Origin: Methanomicrobiales archaeon
GTDB taxonomy: Archaea; Halobacteriota; Methanomicrobia; Methanomicrobiales; Methanospirillaceae
NCBI GenBank assembly: GCA_025360805.1
Contig: JANYBK010000175.1
Span: forward strand, 1 to 40,427
Direction: 5' to 3'
DNA length: 40,427 nt
Of the stretch, positions 1 to 40,427 are shown in pieces. The position numbers and the translations under genes are program-made. The notes below the pieces were generated by a model. It did no database searches, was not told where the DNA came from, and saw nothing but the letters and a program-made list of their open reading frames with translations. Numbering within the stretch: position 1 is the stretch's first letter; every line of letters starts with the position of its first letter.

Positions 1-315
1 AGGAACAAGAATCTGATCTTGAGAATAGGTGAGGATCTTTGACTGTATTTCCAGAAGTGAGTCCAGGTCCAGCTTGGACAAATGGTATCTGACTGACGTT
101 TCACAAGGGATTTTTTCTACAACTTTGTTGATGGAATGTACCGAGAGTTTGGTTGCCGACATCCCAACGAGTGACTGGATTATCGTCTTTTGTTTCAGGG
201 TTCCGTTGATGGAAATGGTGAGGTTCCGGTTTATTGCGTCTACTGCAATTTCGGAACAATCTTCTGCTCGTATCTCATCCTTTATTCGGCGGGCAATTTG
301 CCGTTGTTTGACCAT
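1..315 (-). CDS. ISH3-like transposase, N-terminal part (runs off left edge)
   Basis: Reading the minus strand from the ATG at 313-315 gives 105 open codons to the window edge (starts MVKQRQIARRIKDEIR). The ORF track missed it because no stop lies inside the window. The stretch CETSVRYHLSKLDLDSL resembles the N-terminal region of ISH3-family transposases of haloarchaea and methanogens; that match is from memory. The catalytic DDE core would lie outside the window. An in-frame stop lies a short way upstream of the chosen ATG, so the start is well bounded, although no strong ribosome site is seen. The family call is moderate; an intact reading frame is what the sequence shows. It would place a mobile element at the edge of the surface-glycan locus. 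Confidence 0.55.
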   Translation of the reverse strand, partial: MVKQRQIARRIKDEIRAEDCSEIAVDAINRNLTISINGTLKQKTIIQSLVGMSATKLSVHSINKVVEKIPCETSVRYHLSKLDLDSLLEIQSKILTYSQDQILVP

Positions 316-352
316 ATTCGGCGCCCGCTGCCCTCTTAAAGCTACCGGTTTG

Positions 353-370
353 TTTTAGCCCGAGCTAAAA
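353..370. repeat. Perfect 7-bp-stem hairpin just upstream of the transposase gene
   Basis: TTTTAGC and GCTAAAA are separated by a four-base CCGA loop, 38 bases upstream of the transposase start. It may lie in the insertion-sequence end or stop read-through into the element. The other IS end is outside the window, so the element boundary cannot be fixed. Confidence 0.4.
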
Positions 371-780
371 ATTAGTGAAGTACTGGGATCAGAAACCCCA
401 GAATATTCCCGATAACAATTCGATTGGTTTGTGTTCCTGTTCACACATCTTCGTAGGCGTTTTATGAAAAATATTAGATATTAAAAAAATATTGTTTAAA
501 CTTAATCAAGTAATTGTAATTGGAGTAGAAACCAAACCGTTTCGTTTCTAAAAAGGGGGATTTCCTCTTTGTAGATATGGATTGAATGTAGATGTTTTGG
601 GATGGATGTCTGCTCAGGTCCGGGCAGAAAGAAAAATGGTTTGTTTCAGGGTAATAGACGACCATATTTCGTTATGTATAAATACACGTAACACAAAACT
701 GAAAGAAGTGCGGAAAGACCAAGATGTTCGTCATTAAGCGAATCGTGTCTGGATGCCATCAAAATTAAAAGGGTTGTTTT
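371..780. other. Intergenic region between the transposase and the TIG-repeat gene
   Basis: About 410 bases without a convincing gene. The only long ORF (474-665, minus) is AT-rich and low in complexity with no recognisable motif. The right part holds the promoter of the downstream secreted protein; the left part probably contains the insertion-sequence terminus. Confidence 0.5.
675..684 (+). promoter_or_regulatory. Candidate TATA box for the TIG-repeat gene
   Basis: TGTATAAATA lies about 100 bases before the start codon at 781. Transcription would begin around 705, leaving a leader of about 75 bases. It is inferred from the A/T signature only. Confidence 0.4.
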
Positions 781-3700
781 ATGACTATTAAGAAATCGCT
801 AATCACAACGGATTGGAGAGCAAAAGGATTGAAGGCTAATCCGGGAACACGCTCTTTCAGGGCATGCTTCCTGCTTCTTATCCTGATGATGGTGTGTGTT
901 GCAGCTGTATCTGCAGCGTTAATCACCGGCATCTCACCAACTTCCGGTTCCCAATATGGTAACACCATAGTAACCATCACTGGGACTTTTACAGGAACGC
1001 CAACGGTAAATTTTTCCGCCAGTACTTATGATGCTACTGACAGCAAAGCGGGTACAGTGACGGCTTATTCCACTACTTCAATCACAGTGAAGACTCCGCC
1101 CCATGCACTCGGATTAGTCAACGTGTTTGTAAGCGATGACACGGGCATTACTGCTTCTAATGGTGCATTCACCTATACAGGTAATTTCCCGACGTTAGTC
1201 GGATTTAACACTAGCGCGAACACTACCCCCTCGGCCGGTTCCGCTCCAACTATGACCGAAACTTATTGGCCTGGTTTTGATGCAGTTCATAATGTTGAAA
1301 TGAAATACATCAAAGTTGCCGGGGGTTCCCTTATAAACCTAAGTGGGTCCTACTTAACAGCCCCGTATTATGTAACGTATACCGGGAATGGTCAAACCGT
1401 ACAAAACGCAACAACTGACTTTGTTGATGTTACGAAAGATAATGGTGGGACTGACTTCAACCTCACAATGAAAACCCCGGCCCATAGCGCAGGAACAGTT
1501 ACCGTCACCCTCTATACAGCCAATGGTTCTGTATCCAGAGGGAACTTAACCTATGTAGCTGTCCCAGTCATAACCGCTGTTTCGCCAGCATATGGCTCAA
1601 CTTTTGGCACTGGTACGATTACCATCTCAGGGACAGGAGACTTTGGATCAACGACTTCAGTATTCTTTAACAAGACGCAAGTTACTACCTTCCTTACGAA
1701 AAATGGAACTGCGGTCACACTGACTCTCCCAGCTCAACCTATATCGGGACCCTGTGTCGTTAATATCACCACAGTCGGTGGCGATTCGGCAATCACCGCG
1801 GGTCTATTCACTATTTATGATCCTCCGGCAATTGACACTGTTAGTAACCCCAGTGGTGCCTACGCCACATCACCGTTTAACATCTCGGTTCTCGGCGGTA
1901 CTACGGTAAACATTTACGGGAAAAACTTTACCGCAGCAAGCATGGTTGGAGCAACGGTAAAATTCAATGGAACAGCTGCTACCAGTGTAACGCGTGTCAG
2001 TGATACACAGATCACAGCGGTCGCTCCGGCTTGGCCATTCATGACAGTGAACACATTATGGCAAACCGCGCCTTTCATTAATATCCAAAACGCTTCGGTT
2101 AATGTTACTACATTAGGTGGGATCTCAAAGGACAACTTCGGCAATATCACCTATGATATACTAAAGCCGAACATCACCAGCATCTCGCCGACTAGCGGCT
2201 CGACAGGTGGCGGCGTCGTATTAACTATCACCGGGAAAAACCTTAGCTACGCAAGATTGGTATCCTTCAATCCTGTGACAGCGGGTAACCCGGTACTTTA
2301 CAACACAAGTGCTGGTGGTGTTACGGTTGTCAGTGACACTCAGATCACGTGTATAATCCCCAGTTCCACTCTAATTGGAGACTATAGAGTCAACGTGACC
2401 ACTCCGGCCGGGGTTTTATTCACCTCTTCCGATGTAAAGACATTCACCTATACCGCAATTGCTCCGGTCATCACAACGGTCTCGCCGAATTACGGCCCGG
2501 ACTTTGGCGGTCAATGGGTAAACATCACAGGGTCAGGCTTCTCCGGAACCACAGCGACCGGAGTAATCTTTAACGGTCAGGCGGGTAATAGTGCGTATGT
2601 ATTCAACGATACTTCGCTCACTGTGAATACCCCGGCATATCCGAAGGGAATTTCTTTCATCACAATCAACGCCGCCGGTGGCAGCATTACTAAACAGGCT
2701 GCATACACCTTTGCAGGACAACCGCAGATCACCAGTCTCTCACCGGTATCCGGATCGATTGCCGGTGGCAACACCATAACCATCAATGGGAGAAACCTTA
2801 CCGGTGCGAGTGTAGTAACATTTAACTTCACAAGGGCAACTGGTGTGACTGTTATCAACGATGGTCAGATCACAGCGATCCTCCCGGCAGCGAACCAAAG
2901 TGCAACCGGATCTGTTAACGTCAACGTGACCACCTACCTGACTAGCTCATCTGTAGAGGGGACGGGTGCCTTTAACTATGGATCCGCTCCGACCTTAACC
3001 AGCATCTCGCCGGTAAGCGGTTCGATTTCCGGTGGTACTTTAGTAACCCTCTTTGGGGCAAACCTTGCCAACGCGACATCAGTAACATTTGGTGGCCTAC
3101 CTGGAACCAATTTCACGCGTTTCGATGCAGCAACACAAGTCACCGTGAACACCCCGGCAACAACTACACCCGGAGTAGTTTATCCACTCATCTTAACACC
3201 CTCCGGCAGTGTAACTAACTCATCCGTAAGTTACACCTACTATGGAAGCCCGGTCATTACAAGCATCTCCCCGTCAAGCGGTCCGTTAGCCGGTGGCAAC
3301 TTAGTCACCATCACCGGAACCAGCTTTGTCGGAGCGAGCCAGGTAACCTTTGATGGTACACAGGCAACCAATTTCACGTATGTCGACTCGACAAAGATAA
3401 CAGCGAACGCCCCGGCCCATGCAGCTGGAGCTGTTACCGTTCTCATAGCCGCAACTGGTGGCACTGGGACAGGGACATACACCTATGCAGCAACTCCGAC
3501 CTCAACGGTAGGCGTATTCCGCAATGGAGCTGTCTACCTTGCAGGCACCAACACCAATGGTGGAGCACCAGTCAATGCCTTTAGCTATGGTATGACTGGC
3601 GATAAACCGGTAGTTGGACAATGGACCTCTACCCAAACTGCAAAAACCATCGGTGTCTTCCGTGGTAGCAGTGGTATGTTCTACCTCCGGAACACCAACA

Positions 3701-4179
3701 ATAATGGTGTAGCAGACACGAAGTTTAACTTCGGTCAGGCTAACGATGTACCGGTATCCGGTCACTGGTCAGGCGCTGGCATTGACACCGTGGGTGTCTT
3801 CCGCACTGGCACATTCTTCCTCGCAGGCAGCAATGTCAATGGTGGAGGAACGGTTAATGCCTTCAACTATGGTATGTCAACTGATGTACCAGTAGCAGGC
3901 GACTGGACCGGAAATGGAGCGACTGAAGTTGGTATCTTCCGCAATGGTCTGTGGGCTCTCGCTTCCAGCAACGTTGCTGGTGGTGGAACGCCAACCTACT
4001 TCACCTTCGGTCAGACTGGAGATGTACCAGTAACCGGAGACTGGAACGCAGATGGAGCAACTGAAGTTGGTGTCTTCCGCAATGGAATGATCTTCCAGGC
4101 AACACCAGCCGGAGCTCTCAGCGGTTACTTCAACTACGGTATGACCAGCGACTTACCAGTCGGTGGATACTTCGGTTGA
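781..4179 (+). CDS. Large secreted IPT/TIG-repeat protein with C-terminal five-unit FG-GAP-like module
   Basis: 1132 residues. A basic N-terminus is followed by a hydrophobic stretch around residues 29-45 (FLLLILMMVCVAAVSA), read as a signal peptide. About eight IPT/TIG-type Ig-like units follow, each opening with a line such as PVITSISPSSG or PQITSLSPVSGSIAGG and then an xITG motif. The last ~225 residues are five units of about 45 residues with the pattern VGVFRNG...FNYGM..DVPV.GDW, the last one short. The GDWNADGATEVG loops resemble the Ca-binding DxNxDG loops of FG-GAP/VCBS repeats. Many N-x-S/T sequons are present, so it is a plausible AglB substrate. There is no C-terminal membrane anchor or PGF-CTERM tail. 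I infer a wall-associated or adhesive surface protein. An alternative TTG start at 829, after GGAGA, cannot be excluded. Confidence 0.8.
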   Translation: MTIKKSLITTDWRAKGLKANPGTRSFRACFLLLILMMVCVAAVSAALITGISPTSGSQYGNTIVTITGTFTGTPTVNFSASTYDATDSKAGTVTAYSTTSITVKTPPHALGLVNVFVSDDTGITASNGAFTYTGNFPTLVGFNTSANTTPSAGSAPTMTETYWPGFDAVHNVEMKYIKVAGGSLINLSGSYLTAPYYVTYTGNGQTVQNATTDFVDVTKDNGGTDFNLTMKTPAHSAGTVTVTLYTANGSVSRGNLTYVAVPVITAVSPAYGSTFGTGTITISGTGDFGSTTSVFFNKTQVTTFLTKNGTAVTLTLPAQPISGPCVVNITTVGGDSAITAGLFTIYDPPAIDTVSNPSGAYATSPFNISVLGGTTVNIYGKNFTAASMVGATVKFNGTAATSVTRVSDTQITAVAPAWPFMTVNTLWQTAPFINIQNASVNVTTLGGISKDNFGNITYDILKPNITSISPTSGSTGGGVVLTITGKNLSYARLVSFNPVTAGNPVLYNTSAGGVTVVSDTQITCIIPSSTLIGDYRVNVTTPAGVLFTSSDVKTFTYTAIAPVITTVSPNYGPDFGGQWVNITGSGFSGTTATGVIFNGQAGNSAYVFNDTSLTVNTPAYPKGISFITINAAGGSITKQAAYTFAGQPQITSLSPVSGSIAGGNTITINGRNLTGASVVTFNFTRATGVTVINDGQITAILPAANQSATGSVNVNVTTYLTSSSVEGTGAFNYGSAPTLTSISPVSGSISGGTLVTLFGANLANATSVTFGGLPGTNFTRFDAATQVTVNTPATTTPGVVYPLILTPSGSVTNSSVSYTYYGSPVITSISPSSGPLAGGNLVTITGTSFVGASQVTFDGTQATNFTYVDSTKITANAPAHAAGAVTVLIAATGGTGTGTYTYAATPTSTVGVFRNGAVYLAGTNTNGGAPVNAFSYGMTGDKPVVGQWTSTQTAKTIGVFRGSSGMFYLRNTNNNGVADTKFNFGQANDVPVSGHWSGAGIDTVGVFRTGTFFLAGSNVNGGGTVNAFNYGMSTDVPVAGDWTGNGATEVGIFRNGLWALASSNVAGGGTPTYFTFGQTGDVPVTGDWNADGATEVGVFRNGMIFQATPAGALSGYFNYGMTSDLPVGGYFG
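3502..4176 (+). repeat. Five-unit FG-GAP-like repeat module, copy 1
   Basis: Encodes five ~45-residue units ending LPVGGYFG at the stop codon. The same module, in the same unit order, ends the protein at 30375-32540. The two copies share long exact DNA runs and lie in inverted orientation on either side of the glycan locus. Confidence 0.8.
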
Positions 4180-4200
4180 ACGTAAAGTAAGTAAGAAAAT

Positions 4201-4227
4201 GGGGAAAAATCCCCTAAACTTTTTTTT
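4201..4227 (+). terminator. Hairpin plus T-run terminator after the TIG-repeat gene
   Basis: GGGG-AAAAAT-CCCC is followed, after TAAAC, by a run of eight T, about 20 bases after the stop codon. Confidence 0.65.
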
Positions 4228-4445
4228 AAATCGCAAAATTCAAAGATTAAATTTTGATGTTTCCTCAAACGTCACAATTCGCAGTTTCGCCAGTCTTTTG
4301 ACGTTTCGGTTTTGTGATTGTATCTCGTTAGAATTGCAATAGCTATCTTCAGAAATTACCTTTCGATGTGATTCTTTGGGGTAAGATAATCCGATGGCAG
4401 TTTTACGTATTATGAAAAAAGTTACCCCGCTACCGGCACCGCGGA

Positions 4446-6377
4446 TTATATGCCGTCTTTTTTTATCTGGATAGAAACAACTCTTCGGAATGGGAACTCA
4501 GAATATTTTTGTTTCCCTCTCCAGAGATTATGCCCCTCGGCAGAGAGGAAATATGTTTCAACATCGTCTTTCAATTGATTTAGTGTTGTATCAAATCCGG
4601 GTAATAAATGATGTTCATTTAAAATCAATCGGATCTTTTCATCATGCTCTTTTGCACCGTTTCCCTGTATGACATGATCGACACAATGAATTGAAAAACC
4701 ATCGGGCTTTAAAATTCGTCGTACCCCATTAAAAACTTCAGGAATATTTTCATTGGGTATATGCTCTAAAACAGAAATTGAATATACGCAATCATATGAT
4801 CCCTCATCCAGCAGGTTTATGCCATCCTCAAAATAATTTTTAATAATTGTAATATGTGGATATTGTTTTTTAAAATATTCATATTCAACCGGACCATTCC
4901 CCGTCCCGTCGTATGGATCAATTATTGTTACGTCGTACCCGAGTTTATGTAAAAAATGTGCAACCTGGGGCTCTCCTGCACCAATCTCTATTAATTTTCC
5001 CCCAAATGGTATTGTAGCAATTATCTCTTTTACCATCCAGGGTCTCTGGACATTTTTTAAATCACCATTCGAATTACAGATATCCCTAAAAGTTTCGACA
5101 CTGTCACAAAAATCTCTTACAGTAGCATAACTCAAATTGTCTTTTGCATAATCCTTATATTTTCCATATAAATTGCTATGACGACTAAAAGCCTCTTTGT
5201 TTGGTACAATGTGACCTCGTATATCTTTGTAAAATGCTTCGAGTTTCTTTGTATTTTTTTCAATATCAAATTCCAGTTTAGCAAACTCCCGCCCCATGCA
5301 GGCAATACGTGTAGCCAGACCTTTATCATTCGCTAAAATCTTCACTTTTTCCATAATATCGATTGCATCCCCTTTGTCAAGAAGTAAAGCCTGTTCAGAA
5401 TTCTTTATAAATCGCCCTAAATTGGCATTCGGAAGAATTACTGGTTTACCCATGAAGAAAAATTCCGGTAATTTTGAAGGCAATCGATAGTCATTGAATC
5501 TGTCTGCTCTGCCCGGCTGTATTAAAAAATCAGAAATGCCCAACACAGAAGAGATCTTTTGATGAGAAACAAAACCCAGTTCAATTGAATATTGATGTGC
5601 CCAATCACTGTCATCGCCTAAAAAAGGAACAAAATCTCTTCCCGTGCGAATCAATTTTGCAGGTATCCCGTCACGGTTTAGTAACGCGACTGCCAGATAT
5701 AAACTTCGCACTTCTTTGGCATTTGAGGAATGCACATTTCCTGTGTAACATATTACAATATCCGTCTCCTCAATTCCAAGGTCATGTCGTAAATTTTTAT
5801 CAATTACATCCGCATGAAAACGTGAAGTATCGATTCCAGGCCATAACACCAGATATTTTTTATCTTTTGGGATAAAGTCAACGAGTGTATCCATAATGAC
5901 TGTTACCCCATCTGCAGCATTCAAAAATTCCCGGTAAAAGACAGGATGCGATGCGGTTTCCGGAACAATTTCATTTAATTTCTCGATAGATAATGATCTC
6001 AATTTGTCGATTGGAAGCGACAAAATATTTTCAAGAATTAATTCTTCATTATCTTCAAGATGAATAATTAACGTGCATTTAAGTTTTTTTAACAATTCCA
6101 TGCACTGTTTCCGAACAATCTCTCTCGGGGTCCATGCATGAATAATATCAGGCTCTTTGCCGTTTTTGAATAATTTTTTAAAATTCTGTAGCTCGGAGAA
6201 TTCTGCAGGAGTATACAATACTTCCCCACCGATCGCATCATATAATGAATTTTTATTGACAGGTACTGCAATACAACAATCGTTTCCTCTCCTGACTAAA
6301 TTATTCGCAAAATTATGGATTTGTATCGCGCTATTACTCGTAAAATCATGATAGGTGACAAATAAAATGTTTAACAT
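4446..6377 (-). CDS. GT4 glycosyltransferase fused to a class I SAM methyltransferase
   Basis: 643 residues. Residues 1 to about 390 read as a GT-B, GT4-type glycosyltransferase: an N-terminal MLNILFVTYHDF strand, the central VLWPGIDTSRF segment near 177-187, and a donor-side region at 283-320 (LIQPGRADRF, then KLPEFFFMGKPVILP). Residues ~440-570 are a Rossmann methyltransferase with motif I LIEIGAGEP (462-470), the acidic strand end IIDPYDG, and VYSISVLEHIP. The fusion suggests that a sugar is added and methylated, or that the glycan is capped, by one polypeptide. It is the last gene of the minus-strand polysaccharide run and overlaps the end of the 1359-residue gene by seven bases, so it is probably translationally coupled. 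The coding sequence is noticeably AT-rich compared with gmd or fcl. The sugar and acceptor are unknown. Confidence 0.8.
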   Translation of the reverse strand: MLNILFVTYHDFTSNSAIQIHNFANNLVRRGNDCCIAVPVNKNSLYDAIGGEVLYTPAEFSELQNFKKLFKNGKEPDIIHAWTPREIVRKQCMELLKKLKCTLIIHLEDNEELILENILSLPIDKLRSLSIEKLNEIVPETASHPVFYREFLNAADGVTVIMDTLVDFIPKDKKYLVLWPGIDTSRFHADVIDKNLRHDLGIEETDIVICYTGNVHSSNAKEVRSLYLAVALLNRDGIPAKLIRTGRDFVPFLGDDSDWAHQYSIELGFVSHQKISSVLGISDFLIQPGRADRFNDYRLPSKLPEFFFMGKPVILPNANLGRFIKNSEQALLLDKGDAIDIMEKVKILANDKGLATRIACMGREFAKLEFDIEKNTKKLEAFYKDIRGHIVPNKEAFSRHSNLYGKYKDYAKDNLSYATVRDFCDSVETFRDICNSNGDLKNVQRPWMVKEIIATIPFGGKLIEIGAGEPQVAHFLHKLGYDVTIIDPYDGTGNGPVEYEYFKKQYPHITIIKNYFEDGINLLDEGSYDCVYSISVLEHIPNENIPEVFNGVRRILKPDGFSIHCVDHVIQGNGAKEHDEKIRLILNEHHLLPGFDTTLNQLKDDVETYFLSAEGHNLWRGKQKYSEFPFRRVVSIQIKKDGI

Positions 6378-9300
6378 GGATTATCCCTTTTTTCCTTTAT
6401 CTTGTAGCCCGTGGAACCCAATCCGTAATTTGCCAGATCAAAATTGCAATTATAATACCGATCTCCTTTTTTGATCAGCTCTTCCCATTGATCCAATAAC
6501 AAATTTCTATCAACTAAATTATACTGGGTTATATCCCGTGTTGAACACTCGTAATGCGTGATAATTACCCGGGGATTAAAAATGATCCTATAGCCGTTTG
6601 AAATAAATTTCAAACATAAATCAACGTCCTGGTAAATAATCGAATAATGTTCGTTAAATCCGTAAAGTTCAAGAAATACCGATTTTTTAACCATCATACA
6701 CGCAGCGGTAATAGCGGAAACTTCTCTGGCGCAGAGTAACGATCCTGCATAACCGTCACAATCCATGGGGTAATCTCTCATAATATGGTCGGCAGTGCCG
6801 CGGAACCCAAGAACAACGCCTGCATGTTGTACGGTATTATTGGGAAATACCAATAGAGGTCCAACTGCGGCTACATCTGGTTGTTCAGCATAGTATAATA
6901 AAAAATCAATCCAGTTTTTTGATTGGATTTGCGTATCATTATTTAAAAAAACCAGGTATTCACCATTGGCATTTTTTGCACCAACGTTATTTATTTTCGA
7001 AAAATTAAATGGCTCATTAAACAAAATTTTTTTGCAGGGAAATGAATCAAGTATCCTTTTTGCGTCCTCATTTGTTGTATTATTATCCATAATAATTACT
7101 TCAAAATTAGGATAAGACGTAAGTTCGTAGATACTTTTTAGACAGCGTTCAATTAATTCCGGTTTATCCTTCGTCGGAATAATAATACTTACTAATGGAA
7201 AATCTGCTCGTGGCAGCGGGGTGATTAACACCCTGTGGGGAATATGTCCTGCCGATGCAATGGCGTTTAAGCTAAGTCTCTTTAAATGAGAATTTACGGC
7301 ATTTACTTGTTTTTCACTGATATTTCCTTTTGAATCGGAGCTCGATGCGATGCTCCCTTCAATCTTCCTCCAGTGATAGAGAAGTTTAGGGATATGATAG
7401 ATATTTTTTGTATTTTCAGATAATCGCAACATGAATTCATAATCCTGTACAAAATCAAATTTTTTATCCAGAAGGGAAATTTTTTCTGCAAGTGACCGTC
7501 TTACCGTAAGTAAATGCCCCACATACATAACACCCCTGAAATATTCAGGGGACCAGTCTGGCTTAAAAAACGGTTCGCACAAGTCACCATTTTCTGAAAG
7601 TTTATCTTCATCGCTGTAAATTATATCCGCATCCGGATGTTCATTTAAGAATTTTACCACTTCAAAAAGGGCATCTTTTGGAATTGCATCGTCATTATCC
7701 AGAAGTGTGATAAATTCCCCGGTTGCCATTTTTATTGCATTGTTGGTTGTTTCACTAATCCCGGAATTTTTTTCATTAAATTCGATCCGTATCCTGGGAT
7801 CAGAACCATAATAACTTTTTAAAGTATCAGAAACATGTGATTTTGTGCTGGCATCATCAACAAGACATAATTCCCAATTCTCATAAATTTGTTCCAGAAC
7901 GGAATCAATACAAAATTTCAGCCATTTCTCATCGACATTGTAAACTGGTGTGATAATCGAAAGTTTTGGCAGATAGGTGAATTGTGTGATCTTTTCACGG
8001 ATCTCCGGAATATTTTCCGATGTAAATTCGCAGCGCTCCGAGTAAACATCCGCTGGATTTTGACCACGGACTGTGGTTGTTACGCGGTTTTTAAAAATGT
8101 GGAAATATTTTTTCAGAGAAGACACGGTAGTATTTGTTTTGAATTCATTGTGCGTGTTTCTCACTTTATATCTATTAAAATAATTACGCATCCGGTTCAG
8201 CCCAAGTTCATAATATTTTCTTCTTTGTGTGTTTTCTGCAAGGATTCTTCCGACAATTTTGTAATGGAATTTCATTGTTAATTGCCATACAATGCTTGTT
8301 TCAATGCCCGCGATCTTTTGTTCCAGGGAAAGAATGTATGCTGACTTTTCCGCTAGTTGCGAATCTTTGGCAGATATTACCTGATCAAGTTCCTGGATAT
8401 GAGCCGTTCCTTCCAGAACCTGTGTATGCTCGTTCGCGAGTGCGGTTTCCAGGGATTGCACATTTTCAGTTAACCCATATATGTTTTCATTCAACCCATG
8501 GATTTGCTGAACCTTGTCTGTTATTGTGTGTTCCAGGGATTGTACCTGGGTTGCCATGACCGTGATTTGTTGTTCTTTAGAAGCGAGAGTCTGGTAGAGG
8601 TAATTAACGTGATTGTTAGTTTCCGTGATTTGTTGTTCTTTAGAAGCGAGAGTCTGGTAGAGGTAATTAACGTGATTGTTAATATCCGTGATTTGTTGTT
8701 CTTTAGACGCGAGAGTCTGGTTGATGTTAATTACCTGAGCCCTCATTTCATCAATCTGCTCATTAACGGAATACGGAGAGGGCGATCCAGGGAAATAGGT
8801 TTGCTCCTTTCCAGAAACGAACTCCTGAAAAAGTGCCTCGAACTGAAAATTTTCAGTTAACCGGTGTTCGGAATATTGTGGATATATGTCCTGAAGCATC
8901 TCAATGATAAATAAATTTTTATTTTTATTTTTGAAGAACGGACCGATTTTTTCGAAAATATGGTATACGTTTCGGAATAAGATCAAATCCGCAGGAAGCG
9001 GTTCTTTTGACAGCCACTTTTTATCAATAAAATTAAATGTATTTTCAGGACTAACGATAATATTCCAGAATGTATAATCAATTGCTTCCCCATTCACCAG
9101 AGGATAACCTTCAGGATCTGTTATCCCAAGGGAATACGTACGTAACAATTCAGCATGTAAATCTTTTAGGATCTGTTTTAAATTAGATTCCGGGGATTTC
9201 TTAAATACCGCAGAAAGGATGTCGGAGCTCAAGAGCCTGCCCAGAACTAGTTCGTTATCCTGTAATGCAAATTCAATCTTACCCTCATTCACAATCGGTG

Positions 9301-10450
9301 GCGAATTAAAAATATGAGCACGATGCACGAGATATTTTTTTTCTGTATTTGCATCCGAAAAGTTTTTGCTCAAGGTAATTGTGTGATGAAATTTTAACTG
9401 GAAATTATCATTATTTGAATATTTTTTAATTAACCAATCAACAGACAAACGAACGTTTTTTGATTTCGTTGCTAATATCACAAAAGAATTTGAGAACTGC
9501 CACAACAACCCGGAATCGGTAATCGATGACATGAACAATGAATCGGGAAACAAATTGAGTTGTTTTACGAAATAATCCTCAAATGGTGTCCGAATCCAGT
9601 TCTGAGGATATAACGATATAACTTCAGAATTTTCAGGAATTATCGTTTCAGTTAGTTTGTAATCCGGAAAGACATGATAAAACTGGTTATTAATAAAGCC
9701 GGATTGGTGAATTATCGATTCAATCTCGTTTCTGGAAAATGTCACCGGTGTTTTGTCAGGATACCCGATTATTCCTTCAAATTCTTTTCCGGTATGATCC
9801 TCTTTACACCCGGAAAAATATTTTGCACCAAACTTATTTTCAATTGCGACAACGAGAATTCCGTTTTCATTCAATGCGCCATTAAGCCGGGTCAAAAGAG
9901 AAGAACACGCTTCTTTTGGATCGGCGTGTTCTGTATCATATAAGGGTGTATACTCAAGTGAACCTATCAGGATAATGAGATCATACTTTTTATCAAAGCC
10001 GGAATTGAGCAGGTTCCCGCAATAAACCTTCACATTATCCAGATCTTTTGTCCGGTAGCGGGTGATGAGGGCTCTTTGAGTATTTCCTTCCAGTGCATCA
10101 ACGCTGTTGAAATGCTCACCAAGCCACCGGGTAATCGCCCCACACCCGGATCCAATCTCCAGTACATTTGCAGACTTGGGGAAAATTTCTTGTATTGCCT
10201 CAAGAAAATTGATCCGTTTATTCGAAAAATGATATCGGGAAGGCCAGTCTTTGATATATTGTTTGAACTCCTGGGAATACGATGACAGGTCTTTTACTTT
10301 TTTTAACGATTCTAAAATGTATTCTTCCCCGCCATCAGTGTAATCAGTGGTAAGATTATCGGGATGTGTATAGATATTGCGTTCCTGATCAAAAATAAAC
10401 CGGCTTATGTTTATTTGAGGATAGTCTTTTTTTAAAGGCGTATTTTCCAT
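6371..10450 (-). CDS. WbdD-like methyltransferase/kinase-like/coiled-coil protein fused to two GT2 glycosyltransferases
   Basis: 1359 residues. In order: (a) a class I methyltransferase, residues ~85-260, motif I VLEIGSGCGAITRWL; (b) residues ~370-500, a region with DYTFWNIIV followed by FNFIDKKW, reminiscent of the catalytic and Mg-binding segments of kinase/APH folds, though the usual HxD histidine is not obvious; (c) a coiled coil, ~565-715, with three 21-residue repeats (QTLASKEQQIT); (d) GT2 domain 1, ~828-1075, SIITPVYN and LLDNDD; (e) GT2 domain 2, ~1090-1330, SIIIPTKDKPELIERC, LNNDT and QDVDLCLKF. Domains a-c follow the order known for WbdD, which caps O-antigen chains and measures their length. 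Two added glycosyltransferases make it look like a polymerase-plus-terminator in one chain (inference). It follows the ABC exporter genes. The start ATG is preceded by GGGGAT. Confidence 0.75.
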   Translation of the reverse strand: MENTPLKKDYPQINISRFIFDQERNIYTHPDNLTTDYTDGGEEYILESLKKVKDLSSYSQEFKQYIKDWPSRYHFSNKRINFLEAIQEIFPKSANVLEIGSGCGAITRWLGEHFNSVDALEGNTQRALITRYRTKDLDNVKVYCGNLLNSGFDKKYDLIILIGSLEYTPLYDTEHADPKEACSSLLTRLNGALNENGILVVAIENKFGAKYFSGCKEDHTGKEFEGIIGYPDKTPVTFSRNEIESIIHQSGFINNQFYHVFPDYKLTETIIPENSEVISLYPQNWIRTPFEDYFVKQLNLFPDSLFMSSITDSGLLWQFSNSFVILATKSKNVRLSVDWLIKKYSNNDNFQLKFHHTITLSKNFSDANTEKKYLVHRAHIFNSPPIVNEGKIEFALQDNELVLGRLLSSDILSAVFKKSPESNLKQILKDLHAELLRTYSLGITDPEGYPLVNGEAIDYTFWNIIVSPENTFNFIDKKWLSKEPLPADLILFRNVYHIFEKIGPFFKNKNKNLFIIEMLQDIYPQYSEHRLTENFQFEALFQEFVSGKEQTYFPGSPSPYSVNEQIDEMRAQVININQTLASKEQQITDINNHVNYLYQTLASKEQQITETNNHVNYLYQTLASKEQQITVMATQVQSLEHTITDKVQQIHGLNENIYGLTENVQSLETALANEHTQVLEGTAHIQELDQVISAKDSQLAEKSAYILSLEQKIAGIETSIVWQLTMKFHYKIVGRILAENTQRRKYYELGLNRMRNYFNRYKVRNTHNEFKTNTTVSSLKKYFHIFKNRVTTTVRGQNPADVYSERCEFTSENIPEIREKITQFTYLPKLSIITPVYNVDEKWLKFCIDSVLEQIYENWELCLVDDASTKSHVSDTLKSYYGSDPRIRIEFNEKNSGISETTNNAIKMATGEFITLLDNDDAIPKDALFEVVKFLNEHPDADIIYSDEDKLSENGDLCEPFFKPDWSPEYFRGVMYVGHLLTVRRSLAEKISLLDKKFDFVQDYEFMLRLSENTKNIYHIPKLLYHWRKIEGSIASSSDSKGNISEKQVNAVNSHLKRLSLNAIASAGHIPHRVLITPLPRADFPLVSIIIPTKDKPELIERCLKSIYELTSYPNFEVIIMDNNTTNEDAKRILDSFPCKKILFNEPFNFSKINNVGAKNANGEYLVFLNNDTQIQSKNWIDFLLYYAEQPDVAAVGPLLVFPNNTVQHAGVVLGFRGTADHIMRDYPMDCDGYAGSLLCAREVSAITAACMMVKKSVFLELYGFNEHYSIIYQDVDLCLKFISNGYRIIFNPRVIITHYECSTRDITQYNLVDRNLLLDQWEELIKKGDRYYNCNFDLANYGLGSTGYKIKEKRDNPC
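8561..8749 (-). repeat. 63-bp tandem repeat, three copies, inside the coiled-coil coding region
   Basis: The motif CGTGATTTGTTGTTCTTTAG recurs at 8561, 8624 and 8687, a period of exactly 63 bases. The first two units are almost identical and the third is diverged at its far end. Each unit encodes 21 residues, three heptads, so a gain or loss of a unit keeps the coiled-coil register. Confidence 0.9.
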
Positions 10451-10529
10451 TTTTCATCCCCGAATAGTATCTCCACGCTATGAAAAGAAAGACTATACTA
10501 GTATTATTTGTGTATCTTAGAATATGTGG

Positions 10530-12296
10530 TCATGATTCATATTTGATTTCTTTTACCGAGGATTCAAGATCCACAATCCCCACCATCAGGTCTCTCTTTT
10601 CGACCCTGAAGATCAGGCAGTCATACCGGCGATCGAGCACTTCAATTTCGTTATTGGAATGAACAATTACAAGACCGGCATTGATCGAGTACGTCCCAGA
10701 ATTAATTTTTAAGGATTGGGAAAACTCAACAATATAATGCCCATCTCTTTTTTTATCACTCAAATCCAGATGCTGCCATTTGGTATTGGTTCCGTAGATA
10801 TCACAAAATTTATTTTTAAATGTACAGCCAATGGTCAGATTTTCCCTGATATCTTCATGCAGTAAAAAATGGATCCGGACAATTGCAATGTCCCCTGAAT
10901 TAAAAATAGTTGTACGGTTAAGGTTTTCATCCATCAGTTCTACGCGAGTGATCTCGCCGCGTTTATTCCCAAATCGTTCTTCACCGGAAGTGTAAACCTC
11001 GGGCAATGTATCTTCTGACGAAGTTGTATTTACAGTATGAGTCTCGATTATCTCTTCCATCTTTACAATCTTTGCCCATCCCCACGCACTCCACGCATAA
11101 CTCAGGTCATCTCCGGACCCGGAAGTACTAAAAATAATAGAAACACTTTTTTTAGAAAACTGTTCCAATGGAATCATAAAGTTATGCCAGCCCTTATCCC
11201 CAATATTTCGCTTTGGCTGAAGTACGCGGGAAAAGACATTTTCTGTTTTCCCTTCACAGAGAATCTCAATATCAAACTTAACCCCCTGCGGAATTTTGTC
11301 CCACACAAAGGGCATGATCCCGATCGCAAATGCAAGTGACTGGCCCGGTTCGATGGTAACTGAGTACGTAATTGTTGACGGGGCATGAGCAAAGATTATC
11401 TTGCGGGGGGTGGAATTAATCTCAATTGCCTGTTCAATTACAGGTACTAATGGCGCGCTGATAATTTTTGCCTCTTGTAAGTTCTGGATAAAACTATATA
11501 CCGTACCGTACCGTTCAGTTGGCATCTCCCCATGCTCGATCAGGTTACCTTCTGTATATGCACGCTCACGTTCGGTGATCAGGGCATAATATTTATTGAC
11601 CACATAATTCGGATCCCCCCGCTCTATGATCCGTCCCCCGTCAAGGAGTAGCGCAGAATTGCAGAGATTTCGTACCGCTTCAGTGTCATGCCCCACATAA
11701 AGGATGGTCTTTCCTGCCATCTGCATCTCACGGATCTTCCGGAAACACCGGTGCTGGAAGATGGCATCCCCAACAGCAAGGGCTTCGTCAACAATGAGGA
11801 TCTCAGCATCCACATGCACCGCAACAGAGAATGCGAGCCTGACTGTCATACCTGTTGAATAGGTGCGGAGAGGCTGGTTGATAAAATCCCCGAGTTCGGA
11901 GAACCGGATGATCTCATCAAACCGATCGTCAATCTGCTGCTTGGAAAGTCCCATGATTGAACCGTACATGTAGACATTATCCCGACCAGAAAATTCCGGG
12001 TGAAACCCGGAACCCAGTTCAAGAATTGCCGAGACTTTTCCAGCAATCTCAAAAGAACCTTCACTCGGTTCAAGAACCCCGGCAAGAATGCTTAAAAGTG
12101 TGCTTTTCCCCGAACCATTCTGCCCAAGAATCCCTAAAGTAGTGCCGCTTGGAATCTCAAATGAAATATCTTTTAATGCCCAGAAATCGGTGTGGTGGGA
12201 AACTTTACCCAGACTTAAGTATTCAAGAACCCGTCTGCCCGGTGAGCCGAACAGTTTGAACTTTTTCCCCAGGTTGTGTACCGCAATTGCAATCAC
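10530..12296 (-). CDS. wzt: Polysaccharide ABC exporter ATPase, Wzt-like, with two C-terminal beta domains
   Basis: 588 residues. The nucleotide-binding domain covers residues 1-240: Walker A GQNGSGKST (58-66), signature YSTGM (146-150), Walker B ILIVDE (166-171) and the switch histidine in VGHD. This is the O-antigen/teichoic-acid exporter type, for example the GSGFHPEFSGRDN segment. Residues ~430-580 resemble the Wzt C-terminal carbohydrate-binding domain, which in bacteria recognises the modified end of the chain. Residues ~275-410 look like a further jelly-roll domain (PGQSLAFAIGIMP, then AWSAWGWAKIV), which ordinary Wzt proteins lack. The GTG start overlaps the permease stop by four bases (GTGA). 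The partner methyltransferase/coiled-coil gene follows after about 80 bases. The ATPase assignment is firm; the substrate is inferred. Confidence 0.88.
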   Translation of the reverse strand: MIAIAVHNLGKKFKLFGSPGRRVLEYLSLGKVSHHTDFWALKDISFEIPSGTTLGILGQNGSGKSTLLSILAGVLEPSEGSFEIAGKVSAILELGSGFHPEFSGRDNVYMYGSIMGLSKQQIDDRFDEIIRFSELGDFINQPLRTYSTGMTVRLAFSVAVHVDAEILIVDEALAVGDAIFQHRCFRKIREMQMAGKTILYVGHDTEAVRNLCNSALLLDGGRIIERGDPNYVVNKYYALITERERAYTEGNLIEHGEMPTERYGTVYSFIQNLQEAKIISAPLVPVIEQAIEINSTPRKIIFAHAPSTITYSVTIEPGQSLAFAIGIMPFVWDKIPQGVKFDIEILCEGKTENVFSRVLQPKRNIGDKGWHNFMIPLEQFSKKSVSIIFSTSGSGDDLSYAWSAWGWAKIVKMEEIIETHTVNTTSSEDTLPEVYTSGEERFGNKRGEITRVELMDENLNRTTIFNSGDIAIVRIHFLLHEDIRENLTIGCTFKNKFCDIYGTNTKWQHLDLSDKKRDGHYIVEFSQSLKINSGTYSINAGLVIVHSNNEIEVLDRRYDCLIFRVEKRDLMVGIVDLESSVKEIKYES

Positions 12297-13075
12297 AGGA
12301 GTTCACCAAACCCGCGTTTTGTTTTTTGAAAGAACCAGATGCTGATCACAAATAATACAACAGAAAAAATCAGGAAGGGCACAATAATTTCAAGCTCTGG
12401 AATCTTGCCGTAAAACAATACATCCCGATAGATCTCCAGCATGTAATAACCAGGATTCAGTTTCATTATCCATTGAAAATTCTCAGGAATGGAATTGATC
12501 GTATATGCAATCGGTGTAGCCCAGAACCAGATCATAAAAAGCGCTCCAAGGATTTGGGGGATGTCCCGGAAATATACCGCGCCGCTTGACAGGAAAAAAG
12601 CCAGTGACAGGGTAAATATCATCTGGAGGATGATCGCAATAGGAAGGAGAAGAATAAAGATCGTAGGTGCACCTTTCAGGATTAAAAACAGAATGAAAAA
12701 AATTCCGAGCCCGATAAATAGGTTCACAAATTCTGATAGTGTCGTATAGATCGGAAAAATTTCACTGGGGAACGGGACTTTTTTAATATAATTTTTGTTG
12801 TCGATGATCGAGCGCGAAGCCCTTAAAACAGATTCCTGGAATGTCAGCCAGGGAAGAAACCCGGCTGCAAAATACAATACAAAGTCCCAGATACTGGTGG
12901 ACCCGGGGAGGCGCACCTTCAGGAATACGCCAAAGACAATGACATACACAACAAGAGTGATGATAGGGTTAATAATGGACCAGTACAACCCCAGAAGAGA
13001 TCCAACGTATTTCGAGGAGATATCCCGTTTGATAAAATTCCAGATCAAGCCCCGGTATTCAAAGATGGAATTCAT
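12293..13075 (-). CDS. wzm: Polysaccharide ABC exporter permease, Wzm-like
   Basis: 260 residues with the layout of ABC-2 type membrane proteins: the N-terminal amphipathic segment IFEYRGLIWNFIKRDISSKYVGSLLG, then about six hydrophobic helices. The first, IINPIITLVVYVIVFGVFL, sits in the usual context, and AVYFRDIPQILG is the conserved loop before the fifth helix. It would form the channel through which a polyprenyl-linked glycan crosses the membrane together with the ATPase encoded immediately downstream. Length matches Wzm/TagG proteins. The start is ATG. A partial copy of its 5' end seems to survive about 1 kb upstream (see the pseudogene entry). Confidence 0.9.
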   Translation of the reverse strand: MNSIFEYRGLIWNFIKRDISSKYVGSLLGLYWSIINPIITLVVYVIVFGVFLKVRLPGSTSIWDFVLYFAAGFLPWLTFQESVLRASRSIIDNKNYIKKVPFPSEIFPIYTTLSEFVNLFIGLGIFFILFLILKGAPTIFILLLPIAIILQMIFTLSLAFFLSSGAVYFRDIPQILGALFMIWFWATPIAYTINSIPENFQWIMKLNPGYYMLEIYRDVLFYGKIPELEIIVPFLIFSVVLFVISIWFFQKTKRGFGELL

Positions 13076-13159
13076 TTTATTAATCTCAACTGTTGGATCT
13101 AACTTATACTTCCGTTTTCATAAATTAATCTTTAATCAGAACGGGCACACAAGTTGTTT

Positions 13160-13897
13160 TTAATTGGATCCATCTTTTTCTGCCACGATAATATCCTGAT
13201 AACTCAAAAAATTAGTTCTCCAACACCATGCCCCATAATGAATCGGTTCAATAATTGTAAATCCATGTTTTTTGTACAGATTTCTGATTATATCTTCTTC
13301 GTATGCAACTGCGCTTTCAGGATTGTTTTTATCTACAGCGCGATATCCGTTGAAAACATACTGGAAATCCTGTGAAGTCTGTTTTGCCGCAATAAACCGA
13401 TGTGATTCTTCATTTAATAAAAAGAATGTTATCAAACATCTCCCATTCTTTTTCAGAACCCGCGTAATTTCAGAAAAATAATTTTCCATGTCTTTAGGTA
13501 ACATATGGGTAAATACTGATGTAAGGTAAATAAAATCAAAGGATTCGTTATCATATGGGAATTTATAGTCTGAAGCTTGAACTGTGCCATTCTGGTTATA
13601 TGACTGATTAACGATTTCAGCTAATTGAAACTGAAAATTGGGATGTCTGGTTGAAATATTCTTTTGACACCAGTCGATACCCATCGATACAATATCAAAA
13701 CCTTCATAACTGCCTGTTTTATCCAAATACTCGGTTAATGGAATTGCCATCCGTCCTATCCCACACCCGATATCCAGGACTCTTGCATTCGGCTTTAAAT
13801 TTCCAAGTTCAATAAAATATTTTAAAAAGTCATTACCTATTTTTTTAAAATCGCCAGCGCCAACAAAAATCATTTCTTCTGGAGGTATCAGATCCAT
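13160..13897 (-). CDS. Class I SAM-dependent methyltransferase
   Basis: 245 residues. Motif I VLDIGCGIGRMAIPL (about 40-54), acidic post-I YEGFDIVSMGIDW, FDFIYLTSVFTHM as motif II/III and a C-terminal beta hairpin. It is the first gene of the minus-strand exporter run, 84 bases before the permease, so it probably modifies a sugar of the exported glycan. A small-molecule substrate cannot be excluded. No nearby TATA box stands out. Confidence 0.8.
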   Translation of the reverse strand: MDLIPPEEMIFVGAGDFKKIGNDFLKYFIELGNLKPNARVLDIGCGIGRMAIPLTEYLDKTGSYEGFDIVSMGIDWCQKNISTRHPNFQFQLAEIVNQSYNQNGTVQASDYKFPYDNESFDFIYLTSVFTHMLPKDMENYFSEITRVLKKNGRCLITFFLLNEESHRFIAAKQTSQDFQYVFNGYRAVDKNNPESAVAYEEDIIRNLYKKHGFTIIEPIHYGAWCWRTNFLSYQDIIVAEKDGSN

Positions 13898-13950
13898 AAA
13901 TGCTCACCGCAATTACTTACAATCCATTTTCATAAAAGGTTACCGTTTTC

Positions 13951-14115
13951 TTATGAAACCCGAAGCAACTTTTCGATGAGAAAAGAATGCCAATCCCTAT
14001 GAAACCGGGATGTCATGAGAAATATGATTATGAATACGTCAGGAACGGCACAGCAAATATATTCATGGCGGTTGAATTCAAGCAAGCCCCGGCATTCAAA
14101 GATCGATGCCATTGC
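13951..14115 (-). pseudogene. Possible remnant of a Wzm-type permease 5' end
   Basis: On the minus strand from the ATG at 14115, MASIFECRGLLEF parallels the permease start MNSIFEYRGLIWNF, and the DNA run CTTTGAAT(G/A)CCGGGGCTTG is shared. Similarity then fades and the frame ends without any membrane-helix pattern like that of the permease. It may be the leftover of a duplicated or exchanged exporter gene. The match is short, so chance is possible. Confidence 0.35.
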
Positions 14116-14307
14116 TTTTTTTGTCCTTGTAGTTTTTATTATTATACATAATCGGGCATATAACAATCCGGTCATCGGTAGAGTTGAATTCCCCAATCCT
14201 GACGGATTATTAGCCCCCTCTCACTTAGATCTATCGTTACTTTTTTTGTCAAATATCTGGTCAATCTTAAATTTTAACACACGTTCTGGAGAAGATTGCC
14301 GGTAAGG

Positions 14308-14416
14308 AGGCTGTCGTTTGTATTGGCAGGTAGGATTTCTGACTGATGTTCTCTGGTGAATTGATGAAAAATCAGGTTCTCTTAAACAAAGATCAATGAG
14401 AAATTATTTCGGGACT
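14308..14416 (+). repeat. Left arm of a ~100-bp inverted repeat
   Basis: Pairs in inverted orientation with 19148-19248. The inner 54 bases (14363-14416) match with a single mismatch; the outer part, beginning AGGCTGTC, matches imperfectly with one gap of about ten bases. The pair brackets gmd, a glycosyltransferase gene, fcl and the zinc-ribbon gene. Confidence 0.85.
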
Positions 14417-14512
14417 GTAACGAAGTTGAACATCGGGATTTTGGCTTAACTGATGACAGTCACATGGGAAATATTTGTATCCACAGGATGTTAACAAATT
14501 ACTACGGAATTT

Positions 14513-15559
14513 ATGGCAAAAAAAGCATTCATCACGGGAATTACCGGACAAGATGGATCGTATCTGGCCGAACTTTTACTCTCCAAAGGCTATGAAGTCC
14601 ATGGTCTTATCAGAAGATCATCGACATTCAACACAAGCCGGATTGACCAGATATACATTGACCCCCATGACCCTCATGCCAGGATGTTTCTTCATTATGG
14701 AGATCTTTCCGATTCGGAGCAGATCGCAAATATCATGCACAACTTTCAGCCGGACGAAGTGTATCATCTCGGTGCCCAGAGTCACGTCCGGGTGAGCTTT
14801 GAGACCCCGGAATATACCGGCAATGTGACGGCACTCGGTACTACCCGGCTTCTTGAGGCTTTGCGAAGGAGCAATTCCGGGATAAAGTTTTACCAGGCAT
14901 CATCGAGTGAGATGTTTGGATCTGCGCCTCCTCCGCAAAATGAAGATACCCTGTTCCAGCCCCGCAGTCCCTATGCCTGCGCTAAACTATATTCCTACTG
15001 GATGACCCGGAATTATCGTGAAGGGTACAAGATGTTTGCGGCAAATGGTATCCTTTTTAATCATGAGTCCCCCCGGCGTGGAGAGACATTCGTCACCCGA
15101 AAAATCACCCGGGGCATTGCCAGAATTCTCGCAAAAAAGGAACAATACCTGTATCTCGGAAATCTTGATGCCCGACGTGACTGGGGTTTCGCACCCGAGT
15201 ATGTGGAATGTATGTGGCAGGTCCTCCAGCAGAAAGAAGCGGATGATTACGTGATCGGCATTGGGGAAACCCATTCGGTGAAGGAATTCTTAAACGCAGC
15301 GTTCTCGTATGTCGGGCTCGATGTTGACGAGCATGTTAAAATTGACCCGAAGTACTTCCGGCCTACTGAAGTTGAAGTGCTCATATCAAACCCGGAAAAA
15401 TCTCGGAAGAAGCTCGGGTGGAAACCCAGGATCCGGTTTGACGATCTGGTGAAGATTATGATGGATGCTGACATGCGAGCGATTGGGCTTGCTCCTGTTG
15501 GGGAAGGGGACAAGATACTGCAAAAAGCGTTCCCAAAGAAATGGTGGAAAGGGGATTAG
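14513..15559 (+). CDS. gmd: GDP-mannose 4,6-dehydratase
   Basis: 348 residues, the usual length. It converts GDP-mannose to GDP-4-keto-6-deoxymannose in the cytoplasm, the first step to GDP-fucose and related deoxysugars. Visible features are the Rossmann motif [10 protein letters not shown] at the N-terminus, the [12 protein letters not shown] loop typical of Gmd, the catalytic pair in [10 protein letters not shown], the segment [18 protein letters not shown] and the C-terminal [21 protein letters not shown]. It opens a three-gene plus-strand operon; the next start lies 18 bases downstream and fcl completes the pathway. The ribosome site before the ATG is weak. Confidence 0.95.
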
Positions 15560-15577
15560 TCCAACCATCATTTTATA

Positions 15578-16669
15578 ATGAAGACCTTTTGTTTTTATGT
15601 CAGTGATTATGGCTATGGCCATGCTACCCGCTCCATAGCGCTGATACGGAAAATTCTGTCCCAGTATCCTGATTCCCGGATTATTGTGAAATCCGAAGGT
15701 CCGTTCGATCTCCTCTCAAAATCTTTGCAGGATCCCCGCATATCGGTAATCCGGTACCGTAATGACATTTCTGTTCCGCTTCTGCCTCCTACAGAAGCTG
15801 TCGATGTTGATAAGACACGGATTCTTTTAACAGAATGGCAGGAATCATGGCCTGATTATATTGAACGAGAGTTACGGTTCTGTAAGGAACATGGTGTTGA
15901 TCTAATCATATCTGATATCGCCCCGCAGCCATTTCTTGTTGCAGATATGCTGGGCATTCCTTCTGTGGGAATTTCCAATTTCTCATGGGACACAATCTAC
16001 CAGCATCTCGTTCCTGAAATGACCGGATTCATTAAAACCTTGCAATCTGCGTATTCCACTGCAACTCTTGCCTGCATCCTTCCGTTTCATGTCCCGATGA
16101 AAGCATTTAAAAAAAAAGTTCCTGTCAGTCTCCTGTCACGCGATATTTCAATTCCCCGGAATCTTATGAGAGAGCAACTGGGAATGAATGAGGATGATAT
16201 CGTTGTTTTCTTTAACCCCCGGTGTCCGGTTGATCAGCTGGGCCCGGATTTTTTCAATACCATTTCCCACGAATCTGTCAGGATTATCGTGCCATCCGCA
16301 TTTTCATCCCGGAATTCTCAAATCATCCCTCTTCCCGCAAATGAGACAGAGTCCCAGAACTGGATCGCAATGTGCGATCTTGTGGTAACCCGGTGCGGTT
16401 ACAGCACGGTATCTGAAGCAGTCCAGTCAAAAGTCCCGCTCGTTGTCTGGGAGCGCCCGGGTTTTATCGAAGATACTGCGATTGTCGCAGATATCCAGAG
16501 GCTGGGTCTGGGCAGATCATATGATTACTCACAGATCCGTTCCCTTGACTGGATAGCAGAAATACCTGAACTGTCCTGTTACAAACAACATTATGTGCAC
16601 ATAGATCAGAATTATTCAAACAGCGGATCTAAAGATATCCTCTCTTGCCTGCAGGAGTACATTTCATGA
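15578..16669 (+). CDS. GT-B glycosyltransferase, MurG/GT28-like
   Basis: 363 residues. The N-terminal [21 protein letters not shown] matches the acceptor-side glycine loop of MurG-like and related nucleotide-sugar glycosyltransferases. The C-terminal [20 protein letters not shown] and [11 protein letters not shown] correspond to the donor-site region of the same fold. No membrane helix or signal peptide is visible, so it should act on the cytoplasmic side. Its place between gmd and fcl, overlapping fcl by four bases (ATGA), suggests use of GDP-fucose or its 6-deoxy relative; that is inference. It could instead make a modified nucleotide sugar. Confidence 0.7.
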
Positions 16670-17607
16670 CATTCTGGGAAAACAAACGGATCCTTATCAC
16701 CGGGGGTGGCGGTTTTCTTGGCTCTCACCTTGTCAAACAACTGGTGAAGCGGGGCGTTCAAAAGGACCAGTTATTTATTCCCCGCAGCAGCGATCTTGAC
16801 CTCCGTACATGGGAGAACTGTGTTAAAGCGGTAAAGGGCAGGGATATTGTCATCCATCTTGCGGCTAAAGTCGGAGGTATCGGGTTCAACCAAAACTATC
16901 CCGGCGAACTTTTCTATGACAATGCGATTATGGGGATCCAGCTCATTGAAGCAGCCCGGCAGGAGTGTGTGGAGAAATGTGTAATCCTCGGTACGGTCTG
17001 TGCGTACCCGAAATTCACCCCGGTTCCTTTCAGCGAGGATGAACTCTGGAATGGATATCCGGAAGAGACCAATGCATCTTACGGCATTGCAAAGAAAGCG
17101 CTCCTTGTCCAGGCTCAGGCATATCGCCAGCAGTATGGGTTCAACGCGATCTATCTCCTGCCGGTCAATCTCTACGGACCGGGTGACAATTTCAACCCGG
17201 AGAGTTCCCACGTAATCCCGGCACTGATCAAGAAATTTGTTGACGCAGTACGCGAGAAGAAACCTTACGTTGATGTATGGGGTACCGGTACCGCATCGCG
17301 CGAGTTCCTTTATGTCGAAGATGCAGCCCGTGCCATTATCCTTGCCACCGAACGGTACAATAAGCCGGACCCGGTTAACCTAGGTGCCGGGAAGGAGATC
17401 TCTATTCGGGATCTTGTCACCATCATCAAGGAGCAGACGGGTTTTACCGGTGAGATCCACTGGGACACAACAAGACCCGATGGGCAGCCACGGCGGTGTC
17501 TTGTCACATCCCGGGCTGAGAAGGAGTTCGGGTTTGTAGCTCAGGTGCCATTCGATGATGGGCTGAGGCAGACAGTGGAGTGGTTTATTGAACAGACTCG
17601 CGGATAG
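16666..17607 (+). CDS. fcl: GDP-L-fucose synthase (epimerase-reductase)
   Basis: 313 residues from the ATG at 16666, chosen over the ORF-track start 16645 because AGGAG at 16653-16657 is well spaced and the ATG overlaps the upstream stop as ATGA. The enzyme turns GDP-4-keto-6-deoxymannose into GDP-fucose using NADPH. The Rossmann motif [19 protein letters not shown] and YGIAK (Tyr139, Lys143) are present. The two extra catalytic residues expected for the epimerisation are also there: Cys112 in GTVCAYP and His182 in SSHVIPALI. That makes GDP-fucose more likely than a simple 4-reduction to GDP-rhamnose. Confidence 0.92.
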
Positions 17608-17754
17608 AACCGTAGAGGAAATATTTTTTAGGACTGTCCAAATTTGCTCCGTTGGGGGTTCATTGATACAGAATTATTAAAACAGAGGTCAATAACACAC
17701 CCAATAATTTTTATGTCATCCAACATCCGAAGAATAATCCAATTATTACTTTCC

Positions 17755-17800
17755 TAAAAAAGATCACCGGTGGAATAGTGACATCTGGCATTTATGTCAC
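17755..17800 (-). terminator. Likely terminator of the zinc-ribbon gene
   Basis: On the minus strand the stop codon is embedded in GTGACAT...ATGTCAC. A CACCGGTG palindrome follows, then a T-rich run (the A-run at 17755-17761 on the plus strand). Confidence 0.45.
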
Positions 17801-19059
17801 ACGATCGATGCTGCCTTGTTATTGATCATTGGTTTGGTTGTCACTACTGTGACTTGTGAGGCCGGCGCGGTTTTTGCGATTGATGTCGCTTTGTTATTGA
17901 TAATTGGTGTGTTTATCGCTGCTGTGGACGACCCGGTCGTGTTTGTTGAAGATCCAGAACTGTTGAACGCTGGCAGAATACTTTCGATGGATCCCGGATT
18001 CATGACGACAAATGCGACAGCTGCAATCGCTATAATGATGACAATAACAATACCAATGGTAATAGCCAGTTTCTTTGTGCTCCGGGGTTTTGCGGGGGGC
18101 ATAGACTTATTAACAAGCGGTGATTTGGAAAGATCCTTTGGAGTGAAGAGCTTGGGTATAACCTTTTTTTGTGGCTGTGCATCTGCAGGATCAGCCTCTG
18201 GTTGTATCTCCTGTACTGGAGCAGGTTCAGGCTGGACAGCATAAAGGGAATCATCGTTGACTTTTACTGATGAACTTTCGATGAGGGGCTCAACAGATTT
18301 AAACTTAAGATCAATTGGCTTCTCTTTTTTTACGGTCTGCACAGGAGCTGCGGGTGTGGGAATGGTGAGCGGGACCTGAGGCACTGCTCCCTGAACGATA
18401 ATACGCGAGCCGCACTTGTCGCAGAACACTGAATTATCCGGCACCTTTGCCCCGCACTTTGAACAATACGTTCCAAGCGTCACAGAATGAGACTCCGTTG
18501 TTACTGGTGCATGTGTGGCAGCCGGTTCAGTGGTCTGCCACGATAACTGAGTCTCTGAATTCGTTTTTACTGGCTGTTGCTTTGTTGCCGGCACGTAACG
18601 TGTAGTGGGTATTTGCGGTAAAGAGGATCTGGCAATATTAATTTTTTTGGGGGGTACCGGGCCAGCCTTTTCTGCTGGGTCAATACCGGGAATAACAGTA
18701 TGAACGACCTGCTCAAAGGACGGGTTGATGTTCTCATTTATCAATTGTACCCATTCGTTGCGTTCTTTTGCCCGATTTCCACCACTTTCGCGAGAGAATG
18801 TCAGCACCATCTGCTTTCTCTCTCTGCTATTTGTGACAACGGTAAGCGTGATCAACGTATCGCGGATCGCATTCTCTCCGGCCTCAACGCCTTGAACCGT
18901 GACAAGCGGGATCTCTTTTTGGGATAGAATATTTTTCACTCTGTTGATTAAGATAATTCGTTTGTTGGTGAGGATTGCTTCAAACGAGATTGATTTTACA
19001 TGGACATTCGCAGTCCGGATGAGAATTCTTTCATTACCGTACAATTCTGGATCGTCCAT
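17797..19059 (-). CDS. Zinc-ribbon, single-pass membrane protein with N-terminal PH-like domain
   Basis: 420 residues from the ATG at 19059; the ORF-track GTG start at 19077 would sit on the ribosome site GGAGGGGAG, so the shorter form is preferred. Residues ~1-115 form a beta-rich domain with ILTNKRIILINR, reminiscent of PH-like/GRAM domains. A Pro/Thr-rich linker follows, then a zinc ribbon (YCSKCGAKVP...FCDKCGSR), a second Pro-rich linker and one transmembrane helix near residue 345-365 (ITIGIVIVIIIAIAAVAFVV). The Ser/Thr/Asn-rich tail probably faces outside and repeats INNKA(T/A)SI. This is an archaeal zinc-ribbon membrane protein of unknown function. It sits inside the inverted-repeat-bracketed segment, convergent with fcl. 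Confidence 0.65.
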   Translation of the reverse strand: MDDPELYGNERILIRTANVHVKSISFEAILTNKRIILINRVKNILSQKEIPLVTVQGVEAGENAIRDTLITLTVVTNSRERKQMVLTFSRESGGNRAKERNEWVQLINENINPSFEQVVHTVIPGIDPAEKAGPVPPKKINIARSSLPQIPTTRYVPATKQQPVKTNSETQLSWQTTEPAATHAPVTTESHSVTLGTYCSKCGAKVPDNSVFCDKCGSRIIVQGAVPQVPLTIPTPAAPVQTVKKEKPIDLKFKSVEPLIESSSVKVNDDSLYAVQPEPAPVQEIQPEADPADAQPQKKVIPKLFTPKDLSKSPLVNKSMPPAKPRSTKKLAITIGIVIVIIIAIAAVAFVVMNPGSIESILPAFNSSGSSTNTTGSSTAAINTPIINNKATSIAKTAPASQVTVVTTKPMINNKAASIV

Positions 19060-19147
19060 AGTTGACTCCCCTCCCACTATTCTTTCAATTGGGGGATATT
19101 TGCCGAGAAAAATATATGAGGCTTTCTAAGAATATCGATGGATTTGG

Positions 19148-19248
19148 AGTCCCGAAATAATTTCTCATTGATCTTTTTTTAAGAGAACCTGATTTTTCAT
19201 CTATTCACCTGTCAAAAACACTACCAGTCAATACAGAGGACAGCCTTT
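19148..19248 (-). repeat. Right arm of the ~100-bp inverted repeat
   Basis: Inverted copy of 14308-14416. The 54-base core at 19148-19201 is 53/54 identical, and the outer tip ends GACAGCCT. Both tips point outwards, as in a transposon with terminal inverted repeats, but no transposase lies between them and no clear target duplication is visible. Confidence 0.85.
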
Positions 19249-19320
19249 GGCCTCATGCGTTTTTTTTTTAAATTGAAAACTCCTGAAGTTAAAAATCCGT
19301 GATAAACTACACAACATAGA

Positions 19321-20262
19321 TCAGGATTTGTGAACACGGCTCCAGATCAGGATCCATTTTTCAATCACGCCTGCAGGTACGTGCCTTTTTATGTCGCGGC
19401 GTTTACATACCATCGCCGGGAGACCTTTTATCATATCAATTTTTGCCCGGATAATTGCGCGCCCTTTCCCATGAATGAAGTAATAAGGTATATCTGCACA
19501 ATTCCTCCCGATAATCCATGGACTACAGAGAAGGAGCGTTCGTGAGGGAAAATTTTTGATAACATACCAGATCAGGTTCCTGTTCCCATAATAGATCGAC
19601 AGATTAGATCGAAATCCCGCCGTCCCCCCATGGATATGCACAACCCGGGCCGTTGGCACATACATGCATTTCCAGCCGGAAAGTCGTGCACGGAATGCAA
19701 GATCAACATCTTCCATAAAGAGAAAAAAGTCCTCATCAAAGAGCCCGATTTCGTCCAGCATCGAGCGACGGTACAACGCCGCTCCGGCACAGGGACCAAA
19801 CACCTCTTTAGCAATATCGAACTGCCCGTGATCCTGTTCACCTCCCCCCTGATCCCATGCTGCGCCACTACGGGAGATACATATACCCGTTGAATTAATC
19901 CTGCCATCAGGAAAGATCATTTTTGCCGCACACATGCCCACACGGGAATCCATTTGCATGGGAGAGACAATCGCATCAATAAGATGTGGATCAGCAATGG
20001 TGTCGTTGTTCAGCGTCAGGATAAACTCGCCTTTTGCAATGCGGATTCCAGCGTTTGTCCCCCCGGCAAATCCAAGATTCGCTCCGGTTTCAACCAGAAT
20101 TACCGATGGATATCGCTCCCGTATATATGCAGGACTGTTGTCAGAAGAACCATTATCAACTACAATGATTTCAAAATTCTGGTATGTCTGTGTAACCAGT
20201 GATGACAGGCAGTTGTCAAGGAATTTTTTTCCATTGTAGTTGACAACAACAACACTGATCAT
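19321..20262 (-). CDS. GT2 glycosyltransferase, rhamnosyltransferase-like
   Basis: 313 residues. A GT-A fold, WbbL/rhamnosyltransferase type: ISVVVVNYNGKKFLDNCL at the N-terminus, VVDNGSSDNS, NLGFAGGTNAG, LTLNNDT as the metal site and FLFMEDVDLAFR before the C-terminal HIHGG. The C-terminal third is basic and amphipathic, as in peripheral membrane glycosyltransferases. It lies directly downstream of the dTDP-rhamnose genes on the same strand, which supports a rhamnose donor (inference). The ATG is preceded by GGGAG. An AT-rich promoter-like stretch in the 194-base gap suggests it may also be transcribed alone. Confidence 0.85.
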   Translation of the reverse strand: MISVVVVNYNGKKFLDNCLSSLVTQTYQNFEIIVVDNGSSDNSPAYIRERYPSVILVETGANLGFAGGTNAGIRIAKGEFILTLNNDTIADPHLIDAIVSPMQMDSRVGMCAAKMIFPDGRINSTGICISRSGAAWDQGGGEQDHGQFDIAKEVFGPCAGAALYRRSMLDEIGLFDEDFFLFMEDVDLAFRARLSGWKCMYVPTARVVHIHGGTAGFRSNLSIYYGNRNLIWYVIKNFPSRTLLLCSPWIIGRNCADIPYYFIHGKGRAIIRAKIDMIKGLPAMVCKRRDIKRHVPAGVIEKWILIWSRVHKS

Positions 20263-20329
20263 GAAACTCCCGGTATAGTGTATCGTTACGGGTTTACATA
20301 AATTAACGGTAAATGGATGCTCTGAACGC

Positions 20330-20362
20330 CCCTCATGTTTTAGAGATATGGAACAATGAGGG
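20330..20362. repeat. 7-bp inverted repeat between rfbA and the GT2 gene
   Basis: CCCTCAT and ATGAGGG are separated by 19 bases. It may fold in the intergenic mRNA or end transcription partially; no T-run follows. Confidence 0.3.
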
Positions 20363-20456
20363 TTTGATTCAGGGAAAATGCTGATGTGTTGCTATCAGGC
20401 ATCTTCTGGCAGAAACGTTCCTGGCCTGCTAAAAAGCCCAAAATTGATGGTTAAGA

Positions 20457-21179
20457 TCATCTCGAAGTCTGCGTTTTTCTGGACTCCTGCACCATCACGC
20501 TCGCATGGAGCAGGCTGTCAAATGTACCGGCATCGCTCCAGAAACCTTTCAGGAGTGAAAAGGTCATCGCGCTTTTCTGGATATATGCATTATTCACATC
20601 GGTGATCTCAAGTTCTCCGCGCCCGGAAGGTTTTAATTCCTGAATAATCCGGAACACCTCGGAATCATAGATATAAAGCCCAGTCACTGCGAGATTTGAT
20701 TTTGGCTGCTTTGGTTTTTCTTCAATACCGATAATATGATCCCCCGATATTTCTGCAACCCCGAATCTTTGGGCATCCGGAACCTCTTTTAAGAAAATAC
20801 GGGCTCCGGATTTAAAGGATTGCACAGCATCCTTTACGGGATCTTCAAAGATATTGTCACCGAGAATCACTGTAACTGAATCATGATCTGCCCAGCGTCT
20901 GGCAAGTCCGAGAGCCTGAGCGATCCCCCCGGCGCCTTCCTGAATTTCATACGACAACCGGACTCCCATGTCCGAACCGGATCCCAGCAATTCAAGAAAA
21001 TGTCCGACATGCCCTCGCCCGGAGACGATTAAAATGTCATCAATACCGGCATTGACCAGCGTATTCAATGGGTAACATATCATCGGTTTGTCATATACAG
21101 GTAACAAATGTTTATTCGTGACTTTTGTTAGCGGGAAGAGCCGGGATCCGGTTCCCCCTGCAAGAATAACTCCTTTCAT
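20457..21179 (-). CDS. rfbA: Glucose-1-phosphate thymidylyltransferase (short form)
   Basis: 240 residues. Makes dTDP-glucose from glucose-1-phosphate and dTTP. The N-terminal signature GVILAGGTGSRLFPLTKVTNKHLLPVYDKPM is the nucleotidyltransferase loop with its catalytic Arg and Lys; ILGDNIF carries the metal-binding Asp, and the later IGIEEKPKQPKSN and GLYIYD are family hallmarks. At 240 residues it lacks the C-terminal extension of the ~290-residue bacterial RmlA, as in the short archaeal form. Its ATG overlaps the rfbD stop (ATGA) and is preceded by AAGGAGAG. Confidence 0.9.
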   Translation of the reverse strand: MKGVILAGGTGSRLFPLTKVTNKHLLPVYDKPMICYPLNTLVNAGIDDILIVSGRGHVGHFLELLGSGSDMGVRLSYEIQEGAGGIAQALGLARRWADHDSVTVILGDNIFEDPVKDAVQSFKSGARIFLKEVPDAQRFGVAEISGDHIIGIEEKPKQPKSNLAVTGLYIYDSEVFRIIQELKPSGRGELEITDVNNAYIQKSAMTFSLLKGFWSDAGTFDSLLHASVMVQESRKTQTSR

Positions 21180-21991
21180 AATGTTCTCTCCTTTAAGTAT
21201 GTTTTTAGCGCCTCCTTCCAGGGACGCATCGGTGTAGTCTTAGTATTGGTAAGAACTGAATAGGCAGGACGTTTCGCTTTTCTTGGATACTCTGCTGTAC
21301 TGCAAGGTACGACATTGGGAATTATCGCACGGGCAAAATCATACCAGGAACAAATACCGTCATTTGTTATATGATAAATTCCCGGTTGGGACTGGGCAAT
21401 ATCGACAGTTTTCTGTGCAAGATCCGCTGTAAAGGTGGGTTTGCCGAACTGATCATTGACAACACGAACTTGTGGCATCTCTGATGAGAGCCTGAGCATC
21501 GTCTCGACAAAATTTTTCCCGTGTTTTCCAAAAAGCCATGACGTACGGATGATCCGGTAATCTGCCATGTTTTCCTGGATATTTTTCTCGCCAAGCAATT
21601 TCGATTCACCATATACATTGATGGGATGTGGAACGTCATCTTCCCGATATGACTTTTTAGTGCCATCAAAAACATAATCCGAACTGTATTGGATCAATAC
21701 CGCACCAGTGTCCCGGCATGCACGGGAGATATGAACAAGAGAATCTCCGTTGACTGCAAACGCCAGGTCCCGGTGGTCCTCACACCCATCAACATCAGTA
21801 TATCCAGAAGCGTTGATCACTAGTGTAGGGTTCAGGTTATGGATTGCTTTAGCAATTTTCCCGGCATCGGTAATATCAAGATCACGACCCCTGAATTCTG
21901 CATGAGGAAAGGCCCTCTGGAGATCATGCCCGAGCATGCCATAAGCACCAAGAATGAGCACTTTTTTCAGCGGAGTAATGGCTGCCACCAC
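21176..21991 (-). CDS. rfbD: dTDP-4-dehydrorhamnose reductase
   Basis: About 262-271 residues. NADPH-dependent last step of dTDP-L-rhamnose synthesis. Shows the Rossmann loop ILGAYGMLGHDLQ, INASGYTDVDGCE, SSDYVFDGTK, catalytic YGESKLLGE and SWLFGKHGKNFVETM. The start is uncertain: the ORF-track GTG at 21991 lies inside rfbB by 25 bases, whereas GTG at 21961 starts right at the nucleotide-binding strand and just after the rfbB stop. Neither has a well-spaced ribosome site, so translational coupling to rfbB is likely. Function is firm. Confidence 0.92.
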   Translation of the reverse strand: MVAAITPLKKVLILGAYGMLGHDLQRAFPHAEFRGRDLDITDAGKIAKAIHNLNPTLVINASGYTDVDGCEDHRDLAFAVNGDSLVHISRACRDTGAVLIQYSSDYVFDGTKKSYREDDVPHPINVYGESKLLGEKNIQENMADYRIIRTSWLFGKHGKNFVETMLRLSSEMPQVRVVNDQFGKPTFTADLAQKTVDIAQSQPGIYHITNDGICSWYDFARAIIPNVVPCSTAEYPRKAKRPAYSVLTNTKTTPMRPWKEALKTYLKERTL

Positions 21992-22929
21992 CCCTCATGC
22001 TGAACATACCAGTTCACCGTCTCTTTGAGTGCTGTCTCAAATGATGTCTGCGTTTTCCAACCCATTGCACGCAGTTTTGACGAATCCAGAGAATATCGCC
22101 AGTCATGACCGGGACGATCTTTTACAAATTCGATACTGGAGGAATCCTTATTAAGGATTTTTAAGATCTCGTACGTAATATCGAGATTCGTCTTTTCATT
22201 GTCGCTGCCGATGTTATAGATCTCCCCGTCTGAACCATGATGGAGCACGAAATCGATTGCACGACAATGATCCAGCACATAGATCCAGTCGCGAATATTT
22301 TTCCCGGTTCCATAGACCGGAACTTTCTTGCCTTTGAGAAGGTTCGTCACAAAAAACGGGATCAGTTTTTCCGGATACTGGAACGGTCCATAATTGTTGG
22401 TACACCTTGTTATGATGACCGGCAACCCATGAGTAATAAAAAAAGCACGCGCCAGCAGATCTGATGCCGCCTTGCTTGCTGAATACGGGCTGGATGGATT
22501 CAGCAGATCTGTCTCTTTAAATGATCCCGTTGCTGCACTCCCATATACTTCATCCGTGGAGATATGAATAAACCGTGAACATTTGTGGCGGAGTGCAGAA
22601 TCAAGAAGTGTCTGGGTTCCCAGCACATTTGTCGTCACAAATGCAGATGAATCATGAATGGAACGATCAACGTGGCTCTCTGCGGCGAAATGAACTACCG
22701 TGTCGATTGCATGGTGTGAAAATACAGATTCAACAATTTGTTGATCGCAGATGTCCCCTTTCACAAAAAAATATCGTGGATTCTTTTCAATGTCGACAAG
22801 ATTTGCCGGGTTTCCCGCATAGGTTATCGCATCAAGATTGGTGATCGTGCAATCCGGATGCACATTGAGCATATGCCGGATAAAATTGCTGCCGATAAAT
22901 CCAAGACCGCCCGTAACCAGAAGTTTCAA
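21967..22929 (-). CDS. rfbB: dTDP-glucose 4,6-dehydratase
   Basis: 320 residues, typical length. Forms dTDP-4-keto-6-deoxyglucose. Visible are GGLGFIGSNFIRHM at the N-terminus, FAAESHVDRSI, STDEVYG with the catalytic Asp-Glu, YSASKAASD with the Tyr/Lys pair, TRCTNNYGPFQ and RDWIYVLDHC. Second gene of the minus-strand run rfbC-rfbB-rfbD-rfbA, 21 bases after rfbC. The order C-B-D-A differs from the common enterobacterial B-D-A-C. Confidence 0.95.
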   Translation of the reverse strand: MKLLVTGGLGFIGSNFIRHMLNVHPDCTITNLDAITYAGNPANLVDIEKNPRYFFVKGDICDQQIVESVFSHHAIDTVVHFAAESHVDRSIHDSSAFVTTNVLGTQTLLDSALRHKCSRFIHISTDEVYGSAATGSFKETDLLNPSSPYSASKAASDLLARAFFITHGLPVIITRCTNNYGPFQYPEKLIPFFVTNLLKGKKVPVYGTGKNIRDWIYVLDHCRAIDFVLHHGSDGEIYNIGSDNEKTNLDITYEILKILNKDSSSIEFVKDRPGHDWRYSLDSSKLRAMGWKTQTSFETALKETVNWYVQHEGWWQPLLR

Positions 22930-22950
22930 ACGATTCCCCTCCAGAAAAGA

Positions 22951-23427
22951 TTATCCATGTTTTAATCCCGGTACAAGTCCCCAGTCATAGGGAATTTCCG
23001 GAGAATCAGGGGGGAGACGGTACTCATCAGGATCTTTATAATTATATGGCATTGTGGGGACGCTTATAAAAAATGCAGTCTCTGTTCCGATTGCCTTAAA
23101 CCCATGATATACACCTGGAGGCACACTGATAAGAACCGGATTTTTCTCACCGACAAAAATTTCCATAAGCGCCATGTAAGTGGGGGAATCTTTTCTGGCA
23201 TCATACAAAGCGACTTTCATGTTTCCTTTCACACAGGTAAAATTATCTGTCTGTATCTTGTGGTAATGCCATCCTTTGACTACGTTGGGGTATGCCGTGC
23301 TGAGATACACCTGACCGAATTTTTCAAAAATAGGATCATCGCACCGCAGGATTTCCATGAGCCAGCCCCGCTCATCAGAAATAACCCGCAGGTTTTTTAA
23401 AACAACACCCTCAATGGATTTGTCCAT
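22951..23427 (-). CDS. rfbC: dTDP-4-dehydrorhamnose 3,5-epimerase family protein
   Basis: 158 residues of cupin fold, a little shorter than the usual ~180. Contains DERGWLMEILR near the start, VVKGWHYHKIQTDNF with the expected catalytic His, GNMKVALYDARKDSPT and SVPPGVYHGFKAI. It catalyses the double epimerisation between the steps of rfbB and rfbD. First gene of the rhamnose operon. No Shine-Dalgarno sequence precedes the ATG and a TATA box lies about 26 bases upstream, so the message may be leaderless. Confidence 0.9.
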   Translation of the reverse strand: MDKSIEGVVLKNLRVISDERGWLMEILRCDDPIFEKFGQVYLSTAYPNVVKGWHYHKIQTDNFTCVKGNMKVALYDARKDSPTYMALMEIFVGEKNPVLISVPPGVYHGFKAIGTETAFFISVPTMPYNYKDPDEYRLPPDSPEIPYDWGLVPGLKHG

Positions 23428-23446
23428 GGTACACTGTTTGATGTAA

Positions 23447-23459
23447 GCATATAAAAATA
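23447..23459 (-). promoter_or_regulatory. TATA box of the rhamnose operon (likely leaderless mRNA)
   Basis: On the minus strand TATTTTTATATGCT is centred about 26 bases before the rfbC ATG. That is the normal TATA-to-start distance in archaea, so transcription and translation starts would coincide. Confidence 0.5.
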
Positions 23460-23501
23460 CTAATTACCGAGAGAAATACTATCTATTCATTCAAAAATCA
23501 A

Positions 23502-24581
23502 TCATGAGATTTTTGACATTTCATTTACTTTTTTTCGAATTTTTTCTGAAAAAACTGAAATATCAAATTCCCGTGCACGGGCAATGCAGGCATCATGGTA
23601 CTGTGCAGGATTTTCTGATATTTGGTGGACTGCGCTCACTATTGACAGTACACCCGGTACCACAAGTATCCCGGTCTCTTTTGTCACGGTCTCTTGGAAC
23701 CCTCCTTCATCTACGGCAACAATCGGTTTCCCACTTGCCATCGCTTCGAGGGGAGCGATTCCAAAGTCTTCATCTTTTGCTGTACAAATAAATCCCCTGC
23801 AATGCGCAAACAGATCACGCAATTCTGCGTCTGTTATTTCCCCGAGAAATGATACGTTTGGGGGTATATCAGTCTGAATTTTTTTTGCATACTTGGCTGA
23901 ATGATCTCCTTGTGAAAATCCTCCGGCAATTACCAGTTTTTGTTCCGGCATCATACGGAAACTTTCAATCTGTAATTCAATCTGTTTCTCCGGGTAGAGA
24001 CGGTTTACCGACAGCCAGAAATTACCATATTCAGAAAAATAAAATTTTGAAGAGTTTATCGGTGGATAGATTACATCTGATTCATGGTTGTAAAAATGCT
24101 TGATTCTCATCTGGACATTATGTGAATTTGCCACAAATTGATCGATATGGGTGATAGACTTTCGGTCAAAGACACGAAACATTTGTGTATATACACGGAA
24201 AAAAAACCTTGTGAAAAAAGGTAACTTTTGTAAAAAATGTGAATAATTATCGTAAAATGCCCTTACGGGGGTATGACAATACCACAGATTCGGATGGTGA
24301 CGGTGCGCAGCATAATGAGCCCAGTTGCCACTGAAAATAAACAGGTCATAATTTTTGGAAAAATCGCAGAAATAAAATTTCAGTGTGGCCGAAATCTGCT
24401 TAAGCCCTGGATATTTTATCGTCTTTCCCAGGCTTATGACACGGACACCGGAGTCAATTTTATTTACCGCATCGGTATCGGTGGTGATAATATCTGCATC
24501 AAGGCACTTTGCAATCTCAATAACTACTCTCTCGCCCCCGCCAATGGCACCGAAATAGTCGTGAAAAATTGCAATCTTCAT
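23502..24581 (-). CDS. GT4 glycosyltransferase, mannosyltransferase-like
   Basis: 359 residues. A GT-B enzyme of the GT4 family (WbaZ/WbdB-like mannosyltransferase style): MKIAIFHDYFGAIGGGERVV at the acceptor side, YCHTPVRAFYDNY, NSHNVQMRIKHFY, LSVNRLYPEKQIELQIESF and the EX7E-like donor site DEDFGIAPLEAMASGKPIVAV. No membrane segments. It precedes rfbC by 74 bases on the same strand and is divergent from the GT2 gene at 24775, so it shares the intergenic control region with the palindrome at 24613-24640. Donor unknown; GDP-mannose is plausible because gmd shows the cell has this pool. Confidence 0.85.
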   Translation of the reverse strand: MKIAIFHDYFGAIGGGERVVIEIAKCLDADIITTDTDAVNKIDSGVRVISLGKTIKYPGLKQISATLKFYFCDFSKNYDLFIFSGNWAHYAAHRHHPNLWYCHTPVRAFYDNYSHFLQKLPFFTRFFFRVYTQMFRVFDRKSITHIDQFVANSHNVQMRIKHFYNHESDVIYPPINSSKFYFSEYGNFWLSVNRLYPEKQIELQIESFRMMPEQKLVIAGGFSQGDHSAKYAKKIQTDIPPNVSFLGEITDAELRDLFAHCRGFICTAKDEDFGIAPLEAMASGKPIVAVDEGGFQETVTKETGILVVPGVLSIVSAVHQISENPAQYHDACIARAREFDISVFSEKIRKKVNEMSKIS

Positions 24582-24612
24582 AGAAATTTCTTAATTCTTT
24601 GTGAAATGGAAA

Positions 24613-24640
24613 TAATTACACACTCTTGTGTGTGTAATAA
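24613..24640. promoter_or_regulatory. Palindrome in the divergent promoter region
   Basis: TAATTACACAC and GTGTGTAATAATT form a near-perfect inverted repeat around TCTTGT, 32 bases upstream of the minus-strand GT4 start. It may be an operator or an mRNA hairpin; no regulator is implied by the sequence. Confidence 0.4.
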
Positions 24641-24718
24641 TTGAATAGATCTCATCATAATAGGTACGTGTTTAATTCTTAAAAAAAAAGTCGTGTGGAT
24701 GAGAATAAATACCTCAGC

Positions 24719-24732
24719 CCTATAAAATTTAA
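24719..24732 (+). promoter_or_regulatory. Candidate TATA box of the GT2/GT4 pair
   Basis: CCTATAAAATTTAA is centred about 50 bases before the ATG at 24775. Transcription would start near 24750 and include the ribosome site AAGGA at 24764-24768. Confidence 0.45.
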
Positions 24733-24774
24733 CTACCTTTATCGTTTTATAAAAAAATCCCTTAAGGACATCCC

Positions 24775-25941
24775 ATGGAAACACGATCCGACACTCCCTA
24801 CCCCTTTGATCTATCAGTAATAATTCCCGCTCTCGATGAAGAGCTTACCATCGGAGAATGCATCACAAAAATTCAGGCGGTATTCCACGACAACGCAATC
24901 AACGGTGAGATTATTATTGCCGATTCATCATCTGATCGAACCGCAGCGATTGCACAATCTCTTGGTGCGCGGGTGATCAAACCCGAAAAAAGCGGGTACG
25001 GAAATGCGTATATCGCCGCGTTTAAACATGCAACAGGTCGTTATCTCATCCTAGGAGATTCAGATAATACGTACGATTTTTGTGAGATCCCAAAACTCCT
25101 TGCTCCATTAAAATCAGGCGCTGATTTCGTTATCGGTTCGAGATTCAAAGGAACCATCCATAGCGGTGCCATGGCCCCTCTCCACCGGTATATCGGCAAC
25201 CCTCTCCTCACATGGATGATCAATGTCATCTTCCAGACCCACTTCTCCGATACACACAGCGGCTTTCGTGCTATCACCCGGGAAGCACTTGACCGGTTGC
25301 CGATCAAAACCGGCGGTATGGAATTTGCATCAGAGATGCTTGTCATGGCATCAAAAGAACATCTCAACATTGTTGAAGTCCCCATCAATTATTACCCGAG
25401 GATAACTCCTTCCAAACTGCACAGTTTTGCCGATGGCTGGCGGCACATACGGTTTGTTCTCCTCATGAAACCCCTACCGTTCGTGGCAATTCCTGGGCTT
25501 GTATTTTCCCTTGTCGGTGTTTTATTAATGGTAATTTTCTCTCTCCAGGGGGATGTCGAAGTATCCCATCTTCACACCTTCATTCTGGGGGCAATCCTGA
25601 TTATCGGTGGTCTCCAGGTTGTAACCATAGGATTTTTAATGAAGACCTATTCAATTATCCATGGTTACGAGAATAAGGCAGGGATTATTGAATTTATTAT
25701 GACCTACAGCAATCTTGAAAAATTTCTTGTGCTGGGGTCTGCTCTCCTGTTTGGGGGAGTAATTATTGGACTTAATATCATGGTTCAGTGGATGTCTGTG
25801 AGTTTTGGATATCTTTCGGAGATCTCCACAGCAATCATTTCACTTGTATTGATTGTGAGTGGCCTCCAGATCGTTCTCTTTGCTGTCTTCCAGAGTATGA
25901 TGCTCTTAAACGAGAACAACAATAATGACAAGAGTATTTGA
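24775..25941 (+). CDS. Membrane GT2, polyprenyl-phosphate hexose synthase-like
   Basis: 388 residues. The N-terminal GT-A domain (10-225) is of dolichyl-phosphate hexose synthase type: VIIPALDEELTIGECI, IIADSSSDRTAAIA, GYGNAYIAAFKHATGRY, the metal-binding LGDSDNTYDF, and GSRFKG with HSGFRAITREAL. Four hydrophobic helices follow (about 235-256, 266-288, 315-338, 350-375). This layout is common for enzymes that load a sugar on dolichyl phosphate, the first step or a side-sugar donor for lipid-linked glycans. Position near aglB supports a role in N-glycosylation, though it could equally prime the exported polysaccharide. Confidence 0.82.
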   Translation: METRSDTPYPFDLSVIIPALDEELTIGECITKIQAVFHDNAINGEIIIADSSSDRTAAIAQSLGARVIKPEKSGYGNAYIAAFKHATGRYLILGDSDNTYDFCEIPKLLAPLKSGADFVIGSRFKGTIHSGAMAPLHRYIGNPLLTWMINVIFQTHFSDTHSGFRAITREALDRLPIKTGGMEFASEMLVMASKEHLNIVEVPINYYPRITPSKLHSFADGWRHIRFVLLMKPLPFVAIPGLVFSLVGVLLMVIFSLQGDVEVSHLHTFILGAILIIGGLQVVTIGFLMKTYSIIHGYENKAGIIEFIMTYSNLEKFLVLGSALLFGGVIIGLNIMVQWMSVSFGYLSEISTAIISLVLIVSGLQIVLFAVFQSMMLLNENNNNDKSI

Positions 25942-26077
25942 GGTTATTGAATGAGCGGGATTGAGGTTTTTACAAAAATGATATTTCTCAACGATACTGG
26001 CCGAGAAATCATATGAAAAAAAATACACCCTATCCCCCGATATACATGAGAATTAACATCAACCTCAGGTTTCCAGA

Positions 26078-27229
26078 ATGAAGGTCGCTATCATCTACGA
26101 TGTCATCTACCCTTACGTAAAAGGGGGTGTCGAAAAACGTGTCTGGGAACTTGCGACCCGCCTTTCCCGTCGTGGACATGATGTCCACCTGTATGGCATG
26201 AAGTTCTGGGAAGGTAACGATATCATCAACCGTGAAGGAGTCACTCTTCACGGTGTCTGCCCGGCACAAAACCTCTACACCAAAGGGAGAAGAACTGTCC
26301 GGGAAGCGATCTCATTTGGAATTGCCCTTTTTTTCCGGCTGCGAGAGGACACATATGATATTATCGACTGCCAGCAGTTTCCTTTTTTTTCCTGCATAGC
26401 GGCAAAATACAGCACAGTTTTAAAAAAAACTCCCCTTGTGATCACCTGGCATGAAGTCTGGGGGGATTATTGGTACACATATCTCGGCCTCGCAGGTTTC
26501 TTTGGGAAACTGGTTGAATGTTGGGTTTCCCGGCTCACTCCTGCGATGGTTGCTGTTTCAGCAACTACTGCAAAAAATCTCAGGAACCTCAATGGTTACA
26601 AAAACGTTCAGATTATCCATAATGGTGTTGACTTAAAAAGACTGAATACGATTCAGCCGCACGATGAAACATCAGATATCATCTTTGTCGGCAGATTGAT
26701 TAAAGAAAAAAATGTGGATCTGCTTGTCCGTGCCATGGGCATCCTCTCACACGAAGATAAAAATTATCAATTGCTCATCATTGGCGATGGCCCGGAACGA
26801 GAAACAATTGTGCAGATCATTTGCGAACTCTCACTTGAACCACAGGTTCGTTTGATTGGATTTAAGGAAAATCATGATGAGATCATCGCCCGGATGAAGT
26901 CCGCTAAGATGTGTGTGTTGCCATCCACGCGCGAAGGATTTGGAATTGCAGCACTTGAAGCGTTGGCATGTGGGATCCCGGTTATAACTGTCAATCATCC
27001 TGCAAATGCGATACGGGATCTTATTACCGTTCAGAATGGTCGCCTGTGTACGCTATCAGCTGAAGATCTTGCCGATAAAATTTCAGGGATGCTGGCACAA
27101 TACAAGGAAATGAAAACAGCCTGTATTGCATCTGCTAACACTTTTGATTGGGATAGTATTGCCTCCGATCTTGAGGCCTACTATCAATCTGTTACTAGTA
27201 CCGATTCATTCACCAAAAAAGTGCCTTAA
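26078..27229 (+). CDS. GT4 glycosyltransferase
   Basis: 383 residues. GT-B fold, GT4 family: MKVAIIYDVIYPYVKGGVEKRV with the glycine-rich acceptor loop, ITWHEVWGDYW, HNGVDLKRLN, IFVGRLIKEKNVDLLVRAM, LIIGDGPERE and STREGFGIAALEALACGIPVI with the EX7E motif. No signal or membrane helix. It lies 136 bases downstream of the GT2 gene on the same strand and is convergent with aglB, ending only 30 bases from it. Probably adds a sugar to a lipid-linked glycan on the cytoplasmic face; donor and linkage unknown. Confidence 0.85.
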   Translation: MKVAIIYDVIYPYVKGGVEKRVWELATRLSRRGHDVHLYGMKFWEGNDIINREGVTLHGVCPAQNLYTKGRRTVREAISFGIALFFRLREDTYDIIDCQQFPFFSCIAAKYSTVLKKTPLVITWHEVWGDYWYTYLGLAGFFGKLVECWVSRLTPAMVAVSATTAKNLRNLNGYKNVQIIHNGVDLKRLNTIQPHDETSDIIFVGRLIKEKNVDLLVRAMGILSHEDKNYQLLIIGDGPERETIVQIICELSLEPQVRLIGFKENHDEIIARMKSAKMCVLPSTREGFGIAALEALACGIPVITVNHPANAIRDLITVQNGRLCTLSAEDLADKISGMLAQYKEMKTACIASANTFDWDSIASDLEAYYQSVTSTDSFTKKVP

Positions 27230-27259
27230 AATAATATAACTCCGCAACGGGACAGACGA

Positions 27260-29926
27260 TCATGAAGCAGGTCTCCCCGCCAAAACATCGTCTTCAGTTA
27301 CCGTAATATACCGGGATGTACCGACAATATGGTAAGGTCCGGTTGCCCTGACCCCATAATGATTTCCTGTTGTTGAATAGGGTACGACAAATTCCCCGTT
27401 TATGCTTTCCTGTCGGTAAACAAATCCCCGGCCTGTATTTGTCAGGATCGGCACCTCTATGATCCCATCTCCCGTAATATGGGCCCCGTTGACATACTCA
27501 AATATTTTTACGTATTTTATATCCGGCAGTGTTGTGGGAGAAGATTCCGGAAATACCGTGACCGAGGCATTATTAACAGACTCGTGAATTAGCCGGTAAT
27601 GCTGCAATGCCGGGACGATTTCGATCGGTTCATCCGGCTTATCAGAAAACAGATCTGAATATTCCTGAGGCTTTAAATCTGAACCTTCACGTATGATTGG
27701 TGTGTCACTGGTGATGTGTGAACTATTTATGGGGCGCTCCTGGGTGATGACCCGTGCATACCCGTTCACATCCCCAGCAGTTTCTCCGGCAGCAGGTACC
27801 TGGCGTATGACATAATTTGTATATTGTACAGATTCTGGCACGGTCATCGAACCATCATAGATATGCAATCGGACGACCATTGTCTGGAAATATCCATTCA
27901 CATATCGGTGAACCTTAAGCAGGTGAGATGAATCGCCTGTGTCCGGTATCATGAACCATTTTATGTATGAGGAAATATCTACAGAACCGCTCTGCCATGG
28001 AACAAGATTGGTGAAGGTATCCACAGCCATATTCGAATCCGTGATAACATATTTCCCTCCCAGTTTTTTTAGGATCGGGTTAGCTTTGGACTCATTTGTG
28101 CTCAGGAAATAAGCAGCACCCCCGTTGGCACCTGCAAGATTGTCCTGAAACGGATTTGTTATCGGGATGCGGTGCGAGAAGACTGTGATCCAGTGCCCGG
28201 CATCCCAGATAGCCAGAATTCCGTAGGATTGTGAAGGGTACGTAAAACCACTGGCATCATAGGATTGATAGTAATCAATGCCTGTATCCGGGCTGTTTGA
28301 TCCCAGCCATTTCAGCGATTCGGTCCAGTCAGGAGATAATTTATGTACCGGTGTTTCCATTACAAAACTGATATCCTGTGAAATAGAAACCACAACAAAT
28401 GCAGCCGTTGTAATAATAACGATAATGAGAAGAATATTCTTAAAGGATTCATCCTTATTTGCCGGGTTGCGCATTGGTTGTTTTTGCTCATTTTTTTTAT
28501 TCTTTTTTGGTATGGGTCTTAAGGACTCATCCACGGGTATATCCGTTGATATCCCATGGGACGGAAAAAGCAGGGATGCAACCGATGCAAAGCGTTGTCG
28601 TAGTTTTTCCTCTCTCATAGCAAGTGAGTCTGCAATACAGATCGCGGCAAGCAATGCAATATTGACCGTAAAAAAATACTGGAACCGCTGGTACTGGATG
28701 GTCACAAGCAGCATGACCACAGACCATACCATAATAAAAACTGTGTTACACTCCCTCTTTTTTATCAGTGCGTAACCTACGAACAAAAATCCGCCAAATG
28801 CAAGGATCAAGGCAAAATTAAAATTTGCCCATGCATTTGGCAGGGTCCAGGGTAATGTTTCTACAATGCTGACAGCATATGTTGAAGAACCAAATACCAG
28901 TCCAAGCGCCTGTTTACTCACCGCATTGAGCAACGGATTTGTCTGAATGAGAAAAATGCCCCCGATGGCAATAACTGCAAGACAGCCAGTGTATAGCCAT
29001 TTTTTGCCGGAACAACCCTTGCTAATGAGTGTAAGTACTAACGTCTCAACGATAAGTGCATAATGCACATACACAACCCCGATTGAGTATTGCGTTATAG
29101 AAGTCCCGGTTTGTTTGATTCCAAAGAGTAAAAGCAAAACAGATGTTACTAACAATAAGATTATATTGACAATGAGAAGATAGTCAGAGTTGTTCCCCTG
29201 GTAATAATCCAGAATGTACTGGACTGCTGTGTAAATGGCAATGACCAGCAACACCAGGATGACTGTTGTCGATGAGAGCAGCGCAAGGAAGAGGGAAATA
29301 CCGGCTCCGGTTGAAAAGAGAATCGGGACCAAAAATCCTGTACCTTTTTTAATATCTACTGGATTTTTTTGTGTATAATCGAGTGTAGAACAATAGATGA
29401 GGATAAAAATCGTGCTGAATAATACTTCAGCCACATGGTGATCAGTCCAGCCATACGATGTTATAGAAAAATAATACAGCGATATTATTGCGATCATGCC
29501 TGCAGCTGCGAGGCCGGCACACCCGCTCCACAATCGTTTCCCGATATAGTACATTACGGGGACCATCATCATTGCCATGAGCGGCACTACCCATCCGGAC
29601 ATAAAAAAGATTGCATCCCTTGTAGTTGCGCCGGTAATGAGACAGATAATCGCGGCAATGAACGGAAGAAGCGGACCCCAGTCGAGGATTTTTCCTTCCG
29701 GAAATGCGGTCATGGGATCAAACCAGTTATACTGGGGAAAATGATTCACCATCACTTCGATCTGTCGCAAAGTGTAGTAACTGTCCGTATCGTGGAGATA
29801 GAGAAAACCTGTGTCATGAATGAATAGTGCAGGAATGGCTCTTAAGGCCATGGCGAGTACCATGAAAAACAACAATACTGCACTAACTAAGTATTGATGT
29901 TTTGTAAATCTCTTAAAAAAATCCAT
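27260..29926 (-). CDS. aglB: AglB oligosaccharyltransferase (STT3 family)
   Basis: 888 residues. Transfers lipid-linked glycan to Asn of N-x-S/T sequons on the outside of the membrane. The N-terminal half has about a dozen hydrophobic helices with the first loop acid motif LHDTDSYYTLR (Asp46, Asp48) and YGWTDHHVAE near 165. The soluble C-terminal half carries the catalytic-site signature as IWDAGHWIT near residue 573, a variant of WWDYG, followed by RIPITNPFQ as in other AglB proteins. The linker 455-500 is very basic (KKNKKNEQKQ), probably cytoplasmic. A TATA-like TTATAAAA lies about 30 bases before the ATG and GGGGGA serves as ribosome site. The substrates are likely the big secreted proteins of this window. 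Confidence 0.93.
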   Translation of the reverse strand: MDFFKRFTKHQYLVSAVLLFFMVLAMALRAIPALFIHDTGFLYLHDTDSYYTLRQIEVMVNHFPQYNWFDPMTAFPEGKILDWGPLLPFIAAIICLITGATTRDAIFFMSGWVVPLMAMMMVPVMYYIGKRLWSGCAGLAAAGMIAIISLYYFSITSYGWTDHHVAEVLFSTIFILIYCSTLDYTQKNPVDIKKGTGFLVPILFSTGAGISLFLALLSSTTVILVLLVIAIYTAVQYILDYYQGNNSDYLLIVNIILLLVTSVLLLLFGIKQTGTSITQYSIGVVYVHYALIVETLVLTLISKGCSGKKWLYTGCLAVIAIGGIFLIQTNPLLNAVSKQALGLVFGSSTYAVSIVETLPWTLPNAWANFNFALILAFGGFLFVGYALIKKRECNTVFIMVWSVVMLLVTIQYQRFQYFFTVNIALLAAICIADSLAMREEKLRQRFASVASLLFPSHGISTDIPVDESLRPIPKKNKKNEQKQPMRNPANKDESFKNILLIIVIITTAAFVVVSISQDISFVMETPVHKLSPDWTESLKWLGSNSPDTGIDYYQSYDASGFTYPSQSYGILAIWDAGHWITVFSHRIPITNPFQDNLAGANGGAAYFLSTNESKANPILKKLGGKYVITDSNMAVDTFTNLVPWQSGSVDISSYIKWFMIPDTGDSSHLLKVHRYVNGYFQTMVVRLHIYDGSMTVPESVQYTNYVIRQVPAAGETAGDVNGYARVITQERPINSSHITSDTPIIREGSDLKPQEYSDLFSDKPDEPIEIVPALQHYRLIHESVNNASVTVFPESSPTTLPDIKYVKIFEYVNGAHITGDGIIEVPILTNTGRGFVYRQESINGEFVVPYSTTGNHYGVRATGPYHIVGTSRYITVTEDDVLAGRPAS

Positions 29927-30374
29927 AATCCCCCAGCTCGATATACCATCGTTTTATAATCTTTTAGTGACCCAGTCAATATTTCACATTCATGACAATA
30001 ATTCTTGCCGTTTAATTTTGATAAATTCGTTCAGCACCGTTTGATCCAGAAATGCCAGAATACGGATGACTATTCCCGGTTTATGTCAAGGGGAACCTTG
30101 AAGATTAACAGGCAGGATTATTCCCTTCTTCCTCCCGATGGATTACCACTCGCTTGCCGGATGGGCTGATATAGGTGGAAAAAAAGAAGGGCTTTTGAGT
30201 CAAACCGGGACAATCTTTCGTAGGATCTCAATGTATAAATTGAGATGCATATATGTGTCGAGGTACTTGTATCACATTGTGGGCCTCTTCAAGGACGATT
30301 TACGGTATAATTGACTGTTAACTGTAAAATAAAAAGCATGGGACGAATCCCCCACCTTCGATTTTTTTTTACGT
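29927..30374. other. Intergenic region between aglB and the second repeat-module protein
   Basis: About 450 bases without a credible ORF. It holds the aglB promoter, a tight hairpin TCAAGG-GGAA-CCTTGA (30086-30101), an 8-bp inverted repeat CCCTTCTT/AAGAAGGG (30123-30191) and the terminator of the downstream gene. A small RNA is possible but not demonstrated. Confidence 0.4.
30326..30351 (-). terminator. Terminator after the second repeat-module gene
   Basis: On the minus strand GGGA-TTCG-TCCC is followed by ATGCTTTTTATTTT, starting 24 bases after the stop codon. Confidence 0.55.
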
Positions 30375-32540
30375 TCAACCGAAATATCCTCCGACTGGTA
30401 AATCGTTGGTCATACCGTAATAGAAGTAATTGTTAAGATCTCCAGTGCTGGACGCCTGATAGATCATTCCATTGCGGAAGATCCCTACTTCTGTCTTGCC
30501 ATCTGCGTTCCAGTCTCCGGTTACCGGTACATCTCCAGCCTGACCGAAGATGAAGTAGGTAGGAGTACCTCCTCCAGCAGCATTGCTGGACGCAAGGGCA
30601 AACAGACCATTGCGGAAGATACCGACTCTGGTTACGCCATTTCCAGTCCAGTCACCAGTTATCGGTACATCTCCAGCCTGACCGAAGATGAAGTAGGTGG
30701 GAGTTCCTCCACCATCAGTGTTGCTCGACGCGAGTGCAAACAGACCGTTGCGGAAGATACCCGCAGTGTCACTGCCAGTTCCGGACCAGTGACCGGCTAC
30801 CGGTATATCTCCAGTCTGACCATAGTTGAATGTCGTACTTCCATTACCTCCAGTATTGGTGTTACGGAGGCAGAACAGACCATTGCGGAAGATGCCTATG
30901 GTATCAATTGCGGTTCCGGTCCATTTACCAGTTATAGGTTTATCGTCAGTCATACCATAGTTAAAGGTATTGACTGGTAATCCCCCATTGGTGTTGCTGC
31001 CTGCGAGGTAAACCGTTCCATTGCGGAAAACTCCGACTGTTGATGTTGAGGTCTGCTGGACAACTGTCACTGTGAACATTGTACCGGTCTGCGCCACTGT
31101 GGTGCCGTATCCATCAACGCCAACAAGACTGATAGTGTAAGAACCGGGGGCAGATAGTCCCGAGACTTCGATCCCGAACTCCCAGAGCGAGTTGAACCGT
31201 GCCGGGCTGCCGGAAGTATAGAGCCGGGACAGATTCACATCGTGCATTCCCATCCTGACGAGGTTTCCAGCCGCATCGGTGATAGTGCAGTTTACCTGCG
31301 TGATGCGGTTATCGATGGTGAACCGGTATGGGGTCGAAGTCGCAGTAACCGTAGAAGCGATCGGTTTTGTTGCCCCATAAACGACAAACTCCTTTCCCTG
31401 TGGGACTGTTATACCCCCACCAACATTAAAATTCAGGGTCTTTGGGGTCGTTATATCATTTGGATCGTACAGGTTTTCAAAGGACGTGCCAATTGGCGTA
31501 AAGATCTCTGCCCGGTAGATGACCAGTCGCTTGTCTGACGGGATAGGTATTGGATTCCCGGTCAGGGTTCGTAAGCCGGTGGATGCATCGTTAAACGTCA
31601 TTTGGGGTTCACCGGTGTCATAGTAAAGGAAGGTAGTGTTGGAACTGTCCTGAAGGCCATATTTCAGGATCTCTGATAGTTCGACACTGTATGTGGCGCT
31701 GCCACTGTTGATGTTGTAAATGAACATTGCGTTGTTTGCGACAACCGGGTTATCAATTATGGTTCCCGAACGGTCATTGACCACCTCGATCCCGTTATTT
31801 GGGGTCCAGCGCTTTGGAGACTCCCACCAGACGCTGCTGTTGTCAGGGTCGGTGAAATACCCGGGGAACCAGTCAAAATAGATTCGACGGTTGTGGGTTA
31901 TACCGTACTGGGTGAGGGCATCCTTGTTTGTGGTCGGCCGGAATGTCCCGAGAACCGCATTGGTAAGCCCGAGTGTGATTGTCTTTCTTACATCCTGTCC
32001 GGCAAAACTTCCGGATAGCCCGATCACCCGGATCGTATAGTTGCCCGCAGTCAGATCAACAAGCGGGGTTCCGGTACTGTCCGTGTAATTCGTATCGAAA
32101 CCTTTTGTGACACCTCCTAATATCATACCTAAGTAATATCGGTTGGTCACAACCAGTTTGTTGGTCGGGTCTAGAATACCCCCTGGTGATTCCACGAGAT
32201 CAGGCACCATGGCACCGTTTTTCCAGGTACAATACCCGGTCAAGGTGCAGTAACTAGCATTGATTACACTCGCATTCGTGATACCCGATACGGGATCGAC
32301 ATGACTCTGGATGACCCGTACCGGTGACCCTGATACCGTATCACCCGGGTAGACTTCGATCCGGATGTCACCGGGGTTTACAACAGTACCGGTAAATATT
32401 CCATAAACGTGGAAATCACGCTCCTCCGTAAGGAGGGTTTCATTTGCGCTTGGCTGGGTGATGACAAGCTGGTTGGCGCAAACTGCCGGGATGGAAAGGA
32501 AAAGTGCAATCAGTATGAGATAACTCATGACACGGTTCAT
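30375..32540 (-). CDS. Secreted surface protein with the same C-terminal five-unit FG-GAP-like module
   Basis: 721 residues. Signal peptide at 1-22 (LILIALFLSIPAVCA). Residues ~23-495 are beta-rich, with stretches such as LVITQPSANETLLTEERDF, NYTIRVIGLSGSFAGQD and APGSYTISLVGVDGYG that suggest Ig-like/CARDB-type folds; no family recognised. Residues ~499-721 are five units of the VGIFRNG...TYFIFGQAGDVPVTGDW type, ending NDLPVGGYFG directly before the stop, as in the protein at 781-4179. Units 3 and 4 are nearly identical, a recent duplication. Several N-x-S/T sequons occur. No membrane anchor. It is adjacent to and co-oriented with aglB, and divergent from the S-layer-type gene. Confidence 0.75.
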   Translation of the reverse strand: MNRVMSYLILIALFLSIPAVCANQLVITQPSANETLLTEERDFHVYGIFTGTVVNPGDIRIEVYPGDTVSGSPVRVIQSHVDPVSGITNASVINASYCTLTGYCTWKNGAMVPDLVESPGGILDPTNKLVVTNRYYLGMILGGVTKGFDTNYTDSTGTPLVDLTAGNYTIRVIGLSGSFAGQDVRKTITLGLTNAVLGTFRPTTNKDALTQYGITHNRRIYFDWFPGYFTDPDNSSVWWESPKRWTPNNGIEVVNDRSGTIIDNPVVANNAMFIYNINSGSATYSVELSEILKYGLQDSSNTTFLYYDTGEPQMTFNDASTGLRTLTGNPIPIPSDKRLVIYRAEIFTPIGTSFENLYDPNDITTPKTLNFNVGGGITVPQGKEFVVYGATKPIASTVTATSTPYRFTIDNRITQVNCTITDAAGNLVRMGMHDVNLSRLYTSGSPARFNSLWEFGIEVSGLSAPGSYTISLVGVDGYGTTVAQTGTMFTVTVVQQTSTSTVGVFRNGTVYLAGSNTNGGLPVNTFNYGMTDDKPITGKWTGTAIDTIGIFRNGLFCLRNTNTGGNGSTTFNYGQTGDIPVAGHWSGTGSDTAGIFRNGLFALASSNTDGGGTPTYFIFGQAGDVPITGDWTGNGVTRVGIFRNGLFALASSNAAGGGTPTYFIFGQAGDVPVTGDWNADGKTEVGIFRNGMIYQASSTGDLNNYFYYGMTNDLPVGGYFG
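30378..31046 (-). repeat. Five-unit FG-GAP-like repeat module, copy 2
   Basis: Same module as 3502-4176, in inverted orientation. Exact shared runs include GTAACCGGAGACTGGAACGC, and identity continues past the stop (TTCGGTTGAACGTAAA in both). Confidence 0.8.
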
Positions 32541-32599
32541 GCTGGAGGATTATTCCAAAAACATATAATTCTTCTTTTTTGCACTGCTGGAACATTCAG

Positions 32600-32610
32600 G
32601 TTATATAAAC
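32600..32610 (-). promoter_or_regulatory. TATA box of the gene at 30375-32540
   Basis: GTTTATATAAC on the minus strand, about 60 bases before the ATG at 32540. Confidence 0.5.
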
Positions 32611-32988
32611 CGGTGCAAAAACCTGTTCGGACTGGCAATGGATTATACTTTATCATCCATACATTTGCGACAGCTGAAATCCATCAATGATAACTTTAGG
32701 TTGTGTTAACGTTAGAACAGTCGCAATTCATGTAACTGAATATATGGCGGTTCACCCACTGGCGGATTAATATATATTAACTTATGCAATACTCTAAATT
32801 CATGTATAACTTATGTTGTTGTAGTGAAATATTTCAGTGCGCGACATATACCCCATTCACATTTTCAAGTGCAAAGATCTATGAACCGGATCGGGTAAGT
32901 TTTGGAATGCAAAATCTTATTTTTTCTGTCTTAAAATCCAAACGGGGCTCATTCAGGTCATTAATGTCCATAAAAAAAAGACCACAAA

Positions 32989-32998
32989 GGATATATTA
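32989..32998 (+). promoter_or_regulatory. Candidate TATA box of the S-layer-type gene
   Basis: GGATATATTA lies about 135 bases before the ATG at 33128, giving an inferred leader of roughly 110 bases. A second A/T element at about 32770 (TTAATATATATT) would make it longer. Confidence 0.45.
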
Positions 32999-33127
32999 GC
33001 TCTTTAACAAATACTGTTCCATATTCCGTCCAATCGGAGTATGGGGCTCGTAGAACTGTTATTCGGCATCTGTCGAAACTGTTCGCGGCTTGGAATGTAG
33101 ATGTAAACTTTGGAGGAACTTAAACAT

Positions 33128-35863
33128 ATGACTAAGCGATTTACTATTGCAATGGTTGCAATCGTTCTGTTCGTGCTGATGGCAGTTTTGCCGGTATCAG
33201 CAGTTAACGGAGCGGTAATCAACCAGGGAGCAACCGTCTTCATTGGTGAAGGCGGTTTGAATGTAGCCAATGCCCTTAACGCAGCACAGAATCAAGCAAT
33301 AGGTAGTACACCCGTAAGGACTACCATCGGATGGTGGGCATCAGCAGCAGCGTTAGGGTCTACATCACCGACCAAGTCTATTGATCTTGGCGTTGGTAAC
33401 AGATACCAGTCCATGCAAGTTGCACCAGCAGACTTTGTCGGCTATACCGGTAACTGGTATTTAGTAAACTCGAGTACTGGATATGCAGACACTCCATCTG
33501 TCTTCACCGTTGCAGACCCATCCCTCGGCATTGCAGTCTGGGACTTCCGGCTGGCAACAGGGAATGATGTAACTGGCAAATCAGTAGTTCAGGGAGAACC
33601 CCTTGGGTTCCAGATCAACACTAACATGTACGCTGCAGTTGACGGCAGGTACCGCGGCAACCCCAATAATGTAGGTACTTTCCCCAACCCGGCAACTGAC
33701 GGTTACATCACCATCAAGGTGAAGGATGCGAATGGTGCTACACTTAACGCACTTAGTGTAGGAGCCCCCGGCACTGCAGGAACAAGTACAAGTCTTCTCA
33801 AGCAATTTGTGGGCACCCAGCCATGGTACTTTGGTTCCTCTGCAACAGTCGCATGGGTAACCGATGCAACTGACTTCGGTAACCAGTACTTATACCCGGT
33901 AGGAACCTACTCAGCATGGGCAGAGTCCACCCTTAATGGCATGAAGGACAACTACAAGAATGCAGGTGCAGACTACACTGGAAAGACTGTTTCTGGAACC
34001 GGCACGATTACCCTCGTTTCTGACTCTGTCAAGATAGAGGCAAACAAGGATTCAGTCGTCCGCAGTAAGACATTCTCAGTATCCGTCACTGGTAAAGCCG
34101 CTACCCAATACTATCTGTGGGTTAAGGGCACAAGCACTATGACCGGTGGATACGACAACCAGCCCCCCATGGTCAATGTTAATCAGGAAGGGGTTACAGT
34201 AGATGATCTTATCCTCGCAGGAGCCGGTATACACCCAATCGGTGACTACCTGTATCAGAATGGTGGCGGAACATTAGCAACAGGATCCATCTGGTCTAAT
34301 GTTGCAGAAATGCGTTCAACTACCTACAACAAAACCCGCTACTATGCATCCATCCTCACCACCGCTTCAGGTACCAGGACTATTGAGTTTACAACCAACA
34401 ACTGGACCAAGGCACAGAAATACACCATCCGCGTAGAGCAGAGATTCCCAATCGGTGCAGCTTACGGTACCGGAAACGTCAAGAGTGACGAAGTTGATGT
34501 GAAGGTCGAGAAGGGTGCAGTCACTATCGTGGCAGCCGGCGACCAGAGCTACTATCTTGGCGAAGAGATCAAGTTCTCCGGTACAAATACCGAGACCTAC
34601 AATACATACCTGTTCATCACTGGTCCGAACCTGAAAAAAGGTGGTTCACAGATCCAGAGTGACAACCCCCGTACCGATGCAGTTGTAAATGGCAACGCAG
34701 CAACCTTCCAGCAGGTTAATGTCCTCGGTGACAACACCTGGTCATGGAAGTGGGGAACCTCAAAAGTTGCACTCGATGCAGGCACGTACACTATTTACGC
34801 AGTAAGCCAGCCCAACAATGCAGCTGATCAGAACCTTGAAAACGCAGCATTTGGAACGGTCTCTATCATCATCAAGAAGCCGTTCGTCTCAGCCACAGCA
34901 TCCCAGTCCACTGTTGCACAGGGTGACAGGATCTTCATCACCGGTACCGCAGAAGGTAACCCAACAGGTGTCAAGATCTGGATTCTCGGCAAGAACTACC
35001 CGACCACTGCTGGAGAAGTTAAGGATCAATCTGTGAATTCTGACGCTTCGTTCAAATACGAAGTCACGCAGACATCCACCAAGAATCTCTACCCCGGCCA
35101 GTACTTCGTTGTCGTTCAGCACCCGATGCAGAACAATATCTTCGATATTGACACATATGATTCAGGCGGTGGAGTCATCAAGGTCATTAACAAGCAGATG
35201 GCAGACAATTTAGGTATTGCGCCACTGCAAACTGTCTTCACCCTGCTTGGACAGGGCAGTCTCCAGGGATCCGACGCAGCTGAAGCCCTTGTTCAGGGTA
35301 TCAACAGCCCCAACGTCGATGATACCTACACCAAGCTCCAGTTCCTCGTTGAGGTACCAGTCATCCGTATCGCCCCGGTTGGCGACAAGCACGTTGGTGA
35401 CAAGTTCACCATCACTGCAGCAACCAACCTCGCGGTAGATGACGAAGTCCTCGTCCAGGTTTACTCATCATCATTCAAGCCGACTCAGAAGAGCCAGAGC
35501 GGCGAGTTCAGCGGAGCAACCGGCACCGTCAAGGTAGCCAAGGGAGACAGCGGCATGAACAAGATCTCGTTCGATATTGACTCATCAACATTCAAACCGG
35601 ACGAGTACATTGTTACTGCAGAAGCAATTCTCCAGGTAGCAACCGGAACTGCACTCTTCAATGTTCTTGAAGGCGCAGCACCCGTTGTAACAACCAAAGC
35701 ACCAGTTGTAGTAACAACTGTAGCTCCAGTAACAACTGTAGCACCCGTTGTAACAACCGCAGTCCCAGTCACGACAACACCCAAGCCGGCCCCCGGCTAC
35801 GGTGCATTGATCGCTTTGATTGGTCTCGGTGCAGTTGCGTTCATCGTTGTGCGCAGACACTAA
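33128..35863 (+). CDS. S-layer-type surface protein with PGF-CTERM-like tail
   Basis: 911 residues from the ATG at 33128; the ORF-track TTG at 33110 overlaps the ribosome site GGAGG at 33112-33116. A signal peptide (FTIAMVAIVLFVLMAVLPVSAVN) is followed by INQGATVFIGEGGLNVANAL, which I associate with the DUF3821-type domain of Methanomicrobiales surface proteins. The middle is a chain of beta-sandwich-like domains. The last 65 residues are a Thr/Val/Pro-rich stalk (VVTTKAPVVVTTVAPVTT) and then PGYGALIALIGLGAVAFIVVRRH: a short motif, a hydrophobic helix and a basic end, as in PGF-CTERM signals handled by archaeosortase A, with Tyr replacing Phe. Codon use looks strongly biased, fitting a highly expressed gene. 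Likely the main lattice protein or a major wall protein and a natural AglB acceptor. Confidence 0.82.
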   Translation: MTKRFTIAMVAIVLFVLMAVLPVSAVNGAVINQGATVFIGEGGLNVANALNAAQNQAIGSTPVRTTIGWWASAAALGSTSPTKSIDLGVGNRYQSMQVAPADFVGYTGNWYLVNSSTGYADTPSVFTVADPSLGIAVWDFRLATGNDVTGKSVVQGEPLGFQINTNMYAAVDGRYRGNPNNVGTFPNPATDGYITIKVKDANGATLNALSVGAPGTAGTSTSLLKQFVGTQPWYFGSSATVAWVTDATDFGNQYLYPVGTYSAWAESTLNGMKDNYKNAGADYTGKTVSGTGTITLVSDSVKIEANKDSVVRSKTFSVSVTGKAATQYYLWVKGTSTMTGGYDNQPPMVNVNQEGVTVDDLILAGAGIHPIGDYLYQNGGGTLATGSIWSNVAEMRSTTYNKTRYYASILTTASGTRTIEFTTNNWTKAQKYTIRVEQRFPIGAAYGTGNVKSDEVDVKVEKGAVTIVAAGDQSYYLGEEIKFSGTNTETYNTYLFITGPNLKKGGSQIQSDNPRTDAVVNGNAATFQQVNVLGDNTWSWKWGTSKVALDAGTYTIYAVSQPNNAADQNLENAAFGTVSIIIKKPFVSATASQSTVAQGDRIFITGTAEGNPTGVKIWILGKNYPTTAGEVKDQSVNSDASFKYEVTQTSTKNLYPGQYFVVVQHPMQNNIFDIDTYDSGGGVIKVINKQMADNLGIAPLQTVFTLLGQGSLQGSDAAEALVQGINSPNVDDTYTKLQFLVEVPVIRIAPVGDKHVGDKFTITAATNLAVDDEVLVQVYSSSFKPTQKSQSGEFSGATGTVKVAKGDSGMNKISFDIDSSTFKPDEYIVTAEAILQVATGTALFNVLEGAAPVVTTKAPVVVTTVAPVTTVAPVVTTAVPVTTTPKPAPGYGALIALIGLGAVAFIVVRRH

Positions 35864-35871
35864 AACCAAAA

Positions 35872-35890
35872 TCTAAAAATCTTTTTTTTA
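35872..35890 (+). terminator. T-rich terminator of the S-layer-type gene
   Basis: CTAAAAATCTTTTTTTTATT begins about 8 bases after the stop codon; archaeal U-run type. Confidence 0.55.
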
Positions 35891-36423
35891 TTTGCAGTTT
35901 TTTAGCAATAAGTCAGATTGGCTTTTTACTGTATGCCTGATGCAAATCCATGAGATCTTTTTAATGCTGGGATGAAGTATTCCACATTCACGTCTTCTAC
36001 GGATTCATGCATGGATATGCCAGTGGATTTGTGATGAAAAGAATTAATGAGGCATATCATCAGGTCTGACTCATCAAAATCTTAATAAACAGCCCCCCGA
36101 TTCTCTTTTGTTAAAGTGTTGTCAATGAATGTTTCAAATTCTCTAATTTCGGTAGTGTAAGAATCCCAGATTGTATCGGGATAAGATTCCCGGGTTTGTT
36201 CGGAATAGCACTTCCCAGTCCGGTATCAGATATGTCATGGTGTGAGGCCATTTTCTCCTGCCGTGGTTACTCTCTAACCAATAACACTTGTACTAAAATC
36301 TCATCCACACTTTTGCTCTTTTCACAAACCCGGCGTGACACATTTTAATGCCAGAGCGGTTAACGTAACTGTAACCACGATGCATCTGACAGGTTGCATT
36401 GCTACATGTGGAGGGATAAATCA
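35891..36423. other. Intergenic region before the AMP phosphorylase gene
   Basis: About 530 bases without a convincing ORF on either strand. It contains short inverted repeats (ATCCC/GGGAT near 36165-36185) and an A/T element CATTTTAATG near 36341 that may be the promoter. Nothing else is recognisable. Confidence 0.4.
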
Positions 36424-37947
36424 GTGAAATTCAGCGCAAATATTCTGGATATTGCAACGCGAGGCGTACTTCTCAACCGGACAGATGCCCGCAGCATCGG
36501 TGTTCTTGATGGTGATCGAGTCCAGATAATAAACATAAAAAATGGTTTATCAACAGCAGCATTAGTACACACAACCTCAACGATCGCACGACAGGGCACT
36601 GTTGGCATATACCGGATTACAAATGAACGCCTGCATCTCGAAGATAACGCAGAAGTAGAGATTCGTGAAGCCCGAAGACCGGCATCCCTTGACTATGTAA
36701 AAAAGAAGATGGATGGCATCAGGCTTACCAAAGAAGAAACCCTGACCATAATTAAGGATATCGTGAGTGATGATTTATCCGACGCAGAACTGACAGCTTA
36801 TATCACCGCGTCCTATATCAACCCGCTTGATATGGATGAGGTGGAGCATCTCACCCGTGCAATGGTAGAGACCGGAGAACAGATCAAGTTTGCCTCACGC
36901 CCGATTGTTGATAAACATTCCATCGGTGGCGTACCGGGCAATAAGATTTCGCTGCTCGTTGTCCCTATCATTGCTGCAAGTGGACTGAAAATACCAAAGA
37001 CTAGTTCACGGGCGATCACGGGTGCCGGTGGCACAGCAGACCTTATGGAAACCCTCGCATTTGTGGAGTTCTCTGCCAGTGAAGTGCAGCAGATGACTGA
37101 AAAAGTCGGTGGAGTTATTGTCTGGGGTGGTGCAACAAATATCGCACCTGCTGATGATCGCATCATCATTCAGGAATATCCGTTCAAAATAGATGCCAGA
37201 GGACAGATGCTTGCCAGTGTCATGGCCAAAAAATTTGCCGTTGGTGCAAATCTTGTTGTGATTGATATTCCCGTTGGCCTGCATACCAAAGTTTCGACCA
37301 TGACAGAGGGAAGAAAACTTGCCCGGGAGTTTATCGAATTGGGTGAACGGCTTAACATGAAAGTTGAATGTGCTCTCACCTATGGTGACATTCCAGTAGG
37401 GCACAGTATTGGTCCAAAACTTGAAGTAAAAGAAGCCCTCCGAGTGCTTGAGGGGGCTACTGAACCCAACTCGTTTATCCAGAAGAGTATCTCTCTTGCA
37501 GGGATCGCGTTTGAAATGTCAGGAAAAGCTGCACGGGGTACCGGAGCTGCAATGGCACGGGAGATCCTCATATCAGGAAAAGCGCTCGAAAAATTCCGCC
37601 AGATTATTGAGATACAGGGTGGAGATCCCACGGTAAAATCGGATGATATTATTCCCGGTGAACATCAGTATGTAGTAAAAGCTCCTGCATCAGGTTATGT
37701 AATCGAGATGAATAACCGATCCCTCATAACCCTCGCCCGCACAGCAGGAGCCCCACAAGACGCGGGTGCCGGCATTCTCCTTCATGCTAAAAAGGGAAAA
37801 TTAGTCAAAGCGGGAGAACCGCTCTTTACCCTGTATGCTGAACGAAACTGGCGGCTCCAGAATGCAATTGAGGAAGGCCGGCGTCTGATGCCCATACTTG
37901 TCGAAGGTATGCTTCTTGACCGTGTGCCCTCAATTTCAGAGATATAG
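36424..37947 (+). CDS. deoA: AMP phosphorylase (archaeal thymidine phosphorylase-like)
   Basis: 507 residues from the GTG at 36424, preferred over the ORF-track ATG at 36394 because GAGGG at 36411-36415 is ideally spaced and the length fits the archaeal family. It phosphorolyses AMP to ribose-1,5-bisphosphate and adenine, feeding archaeal AMP degradation with R15P isomerase and RuBisCO. The archaeal N-terminal domain (1-85) precedes the phosphorylase core with [57 protein letters not shown] and [12 protein letters not shown]; a C-terminal barrel-like domain has [11 protein letters not shown]. Cytoplasmic housekeeping gene, not part of the glycan locus. Confidence 0.93.
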
Positions 37948-37987
37948 ACCGATTGGCTGATATATGAGCAGGTAGCGATAATTTATC

Positions 37988-39382
37988 ATGTATAGTCAAA
38001 GACATCGTTTCCTTTTTGCTCTGCTGTGCGTGATCCTTCTCTGCAGCTCTGTACAGGCAACGAACCTGCAGATAACTGTGCAGGATATCATTGATAACTC
38101 CACGATCCCGCATGCAACGGTATTTCTCAACGGCGGCAACATTGCCCGGACAAATACCCTCGGCCAGGTATATCTCACTCATTCCGGATTAAATGACTTA
38201 AAAATCATGGTTTCAATGACCGGTTATGATGATTGGGTAAAAACGGTAAACAGAAATGAAACATCGCTCCTTGTCAACATGAGCAGGAAAACCCTCACCC
38301 TCAAAGTGAGTCTTTTTGACTCTGACACCCTTGTGCCGGTTTCAGGAGCCCTTGTAAATATTTCTGCAGAAAACGTGACAATGGGAAAGCAGACTGATCT
38401 CTACGGTTCTGCACTGTTTGGAGTGACAGCCACAACCTTGTATTCTGTGGATATTGAAGCAACCAACTACCAGCCTCGCCACGCTATTGTAGATATGGCT
38501 GCAGAAAACCGGGAAGTCCAGTACTGGTTGCTCTCAGGAAACCGCTTTGCCATTGAAATCAAAGACACGGATGGAAAGGCACCGATTTCTGATGCAGAAG
38601 TGCGTATCGATTCAGGACTTGTGGGAAAAACTGATGCTAAAGGCAGACTTGTTATTCCGGTTACCCGCGGAAACTCCTATACCATTGAGATCCGGAAAGC
38701 TGGCTATCAGACATTAACCGTATCCAGAGTAATCAGCGACGCAGATGCCATCTATTCCGTAGAAATCACCAAAGCCCCCATTGGTGCGTTCATTTACGTT
38801 TTTGATGAAAACCATGCAGCGATCAATGGTGCGGATGTATACGTCAATGGCAATTTGCTCGGAAGTACTAACCAGTACGGACGCAGCACAATACCAAGCT
38901 TAGTCTCGGGAACTTATCCGGTTGAAATCAGAAAAGCGGGGTATGTAACGGTAAGTCGTCCTATTCAGGTATCAAACCCCAACGAGGATTATTCGTTCGA
39001 AATGACTTTTGAGAATGCCGATCTCTCGCTGTTTGTCAAAGATAACGAACAGAAGATTGTTCAAAATGCCAGCATCTCCATCAATGGGAATGTTATTGGT
39101 ATGACTGATGATCGCGGGCAGTATAATACCAAACTGAAATTCAATATCCCTTACAATATCACTGCCTCAAAGGATGGTTACCAGCCAGCATCGATCCAGA
39201 AACAAGTCGTTTCCGGGAATGCAACAGCAACAGCAACTCTTACTCTCGAAAAGAGTCTTGACTGGGGATTGATTACTGTAATTGCAGCAGGGGTTGTGGG
39301 TGTTCTTGTGCTCTTTGCAGTAATCAGGATGATTGGTCATCAAAGGAAGCGGCGTCATACCGTGAGAAGGAACGACATATAA
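37988..39382 (+). CDS. Membrane-anchored PEGA/carboxypeptidase-regulatory-like repeat protein
   Basis: 464 residues. Signal peptide (FLFALLCVILLCSSVQA), then about five beta-sandwich repeats of roughly 80 residues, for example GADVYVNGNLLGSTNQYGRS followed by IEIRKAGYQTLTV- or VEIRKAGYVTV-type lines, the pattern of PEGA and CarboxypepD_reg domains. A single transmembrane helix (GLITVIAAGVVGVLVLFAVIRM) near 430-450 and a basic cytoplasmic end (HQRKRRHTVRR) follow. So most of the protein is outside, tethered to the membrane. It begins 40 bases after deoA and may be co-transcribed, though no functional link is apparent. Specific role unknown. Confidence 0.75.
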   Translation: MYSQRHRFLFALLCVILLCSSVQATNLQITVQDIIDNSTIPHATVFLNGGNIARTNTLGQVYLTHSGLNDLKIMVSMTGYDDWVKTVNRNETSLLVNMSRKTLTLKVSLFDSDTLVPVSGALVNISAENVTMGKQTDLYGSALFGVTATTLYSVDIEATNYQPRHAIVDMAAENREVQYWLLSGNRFAIEIKDTDGKAPISDAEVRIDSGLVGKTDAKGRLVIPVTRGNSYTIEIRKAGYQTLTVSRVISDADAIYSVEITKAPIGAFIYVFDENHAAINGADVYVNGNLLGSTNQYGRSTIPSLVSGTYPVEIRKAGYVTVSRPIQVSNPNEDYSFEMTFENADLSLFVKDNEQKIVQNASISINGNVIGMTDDRGQYNTKLKFNIPYNITASKDGYQPASIQKQVVSGNATATATLTLEKSLDWGLITVIAAGVVGVLVLFAVIRMIGHQRKRRHTVRRNDI

Positions 39383-39543
39383 TCTCTTTTTACGATGGTT
39401 TTTTGCAGAAAAAAATTGTGCAATATTCTCAAAAGTTCTACATGTTCGGTGTTGTTGCAATCGCTCTGGATACTCCGGATAATTATGCAATGCTCGCAGC
39501 GCAAAACCGCTGGCAGGCAAAAAAATCCGCATCAAAATAGAAT

Positions 39544-39551
39544 TAAAAAAA
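39544..39551 (-). terminator. T-run terminator of the tRNA gene
   Basis: Directly after the tRNA 3' end the minus strand reads TTTTTTTAATT, a typical archaeal U-run. Confidence 0.6.
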
Positions 39552-39623
39552 CGGACCCAGCGGGAATCGAACCCGCGTCCTTGGGTTCGAAGCCCAAGAG
39601 GATGTCCTCTACCCCATGGATCC
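39552..39623 (-). tRNA. tRNA-Arg (anticodon TCG)
   Basis: 72 bases including the discriminator G. Acceptor arms GGATCCA and TGGGTCC pair (one T-G), the anticodon stem TTGGG/CCCAA encloses the loop CTTCGAA with anticodon TCG, and the T-arm reads CGGGTTCGATTCCCG. No intron, and CCA is not encoded. A TATA-like TACTTAATATC lies about 25-30 bases upstream on the minus strand. The ORF at 39167-39628 that covers it is spurious. Confidence 0.95.
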
Positions 39624-39679
39624 TTCACATCATCTTTACATCAAAAGATATTAAGTATTTTCTACCGATACACTAGTGG

Positions 39680-40117
39680 ATGATTCTGTCTGCACCTGAA
39701 ATTGAGCGCCGTCTCGATCTCTACAGCCCCGCAGGGAAACTTGTTATCACCCCGTATGGGGCTGAATGCCAGCAACCCGCGTCCTATGATCTCCGAGCTG
39801 CTGGCAATATAGTGCTCGAACGAGGCGCATGCACCCTTGTCCCGACACTCGAATGGGTTGAACTCCCCTTGGATCTGGCAGGAACTCTGCGGTGCAGATC
39901 CTCGATGGGAAGGCGTGGTGTATTACTCGGCGCAGGTTTTGTCGACCCGGGTTTTCGGGGGCAACTGACACTCTGTCTGACCAATATGGGTGCGGATACA
40001 ATAACTGTGCAGAAGAATGACCGGATTGTACAGATGGTCCTTCATGAGGTCCGGGAAGGAACCCGGTTGTATGCGGGGCGTTACCAGGATAGCAAGGGTG
40101 TTGTTGAGGCAAAATGA
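39680..40117 (+). CDS. Short dCTP deaminase/dUTPase-fold protein, more likely dUTPase
   Basis: 145 residues, shorter than the ~180-200 of dCTP deaminases. The trimeric dUTPase-like fold is indicated by QPASYDLRAAG, CRSSMGRRGV and AGFVDPGFRGQLTLCLTN. In dCTP deaminases the segment after IDPGWSG reads VLEFYN, with Glu as the deamination base (E138 in E. coli); here the aligned residue is Cys. The Asp of the (I/V)D motif, the general base in dUTPases, is kept. Thus dUTP hydrolysis is more likely than dCTP deamination, though databases may call it dcd. The stop overlaps the nrpR start (ATGA), so the two are co-transcribed. Confidence 0.75.
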   Translation: MILSAPEIERRLDLYSPAGKLVITPYGAECQQPASYDLRAAGNIVLERGACTLVPTLEWVELPLDLAGTLRCRSSMGRRGVLLGAGFVDPGFRGQLTLCLTNMGADTITVQKNDRIVQMVLHEVREGTRLYAGRYQDSKGVVEAK

Positions 40118-40427
40118 GCGTGATTCGTACAGAGAGAAAATATATCGAGATTTTAAGGATCTTAAAAGAGCATAGTGAGCCGGTGGGGGCAAAACGACTT
40201 TCAGAACTTATGGCAGACCGGGGTTTTGTCTTAAGTGACCGTGCGGTCCAGTATTATCTCAGCTATCTCGACACTATGGGTTTTACCGAGAAGGTTGGGA
40301 ACCTGGGAAGATTATTAACCCCTCTTGGCCGGGATGAGACCGATAACGCCCTTGTTGATGACAGGATTGGATTTGTCATATCAAAACTCGAGCGTCTCGC
40401 GTACCGGAGCACGTTTGATCCGGAGAC
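40114..40427 (+). CDS. nrpR: NrpR-type transcriptional regulator, N-terminal part (runs off right edge)
   Basis: The open frame from the ATG at 40114 continues to the window end (104 codons); it is absent from the ORF track because it is incomplete. It begins MSVIRTERKYIEILRILKEH and contains a winged-helix pattern (PVGAKRLSELMADRG, then SDRAVQYYLSYLDTMGFTEKVG), followed by GRLLTPLGRDE and DDRIGFVISKLERLAY. This matches the N-terminus of NrpR, the repressor of nitrogen-assimilation genes in methanogens that responds to 2-oxoglutarate. The start overlaps the previous stop by four bases. Confidence 0.85.
   Translation, partial: MSVIRTERKYIEILRILKEHSEPVGAKRLSELMADRGFVLSDRAVQYYLSYLDTMGFTEKVGNLGRLLTPLGRDETDNALVDDRIGFVISKLERLAYRSTFDPE

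Follow-up and report, generated by a model that had tools for sequence, protein, structure and literature searches.

Two secreted proteins with a common tail

The window, by which we mean the whole 40,427-nucleotide stretch of Methanomicrobiales DNA analysed here, encodes two secreted proteins, A and B, that end in the same repeat array and lie on opposite strands. The features of interest are as follows.

781..4179, +: secreted protein A, 1132 aa, with a signal-like N-terminus, nine IPT/TIG domains and a C-terminal predicted propeller
3499..4176, +: propeller module A, five units, 20 predicted strands, AlphaFold2 pLDDT 95.9
4177..4225, +: stop codon and 3′ flank of A, with TTGAACGTAAA common with B and about 35 bases common with a copy on another contig (C33)
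27260..29926, −: gene for what we take to be an AglB-like oligosaccharyltransferase, assigned by reading the sequence
30375..32540, −: secreted protein B, 721 aa, with a signal-like N-terminus, a domain of about 495 aa conserved in the genus and a C-terminal predicted propeller
30378..31046, −: propeller module B, five units, 71% identical to A, 20 predicted strands, pLDDT 94.7
33110..35863, +: DUF3821 protein of the Methanospirillum S-layer protein family, with a PGF-CTERM-like hydrophobic end, adjoining B

Both open reading frames are real, and the array occupies the last 226 residues of A and the last 223 of B, in each case as five units of about 46 aa (starting in A at module residues 2, 49, 96, 143 and 189, counted from 0). 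The modules are 71% identical in amino acids over 223 aligned codons and 75.5% identical in DNA, and both end in LPVGGYFG, as an earlier note on this DNA had reported. The N-terminal parts differ, also as reported, with nine IPT/TIG domains in A and an unnamed domain of about 495 residues in B. The note's further claim of the same unit order holds for units 1, 2, 4 and 5, each of which is closest to its counterpart in the other protein, but not for unit 3. In B this unit shows 80% identity to unit 4 of the same protein and 74% to unit 4 of A, whereas its identity to unit 3 of A is just 57%; it looks to have been overwritten by a copy of the protein's own unit 4. Similarity does run past the stop codon, where TTGAACGTAAA is common to A and B before the likeness fades, and most of the first ~35 post-stop bases are alike in A and C33, including a terminator-like GGGG..CCCC hairpin (GGGGAAAAATCCCC). 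At the level of a hydropathy scan, neither protein has a hydrophobic segment beyond the signal-like one at its N-terminus, which agrees with the statement that no other anchor is present.

Between the two propeller genes, at 4446-29926, lies a large surface-glycan cluster as read from the sequence, with RmlA/B/D-like and GDP-sugar enzymes, glycosyltransferases, a Wzm/Wzt-like ABC-2 transporter and the AglB-like transferase. As context in favor of a glycan ligand the cluster is weak, and conserved synteny with it was rejected as support, since the orthologues of B do not keep its glycan-gene neighborhood. The DUF3821 S-layer family on the other side of B is restricted to Methanomicrobiales (PMC11641113).

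When the C-terminal 226 residues of A were used to search the genome, they retrieved B (E 3.5e-99), another full copy, on contig C33, that is 88% identical to A and also ends in LPVGGYFG, and further copies in two C1-family peptidases (contigs C235 and C181). By hydropathy scan, a signal-like N-terminus is present in all five propeller proteins and a C-terminal transmembrane (TM) segment in none. Between A and C33, dS is 0.24 in the module and 1.52 in the region preceding it, and the module therefore moves or is converted as a unit of DNA; dN in the module comparison is far below dS. The five copies of this genome group together in a single clade (support 99) in a quick tree, where archaeal modules as a whole are scattered in several places among bacterial ones. 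The C181 peptidase (L011:8607-11441) has Lectin_like and TIG domains and holds the sole propeller copy of this genome to lie away from the C-terminus, with a Pro-Thr linker and a region of about 80 residues after it. Short, stop-interrupted repeat remnants at C29:4248-4493 (L012) and C235:9029-9154 (L010) are decayed copies of the module.

Predicted fold and family placement

AlphaFold2, with 85 or 42 aligned sequences as input, models both modules with high confidence (pLDDT 95.9 for A and 94.7 for B; pTM 0.91). The 20 predicted strands in each make five four-stranded blades in a propeller arrangement, and the suggestion that the array might be a five-bladed propeller is thus borne out by structure prediction. 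Each repeat runs through strand B (VGVFR), strands C and D, strand A of the next blade (DVPVxGDW) and then a DxNxDG loop; the array opens at STVGVFR, which is strand B of blade 1, and the final repeat (...DLPVGGYFG) supplies strand A. Judged from this strand order, the inner strand of the last repeat would close blade 1 in a velcro closure. As the chain stops just after that strand, the common LPVGGYFG end may be explained without any sorting function.

Among PDB structures the model matches designed Cake propellers first, followed by UmbA4, NHL propellers and the PVL lectin group, with TM-scores of about 0.5 or lower; the best natural match is UmbA4 (9oee, E 8e-6), which binds a cell-wall glycan. 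PDB sequence searches with two profiles gave nothing relevant (the A2 profile had no match at E 10), and a viral structure library returned generic propellers only. Neither window module has a match in Pfam or NCBIfam, the PF13517 and PF01839 profiles included, and an NCBIfam scan of the relatives gave scattered, chance-like matches only. PF13517 (FG-GAP_3) is matched by 39 of 85 aligned relatives (best 9.4e-13), and on this ground the family is placed in the VCBS superfamily, membership of the window modules being transitive. Integrin-type propellers, PVL and tachylectin-2 are all members of that superfamily (Pereira and Lupas 2021, PMC8023676).

There are several points of likeness to known propellers, each with its differences. 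First, VCBS/FG-GAP_3 propellers share a DxDxDG-like loop after strand A and occur in secreted proteins with Ig-like partner domains, whereas the family here has five blades of about 46 aa, and its window copies lack a library match and have mostly degenerate calcium loops. Second, the C-terminal propeller of UmbA4, from the Streptomyces umbrella particle, binds cell-wall teichuronic acid, and five-bladed (5BP) families are among its kin (PMC13274773). It resembles our modules as a C-terminal propeller on a secreted protein, but it has six blades against five here, and the family profiles have no PDB sequence match. Third, tachylectin-2 is a lectin of five blades, and its units are 47 aa long. 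The GW motif between blades that helps to build the sugar pocket of tachylectin-2 and PVL (PMC8023676) is not evident in the window modules when these are compared by sequence, which counts against the interpretation favored below, and tachylectins have no counterpart of the one or two DxNxDG-like loops retained in the modules. Sequence comparison gives no support for assignment to the tachylectin-2 family: it is absent from the 25 most frequent Pfam matches listed for the 85 relatives, and no PDB sequence match was found at E 10.

The proposal that the module is previously undescribed is therefore correct in one respect and not in another. The family is new in that no name for it exists in the libraries against which the window copies were searched; in kind it is known, as secreted proteins ending in binding propellers of the VCBS/FG-GAP type have been described, including five-bladed lectin families in secreted bacterial proteins, among them those of Streptomyces (PMC8023676, PMC13274773). 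In its abstract and references, a 2004 paper that surveys the tandem repeats of Methanosarcina surface proteins names RIVW, LGxL, LVIVD and LGFP, and does not include the present repeat by name (PMC2447325). Secreted bacterial proteins often contain members of the family, no Pfam or NCBIfam model catches the window copies, and the family would merit a model of its own.

Calcium binding had also been suggested. Loops 1–4 of A and B read QWTSTQ/KWTGTA, HWSGAG/HWSGTG, DWTGNG and DWNADG, the last two being the same in both; loops 1 and 2 have lost their aspartate, and the fifth is missing because the chain ends there. Of the five loops, one thus has the whole D-x-N-x-D-G motif and another a part of it, and the window copies could bind cations at one or two sites at most. 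Many other members of the family could do so, as the DxDxDG motif is kept in 56–68 of the 85 at each of three alignable loops.

Distribution and position among relatives

Scanning one genome per species (84,980 species) yielded 273 stretches that encode relatives. The best 80 of the 273 (76 loci) come chiefly from Actinomycetota, Acidobacteriota, Chloroflexota, Nitrospirota, Thermodesulfobacteriota, planctomycetes and Pseudomonadota, with a few archaea; a strictly archaeal module was rejected, as close relatives span many bacterial phyla and the archaeal copies are interspersed in the tree. Viral contigs contributed one relative only. Within the phylum, 25 of 394 genomes have the family, and among 60 near relatives it was found in 11, each of them from the genus of the window. 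A hydrophobic N-terminal segment is found in 54 of 67 full-length proteins, compared with 9 in shuffled controls, and none of the 67 has a C-terminal TM segment. Partner domains in the bacterial proteins include those of cell-wall and polysaccharide enzymes (Amidase_2, M23, Glucosaminidase, SpoIID, polysaccharide deacetylase, GH5/6/26), and secreted proteases are represented too.

Position was scored for 95 arrays with at least four units and a complete 3′ end, an array being called C-terminal if at most 25 residues follow it; since whole-module resemblance was the criterion for choosing loci, the fractions apply to close relatives. On this count 78 arrays are C-terminal, 4 lie 26–80 residues from the end and 13 lie deeper inside. 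For archaea the figures are 27 of 34 C-terminal and 7 of 34 not, and to the question whether the module is always terminal in archaeal genomes the answer is mostly, but not always. We looked for a mainly internal location or for residence in cytoplasmic proteins, either of which would speak against the role first proposed, and the predominance of C-terminal arrays in both sets is the opposite. An eleven-unit array near the N-terminus of a Woesearchaeota protein (L026) is possibly two propellers in tandem.

This predominance, together with the identical end of A, B and C33, could be read as a CTERM-like sorting signal at the C-terminus, recognized by export or sorting machinery of its own. We consider this very improbable, and the sorting domain envisaged in the earlier note finds no support, on several counts. 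First, the remaining arrays are internal or N-terminal, including some placed ahead of polysaccharide deacetylases. Second, the ends vary among relatives (PVGGYFG, VGKW, GDWDGQ, PLVW) and fall where the ring should close; of the 73 C-terminal arrays that were scored, 47 end 0–4 residues past the closing aromatic. Third, there is no TM segment and no tripartite end. A CTERM-type signal in the strict sense (always C-terminal, with a motif, TM helix and basic tail) was rejected on the same grounds, 17 of 95 and 7 of 34 arrays lying elsewhere.

It might also be argued that the common array is mere repeat convergence or gene-conversion noise, with no defined fold or function, as its units resemble one another and unit 3 of B copies unit 4. 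This is the least credible reading of all, in view of the high-confidence predicted fold, the low dN relative to dS, and the retention of five units across phyla (76 of 95 arrays, with spans centering on ~230 aa).

Exchange with membrane anchors and a putative role at the cell surface

The N-terminal ~495 aa of B are present in nine other genomes of the genus, and none of those proteins has the propeller module of A and B. In six of the proteins (from genomes G034, G009, with two, G029, G005 and G024) the B-type domain is followed by a PGF-pre-PGF-type region, which matches TIGR04213 at E 1.4e-18 and 4.6e-18 in the two proteins scanned, and then by a hydrophobic C-terminal helix and a basic RRWxIxxQNPxLFRxY tail. 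A seventh protein, in G023, ends instead in a cohesin match (under Pfam's cut-off) and a dockerin-like repeat pair. In the closest relative of B, which is 75% identical, divergence starts right at residue ~495. The PGF-pre-PGF and TM tail of methanogen surface proteins thus stands where the propeller stands in B, after a common N-terminal domain, but it is membrane-embedded and unrelated in sequence to the propeller; the archaeal dockerin/cohesin-like tails likewise share the slot, but are unrelated domains for protein–protein docking. The C1 peptidases of the order, whose tails were classed by reading the sequence and not all by profile, have in this same slot a propeller, a dockerin-like tail (G027, G040 and G051), PGF-pre-PGF plus TM, or PKD or beta-helix domains. 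The literature searched holds no account of an anchor-for-propeller swap within one genus.

The module therefore sits where homologous proteins have known anchors, and the attachment role suggested at the outset gains indirect support from this exchange, so that we regard it as a putative attachment domain. The interpretation we favor, and think moderately probable, is that the module is a closed five-bladed VCBS/FG-GAP propeller that replaces an anchor and holds the exported protein by binding to the envelope, most likely to a glycan. It would be a mobile, non-catalytic binding domain, copied from gene to gene as a unit of DNA, and in archaeal proteins of the A and B type it would substitute for the membrane anchor of their relatives. 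Retention on the cell by non-covalent envelope binding is suggested by the membrane anchor or dockerin-like tail that the same N-terminal domain carries elsewhere, although PKD and beta-helix domains also fill the slot, which is accordingly not solely one for anchors and counts against retention. The ligand would most likely be a surface glycan, such as an S-layer N-glycan or another exported polysaccharide, which we hold with less certainty than retention itself. Little is known of how archaeal surface proteins lacking a membrane tail stay bound to the cell, and the occurrence within a genus of one N-terminal domain with a membrane, a docking-type or a propeller tail makes a retention role directly testable.

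Two other functions would account for many of the same observations. The propeller could face outward as an adhesin or carbohydrate-binding module that recognizes the surroundings or other cells, the protein being released or otherwise held. The bacterial partners include polysaccharide-active enzymes, the propeller-tailed C1 peptidases could be directed to substrates, and UmbA4, the nearest natural relative with a solved structure, has the walls of other cells as its target (PMC13274773). We nevertheless judge outward recognition rather unlikely, though worth keeping in mind, because the B orthologues have a membrane anchor or dockerin-like tail at the same place and no other anchor was found in A and B. 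Alternatively, as propellers often bind proteins and cohesin/dockerin-like tails occupy the slot in relatives, the module could dock, dockerin-like, onto a surface partner protein and not a glycan; no candidate partner was found, the bacterial relatives reside in wall- and polysaccharide-acting enzymes, and protein docking appears doubtful, more so than outward recognition.

Retention by glycan binding could extend beyond these genes. TIGR04213 has no match in the genome of the window (87.8% complete), as against 26 of 36 relatives, which raises the tentative and on present evidence unlikely prospect that a portable five-bladed lectin propeller serves some methanogens as a general non-covalent surface anchor, swapped for PGF-pre-PGF/TM and here replacing it genome-wide. 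Propeller and PGF-pre-PGF are found together in other genomes of the genus, so wholesale replacement in this lineage is only a possibility.

The remaining proteins of this set show further variation. The B-type protein of G028 looks frameshifted and the copy in G008 is cut by the contig end, and a TIG protein of G008 likewise ends in an RRWW tail. In the G023 protein (L134, 4417-8481) a long NHL propeller and a PKD domain precede the B-type domain, and the cohesin/dockerin-like pair forms the end.
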